A DNA stretch of 64,000 nt from Promethearchaeota archaeon (GTDB taxonomy: Archaea > Asgardarchaeota > Lokiarchaeia > Sigyniarchaeales > SOKP01): contig JAHPZA010000001.1 in the NCBI GenBank assembly GCA_019058445.1, positions 124,001 through 188,000 of the forward strand, read 5' to 3'. The notes under the pieces were generated by a model. That model had not been told where the DNA came from and searched no databases. It saw nothing but the letters and a program-made list of their open reading frames with translations. How positions within the stretch are numbered: the first letter of the stretch is position 1; each line of letters starts with the position of its first letter. Below, in pieces: positions 1-64,000 of the stretch. Made by a program: the position numbers and the translations under genes.

Positions 1-2
1 CC

Positions 3-1856
3 CAAATTTATGAAATCATCTTTGACTTACATAATAAAAGAACTATTAAAAAAAGCGACAATGATACGGTATTCACTTATTTCAATAAAATTTCACCCAT
101 AAAAATTAAAAATAAAGCACCTTATTATATGGGAAGTCGCATGGGGCGTCCAGAGAAATCTGAAAGAAAGAGCATGAAAGGCATTCATACATTATTTCCT
201 TTAAGCGATAAAGTGGGAAATTCTAGACTTGTTGAGAAAGCAATGGAATTAGAAATAAAAGATGATAACAGCGAGGATAATCAAAATAAAGGTCTGAATT
301 TTGGATCCAAAGAAAAAAAAAATTTTCGAATAAATATAGATGTTTGTAGAAAAGAATGCCCTAGTTGTGGAAGAACTACAATATTCAATTTATGCCCCAA
401 ATGTAAGGTTCATACAGAACTAAGATCAATCTGTGAAAAATGTAAAAAACGATTTCCGCCAAGCGATCCTAAAGATCAGGCAAAATGCCCTCAATGTGGT
501 GAAATTTTAAAGAGTTCAAGTCAAACCCCATTTAATATTAAATCATATGTTAATTTTACTTTAAAATCGCTTCAATTACAATTTCCTAAAAAGTTAAAAG
601 GGATTTTTGGTTTAACTAATAGCTTTAAAGTTCCTGAACCTATAGAAAAGGGAATTCTCAGAGCAAAAGATGACGTTCTTGTATATAAAACAGCAGAAAT
701 TAGATATGACGCTACAGACATACCTCTTACTCATTTTAAACTAAAAGAAATTGGAACATCCATTGAACAACTCAAAGATCTAGGCTACATGACTGATTAT
801 CAAGGGAATCCTATTGATGATGAAAATCAAATAATTGAATTAAAAGTCCAAGATGTTGTACTCTCTGATGATTGTGCTGATTATTTCGTCAAGATAGCTA
901 ATTTTGTTGATGATGAATTAGAATATTTTTATAAAATGAATCGCTTTTACAATATCAATAAGAAATCAGATCTTATTGGTCACCTTGCAGTTGGTTTAGC
1001 TCCTCATACTAGTGCAGGGATAATAGGACGAATAATTGGTTTTACCCTTGCAAGATCCATTTATGCTCATCCTTATTGGCATGCCGCCAAAAGAAGAAAC
1101 TGTGATGGTGATGAAGATGGGATAATGCTCCTTTTGGATCCTCTTTTAAATTTTTCAAGACACTATTTACCAAGTAAGATTGGAGGAAGGATGGATGCTA
1201 CATTAGTAATAAGTTCACTATTAGATCCAAATGAAATAGATCCAGAAGCACATAATTTGGACACTCTTTGTCAATATCCCCTTGAGTTTTACGAAGCGAC
1301 TGAACGATATGCACCTCCTTCAGAAATAGAAAAAATAATGAACTTAATTAAGAACCGATTAGGATCTAAAGAACAATTCGAGGGAATTGGATTTAACATT
1401 CCAACCACTGATATTAATGAAGGTCCTACAATTTCCAAATACAAGATAGGAGAAATGGATGAAAAAATAGATGCGCAGTTGCATCTCGCAAAAATCATTA
1501 AAGCTGTTGAAGCGAAAAATGTGGCAAAAAAGATTTTATCCTCTCATTTTAATCCCGACATCTTAGGTAATTTGAGAAAATTTGCGGTACAGCAGTTTAG
1601 ATGCGTAAAATGTAATGAAAAATTTAGGAGACCCCCAATTTCGAACGGAGGTAAATGCCCTATCTGTGGAAATAATGTAATTTTAACGGTGAACCGTGGT
1701 GGTATTGAGAAATATATCCCCCGTGCTCTTAAACTATGCAAAGAATTTGATTTAGATAGTTACACACAACAGCGTATGGAATTAATTGAAGAATATGTTG
1801 TTAGTCTTGCGAATAATCCTAAAATCAAACAGCAAAAGTTATCGGACTTCTTTTAA
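3..1856 (+). CDS. polC: DNA polymerase D large subunit DP2, C-terminal part (5' end outside window)
   Basis: Open frame continues upstream of the listed ATG (..KIKNKAPYYMGSRMGRPEK); DP2-type catalytic motif HAAKRRNCDGDEDG and C-terminal Zn ribbons CxxC..CPxCG. Confidence 0.95.
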   Translation, partial: QIYEIIFDLHNKRTIKKSDNDTVFTYFNKISPIKIKNKAPYYMGSRMGRPEKSERKSMKGIHTLFPLSDKVGNSRLVEKAMELEIKDDNSEDNQNKGLNFGSKEKKNFRINIDVCRKECPSCGRTTIFNLCPKCKVHTELRSICEKCKKRFPPSDPKDQAKCPQCGEILKSSSQTPFNIKSYVNFTLKSLQLQFPKKLKGIFGLTNSFKVPEPIEKGILRAKDDVLVYKTAEIRYDATDIPLTHFKLKEIGTSIEQLKDLGYMTDYQGNPIDDENQIIELKVQDVVLSDDCADYFVKIANFVDDELEYFYKMNRFYNINKKSDLIGHLAVGLAPHTSAGIIGRIIGFTLARSIYAHPYWHAAKRRNCDGDEDGIMLLLDPLLNFSRHYLPSKIGGRMDATLVISSLLDPNEIDPEAHNLDTLCQYPLEFYEATERYAPPSEIEKIMNLIKNRLGSKEQFEGIGFNIPTTDINEGPTISKYKIGEMDEKIDAQLHLAKIIKAVEAKNVAKKILSSHFNPDILGNLRKFAVQQFRCVKCNEKFRRPPISNGGKCPICGNNVILTVNRGGIEKYIPRALKLCKEFDLDSYTQQRMELIEEYVVSLANNPKIKQQKLSDFF

Positions 1857-1880
1857 TTTTAAGAGAGAAATTTCTATACA

Positions 1881-3242
1881 TTACATAAATCTATTGCTTA
1901 AAACAGGAGAGCCTACTCTTTGATGCATTCTTCTTCCAGTTGTCCTAAAGATACCGGGCTTACTCTCATTATTTAATAACTTTAAAGATTCAACCATGGT
2001 AAGAAGATCATCTAGATCGTCAAGATATTCTGGATCTCTTTCAGCGCTAATTATTTGTTGTGATAAATCGTCATCATCTGACGTATTAGTCTCTAAAATT
2101 TTAATCCTCTTAGATTTTATATTATATCCCATTTGACCTCCACCCCACGGTGAGTAGTTTTGTTGATAAAGATAGGTAGTGATGTCGGGAGCAAAAGGAA
2201 AAGGATAAGTCCAACAGGAAGCATGAGCCCATAAAATCTGTCCACTTCTATGATTTGCTATATCATGTATAATTTCATCCGAATGAATTTCATTTAGATC
2301 ATAAGCTACAATCAGGCCCTCTGTATTTGTATCAACTTCATTCCAAATTTTAAAAGGTTTTTTAAAAATTTCTGAAGTGGCCAGTGCCAGTATTCGACTA
2401 GAACGGTCTGGTAAGGACAATATACAGGGTACTTCAATTTTAGCCTTGTCTATTACACTTTTTAATCTGTCAATTCCTTGACGACATAAGGAATAGGAAT
2501 CAGAAATATAAGCATAGCGTCCATTCATTTCATCATCTATTCCATAGGGAGATAGATGTAGCAGAATTGAACCATTAAGAACCATATGCCATCCACGTAA
2601 ATCTGTATTATCTAATGAGCGAGAAGTTTTCAAGGTTGATGCTCTTGTTATCATTCCTTTTAAGGAATTTACCATAAATTGAATATCCATATCTTGACTA
2701 TCTTGAATAGTAAGAAGAAGTTTCTTGGTTTCATCAATGTTGCCTGTCATTATTCTATTAAATCCTAATAAGTACCTACAAAATTCACTAGTTTCAAGTA
2801 CTTCCTTTGCTTCAGTTAATAAATTACAAGCCTCTTGGTTCATCATCATAAATTCTAAATTCACCACTAGCTCAGATAAGATTTTTTCATCTTGAGGTTT
2901 TATTTTATTTGCTCTTGATAAAAAAGTAGCTGCAATACCATGAGCACTTTCCTCATATAAGTAATATGCGAGGTCATATAATGCATCGATATCATTCGGA
3001 TTTTCACGAACATTTTTCACCAAATCCCCCCAATCATCACCAATTAGTTCTCGAGTAATCTTTTCGAATAACTCGATTACATCACCCCATACAGTTTCAA
3101 GATAAAAATAACCCGGATAATCAAGAATCTCTCTAATATTTGAGTATGCGTCTTGTAACTTTTTTTGTTTCAGATTTTTTAAAAAAGCTCCTCTGATTTG
3201 CTTATATTCTTCTGGAAATTTTACATTGGTATCTTTAGACAT
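1881..3242 (-). CDS. TPR-like repeat protein of unknown function
   Basis: 453 aa ORF, helical repeat character in N-terminal half (YDLAYYLYEESAHGIAATFLSRANKIKPQ). Confidence 0.75.
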   Translation of the reverse strand: MSKDTNVKFPEEYKQIRGAFLKNLKQKKLQDAYSNIREILDYPGYFYLETVWGDVIELFEKITRELIGDDWGDLVKNVRENPNDIDALYDLAYYLYEESAHGIAATFLSRANKIKPQDEKILSELVVNLEFMMMNQEACNLLTEAKEVLETSEFCRYLLGFNRIMTGNIDETKKLLLTIQDSQDMDIQFMVNSLKGMITRASTLKTSRSLDNTDLRGWHMVLNGSILLHLSPYGIDDEMNGRYAYISDSYSLCRQGIDRLKSVIDKAKIEVPCILSLPDRSSRILALATSEIFKKPFKIWNEVDTNTEGLIVAYDLNEIHSDEIIHDIANHRSGQILWAHASCWTYPFPFAPDITTYLYQQNYSPWGGGQMGYNIKSKRIKILETNTSDDDDLSQQIISAERDPEYLDDLDDLLTMVESLKLLNNESKPGIFRTTGRRMHQRVGSPVLSNRFM

Positions 3243-3437
3243 TTCTATCTATTTATTTTTTCAAATCATGTATAGCAATAACATTCTTCAATTTTGATAG
3301 TAAAGGTTTGTTCATTTAAAATTTTAGCAATTTTACTACTGCAATTTTGTTAAAAAAATATCCCCAATTTGCTTATATAAATGAATTATTGATAACAGAG
3401 AACGTTTAAGAAATTTTTTTAGAATAACTGTGAAAAA

Positions 3438-3552
3438 TGTAGGAGGGGGGATTTGAACCCCCGAAGGACTATTCCACTAGAGCCTCAGTCTAGCGCCGTA
3501 GACCAGGTTGCCATAGCTTACCATTAGGTTCAGCTATCTTGGCAACTCCTAC
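3438..3552 (-). tRNA. tRNA-Leu(GAG) with ~30 nt intron in the D-arm (intron approx 3508..3537)
   Basis: Acceptor GTAGGAG/CTCCTAC, anticodon arm CTAGA-CTGAGGC-TCTAG, type II variable arm, T-arm GGGGG-TTCAAAT-CCCCC; removing 30 nt gives canonical TTGCCAAG|CCTGGTC D-arm; HBh' fold GCCA/TGGC + TAGCT/AGCTA with bulges AG^A and AA^C. Confidence 0.9.
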
Positions 3553-3674
3553 CCTACTCCTACTTTAATCGAAATATTTTCTTTACTATCTTTGATATTA
3601 AAATTATAAAATTATAGAAATTTTATATTCTTTATTATCTTTTAATATTGAACTAATCATATTAATGATAGGTT

Positions 3675-4469
3675 ATGTCAAAATTAGAAACTATTATTCT
3701 AGAAATAGAGGAATCTGAAAATTATGCAATAATCTATTTGAATCGTCCCGATCAATTAAATGCTTTAAATTTTCAGTTAGCTGAGGATTTCTATTCTGTG
3801 ATGGAAACAATTGCCAGAAATGAAACCATCCGAAGTATAGTTATTACTGGGAAAGGTAATGCGTTTTGTGCTGGAGGTGATTTAGGGGCCTTTAAAAAGG
3901 CAGAAGAACCGGATACGTTTTTGTTCGATTTAGCCACGATTTTCCATAAGGGGATAAAACTGTTGAAAACATTAAACGCTCCATCAATCGCAGCGGTAAA
4001 TGGTGCGTGTTTTGGAGTTGGGTTGAGTTTAGCGTGTGCCTGTGATTTAAGAATATGTTCCGAAAAAGCTAAATTTGGGGTTGCTTTTACAAGTGTTGGT
4101 CTTTCTCCTGATTCTTCACTGACCTTTCATCTACCTAAGATAGTTGGGTTACCACTAGCAAATGAAATGGCAATCTTAAATAGAATTCTAAATGCTAATG
4201 AAGCGATTAAATTTAATTTAGTTTCAAAAGTCACCCCTGAAGATTTGTTATTAGAAGAGGTAAAAGGAATTGCTAAAAAAGTTAGTCAGGGACCAACAAT
4301 GGCCTATGGGAGTACGAAAAAATTATTCACAATGTCATTTTCTAATGATTTGGAATCTCAACTGAATCAAGAAATAATAAATATCAAAAAAAACGCGATT
4401 TCAGAAGATTTTCAAGAAGGTGTCAATTCGTTCTTTGAAAAGCGAAAGCCAGATTTCAAGGGAAGGTAA
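3675..4469 (+). CDS. enoyl-CoA hydratase/isomerase family protein
   Basis: Crotonase fold signatures NRPDQLNALNFQL, GKGNAFCAGGDL, NGACFGVGLSLA. Confidence 0.93.
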   Translation: MSKLETIILEIEESENYAIIYLNRPDQLNALNFQLAEDFYSVMETIARNETIRSIVITGKGNAFCAGGDLGAFKKAEEPDTFLFDLATIFHKGIKLLKTLNAPSIAAVNGACFGVGLSLACACDLRICSEKAKFGVAFTSVGLSPDSSLTFHLPKIVGLPLANEMAILNRILNANEAIKFNLVSKVTPEDLLLEEVKGIAKKVSQGPTMAYGSTKKLFTMSFSNDLESQLNQEIINIKKNAISEDFQEGVNSFFEKRKPDFKGR

Positions 4470-4693
4470 TAAATAAGGAAAAATTGCTAATTTTTACTAA
4501 ATCTAGGTTCATAAAGACTAATTTAGGTAATAATTTACAAAGAATTCTGATAAATTCATTAAGGGTCAATTTTTTTCAAAACATAAAGGTTAAATTCCTA
4601 TATTTTTTATTTTAAAGAGGACAAATGAATTAAATAGATTAATAAATTCTAATATTATAAATCATAAAAATCACAAAATATCGGTATTGATTC

Positions 4694-5710
4694 GTGAGTG
4701 TTGATAGAAAAAGATTAGACGCTTTATTAAAATGGTATAAACAAGAAGTCGGTAAGGATCTCATTGCAGCGATTATAGTAAATCGAGAAGGTTTGGTTAT
4801 GGAAGCGATCTCGGGGAGTTCGGATAATAAAGCAATTGATGAAGAGATTGTAGGTGGTGTGAGCGCTTTAGTAGAGCCTGTACTCAATAGAATCACTAAA
4901 GAGTTTAGTTCTGGTGCTTTTGGAACTGGAACATTTGACACCGAAGAGTATAGATTAATTTTTTGTGAAGCTGGACCAGAATCTATATTCGTAACTGTTC
5001 TAGATAGCATGGGGATGGTTGATCCCGTTTTTCCATATGCTTACTTAGCAGCAGAAAAAATTGCTCGAATCTTTGATGGGCGCACAGTCAGTCCCGTTAT
5101 ACCTAAAATTATTACAGGTAGAGCAGCAAGTCAAATTGAGCGAAAAATTGATAAAATTCAAAAACTTAAAATAAAATCTGGAGAATATGCTTTTAAATTG
5201 GTCCTAGGCGGTGATGGATCTGTTGGTAAGACGAGCATGGTACACCGTTTTGTAGAAGATATATTCCATGTGGATTATAAATCAACGATCGGAACGTCTA
5301 TAATGAAAAAAGAATGTAAATTTGAGGGATTAGAATCAAAAGTTCGGTTTGTCATATGGGATTTAGCAGGACAGTCTCAATTTAAACGAGTGAGACAAAC
5401 CTATGTTGCCAATGCGGAAGCAGGAATTTTAGTGTTTGATGTGACAAGAAGAGAGACTTATGATAATGTGAAGCTCTGGTATGATGAAACAGTTAAAGAA
5501 GCACAAGGTATTACCTTAATTTTAGTCGGTAATAAAATTGACTTAACCGATTCAAGACAAGTTTCAAAAGAAGAGGGGGAAGCATTAGCTAATCAGTTAG
5601 GATTAAGCTATATCGAGACCTCTGCTAAGACTGGTGAAAATATAGAAGACGCTTTTAAAATGCTCGCTTTAAATATAATAAAAATTTATGTTGAAGCAAT
5701 TGAAGTATAA
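4694..5710 (+). CDS. Roadblock/LC7-like domain fused to Ras-superfamily small GTPase
   Basis: GTG start; N-terminal ~130 aa roadblock-like; C-terminal GGDGSVGKTSM (G1), WDLAGQ (G3), VGNKIDL (G4), ETSAKTG (G5). Confidence 0.88.
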   Translation: MSVDRKRLDALLKWYKQEVGKDLIAAIIVNREGLVMEAISGSSDNKAIDEEIVGGVSALVEPVLNRITKEFSSGAFGTGTFDTEEYRLIFCEAGPESIFVTVLDSMGMVDPVFPYAYLAAEKIARIFDGRTVSPVIPKIITGRAASQIERKIDKIQKLKIKSGEYAFKLVLGGDGSVGKTSMVHRFVEDIFHVDYKSTIGTSIMKKECKFEGLESKVRFVIWDLAGQSQFKRVRQTYVANAEAGILVFDVTRRETYDNVKLWYDETVKEAQGITLILVGNKIDLTDSRQVSKEEGEALANQLGLSYIETSAKTGENIEDAFKMLALNIIKIYVEAIEV

Positions 5711-5812
5711 AGCCTCTGGGGGGACTTGAACCCCCGGCCGAATCATCCAATCGAATGTATTAATCGATCAATTGATTACGAATCAATCGCTCTACCACTA
5801 AGCCACAGAGGC
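5711..5812 (-). tRNA. tRNA-Thr(CGT) with ~31 nt intron between anticodon stem and T-arm (approx 5740..5770)
   Basis: Acceptor GCCTCTG/CAGAGGC, D-arm GCTTAGTGGTAGAGC, anticodon arm ATTGA-TTCGTAA-TCAAT, T-arm GGGGG-TTCAAGT-CCCCC; removing 31 nt leaves a normal 4-nt variable loop GGCC; H helix ATCA/TGAT with bulges AT^T and TC^G. Confidence 0.87.
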
Positions 5813-5864
5813 AATAAATATAGCTTATTAATTATAAATCATACAGAATTTTAAATTTTTTCTA

Positions 5865-6881
5865 ATGAATAATAATCCTCAGATAGGGAATATTGGAGAA
5901 TTTGAATTAATAAAACTAATTGAAGATCTGGTTTCAAAAAAAACTGGAAAAGAATTATTAAGAGATGATTCTTTTTTTTTTTCCCATCGTAATGAAGAAG
6001 TAGATAAAGATGTAATCCTAAATTCTGATATGCTTGTGTCCACGACAGATATACCTCCTCAAATGAATTTTTATCAAATGGGGCGTAAATCTGTTATTAT
6101 GAATATTAGTGATTTAATCGTAAAAGGCGTCAAACCAAGGGGAATTATCATCTCTTTGGGGTTACCAAAAGAACTTAAGAGAGAGGATTTTATTAATTTA
6201 ATGCTAGGAATTATTGATTGTACCCTGAATTTTAATATTGAGTATATCGGTGGAGATCTCAATGAGACGATAGAAATTATCATAAATCCAACTACTTTTG
6301 GTTTTAAGGCCCCTTCCGCTATAATTTTCAGAAAGGGGATGAAATCAGGTGATATACTTATAACTAACAATAAATTTGGCTTAACCGGCGTTGGTTTTGA
6401 TCTTCTTTTGAATAAAAACATGGATCTGAAAGACATTACGAATTATAAACGTTCTGTAATGAGTGTATTGGAGCCTAAAATACCTGGAAATGAAGCATTA
6501 ATTTTATCTGAACATAATTTAGCTACATCGAGCATTGATTCTTCTGATGGTCTTGCCAAATCGTTAAGAGATTTAATATTATCTAATCCTGATTATGGCT
6601 TTGAGATTGATTTTACTGAAGAACTAATAGATCCAGAAGCCCTAATTTATTCTCAAGAATTTGATGTTCCTTTAGAAACACTTGTGTTTAATGGAGGTGA
6701 AGAATTTAATCATTTATTTACTATTAATCCAAAAAGCTTTAATGCTGCTCAAAAAATAATTAATGCGCAAGGGGGGCAAATCTTTAAAATTGGAAAGGTG
6801 ATTTCAGAAGAAAAGATTTATTTTTTAAAAGAAAATGAAAAACTTGAATTAAAAAGTCATGGATTTGAACATTTTAAATAA
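5865..6881 (+). CDS. thiL: thiamine-monophosphate kinase / AIR synthase-related protein
   Basis: ThiL/PurM family pattern: DMLVSTTDIPPQMNFYQMGRKSVIMNISDL, SIDSSDGLAKSL. Confidence 0.85.
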   Translation: MNNNPQIGNIGEFELIKLIEDLVSKKTGKELLRDDSFFFSHRNEEVDKDVILNSDMLVSTTDIPPQMNFYQMGRKSVIMNISDLIVKGVKPRGIIISLGLPKELKREDFINLMLGIIDCTLNFNIEYIGGDLNETIEIIINPTTFGFKAPSAIIFRKGMKSGDILITNNKFGLTGVGFDLLLNKNMDLKDITNYKRSVMSVLEPKIPGNEALILSEHNLATSSIDSSDGLAKSLRDLILSNPDYGFEIDFTEELIDPEALIYSQEFDVPLETLVFNGGEEFNHLFTINPKSFNAAQKIINAQGGQIFKIGKVISEEKIYFLKENEKLELKSHGFEHFK

Positions 6882-7024
6882 TTTTTTACTATAGAAGAGT
6901 TCAAGCAATTTGCTAGTTTTATTAGACACAGAAAAAGTTTTATATTATTATAGATTTAAACTATTACAATTTTACCCTTTAATTAATTTTTAAAATAACG
7001 ATAATGTTTAAATTTTATGTTTAA

Positions 7025-7127
7025 GGGCCATTAGCGCAGAAAAACCGCAATTCGCGTTTTTTGCGTAAGCAGGTAGCGCAGCAGGCTTTTAACCTGAAGG
7101 TCGTGGGTTCGATTCCCACATGGCCCG
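7025..7127 (+). tRNA. tRNA-Lys(TTT) with ~29 nt intron in the D-loop (approx 7040..7068)
   Basis: GGGCCAT/ATGGCCC acceptor, anticodon loop CTTTTAA, T-arm GTGGG-TTCGATT-CCCAC; D-stem GCGC..GCGC interrupted by a hairpin-forming AAAAACCGCAATTCGCGTTTTTTGCGTAA. Confidence 0.9.
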
Positions 7128-7245
7128 TGATTTTCTTTTATTTTTTATGATATTTTAGATTGTTAACAGCACACAAAAATAACAAAAATAAAATTCAATT
7201 CTACCCTACTTTTAATATATACGAATCGTCTCATAATTCTTGAAT

Positions 7246-8253
7246 ATGGAAAATTCCGAATTTAAGCTTCCATCAGATGAGTCAGAGCAACTTTTAATTA
7301 AATCACAAGAAAATTCTAATCCTGACTATGGATGTGAACCAGAAAAGCGAGATATTAAAACTCATCTTGAATATGGGGTTATTAATCTAGACAAACCCAG
7401 TGGACCAACTAGTCATGAAGTTGTTTCTTGGGTTCGTAAAATTCTTGGAATTTCAAATGCGGGTCATGGGGGGACATTAGATCCAAAAGTTACTGGCGTG
7501 TTACCATGTGCACTTGGAAAAGCAACACGAGTTCTATCAGCACTATTGACTGCTGGAAAAGAATATGTAGGGGTAATGACTTTACATTCTACTGAACCAA
7601 GTAAAAAAGTGGAATCTGTTTTTAAAGTATTTACCAATAAAATTTATCAACGCCCTCCTTTAAAATCTTCTGTTGCTCGAAAATTAAGAATTAGGGAAAT
7701 TTATTATCTTAAATTATTAGAACTTAAAGATAATCGTGTACTATTCCGAGTAGGATGCGAAGCAGGAACCTATATTAGAAAATTATGTTTTGATATCGGT
7801 GAGGCACTCTGTTCAGGGGCTCATATGCTTGAATTAAGACGTACGAAAGTGGGTAATTTTAAGGAAGAAACAAATTTACAAACACTTCAAAATTTAAAAG
7901 ATGCTTATACTATTTATCAAACAGAGGGAGAGGAGTATTATTTACGAAAAATAATTTCTCCTATGGAAAAAATGGTGGAACATTTACCGAAGATTTTTGT
8001 GAGAGATACTGCGGTTGATGCGCTTTGTCATGGAGCAGATTTAGCTGCAGCTGGCGTTTGTTATATCGACGCGAGAATAAACCATAAAATGTTAATAGCA
8101 TATATGACACTTAAGAAAGAACTTATCGGATTTGGTATTGCACAGAAAAAGGCAATGGATATTTATAAAGCTAAATCGGGAATTATGGCTAAGACGAAAA
8201 AAATTTTTATGGAACGTGGCGTGTACCCTCGATGGAGTGAAAAAAACAAGTAA
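7246..8253 (+). CDS. cbf5: tRNA/rRNA pseudouridine synthase Cbf5 (TruB family, C-terminal PUA)
   Basis: GVINLDKPSGPTSHEVVSWVRKILGISNAGHGGTLDPKVTGVLP is the Cbf5 catalytic block; start ATG 7246 or TTG 7240. Confidence 0.96.
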   Translation: MENSEFKLPSDESEQLLIKSQENSNPDYGCEPEKRDIKTHLEYGVINLDKPSGPTSHEVVSWVRKILGISNAGHGGTLDPKVTGVLPCALGKATRVLSALLTAGKEYVGVMTLHSTEPSKKVESVFKVFTNKIYQRPPLKSSVARKLRIREIYYLKLLELKDNRVLFRVGCEAGTYIRKLCFDIGEALCSGAHMLELRRTKVGNFKEETNLQTLQNLKDAYTIYQTEGEEYYLRKIISPMEKMVEHLPKIFVRDTAVDALCHGADLAAAGVCYIDARINHKMLIAYMTLKKELIGFGIAQKKAMDIYKAKSGIMAKTKKIFMERGVYPRWSEKNK

Positions 8254-8280
8254 ACTAAGATAATTTAATGCATTGAGATT

Positions 8281-8940
8281 ATGAATCAAAAAAATCAGCA
8301 TTATTCAACTGAATATCCAGATGTAAAATTAAAGATCTACACGATATCTGAAAGCTTACGAAGACATCTTTATATATTTAAAACCGCGACTGGTGTGTTT
8401 TCTTTTAAGAAAATTGATTTAGGAACACAGATATTAATCGAGAATATGACAATTCCTAAAAATCCTAGCGTTTTATTAGATTTAGGATGCGGATATGGCC
8501 CAATAGGAATTGTTTTAGGATATGAATCTCCCTTAAGTCAGATTTTCTTCATAGATATTAATAAACGAGCAACCTGGTGTTCAAAGCAAAATATTAAGAT
8601 TAATTTTCCGGAGAATAGGAATCGGTTTAAGGTACTAACAGGGAATTACCTTGAACCAGTAATAAAAAAGAGTATAAAGTTCGATGGAATATTTATGAAT
8701 CCTCCTATAAGAAAGGGAAGAGCAGAATTTCTAAAAATACTTAATGAAGCTCTAAACGTCTTAAAACCAAATGGATTTTTTCAATTTGTAATTAGAAAAA
8801 AAATGGGGGCTTCTTATATAGAAAACTTTATTAATAAAAATTTTCCGAGAAATAAATATAGTTTTAATATTTTATGTAAAAGAAGTGGCTATTGGGTTTT
8901 CAATCTTATGTTAAATACAGCATTTTCTGATGAAAATTAA
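8281..8940 (+). CDS. RsmC-like class I SAM-dependent methyltransferase
   Basis: VLLDLGCGYGPIGIVLG and downstream MNPPIRKG motif. Confidence 0.88.
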   Translation: MNQKNQHYSTEYPDVKLKIYTISESLRRHLYIFKTATGVFSFKKIDLGTQILIENMTIPKNPSVLLDLGCGYGPIGIVLGYESPLSQIFFIDINKRATWCSKQNIKINFPENRNRFKVLTGNYLEPVIKKSIKFDGIFMNPPIRKGRAEFLKILNEALNVLKPNGFFQFVIRKKMGASYIENFINKNFPRNKYSFNILCKRSGYWVFNLMLNTAFSDEN

Positions 8941-8978
8941 AAACGTGTTAAGAAAAAATCGTAAAATTTTTTACGAAA

Positions 8979-8995
8979 GCGAAATTATTTATAAA
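8979..8995 (+). promoter_or_regulatory. putative BRE/TATA promoter of rpoH-rpoB
   Basis: gcgaaa followed by tttataaa ~30 nt upstream of the TTG start at 9026, as expected for a nearly leaderless archaeal mRNA. Confidence 0.45.
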
Positions 8996-9025
8996 TAATT
9001 TGGAACTTTAAGAGGAATTATTTTT

Positions 9026-9283
9026 TTGACCAAGAAAAAAAAAATCGACGTATTATTACACGAACTTGTTCCGAAACATAAACTTTTAACTAAGAAAGAA
9101 ACATCTGATCTCTTAGAGAAATATCAAATCAGCGTTATTGATTTACCACAGATATTTGAAAAAGATCCGGTTGCAATTGCTATTGGAGCAAAGGAGGGCG
9201 ATGTAGTAAAGATTATACGTGATTCAAATACTACAGTAAAGACAATAAACTATTTTCGATATGTTAAAAAAGAAAAAGCCTAA
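9026..9283 (+). CDS. rpoH: DNA-directed RNA polymerase subunit H (Rpb5 C-terminal homologue)
   Basis: LVPKHKLLTKKETSDLLEKY...LPQIFEKDPVAIAIGAKEGDVVKIIR; immediately 5' of rpoB. Confidence 0.95.
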   Translation: MTKKKKIDVLLHELVPKHKLLTKKETSDLLEKYQISVIDLPQIFEKDPVAIAIGAKEGDVVKIIRDSNTTVKTINYFRYVKKEKA

Positions 9284-9334
9284 AAGAAGTTCTTTTTATA
9301 TAAATTCAAAGTAATAGTTGGTGTAAATTAAAAT

Positions 9335-12300
9335 TTGATTTCTGAGAATTTATCAAATGAGGATAAATGGGTAATATTAAAGAGTCTTTTTGATGAGAAG
9401 GGATTAGTAAGGCAACATTTGGATTCTTATAACAATTTCATTGAGCTTGAAATGCAAGATATTGTGAATGAATCTGGAGAAGTAGTACCTGATATTCCCG
9501 GATTTAAGATTAAATTTGGAAAAATAAAAGTTGGCAATCCGAAAGTTCGTGAGGCTGATGGGGCCACAATGGAAATAACTCCAATTGAAGCAAGGATAAG
9601 AGAACTTTCATATGCTGCTGATATCACTTTAGAAATGACCCCAATCACAATAGACGAGAGAACACAGAGAGAAGAAGCAGAAGAAACGCTCGACATCTAT
9701 ATTGGTAAAATTCCAATAATGCTAAAAAGTTGTCGCTGTCCATTAGAGAATTTATCGGAACCCGAATTGATAAATCGTGGTGAAGATCCATTAGATCCAG
9801 GAGGATATTTTATAATAAATGGTACTGAAAGAGTCTTAGTGACTCAAGAAGATCTAGCTCCTAACAGAATATTAGCCGAAGAAGCAAGTAGAAGTTCAAG
9901 TGCAACTCACCAAGCTAAAGTATTTTCTACTCGTAGTGGATTTAGAGCCCCAGTCACGATAGAAAGAAAGAAAGATGGTAATTTAAGGGTTTCATTCCCT
10001 TCTGTTCCAGGAAAAATACCATTAGCTATACTTATGCGTGCTCTAGGCTTACATTCTGACAGAGAAATTTTCGAAGCAATATCAGAAAATCCAGAAATAG
10101 AAAAAGAATTAATTCCTGTAGTGGATGTTGCTGCTGAAATTCAAGTATTAAAAGATCCTGAAAAATCTCAACAAAATGCTTTAGATTATATTGGTAAACG
10201 TGTTGCTATTGGCCAAACTAAAGATTATCGTATCCGTAGAGCTCTTCAAGTTTTAGATAGATATCTTTTGCCACATATTGGTAATAATGAAGAGGATAGA
10301 ATCAAAAAAGCCTATTATTTAGGACAAATGGCCCAAAAAGTTATGGAACTTGCATTAGCATTTAGAGACCCAGATGATAAAGATCATTATGCCAATAAAC
10401 GTTTGAAGTTAGCAGGGGAATTATTCACATCATTATTTAGAGTTGCCTTTCTTAACTTGGTTAAGGATATTAAGTATCAATTAGAGCGAACAGCCGTTCG
10501 AGGCAGAGCTCCAAATATAAAAACCGCGGTAAGAGCGGATGTAATAACTGAAAGAATAAGACATGCTTTAGCAACTGGAAATTGGGTTGGTGGAAAAGCG
10601 GGAGTTAGCCAATTATTAAATAGAACTAATCATGTAGGTACTTTGAGCCACCTTAGGAGAGTGATATCACCTTTAAGTCGAAGTCAACCACATTTTGAGG
10701 CAAGAGATCTTCATCCTACTCAATGGGGTAAAATATGTCCTGCTGAAACTCCTGAGGGTCCTAATTGTGGTTTGGTCAAAAATCTTGGCTTAACTTCAAT
10801 AATCTCTGTTGGAACTGATGAGAGAATTCTCGAGAATATATTACTCGATTTGGGGGTAATTCCTATAAATCAGGTTACAAATATTAGGGGAGATAAAGTT
10901 AAAGTGTTCCTTAATGGTAAATTAATTGGAATTCATCAGCAATACAATGCTTTCATACGGCAAATTAGAGAGAAAAGAAGAAAAGGAGAGATTGGTCAGT
11001 ATGTCAATATTGGCTATTATCACGATTCAAAGGAAGTACAGATAAATTGCGACGCCGGGAGAGCAACCAGACCGCTTTTTGTATTAAAAAACAAGAATTT
11101 ACTAATTAATAGTGAAGATATCGAAAAACTCAAACAAGGTAAATATATTTGGTCAGACTTAGTGCAAAAAGGGGTTATAGAATATTTAGATGCTGAAGAA
11201 GAAGAAAATGCCTATATTGCAATGTTTGAAGAAGATATTACCGCAGAACATACTCATTTTGAAATATCTCCTGCTGCAATCTTAGGGATTTGTGCCTCTA
11301 TTATACCTTTTCCTGAACACAATCAATCACCACGAAATACATACGAAGCTGGGATGGTCAAGCAAGCATTAGGATTATTTGCCGCGAATATGCATTTGAG
11401 GTTGGATACTAGAGGTCATACTTTACATTACCCTCAACAACCACTTGTTAAGACAAGTCCCATGGAAATTGTCGGATTTAATCAACGTCCAGCAGGTCAG
11501 AATTTTATTATTGGAATGATGAGTTTTGAGGGTTTTAACATTGAGGATGCTATTATTATAAATAAAGCCTCAATAAATCGAGGATTAGCTCGTAGTCATT
11601 TCTTTAGAACGTATGATGCTGAAGAAAGAAAATATCCGGGTGGTGAAGTAGACAAATTTGAAATTCCTGAAAGAGGAGTTAGAGGTTTCAAATCTGCCGA
11701 ATCATATCGATTATTATCAGAGGAAGACGGAATTATAGAGCCTGAAACTAAAGTAGATGGAGGAGATGTACTAATTGGAAGGACATCCCCTCCAAGATTC
11801 ATAAAATCTTATGAAGAATTCGAGTTAATGCAACCAAATCGAAGAGAAACTTCTAAGAATATGAGACATAATGAAAAGGGAATTGTGGATACAGTAATTA
11901 TTTCAGAAACAGTTGATGGAAATAAGCTTGTTAAAATTAAAGTGAGAGATTTAAGAATTCCAGAATTAGGAGATAAATTTTCTTCGCGTCATGGACAAAA
12001 AGGTGTACTTGGACTATTAGTACCTGAATGCGACATGCCATTTACTTCGAAAGGAGTAATCCCTGACATAATAGTTAATCCCCATGCTATGCCTTCGAGA
12101 ATGACTTTAGGTCAGTTATTTGAGGGTATTAGCGGTAAAATCGCATGTAATGTGGGGAAGCTGGGCGATGCAACAGCTTTCGAATGGAAAGATATCACTA
12201 AACTTCAAGAACAGTTAGTTCAGGCGGGATTTGAATTTAATGGAAGAGAAGTAATGTATAATGGGATTACGGGAGAAAAGTATGAAGCGGGAATTTATTG

Positions 12301-12706
12301 CGCTCCCATTTATTATCAAAAATTGTATCATCTAGTAGCAGATAAACTGCATGCCAGAGCAAGAGGTCCAGTCCAAATTTTAACTAGGCAACCAACAGAA
12401 GGTCGTGCAAGAGAGGGGGGATTAAGATTTGGAGAAATGGAACGAGATTGCCTTGTTGGTCACGGTTCTGCTTTATTATTAAAAGAACGATTGTTAGACG
12501 AGTCAGATCGAACTGTAATTCTTGTATGTGAAAAATGTGGTCTTCTTGCGGTCTATGATAGAAATAGAGATAAACGCTATTGTCCAGTATGTGGAGAGGG
12601 GACAATCATTTCAAAGGTTGTTTGCTCATATGCTTTTAAACTACTTTTACAAGAAATGATGAGCTTAGGACTCGCACCAAGATTAAAACTCAAGGAAAAA
12701 ATTTAG
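9335..12706 (+). CDS. rpoB: DNA-directed RNA polymerase subunit B, full length (unsplit)
   Basis: 1123 aa; HPTQWGKICPAETPEGPNCGLVKNL, ELGDKFSSRHGQKGV, C-terminal Zn ribbon CEKCGLLAVYDRNRDKRYCPVCG. Confidence 0.98.
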   Translation: MISENLSNEDKWVILKSLFDEKGLVRQHLDSYNNFIELEMQDIVNESGEVVPDIPGFKIKFGKIKVGNPKVREADGATMEITPIEARIRELSYAADITLEMTPITIDERTQREEAEETLDIYIGKIPIMLKSCRCPLENLSEPELINRGEDPLDPGGYFIINGTERVLVTQEDLAPNRILAEEASRSSSATHQAKVFSTRSGFRAPVTIERKKDGNLRVSFPSVPGKIPLAILMRALGLHSDREIFEAISENPEIEKELIPVVDVAAEIQVLKDPEKSQQNALDYIGKRVAIGQTKDYRIRRALQVLDRYLLPHIGNNEEDRIKKAYYLGQMAQKVMELALAFRDPDDKDHYANKRLKLAGELFTSLFRVAFLNLVKDIKYQLERTAVRGRAPNIKTAVRADVITERIRHALATGNWVGGKAGVSQLLNRTNHVGTLSHLRRVISPLSRSQPHFEARDLHPTQWGKICPAETPEGPNCGLVKNLGLTSIISVGTDERILENILLDLGVIPINQVTNIRGDKVKVFLNGKLIGIHQQYNAFIRQIREKRRKGEIGQYVNIGYYHDSKEVQINCDAGRATRPLFVLKNKNLLINSEDIEKLKQGKYIWSDLVQKGVIEYLDAEEEENAYIAMFEEDITAEHTHFEISPAAILGICASIIPFPEHNQSPRNTYEAGMVKQALGLFAANMHLRLDTRGHTLHYPQQPLVKTSPMEIVGFNQRPAGQNFIIGMMSFEGFNIEDAIIINKASINRGLARSHFFRTYDAEERKYPGGEVDKFEIPERGVRGFKSAESYRLLSEEDGIIEPETKVDGGDVLIGRTSPPRFIKSYEEFELMQPNRRETSKNMRHNEKGIVDTVIISETVDGNKLVKIKVRDLRIPELGDKFSSRHGQKGVLGLLVPECDMPFTSKGVIPDIIVNPHAMPSRMTLGQLFEGISGKIACNVGKLGDATAFEWKDITKLQEQLVQAGFEFNGREVMYNGITGEKYEAGIYCAPIYYQKLYHLVADKLHARARGPVQILTRQPTEGRAREGGLRFGEMERDCLVGHGSALLLKERLLDESDRTVILVCEKCGLLAVYDRNRDKRYCPVCGEGTIISKVVCSYAFKLLLQEMMSLGLAPRLKLKEKI

Positions 12707-12888
12707 TCCAACATTTTTTTTATTACTCTTTTTAATGATATTCTAATAAAAATTCTGATATATGTAATTTAAAAAGCTTTAAAGTTCAGATTTGAACAAA
12801 TAATTTGGTTACATTGATCATTTTGTATGAGAAATTTATTCTTAAATAATTTATTCACAAAAATTCATTGAAAGATTGTAGAATAGAT

Positions 12889-13179
12889 TCAATAGCCCGC
12901 TTGGAGCAAAAAGAAATGCAATGAAAAACCTAAAAATATGGAACCAACCAAAATTGTGATAATAGACAGTCTAATTGAGGTTTCCCTTCCATACTTAGTA
13001 TAGAGTACTAAAATTAATAAAGCTACTATCCCTATTCCAAAAAAAATCCAAGCTAAAACCCATAAAACAAGTGAAGGGCCCTCAAATAGTTCTTCTGGAG
13101 GTCTTTCTTCTTCCCAAGGCCATTCAAAGTCATTTTGTAATATTGTACTAGTTAACACAAAAAGTAAGGTAAGAATCAT
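12889..13179 (-). CDS. small membrane protein, unknown
   Basis: 96 aa, three hydrophobic segments. Confidence 0.55.
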   Translation of the reverse strand: MILTLLFVLTSTILQNDFEWPWEEERPPEELFEGPSLVLWVLAWIFFGIGIVALLILVLYTKYGRETSIRLSIITILVGSIFLGFSLHFFLLQAGY

Positions 13180-13320
13180 TTGTATTCAAATTTTAATTTT
13201 AAAGCTTGTTTAAGCTATAAATTTTTCATTTTTTTTTAAGTTTTTCAATAAATAGAATTTTAAAGAGATGTTCGCTTATTATTATTAAAATTTTTAAAAA
13301 AAATAAAACTCTAAGTTAAA

Positions 13321-14097
13321 ATGCATTATTTAAGTGAGCTAATTAAAACCCCTTCTTTACAGGATCCAGCAAAAAAGCATATGAATATTCACCGTCATTT
13401 TTATAGATACTCTAAAGGTGATTTTATCGGTCCTGCATTAAAGATAACTATTACAAAAGCAAGAATAACGCTTAGGGGATCACATGAATATGAAGATTTA
13501 ATTCAGGAAATTGTAGTTCGTACAATGGGTGGTAACGATATCAATATTAATGGGGTTTTAATTACAGGGAGCGATATTAATGAAGATCTTCAAAATCTTG
13601 GGTTAGATTGGAATTTAAAAAAATCCACTGGTAAAACAAAGAATTATAAGGCTGAAGTATCGGATAAAATTACAGCAGAACTTTTACTCAAAATTATTGA
13701 AAAGTTTCGAATAAATTCATATCTCCTACTATCTTTTAATGTTAATCCAACATGTAAGGTTAGTACAAAAAAGAGAATCCCTCAACCTTCTAAGAAAAAA
13801 GTGGATGAAGATGATATAAATAAGAGAGTTCAATTCTGCACAGGAGTAATTAACAATACCCAAGAGAATCTAAAATTGATAATTGATTTAGCATTATCAG
13901 ATTTTAAAGCAGACCTTCCTAATCAATTTAAAAACATAATATTACTAAATAACTATAAAATAGAAGAAATTATCCTCCCCAAAGATGTTAAAAATTCTAT
14001 GTTGTTAAGAATAATAGCAATCAGAAAAGGGAAAATGTTTCGTTCCCTTGAATATGATGGAGACATAATAGAGAAACAGTATAATATCGTTGTCTAA
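13321..14097 (+). CDS. conserved hypothetical protein upstream of TFE
   Basis: 258 aa ORF, good codon character, no family recognised. Confidence 0.65.
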   Translation: MHYLSELIKTPSLQDPAKKHMNIHRHFYRYSKGDFIGPALKITITKARITLRGSHEYEDLIQEIVVRTMGGNDININGVLITGSDINEDLQNLGLDWNLKKSTGKTKNYKAEVSDKITAELLLKIIEKFRINSYLLLSFNVNPTCKVSTKKRIPQPSKKKVDEDDINKRVQFCTGVINNTQENLKLIIDLALSDFKADLPNQFKNIILLNNYKIEEIILPKDVKNSMLLRIIAIRKGKMFRSLEYDGDIIEKQYNIVV

Positions 14098-14183
14098 ATT
14101 TAATTGTTAAAAAATGTTGGCATAATTTAGTAAAATTTAATTCTTATAAAACACTAAAAAATATCATAAAAAGACTAAAATAT

Positions 14184-14780
14184 ATGAGTCAGAGAGGAAT
14201 GTCTTTAAATCCCTTTTTAAGATCTCTTCTATATCTTATTGGTGGCGATGTAGCAATAGAAGTCGGAATAGAACTTTTAAATTCTGAAAATGAAGATATT
14301 ACAGATGAGGATATTACCGAAAATATTAAGGATCGGATTGAGGGGAAAGGAATAGATTTCGAGCCCGATGATAGCGATATATTAAAATTAAATACTGTTC
14401 GAAAAACGCTTTATAAATTATACAGTGAAAAATTGGCTCAATTTAGAAGGATAAGGGATAAAAGCACTGGATGGTTTATCTATTACTGGTGGCATGAATT
14501 TGACTTTCTTGAGAGTATTTTACTAGAAAAAAAGAATTATGTCCAAAGAAAGCTCAGAGACAGGCTCCAATATGAAGAAAATAATTATTTCTTCATTTGT
14601 AAAGCTTGTGAAATGTCAAATATGAAATATAGATTTGATGAAGCATTTGAATTAAACTTTAGGTGCCCAGAATGTGGGGGCCCCTTAGAAGCTCAAGATA
14701 ATCAAAAAATAATTGATTTTTTAAAAGAAAAAATTGTACTCAATCAAAATGTAACAATTAGTAAGGAGTTTGAAGAGTAA
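14184..14780 (+). CDS. tfe: transcription initiation factor TFE (TFIIE alpha)
   Basis: N-terminal wHTH, TGWFIYYWW motif, C-terminal Zn ribbon CKACEMSNMKYRFDEAFELNFRCPECGG. Confidence 0.92.
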   Translation: MSQRGMSLNPFLRSLLYLIGGDVAIEVGIELLNSENEDITDEDITENIKDRIEGKGIDFEPDDSDILKLNTVRKTLYKLYSEKLAQFRRIRDKSTGWFIYYWWHEFDFLESILLEKKNYVQRKLRDRLQYEENNYFFICKACEMSNMKYRFDEAFELNFRCPECGGPLEAQDNQKIIDFLKEKIVLNQNVTISKEFEE

Positions 14781-14785
14781 TATAC

Positions 14786-15355
14786 TCACTTTTTCTTTTT
14801 GATAAATGCAGTATCGCCCATTGAAGTAGTTGATGTCTTTTTCATATATTTTTTTGTATTAACTTTTACATCATCAGTGGCCTTGAGGATCTGAATTTTA
14901 TATACTTCTTCAATCTTTTTTGCTAATTTTAAATTCGGCTCTACTTTCCCAGATTCAATCCTCCTTAGTAGGGATGGTTTTTCATTTAATTTTTGAGCAA
15001 ATTGTTCTTGAGTAAGGTTTTTCTGCGTTCTGACATTTCGAATTCTCTTTGAGTAATCAGATACAATTTCCACTGAAGGTTCCAGAATACTGCTTTGTTT
15101 AGTAGACGGTTTTCTTTTAATAATTTTTTGTGTATTTTTAGAGGTTCTTTCAAAACTGGAGATTTTAGGTTTACTTATTATTTTTTTACCTAAATGTGCG
15201 CAACTTTGACATACTGTTATTTTTGCTCCTTCTATTAAGACTTTTTGACCTTTACCCCATATTTTGCCTCCACAAATGGGACAGTCATCATCTATTCTAG
15301 CATTTTTTTTTTTATACATGGATAAACTTAAATCTATTATATATTTAAAAATCAA
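14786..15355 (-). CDS. mbf1: MBF1-like multiprotein bridging factor (Zn ribbon + HTH); likely start at internal Met (MYKKK...)
   Basis: CPICGGKIWGKGQKVLIEGAKITVCQSCAHLGK and HTH RNVRTQKNLTQEQFAQKLNEKPSLLRRIESG. Confidence 0.93.
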   Translation of the reverse strand: MIFKYIIDLSLSMYKKKNARIDDDCPICGGKIWGKGQKVLIEGAKITVCQSCAHLGKKIISKPKISSFERTSKNTQKIIKRKPSTKQSSILEPSVEIVSDYSKRIRNVRTQKNLTQEQFAQKLNEKPSLLRRIESGKVEPNLKLAKKIEEVYKIQILKATDDVKVNTKKYMKKTSTTSMGDTAFIKKKK

Positions 15356-15535
15356 TGGTGTTATATGATATAAATTAGCTAAAGGAAATTCTTATAATTT
15401 ATGTTTTTATGGAAATTTTATAAAATATAATATATAGATTTTTTTTACATCAAAGATTTAATTTTGATGAAGAGATAGACTTAAATTTATATGAATAAAA
15501 GTTTATTATTAAATTAAAATCGTTCAAATAAAAAC

Positions 15536-16762
15536 TTGGGTTTACTGAATGTGACAACTACTAAAGATAAAAAGAAGAAGGAAGAGACGAAAGATGGAGA
15601 GTATCTAATCACTTATACGAGGCATCTTGAAAAAAGGCTCCGTAATTTAGAGACTGAGAAACAGCTATTAGATGCAGAAAGATTAAGATTAGAGCAAGAG
15701 CTTCATAGTCTTAGGAATGAAATTGACAGATTAAGAGAGCCACCCCTAGTTTCAGCAACCGTTATTGATATTTTAGATGATAGTAGAGGAAGAGCAATTG
15801 TAAAAAGTTCAACCGGTCCTAGTTTTGTAGTCAATGCAAGTAGAAAAGTGAAGAATGAGAAGTTGAATCCTGGTATGAGAGTTGCTTTAAACCAACGTAC
15901 TTTTGCGATAATGGAGGTATTGCCAACAAAATTGGATCCTTTCGTTAAAGGGATGGAAGTTATTGATTCAATTCCAGATATCTCCTATAATGATGTTGGT
16001 GGTCTGGAGGACCAAATGCAAGAAGTGAGAGAAACTGTGGAATTACCCCTTAAAAAACCAGAGTTATTTAAGAAAATCGGGATAGAACCTCCCAAAGGAG
16101 TATTGCTATATGGAGCTCCTGGTACGGGAAAAACATTATTAGCAAAAGCAGTTGCTCATGAAACTGAAGCTACTTTCATAAGAATCATAGGTTCTGAATT
16201 AGTTCAGAAATTTATTGGGGAAGGAGCTCGATTAGTGAGAGAGATTTTTAATCTAGCAAAAGAAAAAGCTCCAACAATTTTATTTATTGATGAATTAGAT
16301 GCGATTGGTTCTCAAAGACTTAAAATCGCAACATCTGGAGATAGAGAGGTCCAAAGAACTTTAATGCAGCTGTTAAGTGAACTGGACGGATTTGATATAA
16401 GAGGAGATGTAAAAATTATTGGCGCAACAAACAGAGTTGATATCTTAGATCCCGCATTATTAAGACCTGGAAGATTTGACCGAATGATTGAATTTCCTAT
16501 TCCAGATGAATTTTCAAGAGAATCAATTTTTAAGATTCATACTAGGAATTTAACTGTGGAAGATGATTTAAATCTGAAGAAATTCGTTAATCTTACAGAA
16601 GGTGCAACAGGAGCGGATATTAAAGCAATATGTACTGAGGCTGGGATGTATGCTATACGAAGAGAAGCTGAAATGATTAAGGAAAGCGATTTTTTTGATG
16701 CCGTAAATAAAGTAATGCGAAAAGCAAAAGAAAAATTCGTAGACTCAAGACTATATATGTAA
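15536..16762 (+). CDS. pan: proteasome-activating nucleotidase PAN
   Basis: Coiled coil + OB + [38 protein letters not shown]. Confidence 0.95.
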
Positions 16763-16857
16763 AGATATTTTACTTCTTACATTTTTATTTTAATATTAAC
16801 TATTCTAATAATAGTTAGTTTATTATCTAAACAAAATCTACAAGCTACATTAATAAA

Positions 16858-17349
16858 TTGAATGTTGAATATTTATTAGGATTGCGGAAAATTACAGCTA
16901 TATGTGATTATCAATTTGATCCAGAAATAACCGACGTCCTATTTAGTAATAAAGAAAATATTCACCTTGAGAGGTCAAAAAATACTAATAAAATTAGATA
17001 TATATACGTAAAAGACAATCTACTATTAACATTGAGACCAACTAACGGTTTGTTTACATTAAGTTTTTTCTCCGCCCAAAAAATAATAGATAATACCCCT
17101 CCACCTAAATTAAGGGCTATTGTATTGAATGAAGTCTCAGATTATATTAAAAAGGGGAGAAATGTCTTCTGTAAACATATTATTGATATTGACGAAAATT
17201 TAAGACCTATGGATGAAGTTATTATAGTTGATCAAAATGACGAATTATTAGCATTGGGTCGTTTAAAACTTCCGATTACCTATATCAAGACTTTTAAATA
17301 TGGTGTGGGTATTAATGTTAGAAAAGGAATTAATAAATCAAAAGGTTAA
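16858..17349 (+). CDS. PUA-domain protein
   Basis: FCKHIIDIDENLRPMDEVIIVDQNDELLALGRLKL is PUA-like. Confidence 0.75.
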   Translation: MNVEYLLGLRKITAICDYQFDPEITDVLFSNKENIHLERSKNTNKIRYIYVKDNLLLTLRPTNGLFTLSFFSAQKIIDNTPPPKLRAIVLNEVSDYIKKGRNVFCKHIIDIDENLRPMDEVIIVDQNDELLALGRLKLPITYIKTFKYGVGINVRKGINKSKG

Positions 17350-17387
17350 AAATCAAAATTAATTTTATATAGTAAATTGTTGTAAAT

Positions 17388-17876
17388 GTGAAAATAAGTA
17401 TGAAATTACCTAAAGAAATGCAGAAAAAAGAGAAGAGTAAACCAAAACGCCCTCAAGCAGTTAAAAAGAGAGAAGGTCAACAATTTGGGTCTAGACAAAT
17501 GCGTAGAAAAATGCAGCAACAAGGGATAGATATGGATCAAGTCGACGCAACACGAGTAATAATTGAAGGCCCTGAGAAAACACTTGTTATTACTCAACCT
17601 GAAGTGGTTTTAATGAAACAAGCAGGTCAGGAAATATACCAAGTAATTGGAACAGCAGAAGAATTTTCTCCAGAAGAAATTTCAATCGATGAGGCAGAGA
17701 AAATAGATGATAGTGAACCATTAGATGAATCCGAGATGAAACCTACCATTACTGAGAATGATATTATGTTAGTAGCGGCACAGGCAAATGTTGAACGAGA
17801 CGAAGCTGAGGCTGTTTTAATAGATTGCAATGGTGATATTGCTAAAGCTATTTTGCTTCTTAAAAATAGACCTTAA
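17388..17876 (+). CDS. nac: nascent polypeptide-associated complex protein (NAC domain + C-terminal UBA)
   Basis: FGSRQMRRKMQQQGIDMDQVDATRVIIEGPEKTLVITQPEVVLMKQAGQEIYQVIGTAEE; UBA NDIMLVAAQANVERDEAEAVLIDCNGDIAKAILLL. Confidence 0.93.
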   Translation: MKISMKLPKEMQKKEKSKPKRPQAVKKREGQQFGSRQMRRKMQQQGIDMDQVDATRVIIEGPEKTLVITQPEVVLMKQAGQEIYQVIGTAEEFSPEEISIDEAEKIDDSEPLDESEMKPTITENDIMLVAAQANVERDEAEAVLIDCNGDIAKAILLLKNRP

Positions 17877-17970
17877 ATTCTTAAAAGTAAAATTTGAATA
17901 ATAAGAAAACATTAAGAATAATGAACCTATTTAAAATATATTCATAAGGAATTATAATTAATGAGTTAAC

Positions 17971-18327
17971 ATGTCTAAAATTAAAAAAAAACCCGCCGAT
18001 CGCTCAACAACAACTATTTCGAAAAAGGATATCGCATTTGAGAAATCAATCCAGTTTTGTGCGTGGATGTTTTTAATCTCATTAAGCATATTTCTTGTTT
18101 ATTATGGTATTTTTGATATCATCTTAGAAGAAATTGATATTGAAATCACCGCTATGCTATTTTCCTACGCTCTTTTTACGGGAACATCTTCTGCACTTTG
18201 CTTTGCTTTATCAACAAAAATAAGAAGAAATAGAGATAGAAAGAAAGAGATATTTATAGACTGGATTATAGCTGAGTTTTTGTTTTGTATGTTTGCGATA
18301 TTTTCAGTAGCGGTTTATCAATGGTAA
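17971..18327 (+). CDS. small membrane protein, unknown
   Basis: 118 aa, several TM-like segments. Confidence 0.55.
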   Translation: MSKIKKKPADRSTTTISKKDIAFEKSIQFCAWMFLISLSIFLVYYGIFDIILEEIDIEITAMLFSYALFTGTSSALCFALSTKIRRNRDRKKEIFIDWIIAEFLFCMFAIFSVAVYQW

Positions 18328-18330
18328 AAA

Positions 18331-18663
18331 TTATTTATAATCCTCCCTCGCAGGACTAAAAACTTCTACAACTTCAGCAGTTTCAAGCACTTTTGCGCCA
18401 TGTTTTTCCCACGAATCAAAAACATAGCTATCTCCTTCTTGAGCTAAAAATTCACCTCTAGTTTCAGTAACAAATTGGATTTTTCCAGACACTACGTACC
18501 CAATCTGATGGGCATCGTGATCATGGAGAGGAATTTCAGCGTTTTTTTCAAGATCAAAAAAACATAACATAACTGAATCATTATAAGTCATGGTTTTTCT
18601 AAAAATTCCGTCTAGCGCTTTGACTTTTTGGATATTGTCTTTATTTACGGGTCCTTTAATCAT
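18331..18663 (-). CDS. cupin-domain protein
   Basis: IPLHDHDAHQIGYVVSGKIQFVTETRGEFLAQEGDSYVFDSWEKHGAKV. Confidence 0.88.
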   Translation of the reverse strand: MIKGPVNKDNIQKVKALDGIFRKTMTYNDSVMLCFFDLEKNAEIPLHDHDAHQIGYVVSGKIQFVTETRGEFLAQEGDSYVFDSWEKHGAKVLETAEVVEVFSPAREDYK

Positions 18664-19041
18664 TTATTTTTTACCTCTTACATCCATTTAATATTTTTTT
18701 TATTTAAATATATACAAGACTAATTCTTATAAAATTTTATAGTTAAAACTGAAAGGCGTTTTACTGACTAGCGACAGAAATCCCTAAGAAGAGAAATTAG
18801 AAAACTAGTTAACCCTCTAAATAAAAAAATCCTAAAATGATTAGGATTTCAAGAGGAAACTCTTTTACAAGAACATTGTTACATTAATAGGAAAAACTTA
18901 AATTAAAAATACAAATAAATTTTTATATTCATCGAAGAAAAATATAATGTAATTAACTGAAATATTATTCACATGAATTATCTAATTAGGTTGGGATTGC
19001 CGACAAAAATTCTTTATTTGTGAATCTTAAAGATAAGTTTA

Positions 19042-19049
19042 TTTATAAA
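19042..19049 (+). promoter_or_regulatory. putative TATA box of nrdD
   Basis: tttataaa; only 9 nt before the listed ATG, which favours the downstream start at 19088. Confidence 0.35.
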
Positions 19050-19057
19050 AAGATAAA

Positions 19058-21208
19058 ATGGAAACAAAAGATAATGGAAGGTTAAAAATGGTTTTTGTAG
19101 AACAAACGAGTGCACATAAAAAGAAAAGTAAATATCTAAAAAATTTATTACCTAGAGTGTTTAGAACGGAAGGGGATGTGGTTAAGTTTGATCCGTTAAA
19201 AATTGAAAATAGTATCATTAAAGAAACTGGTTTGGATAAAGAAAATGCTGATAGATTAACTGAAATCGTTGTGAGAAGGATCATATCATCAGGAATTCAA
19301 TTTCTCTCAGGACCCCATATTCGAGAAATAGTTTGCTCTGTTCTTTCAGAAGAACACTATGAGGACCAGAGAAAGTTATATACTCGAATTGGAATGCCTT
19401 TAATGGATTATGAAGCTATTTTAGACCAAGGCATAAATGAAAATGCTAATCAAGATATGAATCCTGAGAGTATCCATCACTGGGCTGCAAATCGAATCTC
19501 CGAAGAATATGCGCTTTTAAGGCTTTTAGATTCAGAAGAAGCTAAAGCTCATTTGTATGGTGATATCCATATCCATATGCTAAGATATTTCGATCTTCGT
19601 CCTTTCTGCCAGGAATGGGACCCTCGCATGATTCTCGAGCATGGTTTACCCCCTGTTGAAAGTTGGCCGCATTGTAGTAAATCGGCTCCTGCTGGAAGCT
19701 TGAGAGTGGCTGTAACTCATTTAGCAAAATGGTTAGGCATAATACAAGGGGAATTTTCAGGAGGACAAGGTTATGATTATATTACAACGTTTTTAGCTCC
19801 TTATGCGAGAGGAATTTCTGACAGGGAAATAGAACAATCAATGCAATGCTTAATTTTTGAAACTAACCAAATTTTTGCTGCAAGGGGTGGGCAAGTACCA
19901 TTTACTTCAATATCCTGTACTCCAACAGTACCAGAAGGGTTACTTGATATTTCAGCAATAGGACCTCATGGAAAAATAGTTGGATCTTATGGAGATTATA
20001 AAGATGAATGCCTACAGCTATTTGATGCATTAACGGATGTGTACATTAAAGGAGATCAAAATGGAAAACTTTTTGCTTTTCCAAAACATGAAATAAAAAT
20101 TAAAAAAGAATGGATAAATGATTTCGAACCGTCTTATTTGAAATTGATGGAAGAAGTGGCAACTATGGGTACTCCTTATTTCCTTAATATGTGTCCTGAC
20201 TGGATGCCTGATGAAATACATAGTCAATGTTGTAGAAAATTTCTCAGTGGAAATGAAATCATTAGTAAATGTATCCTTGATCCCGAAAAAAGAAAAGATG
20301 CAAATGTTTGGGAAAATTACGTGACTATTGGCTCTCTTCAAAGTGTAAGCTTAAATCTACCTAGATATGCCTATTTATCTCGAAATGAAGATGATTATTT
20401 GGAAATATTAGATGAAAAAATGGAATTATCTGCTAGAATTTTGATAAAAAAATGGAAGTTAATGGAAAAAAGATTACAATCAGGTCACCTCCCACTGTGC
20501 TGCGGAAAAATAAACGGAAAACCAATTTTTAATATAAACGATCAAAACCTCTCTATAGGTTTTACAGGATTAAATGAAGCCGTTAAAAGTTTAACTGGAG
20601 AAGAACTCCACGAAAGTAAAGATGCGTATAATTTGGGCAAAAAAATATTGGAATTCATGGTCGCAAAATGCAATACAATGACAGAAAGAGATGGATATTC
20701 ATATTCACTCTGGGAACAGCCCGCCGAGAGCAGTTCAGGACGCTTTGCTAAATTGGATTTGAAACATTTTCCTAAAAAAGCAATTCCTCAATCATCTGGT
20801 AAATCTGCTTATTACACAAATTCGGGTCATTTCAGATATGATGCTGATATTCCACTATCAGAAAGAATAAAAAAGCAAGGAGATTATCATCCAATCGTGA
20901 GTGGGGGTGTTATTACTCATATTTTTCTAGGAGAACAAAAACCAGACATAAATGGATTGTGGGAGCTTACAAAAAATATTTGTCTTAACACAAATACGGC
21001 ATATTTTGCATATTCTCCCGATTTTACATACTGTCCGCATTGTCGAAAGATGTTTCGAGGGGGAAGCTTTACCTGTTCTCAGTGTGGATCTCAGGACGCA
21101 AAAGTTTATTCGCGTATTACCGGATATTATAGTGAAGTTAATAGATATAATGCTGGAAAGAGAGCAGAATGGGAAACCCGAAAACGACAAAATATAGTTC
21201 ATATATAA
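19058..21208 (+). CDS. nrdD: anaerobic (class III) ribonucleoside-triphosphate reductase; start may be ATG 19088
   Basis: ATP-cone N-terminus, GGQVPFTSI, C-terminal CPHCRKMFRGGSFTCSQCG Zn site and SRITGYYSEVNRYNAGK glycyl-radical region. Confidence 0.95.
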   Translation: METKDNGRLKMVFVEQTSAHKKKSKYLKNLLPRVFRTEGDVVKFDPLKIENSIIKETGLDKENADRLTEIVVRRIISSGIQFLSGPHIREIVCSVLSEEHYEDQRKLYTRIGMPLMDYEAILDQGINENANQDMNPESIHHWAANRISEEYALLRLLDSEEAKAHLYGDIHIHMLRYFDLRPFCQEWDPRMILEHGLPPVESWPHCSKSAPAGSLRVAVTHLAKWLGIIQGEFSGGQGYDYITTFLAPYARGISDREIEQSMQCLIFETNQIFAARGGQVPFTSISCTPTVPEGLLDISAIGPHGKIVGSYGDYKDECLQLFDALTDVYIKGDQNGKLFAFPKHEIKIKKEWINDFEPSYLKLMEEVATMGTPYFLNMCPDWMPDEIHSQCCRKFLSGNEIISKCILDPEKRKDANVWENYVTIGSLQSVSLNLPRYAYLSRNEDDYLEILDEKMELSARILIKKWKLMEKRLQSGHLPLCCGKINGKPIFNINDQNLSIGFTGLNEAVKSLTGEELHESKDAYNLGKKILEFMVAKCNTMTERDGYSYSLWEQPAESSSGRFAKLDLKHFPKKAIPQSSGKSAYYTNSGHFRYDADIPLSERIKKQGDYHPIVSGGVITHIFLGEQKPDINGLWELTKNICLNTNTAYFAYSPDFTYCPHCRKMFRGGSFTCSQCGSQDAKVYSRITGYYSEVNRYNAGKRAEWETRKRQNIVHI

Positions 21209-21457
21209 ATAACAAAATTTTATGCACTCTATCAATTTAAAAATCATTATATTTGAAATATTTGCATCATTAGTGAGAGATTTACTCTAGTTATATAACT
21301 TGAATGAAGATATAAATCCGAAAAAATAATATCAAGCAAATAACGAAAGACATTTTGAGATATTCACTAATAAAATTAATGATGAATTTAGAAAATTATT
21401 TAAGAAACTAAGACCTATGAACATAGGACAAAAGATTAAAGATGAGTAGATTTTTCA

Positions 21458-24400
21458 ATGAAACAAACAGAAAGATCATATTTTTCTTATTCAACAAAAT
21501 TAAAAATTGCTGCATATTGTAATAATACTTGCGCTTTTCCTTCATGTGGTAAAAAAGTTCTTAGTGGGAGGATTAAGGCAGAAGATCTCGAAAATGGATT
21601 TTCTAAAGGTGAATTTGCTCATATAGTTGGTGTATCTCCTCAAGGACCTAGGCGATCTCAAGATGTGTCTCTAGAGAGCATTAATGATGTTTCAAATGGG
21701 ATACTACTATGTGCAGAACACCATGCATTAATAGATGCAAATCCTAATGATTATCCTATAGAAACCTTAAGAAAATGGAAAAGGAATATTGAAGATAATT
21801 ATAAAAATCTTCTGTTTATCAGTGATTATGATTCATGGGATGTTGACATAAATAATTTAATTAAAACTTCTGAATTTATTCAATATTCCGAAGAATTAAA
21901 TAAATTTTTAAATAGTTCTGAGAATCTAATTGTGCACGTAGACGGCGAAATAGGAGTCGGGAAAAAAACTTTTGTAAAATATTGCTTTTCTCAATTACCT
22001 AAAAATCTGCAGAACGAAGTTATTATAATACAATCTAATGATTTTGATCTCTCAAATTTCTCATTGTTTAATAAAATGATTAAATCAAGATTCCTTATTT
22101 TGCTTGAGACTTCTCCAAATTATCTTAAAAAATTAGTTGATAGAATTAAACAAGTTAATCCAACTAGTTATAAAGTCATTTCGATTGGTTCGGGTGAATT
22201 AGTAACTAAAAAAATAAATGGAATTATAAAAAAATATACTTTAAACCGTTTAGATTCGAAAAGTTCAAGGAAATTAATCAGCCAATTAAGCAAAATTATT
22301 TCTCAGAATAATATAAAATATATTTTGGATTTGACAAAAGGAAATCCAGGAATTATTGCATCATTGGTCAAATATAATGAAAGAAAATATGATTTCACAG
22401 ATGATTCCATAATTTCTGAAATTTTCGAGAATTTCAATGAAAGAATTAAAAAAATGGGGATAGAGTTAATTCTAGTTAAAAAAATTATATTAGGTTTCTC
22501 AATCTTCTCTGAATTAGGATGGTATAAAGGATTATATAAGACATTATTTGAGAAAGGAAAATGGAGTTATGAATTTGAAGAGATACCTAACAAATTTTCC
22601 AAGATAATAAATGTTGATCTAGACAAGATTGACATTATTATTACAGAATTACTTGAACTAAAAGTTTTAGAAAGAAAAGGGAGATTTTTAACTTTATCTT
22701 TACCATGTTTATCAGGTCTTTTCATTCGTCAGACACAGGAGGTATTTCTCAAGTATTTTAAGCGAATTATGGATTTACAAGATCCACATTTATTACAAAA
22801 ATTTTTAAAACGATTAAAACAGTTTGCTTATGAAGAAGTCCTAATTTCATCAATTGTTAAGGAAATTCTCGATACTGGGTTATTATCAACTATAGACTGC
22901 CTAAATATTAATTTTTTTTCTACAATCCTCTTAAATCTTGCACAGCTTAATAATAAACTAGTGGCTGACCATCTTGAATTATTATTCAAGCATAAAAATC
23001 CACTAGAATTAAAAGAAATTTTAATCAATCGAAGAAACTTAATAACAGCTCTTGAGCATCTGATATGGTATCCAGAAACATTTAAGACGGGAATGGATAT
23101 TTTAATTAAACTAAGCATAGGTGAAAATGAAGACTGGGCTAATAATGCAACAGGATTAATACCTGAAAAATTTAGAGTATATTTACCTGGAACGTCAGCA
23201 AGTTTAGATTTGAGATTGAATTATTTATCTGAGTTTATTGCTAATTCAACTGAAGAGCATTTTTTTTTGATTCCAATGATTTTCAAATCTATTTTCTATC
23301 TAAATACTAGTTCTAGATTGATATACGCTGAGATACAATCATTTAAGCCAATACCAAAAGAATTCGTACCAAATCCAAAAGAATTGTCAAAGTATTTAAA
23401 TGAAACTTTTAAAATTTTTAAAAATCAATTTGAAAATGAAAAATTTGAAAAAGATGGATTAGAAATCATAAATAATAATTTGAAACTTTTTGTAGAACTA
23501 AACAAGTTTGAAGAAATTAAATCAATATGGAATAAAATAATAAGTAAAGATAGAGATTTTAAAATCAGATTAATAAATTTTTTCGAATATCGATTCAAGA
23601 ATGATACAATCTATCCAGATATTAAAGAGTATATAAACAAATTAAAAGAAGATTTTTCCCTACTTGATTCAATTAAAGAGTTTTCTTGGAAAAGCCCATT
23701 AGATTTTAAAGAAGAAGATATGAAATCCAAATCTCTTGAAGTAAAAAAAGTATTATCTAGTTTAGAAAAGGAAGAAATTCAAGAGATTCTAGAATGGTTA
23801 ATGAAAAATTCTGGTGATTTTGTCATACAAATTGGAATTTTGTTATCATTGGACAAAGATTGGATTGATCAATATGAAGATGTATTAGAAAGCTTTCTAA
23901 AATTAAAGGAAAATAGGGAATTTGATTTCTTTCTTGCGGTCTCTTATAACATTAGAATTAAGGACCAAGAAAGGTGGAGATCTATATTAAAAAAAATTGA
24001 AGCAAATGAAGGACTTTCACATGATTACTTTAGATTGTTAAGAGCAACTCCAATTCTCGATGATTGGGTTGTAAATAAAATAGTTGATTTAGCTGAACAT
24101 GATTTCCTAAATGAAAGTGATTTATATCAATTTTCATGTTTAGAAAATGTAATTGAATTGGATGAAAACTTGTTTAAAAAAATAATGAGAATCTATTATA
24201 ATAGATTTCCTAATGTAATTTCTGTTAAGCCTCAACAATGGAATGATAATTTATTCTTAATAAAACGATATATTGAAAAAAATCCCAATTTTATCAAAAG
24301 AAATGTTGAAGATCTATTAAAAATTCTTTTAAATTTTGAGTGTCATGAAGTTGAGATTGGTGATAAATTTTCAAGCCTTTGGTTAGAAATTATTCTTATA

Positions 24401-25009
24401 ATTATTAAAGAATGTCCGGGAACAATTAAGGAAATAAGAAAAAAAATAATTAGTTTAATTCCTAGCAAATATTTACCAATGGATTTTGACAAAACAACTA
24501 TTAACACTCTATTTATCAATTTTTATGAAATAGAAGCAGAAGATACCTGGGAAGATTTTAAAATTTTATTTAAATCCAAATCAATTGATTATGTAGAGTT
24601 TTATTTCAACCTCTTATTTCTAAAATTAGTGCCTATCAATAAAATTTTAGAATTATGTGAGGAAAATGTAGAAAAAAATCCTTTAATTCTTGTTAAAATT
24701 GTAGGAGAGGATATCCAATCTCAAAAAGGTCAAGATCTTGTTCGTGAAATTTGGTATAACTACTCGAATATTAGCAATCTTTCTTTTGAAATATATTCTA
24801 ATTATACTTCTGGTGTCAAAATATTCTCACCTGGTGAAAGCGCTAAAATTCAAGAATTTCAATTAAAAAGACTTGAGGAGTGGCTTGAAAAAGAAAAAAA
24901 AATGGAAAAAACTAGAGAAAAAATGACGATATTAATAAATGAATTGAAAAGATTAATCTCGAGGGATGAAATACACGCAAAACAGAATGATGAAGAAACA
25001 AAAATTTAG
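21458..25009 (+). CDS. HNH endonuclease domain fused to STAND-like P-loop NTPase with long helical C-terminus (candidate defence effector)
   Basis: HNH: CNNTCAFPSCG...GEFAHIVGV...NGILLCAEHHALID; Walker A VDGEIGVGKKTF; STAND-like YTLNRLDSKSSRKLISQLS...LDLTKGNPGIIASLV. Confidence 0.82.
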   Translation: MKQTERSYFSYSTKLKIAAYCNNTCAFPSCGKKVLSGRIKAEDLENGFSKGEFAHIVGVSPQGPRRSQDVSLESINDVSNGILLCAEHHALIDANPNDYPIETLRKWKRNIEDNYKNLLFISDYDSWDVDINNLIKTSEFIQYSEELNKFLNSSENLIVHVDGEIGVGKKTFVKYCFSQLPKNLQNEVIIIQSNDFDLSNFSLFNKMIKSRFLILLETSPNYLKKLVDRIKQVNPTSYKVISIGSGELVTKKINGIIKKYTLNRLDSKSSRKLISQLSKIISQNNIKYILDLTKGNPGIIASLVKYNERKYDFTDDSIISEIFENFNERIKKMGIELILVKKIILGFSIFSELGWYKGLYKTLFEKGKWSYEFEEIPNKFSKIINVDLDKIDIIITELLELKVLERKGRFLTLSLPCLSGLFIRQTQEVFLKYFKRIMDLQDPHLLQKFLKRLKQFAYEEVLISSIVKEILDTGLLSTIDCLNINFFSTILLNLAQLNNKLVADHLELLFKHKNPLELKEILINRRNLITALEHLIWYPETFKTGMDILIKLSIGENEDWANNATGLIPEKFRVYLPGTSASLDLRLNYLSEFIANSTEEHFFLIPMIFKSIFYLNTSSRLIYAEIQSFKPIPKEFVPNPKELSKYLNETFKIFKNQFENEKFEKDGLEIINNNLKLFVELNKFEEIKSIWNKIISKDRDFKIRLINFFEYRFKNDTIYPDIKEYINKLKEDFSLLDSIKEFSWKSPLDFKEEDMKSKSLEVKKVLSSLEKEEIQEILEWLMKNSGDFVIQIGILLSLDKDWIDQYEDVLESFLKLKENREFDFFLAVSYNIRIKDQERWRSILKKIEANEGLSHDYFRLLRATPILDDWVVNKIVDLAEHDFLNESDLYQFSCLENVIELDENLFKKIMRIYYNRFPNVISVKPQQWNDNLFLIKRYIEKNPNFIKRNVEDLLKILLNFECHEVEIGDKFSSLWLEIILIIIKECPGTIKEIRKKIISLIPSKYLPMDFDKTTINTLFINFYEIEAEDTWEDFKILFKSKSIDYVEFYFNLLFLKLVPINKILELCEENVEKNPLILVKIVGEDIQSQKGQDLVREIWYNYSNISNLSFEIYSNYTSGVKIFSPGESAKIQEFQLKRLEEWLEKEKKMEKTREKMTILINELKRLISRDEIHAKQNDEETKI

Positions 25010-26261
25010 CGAATTGATTCCAAAATTCGATAATTGTTATATTCCTTTTAGATCAAACCTTGAAATTAAGATAGATCAAATTCATTTTAGAAAAAAAGGA
25101 CAAGATGAATGGTCATATTTTTCTAAATTATTCAGTTATGAAGATGATTATAATCATATAGTTGAAATTAATAACGAAATTGATGAAAATCTAATAATTA
25201 TCTACTATAAATCACTTGATCCTATAAAGTTTTCGTCAGAATTTGTCCAACTTCGAGTTATTATAAATAATGAGATTTATAGATGTATGTGCTCAATAGA
25301 ATGGATAAAAATTGAAGATGATTTACTTCCAAAGATCGTAATTAATTCAAATTTAGGATTTAAAAAGGAAAGAATTACCTGCCTATGTCTAAAATTAAAC
25401 GACAATTGTTTGAAATTCCTTAAACAATTTAACCAATTAATTGAAACTCAAAATATTACAGATTTGACTGATATTCGTGGAATTAATATTAAAAATTATG
25501 ATATCGCAATTGTAAATATCAAATTCTTAGATGATATAAATTTATACTTGAGATTTCTAAAGAATATTGGACAAATATACATCTCTGATGACATTGGAAA
25601 ATTATCAGAAAATTGTCTCAATATCAACAAACACAATTCATCTTATTCCTTTCATTATCGTATATCTGAATTTTTAAAAATAAAATGTTTAAACATTGAG
25701 AAAAATGATAAAGTCGATTTTTGGGAACAAAATAAAGATGAATCCGAGAGATTTTGGCAAAAATACTTACAAAAGCATACTGATATCTTTTCCTCTGCTC
25801 TAAACTATACTATGGAATTTATCTGTGATGAAGGATCTGTAAGAGGGCAAGATATATATGGAAAGGGAGAAAAAAGAATAGATTTTCTATATAAAGGAAA
25901 TGATAATAATGCTATTCTAATCGAAATAAAAGGACCAAAAACTCAATTAATTATGAATATGGAATATCGTGAAGGAATATATCCTCCCACAACTGATTTA
26001 TCAGCTTCAGTCCTTCAGGTAATGGATTATAAGAAAATACTAATCGAAAATTATAATGAAATTAAAAAAAGATGTGATTGTGATGGTTTAAAGACAGACA
26101 TCATTAAATGTTATGTTATAATTGGAAACTTAGAAGATTTAAAAGAGGAACAAGAAAAAAGTTTTTCTTATTTTAAAGAAGTCGTAAACCCATATGTGGA
26201 GATAATCACCTTTGATGATCTTTTTGATAAATATAAAAAAAGCTATTTAATGGTCATTTAA
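24966..26261 (+). CDS. Shedu-like (DUF4263) PD-(D/E)XK nuclease
   Basis: FWQKYLQKHTDIF...KRIDFLYKGNDNNAILIEIKGPKTQLI...DLSASVLQVMDYKKIL; overlaps the upstream gene by 44 nt. Confidence 0.8.
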   Translation: MKYTQNRMMKKQKFSELIPKFDNCYIPFRSNLEIKIDQIHFRKKGQDEWSYFSKLFSYEDDYNHIVEINNEIDENLIIIYYKSLDPIKFSSEFVQLRVIINNEIYRCMCSIEWIKIEDDLLPKIVINSNLGFKKERITCLCLKLNDNCLKFLKQFNQLIETQNITDLTDIRGINIKNYDIAIVNIKFLDDINLYLRFLKNIGQIYISDDIGKLSENCLNINKHNSSYSFHYRISEFLKIKCLNIEKNDKVDFWEQNKDESERFWQKYLQKHTDIFSSALNYTMEFICDEGSVRGQDIYGKGEKRIDFLYKGNDNNAILIEIKGPKTQLIMNMEYREGIYPPTTDLSASVLQVMDYKKILIENYNEIKKRCDCDGLKTDIIKCYVIIGNLEDLKEEQEKSFSYFKEVVNPYVEIITFDDLFDKYKKSYLMVI

Positions 26262-26323
26262 TTACAAATTATCTTTTTGGATTATGGAAAATATATAAAA
26301 ATGAGTTTGGAATACTTAAAAAT

Positions 26324-28222
26324 TTATTTATTGTCTTTTATGAAAGTTTGAAGATCTATAAAGAAATTGAAATTATCGCTTGTAATATTAGTTTTAAGTG
26401 TTTCTACTTCTTTATAAGTAACTGTCTCTGCTTCAGTATTATTTCTTTTCTTACAAACAAATTTCCCATCTTCCTGTTCTACAAGAATTGGTTCCCTTGT
26501 TTGCTTAATAGCAACAATCAAAATGATTTTTTCTATATCGAAATCATCTATCAATTTTATCTCTTTACATTTAATAAAATCCTTTTTTGGTTCTGTAAAT
26601 TTCCTTAATACTTTCTTAATTTGTTTAATTTTTTCCTCTAATCCATCAATTCCGACAATCTTTTTTGGATCATCATCTGTAATACCAATAATTAATAAGC
26701 CACCATCATAATTGGCAAAACTTGTTACTTGATTGCAGAATTTAATTTTAGCCCTCTTTTTTTCTGATTTGCTGGATTTTTCCCAAAAGTCAAGTGTTTG
26801 CTTAAAGTCCCATAAATCATTTTCAATGCGGTTAGGTTCTATAGCTTTTTTTATAAAAAGAATTAAAGCTTCTTCATTATATAAAAAGGTTTGTTGCAGT
26901 CTATATTTGTTAATATCTAAATCTAATTCTTCATAAATTTCTTCAAAATCTTCTTCAAGAATTTTGTTCACAATGGATTTAGTGTTTTCTTTTTGAATTA
27001 AATATACAGAGCATTCCTCTTCATTTTCGTATAAAAATTCTCTAGAATGCGTAGTTATAAAAATCTGATTAGATTTTGATTCTTGAAGGAATTTATCCCT
27101 TAACTTAATTTCTAATCCAGGATGTAAATGAAGCCCAGGTTCTTCTATACATAGTATATTATCTTGCCCAATTTCCATGATATAAGCAATAAAGTGTGCT
27201 ATGTTAAGTATACCAGCACCCATATTGTCCAAATTCAATTCTATGTTTAAATCATTTTCTTTTAAAATTAATATAGTATAATCATTTTCGATCACTTCTT
27301 GCCTTAGTATATCAATTTCAGGAATAAATTCTAATAATTGCTTATTAAGTTTTGAGTTCCAATCATGTTCATTGGTAACCAATTTCTTATATATTATAGT
27401 AACTAAATTACTTCCTACCGGATCCAGACTTAAGCGAGTGGCCCCTGAGGTCTCAGCCCTTGGATTAAATCTACGTTTATCTGGAATAATATGGATATTT
27501 TCAAAAAATTTAATTAATTCTTTAGCTATAAATGGAATAGGGGGATAATTTTCAAGATTCAAATGTTCTTCTAAAATTTGTTTTATATATCGAATTCCAC
27601 CAGTTCTTATATTTGCAAAATAATTTTTTAGAAATACTCTATCAATTGAAACATTTTGTTTTTGAATAGCTTTAGGATTATATACTGAGTTTTGAAAATT
27701 ATCATTATCAAGTCTTTTAAAATGGAACAAATCTTGATAGTTATTATCCATATGTAAAATTTGAATTCTTTCAATATATAAAGCCTTTCCAATATCGTAC
27801 TTTTTCAAAAAAATTTTAATTTTATTGAAATATTCATTTGATTTAAGCCAGTCTAAAGCGACTTTTGTGTCATTCCAATTAAATTCTTGAAATTTTGGAT
27901 CATTTTTCCTTGTATAATCAAAAACTCTATTTAAAAAATTTCGAGTGATAAGTTCCAATATAATTTTATTTCTAAACTCTGATGTTAGGGAAAAAATTAG
28001 ATTAAGTTCTAATGGTAGTGTTTCGTCTCCATCATAATATTGTTCTCTATTTACTTTTCTTTCTGAATAAGAATCTTGGAGTATCTTAAATATTTTAAAT
28101 AAATTTGATTTACCTGAACTATTTTTTCCTATTATAACATTGTAATCTTTAAAATCCTCAAATTTAGCATCTTTATAACTCAAGAAATTTTTGATTTCTA
28201 TTCCTGAAAGCTTAATATTCAA
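26324..28222 (-). CDS. AAA15/OLD-like ATPase fused to C-terminal Schlafen/AlbA_2-like domain
   Basis: Walker A IIGKNSSGKSNLFK, Walker B NILCIEEPGLHLHPG, H-loop IFITTHSREFL; C-terminal VTSFANYDGGLLIIGITDDDPKKIVGIDGLEEKIKQI is AlbA_2-like. Confidence 0.82.
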   Translation of the reverse strand: MNIKLSGIEIKNFLSYKDAKFEDFKDYNVIIGKNSSGKSNLFKIFKILQDSYSERKVNREQYYDGDETLPLELNLIFSLTSEFRNKIILELITRNFLNRVFDYTRKNDPKFQEFNWNDTKVALDWLKSNEYFNKIKIFLKKYDIGKALYIERIQILHMDNNYQDLFHFKRLDNDNFQNSVYNPKAIQKQNVSIDRVFLKNYFANIRTGGIRYIKQILEEHLNLENYPPIPFIAKELIKFFENIHIIPDKRRFNPRAETSGATRLSLDPVGSNLVTIIYKKLVTNEHDWNSKLNKQLLEFIPEIDILRQEVIENDYTILILKENDLNIELNLDNMGAGILNIAHFIAYIMEIGQDNILCIEEPGLHLHPGLEIKLRDKFLQESKSNQIFITTHSREFLYENEEECSVYLIQKENTKSIVNKILEEDFEEIYEELDLDINKYRLQQTFLYNEEALILFIKKAIEPNRIENDLWDFKQTLDFWEKSSKSEKKRAKIKFCNQVTSFANYDGGLLIIGITDDDPKKIVGIDGLEEKIKQIKKVLRKFTEPKKDFIKCKEIKLIDDFDIEKIILIVAIKQTREPILVEQEDGKFVCKKRNNTEAETVTYKEVETLKTNITSDNFNFFIDLQTFIKDNK

Positions 28223-28648
28223 ATCTCCTTTCCCCCTTAATAATGATTTAAGACTCTTCTGATATTCTTTAGCAAAATATAATATTTATTCTCTTTGGTA
28301 AATTAGAAATTATAGAATAATAATTTAATAATATTAATTAAAAAGTAAAAATAAAGAGAGTCTAATTATTTTTTACAATTCATTAAACACAATTTTACAA
28401 ATTTTGAAGCAGATCTTCATTCTTTTAAATCTTAATATAATTCTAAATTATTGAATTCAATATTTTCGTATATACTAGAACTATAATTTCAATTTTTATC
28501 AATACTCATGTATAGTAATCCTTAAGGTTAGTATTTAATTATGAATATAAATATAAAGCTATCAAATAGTTATAGATTACTAGTATATATTTAAATTCAC
28601 TTAATTACAAATAATTTTATATATTAATACATAAAAAAAGATTTTTTA

Positions 28649-30190
28649 ATGATAAAAATGAACGAGGCAAGCGTTATTGTACCAAAAAGTGAAATTAGTG
28701 ACGATTTCTTAATTAAGAATTACTGTAAGCTCATTAAAAAAGGGGAGATTGAATTTCTAGAGAAAATGGATAGTTTTGACATATATGATAAGAATTATGA
28801 AGAATTAAAGGATGAGTCTAACTATATAAAAATTGATACTAAGAATCTTGTTAATATTTTAAATGATCTCACTATAGAAGATAAAAAAGAAGAAGAAAAA
28901 GTAAAGATTCTGAAAAAGAAAAAAATAATATTTCAGAAACTATGGCCGAATTTTGTAAGGAGTGCTATTAAATATCTAAGAATAAAAGATACTCGAGATA
29001 AAGGTACCTTTAAATTTGATTTTGGAGTCAACAATTTAACAAAATATTTTGAAGAATTCTCAAAATTTGAAGAAATTCTTTATGGAATTGACGAATACTA
29101 TCGAGATCATTCCCTACATGTTTTTAGAGTGTATCTTTTAGGAGTATATTTAGTAAGAAAATTTTTTAAAGATTATGATCAATTGAAGATTAAAAATAAA
29201 CCTTCTATAATCGGTAAAATCTTTTCTGATGAAAAAGAAGCGATTTGGTGCGTTATAGCATTATGTCATGATTTAGGATATCCATTACAGAAATTAGATG
29301 AATTAAATAAAAAACTTGTTAAAATACTCGAATTTTTTGGTACTTCAAATTTTAATCCTTTAAGATTTAGCTTACCTCTTGAAGGAACAATCTTAGACAA
29401 ATTTATTTTAAAATTAATTTCGTCAAGAATCAATGACAACTTATTGATTCAACATCAACCTAAATTTTATGCAAAATACTCTAAGGCTTATGAAAAATTG
29501 AGCCATGGAATAATGTCTTGTATCTTATTAATGAAAAATTTAGTATATTTTAAAGAAACAGATTATGAACCTGATTTCCAAAAAGGTTTTAAATATATTA
29601 AAGAGCCTTCTACAAATAGCAACGATTTTGATGAAAGAACTTTAGAGGATGCAAGACAATATGTAATTAGAAGAGAAATACTACGATCAATTGCTTCCCA
29701 TGATAACGAAGATATTTATCATATAGAAATGAATAATTTTCCCTTTTTATTGATAATGTGTGATGAAATCCAGGAATGGAGCCGACCTGCTTCAAAAATA
29801 AGACTACTATATGCCTTAGATGAAAAAAATAGAGAGATAATTAATATCAATGCTTTTAATGAAAATATAATAGATATCTTAATAAATTTAAATTTTGATG
29901 AAAATGATTTATTAAATTATGTTGCAAAGAAATATATGAAATTTATTCGATTATTGAGAAGTGCTGTAGATTCAGATAAACGGAAATTTAATTTTATAAT
30001 GTCGATACAAAATAGGGAAGGCATAAAATACCAGTTTATTTATGAAAGTCCTAATGAATTCTATACTGATGAAGAAAAGAAAAAAATGGAAATCTCGTAT
30101 GAAGAACCAAAATGTATAAAATTTATAAATGAAAAACCAATAGAAGATTTCTCATTAAGGAATATTATTGATTTAATAAATAAAAAATGA
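28649..30190 (+). CDS. HD-domain phosphohydrolase-like protein
   Basis: YYRDHSLHVFRVYLLG...ALCHDLGYP...HGIMSCILL...ASHDNEDIYH...CDEIQEW. Confidence 0.72.
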   Translation: MIKMNEASVIVPKSEISDDFLIKNYCKLIKKGEIEFLEKMDSFDIYDKNYEELKDESNYIKIDTKNLVNILNDLTIEDKKEEEKVKILKKKKIIFQKLWPNFVRSAIKYLRIKDTRDKGTFKFDFGVNNLTKYFEEFSKFEEILYGIDEYYRDHSLHVFRVYLLGVYLVRKFFKDYDQLKIKNKPSIIGKIFSDEKEAIWCVIALCHDLGYPLQKLDELNKKLVKILEFFGTSNFNPLRFSLPLEGTILDKFILKLISSRINDNLLIQHQPKFYAKYSKAYEKLSHGIMSCILLMKNLVYFKETDYEPDFQKGFKYIKEPSTNSNDFDERTLEDARQYVIRREILRSIASHDNEDIYHIEMNNFPFLLIMCDEIQEWSRPASKIRLLYALDEKNREIININAFNENIIDILINLNFDENDLLNYVAKKYMKFIRLLRSAVDSDKRKFNFIMSIQNREGIKYQFIYESPNEFYTDEEKKKMEISYEEPKCIKFINEKPIEDFSLRNIIDLINKK

Positions 30191-30750
30191 CAGTAAATGA
30201 TTATACTGATATAAAAACTATTGAAATTAAGAAAAGGGATTTAATATTTTCTAAAAAAACTCGTTTGTGGTGTAGATTACCATATCCAAATCATCCTTAT
30301 GGATGTCCAAATTATAATAAAAATCCATTATGTCCCCCTTTTGCCGATTACATGGATTATATTAAAAAAAAATATTCTCATTTTTATTTAATTTATGCTA
30401 TTTTTAAATTAAAAAGTCAAAGAGAAAGAATGCTTTCAATCCATCCAAATTGGTCAATAAAAAAAGCTAATTGTTTGTTATATTGGCAGGGTTCTGTAAA
30501 AAAAGTCTTAAAAAACTATATTCAAAGGATTATACTAAAAAATAAAAATAGAAAAACCTATATTTTAGCATGTGGTTCTGGATTTAAATTTAGTAGTATT
30601 CATCAAAATAAAGTCTATAGTATGGAAGCTGTAGGAATAAATGTATTAAAAACTTTAGATAATGTGGGAATAGAATACGAACTTAAACCTAAGAATAAAG
30701 TATTACTAGTTACACTATTATGTTCTCAAGAGTACCTTTTATTTTTTTAA
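30187..30750 (+). CDS. DUF2284-like cysteine-rich putative metal-binding protein
   Basis: CRLPYPNHPYGCPNYNKNPLCPPFAD; ATGA overlap with the HD gene. Confidence 0.65.
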   Translation: MTVNDYTDIKTIEIKKRDLIFSKKTRLWCRLPYPNHPYGCPNYNKNPLCPPFADYMDYIKKKYSHFYLIYAIFKLKSQRERMLSIHPNWSIKKANCLLYWQGSVKKVLKNYIQRIILKNKNRKTYILACGSGFKFSSIHQNKVYSMEAVGINVLKTLDNVGIEYELKPKNKVLLVTLLCSQEYLLFF

Positions 30751-31771
30751 ATTCTTCAGGTATATAATCTTTAGTTAAATCTATTTGTTTAATGTTATTG
30801 CATACTAATTTTTGAATTGGACAAATTTCATTACATATTTTTCTTTCTAAACAATATCCACATTTTAGATTTTCTTTAAAATGCTGTAATTCTATATCTA
30901 ATAACCTATTAGAAATAACTTTTCGAAGCGAATTTTTATCATTCAGTTTCACGAAGCAATTTGAAATATTTTTAAAAGCAGTACAAGGAAATAATTTAAG
31001 ATCAGATGTAATCATAAATTTATTTTTTCCAGCTTCACACTTAAAACAAGAATTACTAAGGTTAGAAAATGCCGATCCTATTTCGACTTTAGAGGAAGGA
31101 TAATTTAATTTCACATTATTTAAAATGATAGCTAGATCTTCTTTGCTAAATACTAATTTCTCATGATTTTTTAAAGCCCTACCATGTAATATAAGGCGAA
31201 GTATCTTGACATGTTTAATATTTAGCTCATTTATTAAATATTCTATTGTATCTTCAAGGTATTTAATATTTAAACAATTAGGGATGATATGAACTTCAGT
31301 ATTGATATTTAAATCTATACATGATTTAATTGAAGTTATAGTATTTTCAAAACCAAATGTGGTTTTTGTTAATTTAGCAAAATTTTCTTTATCAATGGTT
31401 TGAAAATTATATCTTATTGTCAAATTAGGATGATTTTTATATCTCATTAAGATATTTTTAGGAATAGGCAAATACTCCCTATCTTTATAAATACATCCAC
31501 AAGAGTAAATTTCCAGCAAAAAATCACAATTTAGAATATAATCAATAAATTCTATAATGTTTGGATGAAGAAATGGTTCTCCTCCTGATAATTGGATAAT
31601 ATCAAGACCAAGTTTTTTAGCATCTTGAATAAGTTCGATAAATTTCTTTTTTTCTATATATTTCTTCTTATAGATGGTTGAATCACTAGAACAAAAAATA
31701 CAATTAAAAGGACATTTGTTAGTTATTTCAATCAACAATTCTTTTTTCTTTTTCAATTTTGCTTTCCTCAA
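30710..31771 (-). CDS. radical SAM protein with SPASM-like C-terminal Cys cluster
   Basis: ITNKCPFNCIFCSSDS, LSGGEPFLHP, C-terminal CEAGKNKFMITSDLKLFPC...CGYCLERKICNEICP. Confidence 0.88.
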   Translation of the reverse strand: MRKAKLKKKKELLIEITNKCPFNCIFCSSDSTIYKKKYIEKKKFIELIQDAKKLGLDIIQLSGGEPFLHPNIIEFIDYILNCDFLLEIYSCGCIYKDREYLPIPKNILMRYKNHPNLTIRYNFQTIDKENFAKLTKTTFGFENTITSIKSCIDLNINTEVHIIPNCLNIKYLEDTIEYLINELNIKHVKILRLILHGRALKNHEKLVFSKEDLAIILNNVKLNYPSSKVEIGSAFSNLSNSCFKCEAGKNKFMITSDLKLFPCTAFKNISNCFVKLNDKNSLRKVISNRLLDIELQHFKENLKCGYCLERKICNEICPIQKLVCNNIKQIDLTKDYIPEEFKKIKGTLENIIV

Positions 31772-32127
31772 CGATTCAATTCTAATATTGACTTAGATAC
31801 TTTTAATCTTTTTCTATATAAAAAAATAAAAATATCTTGGTTTTTTCTCATCATCTCCTAAACTTGTTTAACTCTATATTATGCTTAAATATTAGAAATA
31901 TTTTAAATCTTTTAGCTTTTCTCATTTAAAATATATTTCTTAAAAATATTTAAAATTATTGGCAATGAAATTATTCGAAATTTAATAAAATCTCATTTAA
32001 TTAATAAGATTTTGATTTCAATTTAACTTATAATAAAAAAATAGATTTAACCGACAAATTTATATTATTCTCTTTTCTTAAGAATTGAGAATATTTAAAA
32101 ATGCTTGTTTATAATTTAATTATGTAG

Positions 32128-32454
32128 ATGATTGCCCTTGAAAAAGAGATAATTATTATAAATTTTTTAAATGAGAAAGCTATAAATTTATTATATATTC
32201 TAGCTAAAAAATATCCAATAACTAGCGTTAATTTGAGGAATAAGGTTATTAAAAATGAAATAATGTCTATAAGTTCTTACTATAGGTATCTGGATTTCCT
32301 TTTGAAACATAAACTGATAAAAAAAGAAAAATATAGAAAGAAGACAGGGGGTTATATTTATAATATAAGTAATTTTGGTAAGTATTTCCTAGAATTAATT
32401 TTAAAATCAAACATTCCTTTTTATAATAATCTAAATCATGATCTAAACTCATAA
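32128..32454 (+). CDS. small winged-helix-like DNA-binding protein
   Basis: ISSYYRYLDFLLKHKLIKKEKYRKKTGGYIYNISNFGKYFLEL resembles a wHTH recognition helix plus wing. Confidence 0.55.
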   Translation: MIALEKEIIIINFLNEKAINLLYILAKKYPITSVNLRNKVIKNEIMSISSYYRYLDFLLKHKLIKKEKYRKKTGGYIYNISNFGKYFLELILKSNIPFYNNLNHDLNS

Positions 32455-32484
32455 ACTTATAGAATAGCGGATTTTTATTTAAAA

Positions 32485-32940
32485 AATTTAAAGTGTTTAA
32501 TTCCTCAATCTTCTGATAATTAGGCTTACTATACAAATTCAAGTTATTTCAGATATGATGCTGAGATTTTACATTCAGAAAGGATTAAAAAACAAGGAGA
32601 TTACCATTCTATTATAAGTGGTTGAGTAATTATTCATAAAAGCTTAGGCGAGCAAAAATCAGACATACAAGGATTATGAGAATTAACTAAAAATATTTGC
32701 CATAATAATAACACAGCATATTATGCCTACACTACAGATTTCACTTATCACCCTTATTGAAGAAGAATCTTTCGAGGGGACAGTTTTACCTTTTAAGAAT
32801 GTGGTGCTCAAGATGCCAGAATTTACTCCAGAATTACTGGCTATTATAATGAAGTAAATAAATATAATGAGGGAAATAGAGCAGGATGGGAAGCCTGTAA
32901 AAGAGATTATATCAACGTATTACAGAGATTAAAAAAATAA
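32485..32940 (+). pseudogene. degenerate 3' fragment of a second nrdD
   Basis: In-frame over 152 codons with 5 stops (TAG, TGA x3, TAA): IPQSSDN*AYYTNSSYFRYDAEILHSERIKKQGDYHSIISG*...TAYYAYTTDFTYHPY*RRIFRGDSFTF*ECGAQDARIYSRITGYYNEVNKYNEGNRAGWEACKR, colinear with the NrdD C-terminus at 20750..21208. Confidence 0.93.
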
Positions 32941-32959
32941 GAATCATATATTTTCTTCT

Positions 32960-35164
32960 CTAATTTTTAATATAGATTTGTCCTATTCCTGATGTAAAGA
33001 TTTCATAGAATGGAACTGTTAAATCATAAATATTATTATTTTCATTATTAAATTCTATAGATTTTACTTTAGTGAAAGTATTTTTAGCAAATTTCATCCA
33101 TAACTTCTCAACAACAGGAGTATTATATTTCTTTTTTATAAGAAAACTCAATGTATCTAATAATTTTCCTTCAGATATATTCATTGTACTATTCTTTTGA
33201 GCACATCTCGCTGCGATATATGGAATTTTTCCTTTTTCAGATAACATTCTAAGAGATATAGCATAATTCTCTTTTAATTCTACATTCATTTTTTTCATCC
33301 ATGGATTTAAATCGATGACTGGTTCTATATCCCTCCCAAAATGTCCAATTTCTGGAATAGATGGAATAAACTTCCTTAATATAGATAGATTTCTTTTTCC
33401 TTTTATTTCTAAATGATAAGCATTATACCAACTAGGATGTTCTACATTATCAAATTCTCGTTTCCTAATATAAGATGAAATCCCTAAGCGTTTTAATAAA
33501 AAACTCAAACCAAAAACTAATTTGCGTGAAGATGTGTAAAAACTCACTAAAACATCTCTTCGTGGTGAGCCTTCACGTGTATATACTACTTCAGATCCGT
33601 CTCCTTCTAAATAAGCAGCGATAAAACCTTTCACACATTCAATGGGAGCATTATATAGAAATGAAGGAATTTCCTTAAACGGTGCTTTTTCAAGTTTTAA
33701 TCCTAATCCCGTTGAAAACATAGATTTAATTAGAATGGAATTACTATTGACGCTATATACAGTGTTATAATCCGCTTTATCATGTGTAGCAATATAAGGT
33801 GTATATCCAAAATTCCTTTCTATAAGAAATGCTACTTTTTCCATCTCAGTTTTATTATTTCCACAAGTGAACGTAATATGTTTCATAGAACCTTCGGAGC
33901 AGTAATGCCCTAAGATATATCCAACCTCGAAATTTTTCTCAACAAATCTAAAGGCTTTTGTTAATGCATTTTTAACATACTCAATGCCTTTCTCCACAAT
34001 AATTTCTCCACAATTACTAAAGTCTAAGGGGGAATCGTCTTCATTAACATCGATGACTCGAGGCATTAGAATTGGAGTTCCTTCTTTAACGTTTTCTGCT
34101 GTAATTTGGATTATATTAAGATTTTCATCAACAGAAAGTAGCTTATGTTGTTTTGATAACGATAATATCCCATGCTTCAATGTTAAATTTAATGAAAAAT
34201 CTCTATACTTTTTTTTAATTCCTTCAATGGGGATTTTTTTTAATTCAAAATTCTCGTCCAATCCAAAGATATAAGAGTTTTTATAATTTTCTATTTCTTT
34301 AATTTCTATTAGATTATATGAATTTGTATTTAAATCGAACAATAGAACGAGCTCGTTTTGCTGCATTTTAGAAAAAAGATTCTCTTCAATGGGGGTTCGT
34401 TCCTTCTCATACACATCATTAATTCGCTGAAGTTTATCTTCTTGGATAATTTCTTCATCAAAGAATACTTGATTATTTATTTCTTTTTCTTTAATATTCA
34501 CACTCGTTTCTAATCCAAAAAATTGGATTAAATCTTTTCGAATTACTTTTTCGAGGTTAAATAATCCCTCCTCAGTATCAATTTGACTCATTATTTTAAA
34601 TATTATTTCTATTATCCAACACAAGTAGACAAAAAAAGCCTTGCGGTATTTCTTGTTTTTTTTAATTTTCCTTTGGTATATTTTTAGTTCTGAGAGGAAT
34701 CCACTGTAGTTAGCATTTTCGAGATATTTCAAAATATTTAATATTGGTTTTTTAGTTATAATTGGAGTCAAATGAGCTTCAATTCTTTTAATTAGTTCAA
34801 TGGTTAGTTCCATTTGTGAAATCGGCGTGTTTACTTCTCTCTCAAATTTTTTTAATTTAACATAACTCATTCGAGCAATAAATAGAAGATAAGTATCCTT
34901 AAATCGTTGTGAAAATTCTGGATCGTAAATAATAAGCTCTAAGGCACTATTCAACTTATCATTATTATTTTTTTTATAAATTAATTGAACTTTATCAATA
35001 GTTTCAATCGAATAATTCTTAAAGTCAATTTTTTTGCCACATTCTGAGCAGAATATGAATTTTAAATCAATATTAGCAATATTTAAAATTGTATTCACTG
35101 TAATTAACATGCCACATTCTGGACAGTAAATATGTGTTTGTTTAAGTTTGTCTTTGCTTTTCAT
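32960..35164 (-). CDS. Zn-ribbon protein fused to Hint/LAGLIDADG intein-like module (no C-extein)
   Basis: N-terminal CPECG..CSECGKK; Hint-like LKHGILSLSKQHKLLSV; LAGLIDADG VGYILGHYCSEGS and CVKGFIAAYLEGDGSE; intein block F/G-like NIYDLTVPFYEIFTSGIGQIYIKN then stop. Confidence 0.82.
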   Translation of the reverse strand: MKSKDKLKQTHIYCPECGMLITVNTILNIANIDLKFIFCSECGKKIDFKNYSIETIDKVQLIYKKNNNDKLNSALELIIYDPEFSQRFKDTYLLFIARMSYVKLKKFEREVNTPISQMELTIELIKRIEAHLTPIITKKPILNILKYLENANYSGFLSELKIYQRKIKKNKKYRKAFFVYLCWIIEIIFKIMSQIDTEEGLFNLEKVIRKDLIQFFGLETSVNIKEKEINNQVFFDEEIIQEDKLQRINDVYEKERTPIEENLFSKMQQNELVLLFDLNTNSYNLIEIKEIENYKNSYIFGLDENFELKKIPIEGIKKKYRDFSLNLTLKHGILSLSKQHKLLSVDENLNIIQITAENVKEGTPILMPRVIDVNEDDSPLDFSNCGEIIVEKGIEYVKNALTKAFRFVEKNFEVGYILGHYCSEGSMKHITFTCGNNKTEMEKVAFLIERNFGYTPYIATHDKADYNTVYSVNSNSILIKSMFSTGLGLKLEKAPFKEIPSFLYNAPIECVKGFIAAYLEGDGSEVVYTREGSPRRDVLVSFYTSSRKLVFGLSFLLKRLGISSYIRKREFDNVEHPSWYNAYHLEIKGKRNLSILRKFIPSIPEIGHFGRDIEPVIDLNPWMKKMNVELKENYAISLRMLSEKGKIPYIAARCAQKNSTMNISEGKLLDTLSFLIKKKYNTPVVEKLWMKFAKNTFTKVKSIEFNNENNNIYDLTVPFYEIFTSGIGQIYIKN

Positions 35165-35339
35165 ACTAATGAAATAAATTACTTATATTTAAAACAAAAA
35201 AAAGTTTTAAAATTGATTTCAATATGAGATAAAGCACGTTGGTATTAATAAAAAATTCAGAGAGTCATCAAATTTTTAGAGTTATATTTGCTCCCTAATA
35301 TAAAGATTTAATTGAATCTGTAACACTTTTGATGATATA

Positions 35340-36086
35340 ATGCGAATTGGCGGAATAATTGATATTTCTACAAAAGATATTCCAAATAAAGCATGCATGG
35401 TTATCTTTACTAATGGGTGTAATTTTAATTGCGAATTTTGTCATAACAAACATTTATTACAAAATAATCGCGGTAAAATTATAAAAGTAGAAGAGTTAAT
35501 GAAACTAATAAATAATAACCTACTAGTTAATAGTTTAAGTATCACAGGGGGCGAACCGACGCTTCAGGAGGATTTAGTAGAGTTATGTAGAGAAATCACT
35601 AAGTTAGGGAAATATCTAAGTATAGATACTAACGGTTCTAGACCTGAAATCATTCAAAAAGTTATTCCATATATTAATAGAATTGCTTTAGATATAAAAG
35701 CACCGTTAAAGCAACATCAATTAGAGAGAGTTGCTAGAAAAAGTATAGACCCTACGTTAATTACTCAGACATTTCTTATGCTAAATACCAGTAAGACTAT
35801 TGATTTTGAAATTAGGACCACTTATGCTGAAAACTTATTGACACCAGGGGATATTCATGAGATAATTTTCTTTCTTAAGGAGCATAATTTTAGAGGCAAT
35901 TATGTCTTACAACAATATAACTATTCTGAGGGGGTGGGTAAAGAGTTTAGAAATAAGTTTCATAAGCCGTCGCATCTTTCTTTAGTCAATATTCTTGGTT
36001 CTTATAAAAATCGCAATGTACCTTTTGAAATTTATTTAAGAGATGATATTGTTGGGTATTGCATGCTTAAAGAAATATTTAATTAA
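35340..36086 (+). CDS. nrdG: anaerobic ribonucleotide reductase activating protein (radical SAM)
   Basis: FTNGCNFNCEFCHNKHLL, SITGGEPTLQ; NrdG/PflA-type. Confidence 0.85.
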   Translation: MRIGGIIDISTKDIPNKACMVIFTNGCNFNCEFCHNKHLLQNNRGKIIKVEELMKLINNNLLVNSLSITGGEPTLQEDLVELCREITKLGKYLSIDTNGSRPEIIQKVIPYINRIALDIKAPLKQHQLERVARKSIDPTLITQTFLMLNTSKTIDFEIRTTYAENLLTPGDIHEIIFFLKEHNFRGNYVLQQYNYSEGVGKEFRNKFHKPSHLSLVNILGSYKNRNVPFEIYLRDDIVGYCMLKEIFN

Positions 36087-36187
36087 ATTGACTAAGCTAA
36101 AATGCATTTAAAAGATAACGATTAGATCGGTATTATGAATCCCTTTTTGTATTTTTAATTTAAATATTTTTAAGATATATTGTTATT

Positions 36188-36505
36188 ATGAGTGAAACAA
36201 AATCATTAGCATCAATTCAAGAGAAAATTGATAAGTTTATAGAGAATCATGGGGGATATTGGCCTCCTCTTTCCATGCTTAGTGCGTTAATGGAAGAGAT
36301 CGGAGAATTAGCACGTGAAATAAATCATTTAGAAGGTTTTAAACCAAAAAAAACTACAGAAACGCAAATTGATATAGGGGAAGAACTTGGGGATATTCTA
36401 TTTGCAATTATATGTTTAGCAAATTTCTACAATATCGATTTACATGAAAAAATAAATGAAATTATTGACAAATACCGAAATAGAGATTCTACACGGTTTA
36501 TTTAA
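36188..36505 (+). CDS. MazG-like nucleotide pyrophosphohydrolase
   Basis: LMEEIGELAREINHLEG...IGEELGDILFAIICLAN. Confidence 0.9.
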   Translation: MSETKSLASIQEKIDKFIENHGGYWPPLSMLSALMEEIGELAREINHLEGFKPKKTTETQIDIGEELGDILFAIICLANFYNIDLHEKINEIIDKYRNRDSTRFI

Positions 36506-36640
36506 GAGGAGAGAGGTAATTAAATCTTTCTTTTTATTCAATTAGGGAAGAATAGATTATAATATTTTAATTCAATAGATAATTCTAACTTTTAATCAAT
36601 TAGAAATAGATAAACGGAAATATTCACATATAATAGAGAA

Positions 36641-37822
36641 ATGCTAAGAGAAGGCTTAAAGAAAAGTGAGATCATAAGATTGTTGGAAAAAAAACTATCT
36701 TTGGATTATTCTTATGAATCAGGATATATTTTAGGATCAATGTGCTCTGAGCCGATTGATTTTGGAAAAGAATTATATGTCAAATATCTCTCTAAAAATT
36801 TGGGAGATCCTGGCCTATTTCAAGGAACAGCAGCCTTGGAAAAGGAATTGATTTCTGAGATTGGAATGCTTTTTGGTGGAAAAGATATTATTGGATCGAT
36901 AACTACTGGAGGAACAGAAGCAAATATAATGGCTATGCGAATAGCCAAAAAACTTCGACCTGACATTGAGAATCCTGAGTTTATAGTACCCCGTTCTGCT
37001 CACGTATCTTTTGATAAAGGGGAGGATATAATGTGTGGAGGTATAAAGCTTCGAAAGGCGAACTTGGATAAGAATTTTAAATTAGACATTCATCATTTTG
37101 AATCTCTTATAAATAAGAACACTTGTGGGGTGTTAGGAATAGCGGGAACAACATCATTAGGGATTGTTGATCCTATAAAAGAAATAGGAAGAATTATTGA
37201 AGGAAAAGATATTTTTTTTCATGTTGATGCTGCATTTGGAGGTTTTGTTCTCCCTTTTCTAAGTGAATTAGGTTATCAAGTGCCTCCTTGGGATTTTGGT
37301 GTAAAACAAGTAAATTCTATAACAGCAGACCCCCATAAAATGGGTCTTGGACCGATACCAACAGGGGGGTTTTTTTTAAGAGATTCTTCTGTTATGAATA
37401 GGGTCGGTTTTGATATCCCTTATTTAGCAGGAGGTAATTTCAAACATTTCCATCTTGTTGGAACTAGACTTGGAGGGCAGGTAATTGCGTTTTGGGCAAT
37501 TCTTAAGTATTTAGGAATAGAGGGTTTTGTTAAAATTGTTAAGGATTGTATGGAGAATACATTTTATTTAGTAAAATTAATATCTGAGATTAAAGGAATT
37601 AAACTTGCGGCTACTCCTGAAATGAATATTTTGGGAATTACCACTGAAAGTGGAAATAAAATAAATGAAATTGATGAGGAACTTCGAAAACGAAATTGGA
37701 TGGTTGGAAAATTCATTGATTTTAATTTAATCAGAGTAGTCATCATGCCCCATGTAAATCAAAACCATTTATTAAAATTTGCTAATGAATTGGAGGATAT
37801 TACAAAAAACTTAAAAATTTAA
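36641..37822 (+). CDS. mfnA: PLP-dependent tyrosine/aspartate decarboxylase, MfnA family
   Basis: GSITTGGTEANIMAMRIAK, HVDAAFGGFVLPF, SITADPHKMGLGPIPTGG. Confidence 0.9.
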   Translation: MLREGLKKSEIIRLLEKKLSLDYSYESGYILGSMCSEPIDFGKELYVKYLSKNLGDPGLFQGTAALEKELISEIGMLFGGKDIIGSITTGGTEANIMAMRIAKKLRPDIENPEFIVPRSAHVSFDKGEDIMCGGIKLRKANLDKNFKLDIHHFESLINKNTCGVLGIAGTTSLGIVDPIKEIGRIIEGKDIFFHVDAAFGGFVLPFLSELGYQVPPWDFGVKQVNSITADPHKMGLGPIPTGGFFLRDSSVMNRVGFDIPYLAGGNFKHFHLVGTRLGGQVIAFWAILKYLGIEGFVKIVKDCMENTFYLVKLISEIKGIKLAATPEMNILGITTESGNKINEIDEELRKRNWMVGKFIDFNLIRVVIMPHVNQNHLLKFANELEDITKNLKI

Positions 37823-37832
37823 GTGAATTTTT

Positions 37833-38447
37833 TTAATTCTCTAAATCATCCCATGATTTTAATTCAAATGTGTTCACTTTTTTACCAATTATATTTGAAA
37901 TTATATCTATTTTTTTTATTATTAATGTATCTGAAATATTTTCCTTTTCATATATAAAAGTTAAATTATAATTACTCCAATTTTCATTATCTAGCTGTCT
38001 TATAAGACTTTTGCATTTTTTATTTATATTTTCTAACGCTTTTTCTGATAAATTAGGATTAACAATCTTATAATCTTCCACCGATAAAGGTCCACCTGAA
38101 ACGATTATATTACGGGGATCGATACCAATGCTTTTTAACTTTTTCTTTGAAGAATTAGCTGAAATTAAAATTTTCATATTATTTTTTACCAATTTTAGAA
38201 GAGTGCTTTTAATATCTTCTGAGTCCTCATATACTCTTTTATTTTCAGTACTTAAATAGGCAGAAAAGACTGGTTTGAGCTTTTGGTGAAGTGATTCTAA
38301 TTTTGAGAGAAAGGTTTGATACATTGTCTCACTTAAATTGTAATTTGGAACAATTTCTCGAATTATTACTTTGATATCAATTAAGTCATCAATTGCCGCT
38401 AAAAGTGCTTTAACTTCCTCTGAATTTAGGTTTTTCATTTTGAACAT
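37833..38447 (-). CDS. hypothetical protein
   Basis: 204 aa ORF, no family recognised. Confidence 0.6.
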   Translation of the reverse strand: MFKMKNLNSEEVKALLAAIDDLIDIKVIIREIVPNYNLSETMYQTFLSKLESLHQKLKPVFSAYLSTENKRVYEDSEDIKSTLLKLVKNNMKILISANSSKKKLKSIGIDPRNIIVSGGPLSVEDYKIVNPNLSEKALENINKKCKSLIRQLDNENWSNYNLTFIYEKENISDTLIIKKIDIISNIIGKKVNTFELKSWDDLEN

Positions 38448-38567
38448 CCAATTATATTAACATTAGTAAGGAAAAATATTAAAAAAAGATATTTAAAGGG
38501 AAAAATTAATTTAATATTTAGTAAATAAATATTTGGCATAATTATTTCTAAAGATTTGAATTAGAGA

Positions 38568-39260
38568 ATGGGAAAAGAAAAAAAGCCTAAACTTGGAATA
38601 AAGACAGCTAGATATTATACAAAAAAATGTGATAATTGTAATTCTGAATACCCCAACTGGTTCACTAATTGTCCTAACTGTGGAAAAGCTTGGGATGAAG
38701 TAAAAGAAATACAAGATGCCAGTGGAAATCTTAAGAAAAATATAAAAATTGTTGTAAAGATCACTGAAGAGGATTTTACTGAAGCGATTAATATTGTTAA
38801 ATTAATATTTAGTGCAAATCAAGGACAAAACTGGTATCAGATAAAGATGGATATGAAAATGGATTATTTCATCGCTGAGATCGCTGAAGTACCTATTGGA
38901 TCAGTCATAATGTATTATATTGAAGTCAGATTGGAAAACGGTGAGACTTTCATAGAAAATAATAATGGGCAATATTTTTTTTATAAAGTTGGTTCTACTA
39001 TCGAAGAAAATGAAACAGAACCATTTGAATCTGAGGCAAACTTAATAAATGAGAATATAACAGATTCACAAATTCCCGTTCAAAATTATAAAGAAGATTT
39101 ACAAACTGTTAATGATAATCAACCTGCCAGTAACAATAATACAACTATTTTTGGAAAACCGCAGACTCAAGTTGATCCCAATTTAAAAGTATGTCCTCAT
39201 TGTAATTCAAAAATAAAGAAAATGTGGAGTAAATGTCCTTTATGCGGTAAGGACGTTTAA
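38568..39260 (+). CDS. double zinc-ribbon protein with central beta-rich domain
   Basis: CDNCNSEYPNWFTNCPNCGKAW at N-terminus, CPHCNSKIKKMWSKCPLCGKDV at C-terminus. Confidence 0.75.
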   Translation: MGKEKKPKLGIKTARYYTKKCDNCNSEYPNWFTNCPNCGKAWDEVKEIQDASGNLKKNIKIVVKITEEDFTEAINIVKLIFSANQGQNWYQIKMDMKMDYFIAEIAEVPIGSVIMYYIEVRLENGETFIENNNGQYFFYKVGSTIEENETEPFESEANLINENITDSQIPVQNYKEDLQTVNDNQPASNNNTTIFGKPQTQVDPNLKVCPHCNSKIKKMWSKCPLCGKDV

Positions 39261-39344
39261 GAATTCAGAATTTTTACGAAGTAAGGCTCTTTTTACTTAT
39301 TCTAACCTTCTTTTACATAGAAATTTAAATTAATTTAATAAAAA

Positions 39345-41135
39345 TTATTGTAACTTAGCACCACATTTGTTACAAAATGCATAATCTGAAGACAGCATCG
39401 CCCCGCAATATTGACAGATTAGAATGTCTTTTCGGGTGCTTCGAGTGCTTGAAGGTTCAGATTTCTCCGGAATTGAGGTTTCTGGAGAAGTATCGAATAT
39501 TTCTGGTAGAGGTGCACTACTTGGAGCTTGAGCTGCGCCTTTATCAATATCTGCTACGTTAGGAATTATCCTAAGACTTGAGGTTTGTTTTTCATCAGAT
39601 GGTGCTTTATCTCCAAATGGGATAAATGAGGTACCGTGAGTGGAAGCTGGCTGTTCTGTTTTTTGACTTAAAGTTTGAAATAAGGTTGGTGTATCAGATT
39701 CCCTTTTTTCAGGTTCAGCTGTTTGAAATGGCACGATTGTCTCCTGTTTTTCTTGAGGAGCTGCTTGAAATGCCATAAGAGGTTTAGTTTCTGCTTGAAT
39801 TTCCTGTAGTGCTTCTTTTTTTTCTTTTTTCCCTACTTTTTGCATTTCTTCTTTAAGTTTTGCAGCTTTCTCTCTTTTTTTTTTAAGTTTCTTCTCCTTT
39901 TCTTCTTTTTTCTTCTGTTTCTCTAATTTTTTTCGTTCTTTCTTAGATATTATAGTTTCAGGCATATAATCTACAAGGAGTTCAGATACGGGTTCTGGTG
40001 TTTTAAATTCCTCTGGACCGGGTGCTGGAACTGGAATACTTGATGTGAAAGGAATTGCTTTAGGTTTATAAGCAGGAGGTTCTGATGATACTGATACTTC
40101 AGATTTCATACCAAATTGAGTAGGGATTTCTTCTTTTTGAACTTCCTCAGATAATATTTGTTCTGGTGTTTTAAATTCAAATTCCATTGTATCTTTTGCC
40201 GTGGGTTCTAATGAGGTTGTGGGTATAGTTTCTCTTATTGGTACCGGTTCTGGAACAGGTGGTGTTGTAAAATCAATCTCTGGCTCAGGCTCAAAGGTTT
40301 TTGCCGGTTCTGGAACAGGTGGTGCGGCAAAATCAATCTCTGGCTCGGGTTCAAAGGTTTTTGCCGGTTCTGGAACAGGTGGTGCGGCAAAATCAATCTC
40401 TGGCTCGGGTTCAAAGGTTCTTGCTGGTTCTGGAACAGACGGTGCAATAAATTGAGTATCTGGTTTGGGTTCAAGCACAGGGGTGGAAACCTTAGCATCA
40501 GGTTGAATTCCCGAGATGAGTTCTGCAGGTGCAGTAGATGGTGCGGAGAAAGCTTGACCTGGACTATATACAGTACCTTCAGAAATTAGTTGATCTGGAA
40601 TTCCTGATCCCACCATTAAACATGCTAGGATATAGAAGCAATCTCCAACCCCTTCTCCAGTTTTAGCTGAAGTTTCCATATAATATAGATTAAATTTTTG
40701 AGTAAAACTATTAATTTCCTCATTTGATAAGGATCGTTCATCAATCAAATCGCTTTTGTTGCCAACAAGAAGTAACGGTATTTCTGTTTTGATATTTGCC
40801 CTTACTTCCTCAATCCATTGTGGTAAATGCTCAAAACTTTCATATGACGTCAAATCAAAGATTAACAAACCACCCAATGAGCCTCTGTAATACATCGGTC
40901 TAATTGAACTAAATCGCTCTTGACCACCGGTATCCCAGATTTGTAATTTAACCTTTATAGGTCCTTCTTCTTCGGTATCTATTGATATTGTCTTTACGTG
41001 AAAATCTACGCCAATTGTCATTTTATAATCTTCCGTGAAAAACCCTTTGCTAAACCGAATTGTTAAAGCAGTTTTTCCAACTCCACCATCTCCAACGACA
41101 ATACATTTAAATAGATAATCGTATTCATCAGCCAT
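39345..41135 (-). CDS. Rab-like small GTPase with long Pro/Glu-repeat linker, Lys-rich helix and C-terminal zinc ribbon
   Basis: GDGGVGKTALTIRF, WDTGGQERFSSIRPMYYRG, VGNKSDL, ETSAKTGEG; C-term CQYCGAMLSSDYAFCNKCGAKLQ. Confidence 0.93.
   Translation of the reverse strand: MADEYDYLFKCIVVGDGGVGKTALTIRFSKGFFTEDYKMTIGVDFHVKTISIDTEEEGPIKVKLQIWDTGGQERFSSIRPMYYRGSLGGLLIFDLTSYESFEHLPQWIEEVRANIKTEIPLLLVGNKSDLIDERSLSNEEINSFTQKFNLYYMETSAKTGEGVGDCFYILACLMVGSGIPDQLISEGTVYSPGQAFSAPSTAPAELISGIQPDAKVSTPVLEPKPDTQFIAPSVPEPARTFEPEPEIDFAAPPVPEPAKTFEPEPEIDFAAPPVPEPAKTFEPEPEIDFTTPPVPEPVPIRETIPTTSLEPTAKDTMEFEFKTPEQILSEEVQKEEIPTQFGMKSEVSVSSEPPAYKPKAIPFTSSIPVPAPGPEEFKTPEPVSELLVDYMPETIISKKERKKLEKQKKKEEKEKKLKKKREKAAKLKEEMQKVGKKEKKEALQEIQAETKPLMAFQAAPQEKQETIVPFQTAEPEKRESDTPTLFQTLSQKTEQPASTHGTSFIPFGDKAPSDEKQTSSLRIIPNVADIDKGAAQAPSSAPLPEIFDTSPETSIPEKSEPSSTRSTRKDILICQYCGAMLSSDYAFCNKCGAKLQ
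40246..40470. repeat. 60-bp in-frame tandem repeat (3 full units plus partial) inside the Rab-like gene
   Basis: ggttctggaacaggtggtg(c/t)ggcaaaatcaatctctggctcgggttcaaaggtttttgcc at 60-bp spacing; encodes PEPAKTFEPEPEIDFAAPPV. Confidence 0.93.
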
Positions 41136-41376
41136 TAAATGTCCACTATAAAAATTTTATTTCATAAAATTAATTCAAACTATATAAGTTACAACTATTA
41201 ATATAAATATATATTTTTATTTTTACCGTTAAATTATTATTTGATGAAGATAAGCCTAAGAAATTTATACAAAATAATGAAATTGTAAGAAAATGAAAAC
41301 TCTTTAATGTAGAGAAATTTTATTTTCCCTAGTAAAGTAATCTTAGCGTAATTTAGTAAATATAATTCAAAAGAAA

Positions 41377-42723
41377 GTGATATTCTTGTTAAAAAAAAGA
41401 GATGAACCCTATCTCCAAATCGCTCTAGATTTAATAAATAAACACAGAGCTTTACAAATAGCAGAGGAAGGCGTCAATGGAGGTGTAGATTGGATAGAAG
41501 CGGGAACACCGCTTATTAAATCTGAAGGTATGGATATTTTAAGAGTTTTACATAAAAAATTTCCAAATAAAGTATTAGTTGCTGATATGAAGACGGTTGA
41601 TGGGGGATCGATTGAAATTGAAATTGCAGCAAAATCAGGTGCTAACATAGTATTAATGCTAGGGGGGAGTGATAATGCTTCTGTTACAGAAGCAGTTGAA
41701 GCTGCTGAAAAATATGGAGTGATGTTAGGTTGCGATACTATTGATATAATCCCTGAGAGACTTGTAGAGAGAGCTTTAGAGTTGGAGGAATTAGGGGTAA
41801 ATATGATATGTTCTCACGTAGGGGTAGATCAACAAGTAATATATGGGGGTGAGAAAACCCTCGAGGTGGCAAAAAAATTAAAGGAAAAATTAAAACCAAC
41901 AACTTGGTTAGCAATAGCTGGAGGTATTAATAGTGAAACGGCTGCGATAGCTAAGGAAATTGGAGTTGATGTCATAATAGTAGGAGGAGCACTTTACAAA
42001 TCTCAAAGCCCTGAAGATTCGGCGAGAAAAATAAAAGAAGCCATAAAACTTGCTAAACCTTTAGAAACCAGCTTATTTAAAAAATATGATGAGGCCCATA
42101 TTCGTGAAGCTTTAATGAAAGTTTCAACACCTAATATATCTGATGCCATGCATCGTTCAGGAGAATTAAAAGGTTTAAAGCCTGTGTGGATTGGAACCGA
42201 GGATTATCCATTGAAATTCGCGGGTACCGCCTATACAGTTAGAGCTTACAATGGAGATTGGAGTAAGCCAGTGGAAGCGATAGAAGAAGCAAGTAAAGGT
42301 GATGTAATAGTAATTGATGCTTGTGAAGGAAAGGACGCAGTATGGGGTGAATTAGCATCATGGAGTTGCAAAGTTAAAGGTATTGAAGCCGTTATAATTG
42401 ATGGCGCAGTGAGGGATATTGACGATATAAGAAAAATAAAATTCCCCGCTTTTGCCCGTTATTTTACACCAACTGCTGGCGAGCCTAGAGGTTTGGGGGA
42501 AACAAATGTGAGTATTGTATGTGCGGGTCAACATATAAATCCTGGAGATTGGATAGTTGGAGATGATTCTGGTGTTGTAGTGATTCCTAAGAAAAAAGCA
42601 CAAGAAATGGCAAATAGGGGGATTGATGTAATGGAAAAAGAGAATCGAATTCGTGAAGAAATAAAGCGAGGATCTACGCTTTCTGAAGTTATGTATCTTA
42701 AAAAATGGGAGAAACAAAAATAA
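41377..42723 (+). CDS. HUMPS-family (3-hexulose-6-phosphate synthase-like) domain fused to RraA-like domain
   Basis: LQIALDLINKHRALQIAEEGVNGGVDWIEAGTPLIKSEG; LVADMKTVDGG; C-terminal RraA-like VIIDGAVRDIDDIRKIKFPAFAR. Confidence 0.9.
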   Translation: MIFLLKKRDEPYLQIALDLINKHRALQIAEEGVNGGVDWIEAGTPLIKSEGMDILRVLHKKFPNKVLVADMKTVDGGSIEIEIAAKSGANIVLMLGGSDNASVTEAVEAAEKYGVMLGCDTIDIIPERLVERALELEELGVNMICSHVGVDQQVIYGGEKTLEVAKKLKEKLKPTTWLAIAGGINSETAAIAKEIGVDVIIVGGALYKSQSPEDSARKIKEAIKLAKPLETSLFKKYDEAHIREALMKVSTPNISDAMHRSGELKGLKPVWIGTEDYPLKFAGTAYTVRAYNGDWSKPVEAIEEASKGDVIVIDACEGKDAVWGELASWSCKVKGIEAVIIDGAVRDIDDIRKIKFPAFARYFTPTAGEPRGLGETNVSIVCAGQHINPGDWIVGDDSGVVVIPKKKAQEMANRGIDVMEKENRIREEIKRGSTLSEVMYLKKWEKQK

Positions 42724-42768
42724 ATGATATTCCCTTATTCTTTAACAATTATTTTATTTTAAAAGTTA

Positions 42769-42866
42769 AGCCAGAGGTGAGATTTGAACTCACGATAATC
42801 AACTCTGCAGGCTGACGCTATCGGCATTTTTTTAAAAAAAATTCGACCGGGCTAAGCGACTCTGGC
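42769..42866 (-). tRNA. tRNA-Cys(GCA) with ~22 nt intron in the D-loop (approx 42823..42844)
   Basis: GCCAGAG/CTCTGGC acceptor, U73, anticodon arm TCAGC-CTGCAGA-GTTGA, T-arm GTGAG-TTCAAAT-CTCAC; insertion GAATTTTTTTTAAAAAAATGCC forms an A/T hairpin. Confidence 0.88.
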
Positions 42867-42938
42867 ATAAAATATCTAAACTAAAAAATAAAGATATAGA
42901 TATAATAATTAAGATTAAATTTTAATTTTTTGTTTAAT

Positions 42939-43883
42939 TCAATTAAAAGTAGATTTTAATTGGTCATGAAATTTATTTAATTCGACTTTCATCTCATTGA
43001 TGCTTTTAAATGGGACGGAAATTCCTAAATAAAAGATATTTCTTCCATTTTGTAATTGTATCTCATATTTTTTAACATATTCTATATTTTCCTTGACAAA
43101 TGACAATCTTTCATCTATTGCTACTTGGTTATCAGTTAGTCTTTGAAAAAATTCCAAATCCTCGTTAATCTTATTGCTTATTAGTTCTTCGAAATCTCTT
43201 GAATCCATAGATTCATTATAATAATCTGAAATGATTAAACCGGTATCAGTATATAAAATTGCATGATTACAATGAAAATCTTGCACAATATTTCTTAATT
43301 TATCATTAATAGTTACCAAATTTAGCAATTTATTTAGTGAATAGGAAATCGCTTTTGACAAGGATGATATATCATAGATAGAAGTCTTAAAAAATTTAAA
43401 TTTCATATCTTTATTTTGACTTAATATGAGATTTTGAATCATGTCGATTCTATCAATGAATTCTTCATTGGTTTTATATTTTGGATCATATTTATTAAAG
43501 CATATAAGAATTTCATTAGAATAATCCATATTTCTATAAATATCTAAAAGTTCATGCAGATATCTTACTGATGCTTCAAATTTTAGCTCATCCTGGATAT
43601 CGATAAGGTAATATAAGTAATTGGTTTCTGTGAAATAAATGGGATTATTGACATAAATCTTTCGATATTTAGCTTGTCCTCCCATATCCCACAAATTTAT
43701 AGTCCAGTTGTTTAAAAAATCAAAAGAATTATAATCGATTTTTATCGTTGGTTTTAAATTTCTCACTTTTTCGTAAAAGTTATATTTTTTTCTTAAGGCT
43801 ATTAAAGCACTCGTTTTTCCTGCATTATCTAGGCCACTTATTACTATTTTTATGTCTTCCATTTTTACCGAATTATCTGCCAT
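42939..43883 (-). CDS. Arf/Rag-like GTPase with C-terminal roadblock/longin-like extension
   Basis: ISGLDNAGKTSALIAL, WDMGGQAKYRKIYV, CFNKYDPK; C-terminal HAILYTDTGLIISDYY. Confidence 0.85.
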   Translation of the reverse strand: MADNSVKMEDIKIVISGLDNAGKTSALIALRKKYNFYEKVRNLKPTIKIDYNSFDFLNNWTINLWDMGGQAKYRKIYVNNPIYFTETNYLYYLIDIQDELKFEASVRYLHELLDIYRNMDYSNEILICFNKYDPKYKTNEEFIDRIDMIQNLILSQNKDMKFKFFKTSIYDISSLSKAISYSLNKLLNLVTINDKLRNIVQDFHCNHAILYTDTGLIISDYYNESMDSRDFEELISNKINEDLEFFQRLTDNQVAIDERLSFVKENIEYVKKYEIQLQNGRNIFYLGISVPFKSINEMKVELNKFHDQLKSTFN

Positions 43884-44121
43884 TTTCGAGATTTAGTCAA
43901 GACTTTTTTTTTCTAAAGGAACATATGATTGTATAAATAGTTTAAGTTTTTTTATTTAATTTTTAGTATTTCTCAAAATAGAGTTTAAAGAGAAACAATG
44001 TGGAAAAAAAAAAGGGTAATATAATATGGAAGTTATAAGTTTATAAAGAATTGAGATCTAAAATTTAAAAAAACAAAGAAAAATAATTAATAGTATAGAT
44101 GAATAAATAAAGAGGATAAAT

Positions 44122-45150
44122 ATGGATTCAAAAGAGATAGATTTTTATTCGCTTGGTTTTAACTTTATTGAAACCAAAACTATGTTCGTTACAGATTATA
44201 AAGACGGTAAATGGACTGAGGGCAAGTTGGTTCCTTTTGGACCTTTCGAGATTTCACCAGGAGCTTGTGTATTAAACTATGGGCAAGGTATTTTTGAAGG
44301 TATGAAAGCTTTAAGAGCAAAAACAGGTCAAATTACATTATTTAGACCAGAAGAGAATGGAAAAAGGTTTAAAGATAGCGCAGAGAGAATGTTAATGCCT
44401 ACTTATGACGAGAATAAATTTGTGCAAGCAGTAAAGAAAGTAGTAAAAGCTAATGAAGAATATATACCCCCTTATGATAGTGGTGGAGCTTTGTATATTC
44501 GACCGTTAATGATCGGAAATGGACCAATTTTGGGTGTTGCTCCAGCTAATGAATATAAGTTCATAATTTTTACTGTTCCCGTAGGCCCATATTTCCCAGA
44601 AGGTTTTAAAGCAATCGATCTTGAGATTTCTAAGAAATATACTCGAGCGGCTCCTGGAGGAACTGGCTTTGCAAAAACATGCTGTAATTATGCACCAACA
44701 ATGAAACCGGCGAAAGAGACAAAAGCCAAAGGATTTGCTCAAGTTATTTATTTAGACGCCGTAGAAAGAGAATATATTGATGAGGTGGGGACTGCCAATT
44801 TTTTTGCGATTATAAATGGAAAACTTGCTTCACCTAAAGCAGCAGGAACGATACTACCGGGAATTACGCGTAAATCAGTATTAGAAATAGCTGAAAAGAA
44901 ACTTAACCTGACAGTTGAAGAGAGAGACATCTCTTATAAAGAATTATTTGAGGAGAGTTGTACTGAAGTATTTTGTACTGGAACAGCTGCGGTTATTACA
45001 CCAATAGGTTCAGTAGTATTAGAAGACAAGAAACGAGTATTTAATAATGGTGAACCTGGAAAATTAACCAAAAAACTCTACGATCTCTTAACTGGTATTC
45101 AGCGATTAGAAATTGAAGACGAATTTGGATGGGTTACAGTATTAGAATAA
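44122..45150 (+). CDS. ilvE: branched-chain amino acid aminotransferase
   Basis: VLNYGQGIFEGMKALRAK, YIRPLMIG, EVGTANFFAIINGKL, LPGITRKSVLEIA. Confidence 0.93.
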   Translation: MDSKEIDFYSLGFNFIETKTMFVTDYKDGKWTEGKLVPFGPFEISPGACVLNYGQGIFEGMKALRAKTGQITLFRPEENGKRFKDSAERMLMPTYDENKFVQAVKKVVKANEEYIPPYDSGGALYIRPLMIGNGPILGVAPANEYKFIIFTVPVGPYFPEGFKAIDLEISKKYTRAAPGGTGFAKTCCNYAPTMKPAKETKAKGFAQVIYLDAVEREYIDEVGTANFFAIINGKLASPKAAGTILPGITRKSVLEIAEKKLNLTVEERDISYKELFEESCTEVFCTGTAAVITPIGSVVLEDKKRVFNNGEPGKLTKKLYDLLTGIQRLEIEDEFGWVTVLE

Positions 45151-45339
45151 GTGTATTTTTTATAATCTTTTATTTTCTTTATTATTGGTTTACTTCTTTT
45201 ACGTATTATAAATTAAAATTTATTCCTTAGTTTTTAATTAACAATTAACTTAATTTGGAGTTAACCATATTCAATTATAATACCTTGTAAGGATAGGGGA
45301 TACAATTATAAGTAAAAACATATTTAAATAGGAAATTTT

Positions 45340-46770
45340 ATGGATATTGCTATTATAAACACTTGGTTAATAACTTTTGAAGGAAAAGGTTTAGGAATAA
45401 TTCAGAACGGGGGTATCGGAGTAGAAAATGAGAAAATTAGCTTTGTAGGTAAAATGGAAGATTTTAACTCATATAAAAAAGCTGATTTGATAATCGAAGG
45501 AAATAATACTCATGTTACAATGCCTGGATTGATTAATGGTCATACACATTCTGCTTTAACACTATGTCGTGGGACTGCTAATGATTTACCTGAAATAGAA
45601 TATATCCCAAAGGGACTTGGTATATTTGCTAGTCATTTAAAAGCTGAGGATATTATTCTGGGAACTAAACTTGCTGTCTTAGAAGGTTTAAAAACCGGGA
45701 CGACGACATTTACAGAATATGGAATAGGTTTATTAGATATTGTTAAGAAAGTCTTCTTACCGTTTAAAGCTCGAGTTGTGGCTACAGAAATGATAAGTGA
45801 ATTAAACTTTAATGAAGAAAAAAAGCCAAATGAGCTTTATACTTTTTATAAGTATTTAGGAACAAATGCATTTAAGCGTGCTATTAGATTATACAAGGAA
45901 TTCAAAAATAACGATCTTATTTCTGTGATGTATGGTCCAAATGCGTTGGATATGGTTTCAATGGAAATGATAAAAAATGTCAAGAATCAAGCAGCTGTAG
46001 ATGGAACAAAAATACATATGCACATTGCACAGGGAGGGAGGGAACGCGTTCAAATTACAAAGCGTTATGGAAAAAATATGACTGCCATAAAATTACTTAA
46101 GAAAAATGGTTTATTAGATCCAAGACTTATAGCAGCTCATATTCATGATACTACTGAAGCGGAGAGAGAACAGTTGGTAAAAAAAGGAGTTAAAATGGTG
46201 GGCTGTCCTAGCTCAATTTCCAAAATTGACGGAATGATTCCTCCTTTAGCCAGTTATATTAAATTAGGAGGAAATGCTGCTTTAGGTACCGATGAAGCTC
46301 CAGGAACCGGGCATCATAATTTATTTAACGAGATAAAAATGGCTAGTATTTTATCTAAAGTCGCCTTTAAAGATCCCACTGCGATGCCGCCATGGGAATC
46401 CATGAAATTGGCAACAATTTCAGGTGCCAACGTACTCGGACTTGGAACTGAAATTGGGAGTCTAAGTGTGGGAAAAAATGCTGATATTATAACTATTAAC
46501 TTGCATCATGCTCATTTAACACCTATCATTCATAAACCGTTTATCAATTTGATCGCAAACTTAGTTTATTCAAGTAAAGGAAACGAAGTAGATAATGTTA
46601 TCATCGCAGGAAAACCTATTATTATTCATGGCAAATTTCGTGAGATAGATGAGGATTTAATTGTTAATAAAGCAAATAAACGTGCTCAAGATCTTTTTGA
46701 AAATATCTCAGAAGATTGGGAAAAAGCAGGTTCAAAAATGGTTTCCTATCATAAGCAGGGGTACATATAA
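45340..46770 (+). CDS. amidohydrolase (MTA/SAH deaminase family)
   Basis: MPGLINGHTHSALTLCRG, HMHIAQ, ALGTDEAPGTGHHN. Confidence 0.88.
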   Translation: MDIAIINTWLITFEGKGLGIIQNGGIGVENEKISFVGKMEDFNSYKKADLIIEGNNTHVTMPGLINGHTHSALTLCRGTANDLPEIEYIPKGLGIFASHLKAEDIILGTKLAVLEGLKTGTTTFTEYGIGLLDIVKKVFLPFKARVVATEMISELNFNEEKKPNELYTFYKYLGTNAFKRAIRLYKEFKNNDLISVMYGPNALDMVSMEMIKNVKNQAAVDGTKIHMHIAQGGRERVQITKRYGKNMTAIKLLKKNGLLDPRLIAAHIHDTTEAEREQLVKKGVKMVGCPSSISKIDGMIPPLASYIKLGGNAALGTDEAPGTGHHNLFNEIKMASILSKVAFKDPTAMPPWESMKLATISGANVLGLGTEIGSLSVGKNADIITINLHHAHLTPIIHKPFINLIANLVYSSKGNEVDNVIIAGKPIIIHGKFREIDEDLIVNKANKRAQDLFENISEDWEKAGSKMVSYHKQGYI

Positions 46771-46786
46771 TACATCCTTCCGCTTT

Positions 46787-47056
46787 TTAACCCCATTCAC
46801 TTTTATATCCTGTTCCGCCTTGAGGCCAATTAAAGTTAATTGCTCCTTCTACACAGACATACCAGCATGAGGCGCATTCCATGCATGTCTCGAGACTTTT
46901 TATGTGAGCTTTCTGGCTTATTATCTCAAAACAGCTCCCCAAACAAACTTTTATGCAGTTTGCACAACCGGTACATTTTTCATCGTTTATCTTTATAAAA
47001 TCACCAGTACCTTCTACCCATTCTACACCTGGGAATTTATCGGATGTCCTAACCAT
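46787..47056 (-). CDS. fixX: FixX-like ferredoxin (true start probably the internal Met at 47056)
   Basis: INDEKCTGCANCIKVCLGSCFEI...LETCMECASCWYVCVEGAINFNWPQGGTG. Confidence 0.88.
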   Translation of the reverse strand: MVRTSDKFPGVEWVEGTGDFIKINDEKCTGCANCIKVCLGSCFEIISQKAHIKSLETCMECASCWYVCVEGAINFNWPQGGTGYKSEWG

Positions 47057-48728
47057 GTACAGCACCTCTCTTATAATCTGGAACCTTAAAAATTTCTGGA
47101 TCGGCCTTTTTAACAAACTCAATCAACCTTTTACTTAATTTTTCTGAAATAGGGTCCATTAAACTCACTAGTTTTAGAAGTCTTGGTTCCATCTTGGGAA
47201 GTTTTTTACTAAGATAAGAGTTTGCATTGTCAGCTAAATTGATTAAGGTTTTTGTATATAATTTTTTGAACACACTAAATAATTTTACCCATAAATTGAT
47301 TAATTTTAAACCAGTAAGAAATAAAGATTGTTTAAATAGGGGTCTATGGTGTGTTTTCTCTTGATATGTCTTTGTTTTGAAATCATAAATCCAATTCTGG
47401 TAATATCTGAAGTACATTTTCATCCATTTCGTAAGAATAGTGGGATCATCTCTTATAAATAAGAAAGCTAATCTTAGAAATGGAGTTGTAAAATAAGTAA
47501 GAGATCCAAGCCCCCATCCATCATGTATATATTTTTTAAGTTTCTCCTCATCATGTTCCCTTTGTGCTATCCGAAGATTATATCTATTTTTCGCCGATAT
47601 GGACCATTGAATTATGGGATGTTTTTTTATTTTTTCATTATATTTACTTAAAAATGATTTAGAAGTATCATTTGCTCGAATCGCTTTAATGGCAATTTCC
47701 GCGGCAATTTCTGCGGAAAACCATGCTGCGGGAACTCCATCGCATAATTCAGTACCCTCAAGTCCCGCTACATCACCGATTAAAATCATTCCATTCGTAT
47801 AATTTGGATAGTTCCTTAATGTACTATTAAGACCAACATATATTTCAAATCCTTCCCACATCCTTGCTCTTAGTTTTATACGGGGAGCAACCAAATTTTT
47901 CCACCATGGTAGTTTAGATGTGATATTCTTATGATACTCGTCAAAAAGTTTTTTCAGATTTGGTACGATTTTTTGATCGGTTCGTAAACATTGGTCTTGC
48001 ATAAAATGAAGGCTATTCCTATAGGGCCAAACCATAAGACCATTTCCGTAACCCAGTGGGGGTGCAATTTTTTGTTCATCCCAACCCCAACACATTTTCA
48101 CAGTATACCCGAAAATTTTATCTATATTTTCTTTAGCCATTTCATAGTCGTAAGTGTCTGCCAATGAAATTGTTTCTGGAGGATATTTTTCTCTAACACC
48201 GGCTTTTATAGCTAATAACCCTTGACTACCTTCGGCGTCAATGACAATCTTAGATCTTATTTGTTCTCCCTTATCCGTTATAACTCCCTTAATAAAACCT
48301 TCTTCTTTTATAAAATCTACTACCGTAGTGGAAGTTTTCAACGTCGCTCCCGCCTGTATAGCTTTTTTAGCTTCCCATTGACAGAAAGGTTTGCAGTAAG
48401 TATTATACCCAAATGCAACTATCGGGGATAACGGTTTTGGGACTCTAAGAGAATCATCTATATCTATAATTCCGTTTTCAATATCCTTAATAATATAATT
48501 AATAATTCCGTCAGAGGGCCTTTCAAAGGGGGGATTTCCATCTCTAATGAATGCGGGACCGAATATAAAGCCGTAAAATGGTATTGTCAATCCGGATATT
48601 ACTTTATCCCCCACATTTTCCGATCTTTCAATCAATAAGGTCTTTAAACCTGCATCAGCACATAGTTTAGCGGCAACTGGTCCTCCAAATCCCGCTCCTA
48701 CAACAATGATATCATATTCTTTATTCAT
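47049..48728 (-). CDS. fixC: FixC/ETF-quinone oxidoreductase-like (geranylgeranyl reductase family) flavoprotein
   Basis: YDIIVVGAGFGGPVAAKLCADAGLKTLLIERS; LIGDVAGLEGTELCDGVPAAWFSAEIAAE. Confidence 0.88.
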   Translation of the reverse strand: MNKEYDIIVVGAGFGGPVAAKLCADAGLKTLLIERSENVGDKVISGLTIPFYGFIFGPAFIRDGNPPFERPSDGIINYIIKDIENGIIDIDDSLRVPKPLSPIVAFGYNTYCKPFCQWEAKKAIQAGATLKTSTTVVDFIKEEGFIKGVITDKGEQIRSKIVIDAEGSQGLLAIKAGVREKYPPETISLADTYDYEMAKENIDKIFGYTVKMCWGWDEQKIAPPLGYGNGLMVWPYRNSLHFMQDQCLRTDQKIVPNLKKLFDEYHKNITSKLPWWKNLVAPRIKLRARMWEGFEIYVGLNSTLRNYPNYTNGMILIGDVAGLEGTELCDGVPAAWFSAEIAAEIAIKAIRANDTSKSFLSKYNEKIKKHPIIQWSISAKNRYNLRIAQREHDEEKLKKYIHDGWGLGSLTYFTTPFLRLAFLFIRDDPTILTKWMKMYFRYYQNWIYDFKTKTYQEKTHHRPLFKQSLFLTGLKLINLWVKLFSVFKKLYTKTLINLADNANSYLSKKLPKMEPRLLKLVSLMDPISEKLSKRLIEFVKKADPEIFKVPDYKRGAVHG

Positions 48729-48903
48729 GGTATTGCATTCTTCATTATCTAAATTATATAGAATTTAATTGTTTTCTTATATAAAATGTATCTTTAAATT
48801 ATCAATTTCTAGAGTAAAACGGTTAAACTTCAAAAATTAAAGTTAAAATACAAATAATAAGAATTTCAATACTATCTGGCTTAAGTACTCATTTCTCTTG
48901 TAT

Positions 48904-50004
48904 TTAAATAGCATCGGGACCAACAGTTCTTATTAATCTTTTCATATCATCTTCTTTTTTAGCAAATATGCCTATATTTCCGATCCTAACTTTCTTTAGA
49001 CCTAATTTTTTTACTGCTTTATATGTATCTAAAATTTCGGTTAAAGTTGGTGGTCGAAAATCTTTTAATTTGTACTGCGGGAAAAATGCTAAAATGTGGA
49101 AAGGTATATTCTCATCTATTTCTACTATTAACTGTGCTATCTTCTCAAATTGCTCAATTTCAACCAAATCTGGAATATATACTGTAAGAATCTCTAAGAT
49201 AAAGTTACGAGATAGGATTTCTTTAGGACTTTTCAATACAGATTTATTAGAAGTACCACATAATTTTTTATAAATATTTTCATCAAAAGCTTTAATATCT
49301 AACCAATAGGAATCTAAACCGACTTTTTGCAATAGATCTAAATTTTTTGGAGTTAAACCATATCCATTGGTTTCTAATAATACCCATATATTTTTACATA
49401 TCCTCTTGATTTTTTGGCTAGCTTCAGCATAAAAGTTTGCTTGGCATGCAATATCTCCTCCTGTAAATGCAACTATATTCCTTGCAGGTCCGATTCCTCC
49501 TTGTGAAATAACAATCTGATCTTGGGAGATTTTATTAGGACAGAGCGGACTCCTCTTATTAAATAAGATGCATGCTCCGCAGTGTTTGCACGAATCAGTC
49601 GCATAATACATTAAAGCTCTTTCTCTGGGTTCCCATACTGTGACTGATTTTTCGTATTCTTCGCATGCGAGGGCTATCTCATCTGTGGAATACCATTCCC
49701 CAGAATAAAATTTACTAAATTCCCATGAGTGACATTTTAAACAGTTATGATTGCATCCAGATTGGTAAATCGAGAAATAATCTTCGGGTCGTGATAAATG
49801 CATCGATTTTATTAACCTATAATAGGTATTATTTTCATACTTCAGAGTTGCCACGCAAGCTGGTTGAATAGTATTATCTTTTAATGTGACCTCACATGCA
49901 CCTTGAGGATAGCCCTGTTTGACCATATTGCAGTACGAAAATGAATTTTCCATGACAGTAAATTGTTGTATAATTATTATTTTGTCGATACAAAAAATGA
50001 TCAT
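48904..50004 (-). CDS. radical SAM protein (PFL-activase-like)
   Basis: YQSGCNHNCLKCHSWEFSK, FTGGDIACQANFYAEA, LLETNGYGL; extra CKHCGACILF cluster; start probably at MENSF. Confidence 0.85.
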   Translation of the reverse strand: MIIFCIDKIIIIQQFTVMENSFSYCNMVKQGYPQGACEVTLKDNTIQPACVATLKYENNTYYRLIKSMHLSRPEDYFSIYQSGCNHNCLKCHSWEFSKFYSGEWYSTDEIALACEEYEKSVTVWEPRERALMYYATDSCKHCGACILFNKRSPLCPNKISQDQIVISQGGIGPARNIVAFTGGDIACQANFYAEASQKIKRICKNIWVLLETNGYGLTPKNLDLLQKVGLDSYWLDIKAFDENIYKKLCGTSNKSVLKSPKEILSRNFILEILTVYIPDLVEIEQFEKIAQLIVEIDENIPFHILAFFPQYKLKDFRPPTLTEILDTYKAVKKLGLKKVRIGNIGIFAKKEDDMKRLIRTVGPDAI

Positions 50005-50044
50005 ATTTGAATGGAAATTAATCTAATATAGATAAAGAGGTTAA

Positions 50045-50713
50045 TTAAAAGTTATCATACTTTTCCATGTCTTCCAATTTATACACGCCAAACCGCTCTG
50101 TCCTTTTTCTTCTTAATGTTTCCCATCCTGCCCTAGTTCCTTTAATGCATAATTGGGTTTTGTATATCTTCATTATCTCGTATAATTTTTCACGGTATTT
50201 AGCGATATTTATTTTGATTTGTTTTTCTTTAGGAGACACTGAATAATAAACGTAATATTCTGCATCCAATTCAAGCTCCTTTCCGGCAGTTTTGGCGATT
50301 ATATGGGTGGCTTTATGATCGGGATGGCTTTTTATATCCCCCGGTAACACTATCCGGTTTGCATCCTTAATGATTTCTTTGGATAAGGAGACTGCTAAAT
50401 CTATGTTATTCATAGCGTCTTGATCATGTATTTTTAGGAGATGAACGTTATCCGGTAAAAGGCCTAACGCACTTGCCGCATCTTCAGCCTCTTTAAGAGC
50501 AATATCGGCAATTTGATTTTCATTGAGATCTTTATATTCATCTATTTCCCCAACAACTAATTCATTCGCTTTTAAACCCCATGAGATTAAAACTCTATTG
50601 TCGGTCACATAAATAATATGGACCTCCTGTTTTTCTTCTATCCATTTTAATATACTTCCACCACATCCATAAATTTCATCATCAGGATGGGGTGCAAACA
50701 CTACAATTTTCAT
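50045..50713 (-). CDS. PIG-L/LmbE family deacetylase
   Basis: VFAPHPDDEIYGCGGSILKW; SHPDHKATHIIA. Confidence 0.92.
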   Translation of the reverse strand: MKIVVFAPHPDDEIYGCGGSILKWIEEKQEVHIIYVTDNRVLISWGLKANELVVGEIDEYKDLNENQIADIALKEAEDAASALGLLPDNVHLLKIHDQDAMNNIDLAVSLSKEIIKDANRIVLPGDIKSHPDHKATHIIAKTAGKELELDAEYYVYYSVSPKEKQIKINIAKYREKLYEIMKIYKTQLCIKGTRAGWETLRRKRTERFGVYKLEDMEKYDNF

Positions 50714-50835
50714 GATTTATTGAGTAATATTTCTTTAGAATGATCTTTAAAATTTATAATGATTTTTAGATATTAGGAAGTTTTAATTTAAAAAGAGAAG
50801 ATAGTATATATTGTAATTCTATTCAGAGTTATAAC

Positions 50836-51828
50836 ATGAAACCGATTTTAGGCATTTTATTAGGAGAAGCTACAGGTATAGGTCCTGAGGTTGTATCTCA
50901 AGTTTGTGCTAAACATGAAATATTAGCTTATTGTAAGCCAATTTTGATTGGGGATCTTCGTGTATTAAGGGCTGGTATGAATATATCTGGCATAGATTTT
51001 ACTGTTAATGTAATTGATGATATTAAACAAGCTGATTGGACGGATTCTATTCCAATTTTAGACCAAAAAAATATTGATCCTGCTAATATTAAGATGGGTC
51101 AGATAGATGCAAAGTCGGGTAAAGCAACTGGTGAATTATTTGAAACCGCATTAAAACTTTTTAATAATGGAGATATCCACGGCTTTACTTTTGCTCCCTA
51201 CAATAAAGCCGCATTAGAATATGGAGGATTTGATATTTTTAAGCTATTTGCCCGTAATTTGAAAGTAAATTGGCCTTTTGGTGAATTAAATACAGTAAAT
51301 AATGTATGGGTTTCAAGAGTCACGAGCCATATTCCATTAAAAGATGTTTCAAAACGTTTGACTGTTAAAAATATTGTTGGTGCTATAAAACTTGTCAATG
51401 ACACAATGATTTTAACGGGTATTGATCAACCTCGAATAGCTGTAGCTGCATTGAATCCCCATGCTGGAGAGGATGGATTATTTGGAAAAGAGGAAATTGA
51501 AGTAATAATCCCCGCGATTGATAAAGCAAATGAAGAGGGGATTAATGCAAAGGGTCCTTTTCCAGCAGATACACTTTTCATGAACGCATTTAAGGGATTA
51601 TATAATGGAATTACCACAATGTACCATGATCAAGGGCAAATTGCTCTTAAATTAGTGAATTTTGAATCAGCAGTTACGGTTGTAGCTGGTTTGTCCTGCC
51701 CGATTACAACTCCCGCACATGGAACTGCGTTTGATATAGTTGGAAAAGGGGTTGCGGATCCTAGTGCGATGCAAAATGCGATTAAAATCGCAGCTGAAAT
51801 GGCAATTCACATGTCAAAAAATTTCTGA
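50836..51828 (+). CDS. PdxA-like 4-hydroxythreonine-4-phosphate dehydrogenase family
   Basis: GEATGIGPEVV, NPHAGEDGLFGKEE, YHDQGQIALK. Confidence 0.9.
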   Translation: MKPILGILLGEATGIGPEVVSQVCAKHEILAYCKPILIGDLRVLRAGMNISGIDFTVNVIDDIKQADWTDSIPILDQKNIDPANIKMGQIDAKSGKATGELFETALKLFNNGDIHGFTFAPYNKAALEYGGFDIFKLFARNLKVNWPFGELNTVNNVWVSRVTSHIPLKDVSKRLTVKNIVGAIKLVNDTMILTGIDQPRIAVAALNPHAGEDGLFGKEEIEVIIPAIDKANEEGINAKGPFPADTLFMNAFKGLYNGITTMYHDQGQIALKLVNFESAVTVVAGLSCPITTPAHGTAFDIVGKGVADPSAMQNAIKIAAEMAIHMSKNF

Positions 51829-51845
51829 AGTTTGAGGGGTATCTA

Positions 51846-52352
51846 ATGGTTGAAAGAGTGTTAGTTATAGGGGATACTCATATTTCAAAATTTAAGGATC
51901 TACCTGAAAAAATGATACAATTAATTCAAGACGCAGATTGGGTGATTCATGTAGGTGATTATACCTCTATCGATGTATTATTAGGATTTATTAAGCTTAA
52001 AGGGCCAAAATTCAGAGGAGTATATGGAAATGCAGATCCTATGAAAATCAGAGAGCGAGTATTGGCAAAAGATATTATAGAGATATCCCAAAAAAGGTTA
52101 GGAATTACTCATCCAGCAGCGGGAGGTACATATGAAAATACCAAAAAAAAAGTGATCAAAGCATTTAAAGATTATGAAGTAGATGCCATAATCTACGGAC
52201 ATACTCATGACCCACTTATTGAAGACTGTAATGGGATCTTATTAGTCAATCCAGGAAAAGGTTATTTAGAAGAAAGTTATTTTGGATCTCCAACTTCAGT
52301 GGCGATCCTTACTATAGAAAAAAGAATTTCAGGAACAATTGAGATTATTTAA
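51846..52352 (+). CDS. YfcE/MJ0936-type metallophosphoesterase
   Basis: VIGDTHISKFKDLP, HVGDYTS, YGNADP, YGHTHDPLIED, NPGKG. Confidence 0.93.
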   Translation: MVERVLVIGDTHISKFKDLPEKMIQLIQDADWVIHVGDYTSIDVLLGFIKLKGPKFRGVYGNADPMKIRERVLAKDIIEISQKRLGITHPAAGGTYENTKKKVIKAFKDYEVDAIIYGHTHDPLIEDCNGILLVNPGKGYLEESYFGSPTSVAILTIEKRISGTIEII

Positions 52353-52500
52353 TTATTATGCATATTCTCCAGCGTATTTTAAATCGATCTTTTGACAAAA
52401 TTTTCGATTTTAAGGGTAATTATAAAAAGTTTAAAAACTGAGAAATCGTAATATGTGTATAAATAATATTTTTAATATAAAAAAAAAGTGAATTTGAAAA

Positions 52501-53211
52501 TTGCTCTCTCTAATCGGTTGGCTTGATGGATTAACTGCATTGATAGTCGTTTTAATCGGAGTAATAATTGGATTGATATCTATTTATAAATCAGTTAAAA
52601 TGGAAGCTAAGCTATTACGTATTACAGGAATCGCTACTTTGTCTGCAGGTTTTACACTATTAGGACCAGCAGTAGACTTTCTTACAATTTTAATGACTGG
52701 GGATAATATCGAACCTTATTGGTTATATGGGCTATTAAGTTACATGTGGAGTGCTCCCCTAACCATCTCTGGGCTGTATGTGGGTGCAGAGCTAATTTTA
52801 CCCGATAAAAAGAAAGTCATAATAGCTATATTTACTGTGTTATCCTTGATTTTTGAAGTTTTACTATTTTATTACACTTTTACAAATCCTCATTTAATTT
52901 ACGAATTTCCCCCGGATCCTCAAGGAAATGCTTTATTAAACACGAGTCTTGTGATTAGATCTCCAGTATTTATTTTATTACTGATTTTTCTTATTTCAGG
53001 ACTTATATTTAATGGATTTGGTTTTTTAAATAAGAGCTTTCAATCTTCTGGTGAAATTAAAAGGAAGTTTTTTTATTTATCATTGGGTTGGATATTATTT
53101 ATTGTTTGTGGGGCATTGGATGGTTTAATTGATCCTGGTGTGGCAATTTTTCTTATTAGAACTGGAACAATGATAAGTATAATTCTAATGTATTTAGGTA
53201 TTAAATCCTAA
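52501..53211 (+). CDS. multi-TM membrane protein (paralogue of 53678..54382)
   Basis: 236 aa, TTG start, multiple TM segments, shared MLSxIGWxDGLTA N-terminus. Confidence 0.78.
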   Translation: MLSLIGWLDGLTALIVVLIGVIIGLISIYKSVKMEAKLLRITGIATLSAGFTLLGPAVDFLTILMTGDNIEPYWLYGLLSYMWSAPLTISGLYVGAELILPDKKKVIIAIFTVLSLIFEVLLFYYTFTNPHLIYEFPPDPQGNALLNTSLVIRSPVFILLLIFLISGLIFNGFGFLNKSFQSSGEIKRKFFYLSLGWILFIVCGALDGLIDPGVAIFLIRTGTMISIILMYLGIKS

Positions 53212-53264
53212 TACCTATCCTAATCCAAACTACAAACCCTTTTTTTTTATTACTCAAAATGTTT

Positions 53265-53480
53265 TTATTTTAGGCTTTCTGAGACAACAACAATTTCTGA
53301 GGTAGGAATATGATATATACATTCAGTATACTCAGTTTTCTCTCTTAAAGTCACAACTTCATTTGTGAGAGTTTCCAATATTCCAGAAAACCAGCTTCTC
53401 TCACTCAAATCTCTTACATACACCGAAATTTTCTTCGTTTTTAAATTTTCAAGTATTGATTTTATAACCATTTTGATCAC
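53265..53480 (-). CDS. small Sm/LSm-like beta protein (tentative)
   Basis: KKISVYVRDLSERSWFSGILETLTNEVVTLREKTEYTECIYHIPTSEIVVV. Confidence 0.55.
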   Translation of the reverse strand: MIKMVIKSILENLKTKKISVYVRDLSERSWFSGILETLTNEVVTLREKTEYTECIYHIPTSEIVVVSESLK

Positions 53481-53677
53481 CTAATCAATTATTTATTTTT
53501 TGATATCAAATTGCCATTAGATAAGATTCAAATATCTTTAATTAATCTATTTGATCTCTTTTCATTTAAAAATCAAAAAATAAGGATGGATGATTAAGGT
53601 TTTCCTATAAGAATTGCTTTATTTTTATAAAAAACAATAATTAAAAATTAGAAAAAAATTGGAGATTATTATCTATT

Positions 53678-54382
53678 TTAGTCTTTTAAACCAACATACA
53701 TAAATAATGGTCCACTAATATACCCGATTCTAATGAAAATCAAAGCAAATCCCGGTTCTGTTAAAGATTCAAATAGACCAAATATAGCATACAAAAATAT
53801 CCCTAAAGAAACTAATAAAAGTTTCTTTCTTACGTTTCCAGTTGCTTGTAAAGCCTTGATTAAGAAGCCTATTCCTAAAAAAACAATTAGGGAGATAATA
53901 AAAATTATCATTAAAAAGCCAGCAGGAGACAGTAATACTAAATTATAATCTATTAATGCGTCTCCAGATCTCTTGGGGTATACAAAATTAAAAGAATTCA
54001 TCGGATTCGCGAAAATCGCGATTTCGAATAAAATCATTAATACAAGGTAGATAATCGTGATAATTCTTTTCTTTTCTGGTAACATGAGTCTTGCGCCCAT
54101 ATGCATACCAAGTACGACGAGGGGCGCGATCCATATGTAACTTAATAGACCTACTAGACCATATATATTTTGTATATTTTTTCCTGACAAAATAACTATT
54201 AAAAAATCTAAAAATACTCCTAGGAAAGCAAGACCCGCTAAAATTACAAGCAATCCCACGTAAAATAGAAGATTAGCATCAATTTTTTTTGATTTGTATA
54301 TAAAATAGAGTCCAAATATACATCCGAGTATTACTACACCTGACGCTGTTAATCCATCGATCCAGCCTATTGTAGATAACAA
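53678..54382 (-). CDS. multi-TM membrane protein (paralogue of 52501..53211)
   Basis: MLSTIGWIDGLTASGVVILGCIFGLYFIYKSKK, same topology as the + strand copy. Confidence 0.78.
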   Translation of the reverse strand: MLSTIGWIDGLTASGVVILGCIFGLYFIYKSKKIDANLLFYVGLLVILAGLAFLGVFLDFLIVILSGKNIQNIYGLVGLLSYIWIAPLVVLGMHMGARLMLPEKKRIITIIYLVLMILFEIAIFANPMNSFNFVYPKRSGDALIDYNLVLLSPAGFLMIIFIISLIVFLGIGFLIKALQATGNVRKKLLLVSLGIFLYAIFGLFESLTEPGFALIFIRIGYISGPLFMYVGLKD

Positions 54383-54637
54383 TTAATTTTCACCCATTTT
54401 AATTTTATTTTCTAACGATAGATCTCACTCAGTTATAAATTTATTTAATAAATTATTAATCTCATTAGTTATTTAAATATACGCTTTTTAAGTTCTTTTT
54501 ATTTTAATTTTAGGTTAATTTGTTAACACATATATTAAATTCATAACATAAAATGAAAAGAATTGATTACTGATAATTTAATTCATTCCAAAATGATAAA
54601 TCGTCCTGTTTATAAATTTAATTCAGAAATAAACAGC

Positions 54638-54796
54638 TTAGTTCTTTTGATGTAATTTTTTGATAATCAAAAGTTCCACAATTTTTTTGAATTTAAACCA
54701 TTTTTCCTCGTCAATTTCACCACTTAACCGGGTATTTCGCTTCGTTTGTTGGTTAAAATATACAACATTACATGGAACTTTATTTTTTGATATCAT
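54638..54796 (-). CDS. 52-aa small ORF, unknown (below the supplied ORF track cutoff)
   Basis: MISKNKVPCNVVYFNQQTKRNTRLSGEIDEEKWFKFKKIVELLIIKKLHQKN read by hand from the minus strand in an otherwise empty 500 bp gap. Confidence 0.4.
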   Translation of the reverse strand: MISKNKVPCNVVYFNQQTKRNTRLSGEIDEEKWFKFKKIVELLIIKKLHQKN

Positions 54797-54882
54797 ATGT
54801 TCATATTGAAAATTAACTATAAAAAGAAAGAAATTTTTCTTCTGTGACCCTATTAAATCAATATTTTAAGAGAAGTAGAGAT

Positions 54883-56046
54883 TTAAAGTAATGAAATGAG
54901 TTCTGATAATAAATTGTTGAGATCAATGACATTAATATCATACCTGTTCTTTTCTACAACTGATTTATATTGATATTCACAAAATGGGCAAGCAGTTAAA
55001 ATGGTATGTGCTCCAAGCTCTTTGACTTCCTCTAATCGCTGTATTGTAGTTTTTTCAGCTAACTCAGGATACGCAGATCGAACTCCCGAACCGGAACCAC
55101 AGCAATTTGAGTCTTCTTTAGTTTGATTAAACTCTGCATAAGGAAGTTGGATTGCATCTAAAATTGCCCTAGGTTCATTATAAATGCCCAACCCTCTAGC
55201 TAAATGACAAGGATCATGCCAAATAATGGGTCCTTTTATGGTAGTTTTTAATAGTTCGTTAATTTTTGATTTTAAATCTCCTAGTTTGGATATTTTATCA
55301 ACAAGGTATTCTGAGAAATGTAAAAGTTTCGTGTCTTCAAATTTTTCTTTTAATTCCGATTTATATATCTCTTTAAACGCCGTTAGACATCCAGGACATG
55401 TGAAAATTATCTGTTTAGGAATATTTTCTCTTATTTCATTTAACATCGAATTAGTAAGATCATATAATAGTTCATTATGTCCGGTACGATATAAAATACC
55501 AGAACAACATGTTTCATTTTTCAATACTTTAATATTTTCTCCTAATTTTTCAAATAGTTTTAGGGTGTGTAATGCTATTTCAGGTATTCGATAAATAGCC
55601 ATACATCCTGGGTAATATATTGAATCAGCATTTACATTTCCTTTCAAATTTGGCCATGAAGCGTCTCTTGGTTGCGTTTCTCCAAATGGATTTCCATGGT
55701 TTTTTATATTCTCAACAATTTTTTTATGTGCTTCAGGATAGTTGTCAGCTTCAACTAATTTCTTTTTACCAAGATATATAATAGAGGGAACATCTACTCC
55801 TGAGGGACAAATATATTCACAATGACCGCACCCTGTACATGAAAAAAGGCGTTCTTTTGCTAATTCACTATTCTGGAACCTTAAATCTGGATCTTGCATT
55901 ATAGCGTGGACGATGGAGACCTTTCCTCGAGCAAAAGAACTTTCCCATCTAGTATCTTCATCATATCCCGGACACTCCATATCTTTGGGACAAAATCCAC
56001 ATAAATTACATTTCCATATTATACCAAGTAATTGTTTTTCTCTCAT
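54883..56046 (-). CDS. GlcF/HdrD-like Fe-S protein with CCG domains
   Basis: FSCTGCGHCEYICPSGVDVP, YPGCMAIYR, CCSGILYRTGH, WHDPCHLARG, NCCGSGSG. Confidence 0.92.
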   Translation of the reverse strand: MREKQLLGIIWKCNLCGFCPKDMECPGYDEDTRWESSFARGKVSIVHAIMQDPDLRFQNSELAKERLFSCTGCGHCEYICPSGVDVPSIIYLGKKKLVEADNYPEAHKKIVENIKNHGNPFGETQPRDASWPNLKGNVNADSIYYPGCMAIYRIPEIALHTLKLFEKLGENIKVLKNETCCSGILYRTGHNELLYDLTNSMLNEIRENIPKQIIFTCPGCLTAFKEIYKSELKEKFEDTKLLHFSEYLVDKISKLGDLKSKINELLKTTIKGPIIWHDPCHLARGLGIYNEPRAILDAIQLPYAEFNQTKEDSNCCGSGSGVRSAYPELAEKTTIQRLEEVKELGAHTILTACPFCEYQYKSVVEKNRYDINVIDLNNLLSELISLL

Positions 56047-56063
56047 AGTAAACTCTTTTCTAT

Positions 56064-57545
56064 TTAATTTGAAAAAATCGCAAGTTTATTTATTGAATAC
56101 ATTTTACCGGGATTTAAGATGTTGTTAGGATCAAAAATAGATTTAATTTTGCCCATAAGTTCTACAACTTCCTCCCCTAATACCGTACCTAAATAGGGGG
56201 CTTTCCAAATTCCGCATCCATGTTCCGCCGATACCGACCCCCCTAGGGATGTTGCTAATGTGACTAATTGTTCTTGAAGATCACCCATTTTTTGAACATC
56301 TGCTTTAGATTTTAATGTTACAGTTGAAATAAAATGAACATTACCATCTCCTAAATGCCCCATACGAGTAAAAATCAAATTATGAGATCTCATAATTTCC
56401 CCAAACTGTTCCATTAAATTATATATCTTGCTATAGGGAACAGAAAAGTCTAAAATTGCCGGAATTAGGGAAGAAGGATTCTTTTCAGGTCTTCTAATTC
56501 GTAATAATGAGGGTCCTGCCCCATCTCTTGCTTTCCAAATGTATTCATGTTCAAGACCTCTCAGAATTTTTATATCAGATGCGTGTTGATTACGTGAGAA
56601 TAAATTTTTAATACGATTAGCATAGTCTGAGGTAGTTTTCTCATCCCCATCTAAACGGACTAATATTGCAGCCTTAGCTATTTTTAATACCATTTTGGGA
56701 GTTAATCTAGATAAGTATGAATTCATCCCACTTAGTACTAATTGGTCAACCATTTCTATTGACATTGGAATTATCATTTCTTTTATTTCTTTTGCTATTT
56801 GAACAGCTACTTCAATGGAGTCAAAATATCCTAGAATAGTTACGAAACTTTCTGGAAGAGGTAAAAATTCTAAAGCTGCCTCGGTTATTACCCCTAAAGT
56901 CCCCTCAGATCCTACAAAGAGACTTAATAAATCCAAGCCAGCTACAGTTTTTTTCACTTGGCGTCCAAGTTGGACTTTTTGACCAGTACCTAAAATAGTT
57001 TTCAGATTTAACACATAATCTTTTGTTGTTCCGTATTTTATTGCTGATTCGCCTGAAGCATCATTGGCTATCATTCCACCAATGGTGCACACGTCTGCTG
57101 AACCCGGATTACAGGGTATCCAATAACCTCTACCCGTATTTCTTAAAACTTTACCTAAATCTTTATATAACACTCCCGGTTCTACAATTGCATAATTATC
57201 CTCAGTGTCAATTTTAATAATATGATTCATCCGAGAAAAATCTAAGACAACGCCTCCCTCGATCGGAAGAAACTGGCCCCCATAACTTGTCCCGGCCCCT
57301 CTTGGTATAATTTTTAAAGATTCTTCATTTGCCAAATCTATAATAGATTTAACTTGGTCAGCATTATCTGGTTTTACCACGAGATCTGCCATAATTCGAT
57401 AATTATCATCTACCCAACTAAGAGCCCGAGAAACTAGATCATGGGAATAACAATAGAGCTCAACAGGATCATCTGAGAGATATTTATCTCCAACAATAGT
57501 TTTTAATTTTGCTTTAATTGAGGGTTCAATCATGATTATACTCAA
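56064..57545 (-). CDS. GlcD-like FAD-linked oxidase (glycolate/lactate dehydrogenase family)
   Basis: IIPRGAGTSYGGQFLPIEGGVVLDFSRMN; VGSEGTLGVITEAAL; MGHLGDGNVHF; SAEHGCGIWK. Confidence 0.94.
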   Translation of the reverse strand: MSIIMIEPSIKAKLKTIVGDKYLSDDPVELYCYSHDLVSRALSWVDDNYRIMADLVVKPDNADQVKSIIDLANEESLKIIPRGAGTSYGGQFLPIEGGVVLDFSRMNHIIKIDTEDNYAIVEPGVLYKDLGKVLRNTGRGYWIPCNPGSADVCTIGGMIANDASGESAIKYGTTKDYVLNLKTILGTGQKVQLGRQVKKTVAGLDLLSLFVGSEGTLGVITEAALEFLPLPESFVTILGYFDSIEVAVQIAKEIKEMIIPMSIEMVDQLVLSGMNSYLSRLTPKMVLKIAKAAILVRLDGDEKTTSDYANRIKNLFSRNQHASDIKILRGLEHEYIWKARDGAGPSLLRIRRPEKNPSSLIPAILDFSVPYSKIYNLMEQFGEIMRSHNLIFTRMGHLGDGNVHFISTVTLKSKADVQKMGDLQEQLVTLATSLGGSVSAEHGCGIWKAPYLGTVLGEEVVELMGKIKSIFDPNNILNPGKMYSINKLAIFSN

Positions 57546-57699
57546 TATATTTCTTAAAACGTAAATTTATTCAAAATCCAAATTAATAAGTACCAAAATT
57601 AATTCTTCATTTAAATTATTACCATTAATCCTCTGTAAAAAAATAGAAAAATAATAGAATATATGAGAGTATAGACATAAATTTAAAAGGTGATAGAAA

Positions 57700-58299
57700 T
57701 TGAAGGAGAATGAATTGGATTATAAAGAATTAGAACCAGAGATAAAAGTATTGGAGAAAAAGGGATTTTTGATTCTCATACAACTTATTGGATGGGCACT
57801 TTTCGGATTCTGTGTATATCGATGGATAACTTATTTTTTTATATATGAATATTATAGGTCCCTTACACATACTACATATCTTACTTTAATCATAATAAGT
57901 CTTACGTGCATTAATAAATTTGAGTCTCCTCTTTTAAATTCTGCGGCAAGTATGTCCTTTTTGCTTTTCATTATAGTTTCAGTAATATTTGTATCATTAG
58001 CAACCGATATATTCACTTTTATCGATGGAGTTGTATTACATGGCGCTATTGCTGCATTTCAAATGTATATACTACTCAATAAAAAGATCGTAGTCAGTAA
58101 GAAATATTTATTATGGAGCTTTTTACTTTACTTAATTTTTATAAGTTCTTACGATAGTTTCGCCCGCATAATTGCCGCTATTGACATGAATGAAGAAACA
58201 TCAAGCATTAAAATGACCGTTCAAATATTTTATGCTTTATGCATTAGTACGATGCTAGTGTATGTTATTAAGAAGAAATGTGGAATTTTGTTTCCCTAA
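57700..58299 (+). CDS. membrane protein, unknown
   Basis: 199 aa, several TM segments. Confidence 0.65.
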   Translation: MKENELDYKELEPEIKVLEKKGFLILIQLIGWALFGFCVYRWITYFFIYEYYRSLTHTTYLTLIIISLTCINKFESPLLNSAASMSFLLFIIVSVIFVSLATDIFTFIDGVVLHGAIAAFQMYILLNKKIVVSKKYLLWSFLLYLIFISSYDSFARIIAAIDMNEETSSIKMTVQIFYALCISTMLVYVIKKKCGILFP

Positions 58300-58309
58300 G
58301 AAAGATATT

Positions 58310-58759
58310 TTAAGATGTTTCAATTTTTTTTTTGTAGCAAGAACAACAATAAAATTGTAGTAGAGGATTTATCCAATATCTCATTAATGCCTCTTGTGAA
58401 AAGTTTTTATTAAAAGAAGAGCAACTGCATTCTAAAAAAGTTATCTCCTTCTCGCAATCTATACATTTTCTTTTTAAATTATATGCATGTTTAAAATCAA
58501 CAAGGCAAGAGGGACAAAATACTTTATGTTTCAAATTTTTCCAAGTTTTTGAGATATCAATATCTGGGATAAATTTGAATTGGTCTTTATTGTTTAATAT
58601 GTTAAAGAAACTCTCTACAGGATTATTATATGAGCTTAAGTAGTGATAGACATTTTTAAATTCATTAAAATAGAATCTTTCATGACAAATCGAACAAGAA
58701 CGGCTCTCATTTAGAGAAATTTTATTGTTTTTCTTTTTTGAATGGATTAGACTTTTCAA
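58310..58759 (-). CDS. cysteine-rich zinc-binding protein, unknown
   Basis: CSICHERF, CPSCLVDFKHAYNLKRKCIDCEKEITFLECSCSSF, CCSCYKKK. Confidence 0.6.
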   Translation of the reverse strand: MKSLIHSKKKNNKISLNESRSCSICHERFYFNEFKNVYHYLSSYNNPVESFFNILNNKDQFKFIPDIDISKTWKNLKHKVFCPSCLVDFKHAYNLKRKCIDCEKEITFLECSCSSFNKNFSQEALMRYWINPLLQFYCCSCYKKKIETS

Positions 58760-58936
58760 GATTTATCCTTTAGTTTTGTCTGGTTTGGAGCTCAAAATTT
58801 AAAAGGTTTTTTTTAAATTTCTATCTTCTCATATAAAAATTTTCATTTAAAACTTTATGGATATCTTTTTATATCGAATACGCTTATAGTTGATAATTTA
58901 AAAAAGAAAACTGGGTTTATTGCTTTAAGATTTTGA

Positions 58937-59830
58937 CTATAAACCCCACATATTATCTATCTTTTCAGCTAATTTATCTTGAATGAGAATAATTTCAGTA
59001 TCAAAGTAATTTTTTACAATATCTATTATAAATTTGAAATATGGTTTACTTATTTTTATGAAATGAGTATCTTCTAAATATCGTATTGCTTTTTTCGCTT
59101 CTAGTGGACGGCTTATATCTTGTTTATTATAGAATTCGAATAATTTATGAGCTAGTGTATAAATTTCTCTAATTTTATCTCTTAAATTCTTTAAAGCTAA
59201 ATTTGAATCACTTTCTTTAAAGAATTCTTTAATAAATTCTTGTTCTATTTTTAATTCATTTATGTTTAGTGATTTTTTCATCCTTCCAGTTATTCTTTTA
59301 CCTTCTAAGACTAAATATTCCGTATAATGTTTTTTACTAACCTTATATGTCTCTTTTGTATGGATTAAAATGTGGGCATCGAACGATTTTTGAAAAGTAT
59401 AATCGAAAAAATCAAATAATGTATCTTTAAGATATTCAAGATTATTATCTATTACGATCAAAATTCTCTTTTTAATTAAGCTCCCTCGAATTGCATAAAT
59501 TAGAATTTCAGGTCTAAGATTCATCTTAATCTCAAACACATCAATATCTTGAGGTTTAAGTTCTGGAGTAAGGTCGATCTTAGGTTCTATATCGTCTAAT
59601 AAAGCATCTAATTTTTGATAGCCTCTTACTTTAAGATGTTTATCAATAAACGGTACAAATGCATGATCGCACACTCTTCCTGTGGGAATAAATAAACTGG
59701 TCAATTGTTTTGACTGGTCAATTATACGCATAGGAATATTGACAATTTTTTTTGAGCGACAGATAGGGCACACAATCTCAACATTTCCCCACACTTCAGT
59801 TTCTATATTACTTTGTGTTTTAACAGCCAT
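58937..59830 (-). CDS. hypothetical protein with N-terminal zinc-binding motif
   Basis: 297 aa; VCPICRSKKIVNIP. Confidence 0.65.
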   Translation of the reverse strand: MAVKTQSNIETEVWGNVEIVCPICRSKKIVNIPMRIIDQSKQLTSLFIPTGRVCDHAFVPFIDKHLKVRGYQKLDALLDDIEPKIDLTPELKPQDIDVFEIKMNLRPEILIYAIRGSLIKKRILIVIDNNLEYLKDTLFDFFDYTFQKSFDAHILIHTKETYKVSKKHYTEYLVLEGKRITGRMKKSLNINELKIEQEFIKEFFKESDSNLALKNLRDKIREIYTLAHKLFEFYNKQDISRPLEAKKAIRYLEDTHFIKISKPYFKFIIDIVKNYFDTEIILIQDKLAEKIDNMWGL

Positions 59831-60004
59831 ATATCATTTTGATCCATTTTTTGTTATGTATTGCTAATTCACCTAAAAAAACTAAACTTTTTTTTTAGAT
59901 TAAACTTTATTTAGAAAAAATTTTGATCCAATAAGCAATATAACATAAGATTGATGGACAAAAAAATAATTAAAAATAAATGATTGAAATTGCCGTTTAT
60001 CAGC

Positions 60005-60475
60005 TTATTCCTCTTGTTTATGGATGTCAGCAATGGTAAGATTAAATCTCTTAAGTATTTTAGGATCGATTTTTAAACCATGATAAGGGGTGCCAGCGGA
60101 GCCTAAGATGAAATCTTTTGTAATTACCTTTTTATCTATATATACTGGCATTTTGTTTATAACAGAAATAGGAGGAACGCCTCCAATTGAATATCCCGTA
60201 CTCTCTTTTATGAGTTTTTCAGAGGCAAACGTGAATTTTTTCATTTGTGATATGGTTTCTAACTTTTTTAGATCTAACTGTTGGTTTCCTAAGAGAATTA
60301 CAGATAAAAGATCTCCCTTTTTAGATTTCAATATCAAACATTTAATTATATTCTCAAGAGGAATATTGAGTGCTTTTGCGATATTCTCAGAGTGCGTCCC
60401 ATTTATGTTTTCATGTTCTATAATTTCTCCATTGATACCTAAATCGGACATTATAATTTTTGTTTTCTCAATCAT
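60005..60475 (-). CDS. YbaK/ProX-type aminoacyl-tRNA deacylase
   Basis: NIPLENIIKCLILKSKKGDLLSVILLGNQQLDLKKL...GYSIGGVPPIS. Confidence 0.9.
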   Translation of the reverse strand: MIEKTKIIMSDLGINGEIIEHENINGTHSENIAKALNIPLENIIKCLILKSKKGDLLSVILLGNQQLDLKKLETISQMKKFTFASEKLIKESTGYSIGGVPPISVINKMPVYIDKKVITKDFILGSAGTPYHGLKIDPKILKRFNLTIADIHKQEE

Positions 60476-60814
60476 TTTACACAGGGTAAAGGATACTTAT
60501 TTTAAGATTATAGCATATATGCAGATAACGCGACTATTTCTTATCTTAAGGTTGTTGTCAATTACGAATATATTCCTATTACTATTTTCCATTCAATCTA
60601 AAAGATCTTACCAATAATATTTTTTGTTTTTTTCTATTTAAAATTACTTACTCTTTTTTCCAAATTTAGTTTTATTAAAATGCGAAAAAACATTTTAGCA
60701 TAAAAAATGAGAGGAGACTCCTAGCACATCAACCTGATTACCAGGTCAGAAAAAAAGAGGATAAATAAGATAAATTTAGTGCGAAGATTTGTACACTAAC
60801 CAAAAGACAAAAAT

Positions 60815-61150
60815 CTAGAATGTGATAGGAGTCATTTTTAATTTTTTTTTGAATTCTGAGGTGATTTGTTTTCTATTATTTTTCCTCCATGAGAATAATC
60901 TAATTCGATGTTTTTTGTCCTTATCTAAAATATTTTTAATTACTTTTACCTCTACTAAATTTAAATCTTTCATATAGTTAGGATCGAGAAATAACTCGAT
61001 TTTATCCTTGTTTACTTTTTTTATTCCAAATCACCTTACATATCCCATTCTAGACCTACCTATAAAAAAAGCGATATTTTTTATGCTACACTCTAATGAA
61101 CAGAAATCAATTCTAATAAGTTCGGCAAGTTCACATTTTACACCCACCAT
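60815..61150 (-). pseudogene. 111-codon ORF interrupted by a single in-frame TGA (codon 40, 61031..61033)
   Basis: MVGVKCELAELIRIDFCSLECSIKNIAFFIGRSRMGYVR*FGIKKVNKDKIELFLDPNYMKDLNLVEVKVIKNILDKDKKHRIRLFSWRKNNRKQITSEFKKKLKMTPITF*. Confidence 0.5.
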
Positions 61151-61198
61151 AAATTAAATAAAACATTTTTTAAATTTCGGAATAATTTAAAATATATC

Positions 61199-62374
61199 AT
61201 GGATCTTTCTAACATCACTAAAGTTTTTTCTGAATCTGTTATCCGTGAAATGACGCGTATAGCCAATGAACATCCGGGATGTATCAATCTGGCTCAAGGC
61301 TTTCCTGATTTTTCAGCACCTGAGTCAATCAAAAATGCCGCAATTGAAGCAATTCGAGCAGATATAAACCAGTATGCGATAACATGGGGTTCTGTATCGC
61401 TAAGAAATGCTATTGCCGAAAAAATAACTGAATATAATAAATTAAAATTTGTGGATCCTGCAAAAAATATTACAGTCACCTGCGGCTCAACAGAAGCAAT
61501 GCTCTCTTCAATGAAAGCCATTATAAATCCTGGTGACGAAGTAATCATATTTGAACCATTTTATGAAAATTATGGTCCTGATTGTCTATTATCTGGAGCT
61601 ACTCCTCGTTACATTATGTTAAATCCTCCTGATTGGAAGTTCGAGTTTGATGAGCTTGAACAACTTTTTAATGAGAGAACAAAAGCAATAATAATTAATA
61701 CTCCAAATAATCCTACTGGAAAGGTATTTAATCAAAAAGAATTGAAATTTATCGCAGATTTATGTCTAACCTATGACTGTATTGCGATTACCGATGAGAT
61801 TTATGAACATATATTATTTGATGATCATAAGCATATTTCCATAGCATCCTTGTCTGATATGGAAAATAATTCAATTACCATTAATTCCATATCTAAAACA
61901 TACTCCCTTACTGGCTGGAGAGTTGGTTGGGCCGTTGCGAGTGAAAAAATAACCAATGAACTTAAAAAAGTTCATGATTTCCTAACAGTTGGGGCTCCAG
62001 CTCCGCTTCAAGATGCAGCAGCATTTGCACTTTCTCTTGGTGACGACTATTATAAATGGCTTGGAGATTTCTATCAACATGCTAGAGATAAGCTCTTCAA
62101 CGCTCTAAAACAAACATCTCTTAATCCAATTAAACCAGATGGAGCCTATTACATTATAACGAATTGTGAAGATTATATGGATCAATATTGTCTTCAAGAT
62201 TCAACTGATTTAGCTATACATTTGGTAAAAAACATAGGTATTGCAACCGTACCTGGTTCCTCATTTTATGCGGATCCTAAAAGTGGTCAATATCAAACCC
62301 GTTTTTGTTTTTGTAAAAAAGAAGAGACATTACAATCAGCAACCCAATGTCTTAATAAGATAAGACATAAATAA
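61199..62374 (+). CDS. class I/II PLP-dependent aminotransferase
   Basis: INLAQGFPDFSAPESIKNAA, NTPNNPTGKVF, SISKTYSLTGWRVGW. Confidence 0.95.
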   Translation: MDLSNITKVFSESVIREMTRIANEHPGCINLAQGFPDFSAPESIKNAAIEAIRADINQYAITWGSVSLRNAIAEKITEYNKLKFVDPAKNITVTCGSTEAMLSSMKAIINPGDEVIIFEPFYENYGPDCLLSGATPRYIMLNPPDWKFEFDELEQLFNERTKAIIINTPNNPTGKVFNQKELKFIADLCLTYDCIAITDEIYEHILFDDHKHISIASLSDMENNSITINSISKTYSLTGWRVGWAVASEKITNELKKVHDFLTVGAPAPLQDAAAFALSLGDDYYKWLGDFYQHARDKLFNALKQTSLNPIKPDGAYYIITNCEDYMDQYCLQDSTDLAIHLVKNIGIATVPGSSFYADPKSGQYQTRFCFCKKEETLQSATQCLNKIRHK

Positions 62375-62481
62375 AAGACATTTAATCTCTATTTATAGGT
62401 GAAAAACCAATTTACTCGCTCCAGGTAATGCCGAGATTCAATTTCTTAAAGTTTTAAATCAATCAAACTTTACATTTATTA

Positions 62482-63618
62482 ATGGACTCATTTTTTAGAG
62501 AATCTTACAATTACTTAGCTAGAAAAATAGAAGACGCTTTAAAGAGCGTAAATAAGAGAGTAATGCAATCTTGTTTAGATATTTTAGATAATGGAAAACA
62601 AGAAAAACGTGTTACAATTGATGGAGCTGGTAGATCATTACAAAGCGCCTTATTACTCGCTAATGAGTTAGAAAACTTATATGGGATTCGAGTTAACCAA
62701 GTTAATAATGCAAATCTAAGACCTTTAAGAAAAGGAGATATATTCATAGTAAATTCTCGATCAGGGTCAGGAAAATCCACTAGAGATGCTGAATTTGCAG
62801 TAAAAAAGGGGTTAAGCGTTATCTATATAACAGGAAACCCAGAACTGGAGGAGAAATTTGAAAATGTAATTCTTATCAAGGGAGATATCAATCATGAAAG
62901 AAAATATGCCCCTCTTGGGACTGAATTCGAACAAGCAAGTGCGATTTTATGCTCATGTATGGGATATGCCTATAATAAATCCGATAAAATGAAAGCTTTT
63001 AATATTATTTGTAAAACGGTAATAAATGGGTTATATTCAAATCTTCAGGAACTGGAAAAACAAGAAAAGCCAATTGCGAGTTACACTTCATTAATAAACG
63101 ATTTTTTAGACGTTAAAAATGACAGGGTGATTTATTTTAAAGGAGCAGGGATAAATGATATCATCTCAAGAGTAATTGCAATAAGATATGGTCATTTACA
63201 TAAAGAAAATTTGAAAGATTTACACGTAGTATATGAGGGTCATTGGAAAAGTAGAAAGAAGGATGATTTAGCCGTCTTGATAAGCGGGAGTGGGGAGACA
63301 GATCAAATCCTAAAATATGCGCAGCAAGCGGGTGATGTTGGAATGAAGTTGTTTACCATAACCTCATTTAAGCAATCGAATTTAGCAAGAACTAATAAGT
63401 GGTATCGTAAATATCAAGGAAATTTAATAATTGAAGGTCGACCTGAGATGATTAGTTATTATAATAAATCAATCCATAAGGTAACTAAGACGTTCTTCCC
63501 TCAATTTGAATTAAACACTTATATTACACTTGATGCTTTATTAGCTTTAATCGCAAACCATAATGACATTACGGAAGAGGATATGAAAAAAACGCATAGA
63601 GATAAGGAGTTAGAATAG
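62482..63618 (+). CDS. double-SIS-domain protein (6-phospho-3-hexuloisomerase-like)
   Basis: RVTIDGAGRSLQSALLLANEL...IFIVNSRSGSGKSTRDAEFAVKKG; second half VIYFKGAGINDIISRVIAIRYGHL...LAVLISGSGETDQILKYAQQAG. Confidence 0.85.
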   Translation: MDSFFRESYNYLARKIEDALKSVNKRVMQSCLDILDNGKQEKRVTIDGAGRSLQSALLLANELENLYGIRVNQVNNANLRPLRKGDIFIVNSRSGSGKSTRDAEFAVKKGLSVIYITGNPELEEKFENVILIKGDINHERKYAPLGTEFEQASAILCSCMGYAYNKSDKMKAFNIICKTVINGLYSNLQELEKQEKPIASYTSLINDFLDVKNDRVIYFKGAGINDIISRVIAIRYGHLHKENLKDLHVVYEGHWKSRKKDDLAVLISGSGETDQILKYAQQAGDVGMKLFTITSFKQSNLARTNKWYRKYQGNLIIEGRPEMISYYNKSIHKVTKTFFPQFELNTYITLDALLALIANHNDITEEDMKKTHRDKELE

Positions 63619-63650
63619 AAAGAGTTTAATATATAAATAAAACGTACTTC

Positions 63651-63896
63651 TTGAAAATTAGAATTAAGATGGAACAATTTCAAATTGCAAGAGTACGACC
63701 TCCCACGGAAAATTTTAGTTTAGCAATAAATACTTATTTTTTTTGTCCATGGGGCAAATGCACTTTTTGCCCGAATAATTTATTTCATGAAACAATCAAA
63801 TTTAGGAGGAGGACATTAGAAGAAATAAAAAATGATATTGATAACGCAGCCCTTCTTAATAAAAGTCTTTTAAAAAGAGAAACCTCGATCTTTTAA
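63651..63896 (+). CDS. radical SAM protein N-terminal fragment (stop after 81 aa; truncated or frameshifted)
   Basis: ARVRPPTENFSLAINTYFFCPWGKCTFCPNNLFHETIKFRRRTLEEIKNDI; radical SAM Cys motif but far too short for the family. Confidence 0.6.
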   Translation: MKIRIKMEQFQIARVRPPTENFSLAINTYFFCPWGKCTFCPNNLFHETIKFRRRTLEEIKNDIDNAALLNKSLLKRETSIF

Positions 63897-64000
63897 TAGT
63901 TGATTGTAAAACATTTGGTAGTTCATCTATGAATGAATGGTTTGGCGGATGAACTCAATACCGCGTAAAGCCACGATATCAACAATGGGGAAAAAAAGGA

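What the first reader, a model, noticed from the sequence alone, without database searches (positions are those of the whole stretch)
26324..28222. AAA15/OLD-type ATPase fused to a Schlafen/AlbA_2-like domain
The N-terminal ~430 aa carry a split SMC-like ATPase (GKNSSGKSN, CIEEPGLHLHPG, TTHSREF). The C-terminus, instead of the TOPRIM nuclease of OLD/GajA, has a Schlafen/AlbA_2-like motif (NYDGGLLIIGITDDDPKKIVGIDGLEEKI). This could be a Gabija/OLD-like sensor ATPase with a swapped RNA/tRNA-targeting effector.
Basis: partly seen in the sequence, partly recalled or inferred. Interest (0 to 1): 0.72.

Follow-up and report, generated by a model that had tools for sequence, protein, structure and literature searches.

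The report
OLD-type ATPase with Schlafen-type effector
A Lokiarchaeal (Asgard archaeon) gene in a small cluster of antiviral defence genes joins the sensor ATPase of a known defence-nuclease family to a Schlafen-type nuclease-like domain in place of the usual nuclease, so it looks like a defence protein that kept its trigger and swapped its weapon.

Summary
Window 26324-28222(-) encodes a 632-aa protein with AAA_15 (E 4.4e-24) and C-terminal SLFN_AlbA_2 (E 3.2e-13), both above Pfam cut-offs. The fusion is conserved: four more loci match over the full length (36-42% identity), one of them split by a stop at the domain boundary. All appear Lokiarchaeal; a contig filed under Chlamydiota has Lokiarchaeal composition and is probably mis-binned. 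The nearest homologue of another architecture, L047, has the same ATPase (37%) but a TOPRIM nuclease after the same junction, so this is an OLD-family ATPase with its effector exchanged. Known defence genes lie beside the gene at all four loci with enough flank (Shedu; a defence-type reverse transcriptase plus Pycsar; TIR; TIR-like). In the window the island follows nrdD and is bounded by a degraded 414-bp copy of the nrdD 3' end. The first two Schlafen catalytic positions are present (E467, D472); the third is T515, with D516 beside it. AlphaFold places the ATPase with GajA and Eco8 but fails on the C-terminus, so the Schlafen fold rests on sequence profiles. I found no description of this fusion. 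Best reading: an ATPase-gated, single-gene, probably RNA-cleaving defence protein. Substrate and antiviral activity are untested.

The parts
26324..28222 (-). The fusion gene: 632-aa OLD-type ATPase + AlbA_2 protein, TTG start
   Evidence: full-length homologues
27035..28213 (-). AAA_15 (OLD/GajA-type ABC) ATPase domain, residues 4-396
   Evidence: Pfam E 4.4e-24; Foldseek best PDB matches GajA and Retron-Eco8
28103..28129 (-). Walker A, GKNSSGKSN, residues 32-40
   Evidence: invariant except one position in homologues
27137..27157 (-). Walker B with catalytic glutamate, ILCIEEP, residues 356-362
27044..27055 (-). H-loop TTHS, residues 390-393
26432..26821 (-). SLFN_AlbA_2 domain, residues 468-597
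   Evidence: Pfam E 3.2e-13; profile matches SLFN11/12/13/14
26801..26824 (-). Putative catalytic E467-x4-D472 and K474, matching SLFN13 E205/E210
   Evidence: E467 57/57, D/E472 58/58 and K474 57/58 in Asgard AlbA_2 domains; SLFN13 mutants in PMC5862951
26675..26704 (-). AlbA_2 GG-loop/strand GGLLIIGITD, residues 507-516, with the shifted third acidic position (T515, D516)
24966..26261 (+). Shedu SduA nuclease (DUF4263), convergent neighbour 62 bp away
   Evidence: Pfam SduA_C 1.6e-23; PADLOC SduA 1.1e-39
21458..25009 (+). HNH nuclease + putative P-loop NTPase protein, 1183 aa, overlaps the Shedu gene by 44 bp
   Evidence: HNH_2 1.5e-6; PADLOC PDC-M68A and CBASS endonuclease effectors
20782..21195 (+). 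3' end of nrdD, left copy of a 414-bp direct repeat that bounds the island
   Evidence: blastn 74%, E 7.8e-72
32499..32912 (+). Degraded second copy of the nrdD 3' end (frame broken by stops), right-hand boundary

Best explanation
It is a single-gene antiviral protein built from an OLD-family (AAA15) ATPase whose C-terminal TOPRIM nuclease has been replaced by a Schlafen-type AlbA_2 domain. Shown from sequence: the two domains, their joint conservation, a close relative that keeps TOPRIM at the same junction, purifying selection on both halves, and defence genes next door. Inferred: the ATPase assembles into an oligomer and holds the AlbA_2 domains inactive while the cell is healthy, as in GajA (where ATP keeps TOPRIM closed) and PARIS (where AriA holds AriB). 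A viral trigger changes the nucleotide or binding state and frees the AlbA_2 domains. These then cut RNA, most likely tRNA or rRNA, using E467 and D472 (with K474 nearby and possibly D516) around a metal. Translation stops and viral spread is aborted. The trigger and the RNA cut are unknown.
For: Domains. Conserved fusion at five loci. Effector exchange: L047 shares the ATPase up to about residue 440, then has TOPRIM-like sequence (VEGQDD...DLD; DUF3226 6e-4, OLD-like_TOPRIM 0.041, below its cut-off) and groups with the fusions (97/98 in a 21-row tree, 72/89 in a 13-row tree). Selection: dN/dS 0.22 (ATPase) and 0.17 (AlbA_2) between L044 and L045. Catalytic-position conservation over 58 Asgard AlbA_2 domains. 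Defence neighbours: Shedu + HNH at the window; reverse transcriptase, PycC, PycTM and TIR at L044, PDC-S35 TIR at L046, TIR-like at L048. Island boundary and low GC (0.24-0.27 against 0.32). Precedents from papers: SLFN13 acceptor-stem tRNase (PMC5862951), SAMD9/9L AlbA_2 linked to an NTPase with a Schlafen-like active site (PMC11221667, PMC5445408), PARIS AriB tRNase (PMC12409363), GajA gating by ATP (PMC12796447).
Against: The third Schlafen carboxylate position is T515 here and S/T in all close relatives, so catalysis could be altered or absent. The C-terminal fold was not confirmed by AlphaFold. No activity, phage or virus data exist. The only characterised archaeal OLD protein, Cran1, acts in the cell cycle and not in defence (PMC12796447). 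Enrichment of defence neighbours was not tested against a background rate; the only internal contrast is that ten other large ORFs of the window scanned are not defence genes.
Confidence: 0.55

Rival explanations
1. The AlbA_2 domain binds nucleic acid but does not cut it. The protein is an ATP-driven sensor or clamp that blocks viral DNA or RNA, or silences genes.
For: The third catalytic acidic position is T/S in all nine close relatives and variable in Asgard AlbA_2 domains generally. AlbA_2 has been described as nucleic-acid binding in SAMD9 and pAgo proteins.
Against: E467, D/E472 and K474 are almost invariant over 58 diverse domains. The first two matching residues are the ones whose loss fully inactivates SLFN13 (PMC5862951). 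The domain sits where a nuclease sits in the closest ATPase relative.
Confidence: 0.25
2. The protein is a host-physiology regulator (cell cycle, stress or translation control) rather than an antiviral factor, as found for the archaeal OLD protein Cran1.
For: Cran1 precedent (PMC12796447). AlbA_2 is a widespread output domain in Asgard archaea, also on receptor-like, Ras-like and HEAT proteins with no evident defence link.
Against: Patchy presence, 3 of 228 phylum genomes; two divergent copies in one genome; defence genes beside all four assessable loci; island-like composition and boundary.
Confidence: 0.15
3. The AlbA_2 domain targets DNA, so the protein remains an OLD-like DNA nuclease with a different catalytic fold.
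For: GajA, Eco8 and Cran1 cut DNA, and the Shedu and HNH neighbours are nuclease-like defence proteins.
Against: Characterised Schlafen-type AlbA_2 enzymes cut tRNA or rRNA. No relative with DNA-cutting AlbA_2 activity was found in the papers read.
Confidence: 0.15
4. Chance gene fusion or assembly artefact with no joint function.
For: L045 carries a stop exactly between the domains.
Against: Five loci with full-length colinearity, and both halves under purifying selection. The L045 stop is a single-base TCA to TAA change followed by an ATG, with no other damage downstream.
Confidence: 0.02

Closest known systems
OLD family nucleases (Class 1 OLD; L047 in Lokiarchaeota is the nearest sequence relative)
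   Same: Same AAA15/ABC ATPase (37% identity with L047); single-gene layout; ATPase-effector order; same junction
   Different: AlbA_2 in place of TOPRIM; no VEG/DxD TOPRIM motif
Gabija GajA / Retron-Eco8 effector
   Same: ATPase fold: best Foldseek PDB matches (E 7.7e-12 for GajA, 6.6e-11 for Eco8)
   Different: No GajB helicase or retron in the neighbourhood; no TOPRIM
PARIS (AriA ATPase + AriB TOPRIM tRNase)
   Same: AriA-like ATPase profile match, E 1.6e-24; predicted ATPase control of an RNase
   Different: Effector is AlbA_2 and fused, not a separate TOPRIM protein
SAMD9/SAMD9L
   Same: AlbA_2 with a Schlafen-like active site in one chain with a P-loop NTPase; antiviral; AlbA_2 is the effector (PMC11221667, PMC5445408)
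   Different: SAMD9 has AlbA_2 at the N side and a STAND NTPase plus Sir2-like, TPR and OB domains; the present ATPase is OLD/ABC type
Bacterial Schlafens linked to BREX and other defence (AlbA_2 + minimal histidine kinase + wHTH; PMC12839542, citing preprint 10.1101/2025.07.24.666596, which I could not read)
   Same: AlbA_2 nuclease-like domain in a defence context
   Different: AlbA_2 is C-terminal here, preceded by an OLD ATPase, with no wHTH

Membership tests
OLD family nuclease | N-terminal AAA15/ABC ATPase with Walker A, Walker B and H-loop | tested here: met
   Pfam AAA_15 4.4e-24; motifs conserved; GajA-like fold
OLD family nuclease | C-terminal TOPRIM nuclease | tested here: not met
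   No TOPRIM match; no VEG motif in any fusion, present in L047
Gabija | GajA next to a GajB helicase | tested here: not met
   Neighbours are Shedu and an HD-like protein, no helicase
PARIS | AriA ATPase with a TOPRIM AriB partner | tested here: not met
   AriA-like ATPase only; no AriB match in the neighbouring genes scanned
SLFN AlbA_2 domain (PF04326) | Profile match above the curated cut-off | tested here: met
   50.7 bits against 25.3; independent profile match to SLFN structures
SLFN AlbA_2 domain (PF04326) | Matching three-dimensional fold | tested here: inconclusive
   Low-confidence models; SLFN13 only rank 2 at E 0.65
Schlafen RNase | E-E-D catalytic triad (SLFN13 E205, E210, D248) | tested here: inconclusive
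   E467 and D472 match the first two; third position is T515 with D516 next
Schlafen RNase | Two-lobed (pseudo-dimeric) SLFN core | tested here: not met
   Only one AlbA_2 stretch in the protein
Schlafen RNase | tRNA/rRNA endonuclease activity | not testable with these tools
   Needs biochemistry
[quoted passage not shown]
   AlbA_2 is at the C-terminus after an ATPase
SAMD9 family | AlbA_2, Sir2-like, STAND NTPase, TPR and OB domains in order | tested here: not met
   Only AAA15 and AlbA_2 present

The most novel reading that the evidence does not exclude
A previously undescribed class of single-gene immune protein in Asgard archaea, in which an OLD ATPase sensor controls a Schlafen-type RNase. 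It would be one member of a wider Asgard set in which AlbA_2 is a plug-in effector mounted on many sensors (OLD ATPase, AAA_16 NTPase, Ras-like GTPase, HEAT repeats, transmembrane receptors). That would place a Schlafen-style translation-shutdown immunity in the lineage nearest to eukaryotes.
Probability: 0.4. Interest if true: 0.8.

Novelty: new variant of a known kind. Interest (0 to 1): 0.6.

Why it matters
OLD/GajA/AriA ATPases are the sensor half of several widespread defence systems, and their output is normally a TOPRIM nuclease. A natural exchange of TOPRIM for a Schlafen-type domain on almost the same ATPase (L047 against this family) gives a matched pair for asking what the ATPase senses and how it controls an effector, independent of which effector it is. 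It also shows AlbA_2 as an immune-type effector in Asgard archaea, where two surveys of defence systems do not mention Schlafen (PMC11291487, PMC12988326; zero occurrences), and it parallels the NTPase-controlled AlbA_2 of human SAMD9/9L.

Tried and rejected
Single-sequence scan of genome contigs found nothing; the alignment scan succeeded. Viral contigs: no relative of either the full protein or the C-terminus. Plasmids: only the ATPase half of unrelated AAA proteins; phages: none. Horizontal transfer to Chlamydiota was considered from L048 and rejected as the less likely reading: the contig's tetranucleotide profile correlates 0.98-0.995 with Lokiarchaeal DNA against 0.90-0.94 with other contigs of its own bin, a neighbouring gene is 51% identical to a Lokiarchaeal gene, and no other of 234 Chlamydiota genomes has the gene. 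Fusions in 346 Bacteroidota, 300 Bacillota and 201 Chloroflexota genomes: none seen, but these scans score few candidates per genome or use only the C-terminus, so divergent fusions are not excluded. Structure prediction of the C-terminus failed twice; the first fold search matched only the ATPase and the second gave nothing significant. The trees do not settle whether the AlbA_2 fusions form one clade that excludes L047 (51/73). An empty insertion site in a sister species could not be tested: the contig of the 90%-identical nrdD ends 0.6 kb past the gene.

Full report
What is there. Window 26324-28222, minus strand, is an open reading frame of 632 aa with a TTG start that lines up with the start of homologues. 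Pfam gives AAA_15 at residues 4-396 (E 4.4e-24) and SLFN_AlbA_2 at 468-597 (E 3.2e-13), both above curated cut-offs. Walker A (32-40), Walker B (356-362) and the H-loop (390-393) are intact and conserved. PADLOC profiles hit only the ATPase half (HEC-01A, AriA, OLD, GajA), and the closest PDB sequences are GajA chains.

Is the fusion real? Four further loci encode the same two-domain protein over the full length at 36-42% identity: L044 and L046 (two divergent copies in Lokiarchaeota isolate 9R3_44), L045 (Lokiarchaeota bin106) and L048. L048 is filed under Anoxychlamydiales. Its contig has the tetranucleotide profile of Lokiarchaeal DNA (r 0.98-0.995, against 0.90-0.94 with contigs of its own bin), a neighbouring gene is 51% identical to a Lokiarchaeal gene, and no other of 234 Chlamydiota genomes has the gene. 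I read it as a mis-binned Lokiarchaeal contig. The window's own genome is in the same family as the Lokiarchaeal genomes that carry homologues. In L045 one base change (TCA to TAA) puts a stop exactly between the domains, directly followed by ATG, and the AlbA_2 frame is otherwise open. Between L044 and L045 dN/dS is 0.22 for the ATPase and 0.17 for AlbA_2, so both halves are under purifying selection.

Effector exchange. The next nearest homologue, L047 (Lokiarchaeota YT1_007, 803 aa), is 37% identical through the ATPase up to about residue 440. It then continues with VEGQDD...LLDLDRG, the pattern of a TOPRIM domain, with weak Pfam matches to DUF3226 (6e-4) and OLD-like_TOPRIM (0.041, below cut-off). 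A maximum-likelihood tree of the ATPase puts L047 and the five fusions together (97/98 with 21 rows, 72/89 with 13 rows); whether the fusions are one clade without L047 is unresolved (51/73). Other ATPases in the 21-row tree carry TOPRIM, a short unassigned C-terminal stretch, or nothing after the ATPase. The simplest history is an OLD protein that exchanged TOPRIM for AlbA_2; the direction is inferred.

The AlbA_2 domain. A profile of nine C-terminal homologues finds SLFN11, SLFN14, SLFN8/13 and SLFN12 structures (E 3.5e-6 to 2.8e-5) and nothing else credible. E467 and D472 fall on SLFN13 E205 and E210, whose mutation abolishes activity (PMC5862951). Over 58 Asgard AlbA_2 domains E467 is present in 57 of 57, D or E at 472 in 58 of 58, K474 in 57 and R593 in 55. 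The position of SLFN13 D248 is variable (T515 here), while position 516 is D or E in 48 of 58. The active site is therefore likely but not certain. AlphaFold gave a usable ATPase (best matches GajA, then Retron-Eco8) but not a usable C-terminus (pLDDT about 50-60; no significant match, SLFN13 at rank 2 with E 0.65). This must be counted as untested structurally, not as support.

Surroundings. The gene stands alone on its strand. It converges on a Shedu SduA gene (24966-26261), which overlaps an HNH plus putative NTPase gene (21458-25009). At L044 the neighbours include a defence-type reverse transcriptase, the Pycsar cyclase PycC, the Pycsar effector PycTM and a TIR protein; at L046 a PDC-S35 TIR protein; at L048 a TIR-like protein. 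No partner is shared, so the fusion is probably a one-gene system. In the window the block begins at the end of nrdD. A 414-bp copy of the nrdD 3' end (74% identical, broken by stops) lies at 32499-32912, and the block between has 24-27% GC against 32% for the outer flanks of the window. A same-genus genome is colinear with the window (86% DNA identity) only up to 21193. This looks like an old insertion that carried a new 3' end for nrdD. Ten other large ORFs of the window scanned are not defence genes.

Distribution. The full fusion is in 3 of 228 genomes of the phylum, and the C-terminal subfamily in 11 of 228. AlbA_2 as such is in 67 of 224 Asgard genomes. It is often C-terminal, on N-termini that include HEAT repeats (L115, L122), an AAA_16 NTPase (L124), a Ras-like GTPase (L126), a four-helix membrane segment (L026) and extracellular-looking repeats with membrane helices (L123, L125, L131; my reading of the sequence, no Pfam match). 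This supports AlbA_2 as an exchangeable output domain. It also warns that not every such protein need be antiviral.

How it probably works. In GajA, ATP binding keeps TOPRIM closed, and loss of ATP opens it (described in PMC12796447). In PARIS, the related ATPase AriA releases the tRNase AriB (PMC12839542 and PMC12409363). In SAMD9L, an AlbA_2 domain with a Schlafen-like site in one chain with an NTPase shuts down translation (PMC11221667). By analogy the present protein would hold AlbA_2 silent until infection, then cut tRNA or rRNA. Gating, trigger, substrate and antiviral effect are all inferred.

What is known. I found no paper or curated family describing an OLD/AAA15 ATPase fused to AlbA_2. 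Bacterial Schlafens in defence are known in another architecture (PMC12839542; the underlying preprint 10.1101/2025.07.24.666596 was not readable here). Under the OLD definition (ATPase plus TOPRIM) this is not a member, because TOPRIM is absent. It is a variant on the same ATPase, and it would work like one.

Noticed in passing
L115, L122, L123, L124, L125, L126, L131, L026: In Asgard genomes AlbA_2 recurs as a C-terminal module on HEAT-repeat, AAA_16, Ras-like GTPase, multi-pass membrane and receptor-like (repeat plus membrane helix) proteins. The Ras-like GTPase fusion (L126:3-1724) is especially unusual.
   Followed up: partly
window 20782-21195 and 32499-32912: Direct repeat of the nrdD 3' end flanks the low-GC block with the defence genes; the right copy is degraded. 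Looks like an integration scar.
   Followed up: partly
window 21458-26261: HNH + putative NTPase gene overlapping a Shedu SduA gene; a PADLOC SduA model matches both genes, its N-terminal part to the HNH gene and its C-terminal part to SduA, as if a fused Shedu had been split into two genes.
   Followed up: no
L048 (JAAKFN010000059.1): Contig deposited in an Anoxychlamydiales MAG has Lokiarchaeal composition and gene content; likely mis-binned.
   Followed up: yes
L045:2410-2425: Single-base stop (TAA) exactly between the ATPase and AlbA_2, followed at once by ATG: either a fresh break or a natural two-gene version.
   Followed up: partly
L131:880-2487 and 2997-4814: An OLD/GajA-type gene lies about 0.5 kb from a receptor-like AlbA_2 gene in another Asgard family.
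   Followed up: no
window 28649-30190: 513-aa protein with a weak HD-domain match (E 0.17) upstream of the fusion gene on the other strand; an HD protein also precedes the fusion in L044 (4754-5539).
   Followed up: no
window 32960-35164: 734-aa intein-bearing (LAGLIDADG) protein at the right edge of the island.
   Followed up: no
G018:C11:12238-12339: 34-residue remnant 68% identical to the ATPase start of the window protein, about 5 kb from the L044 fusion: a decayed extra copy.
   Followed up: no
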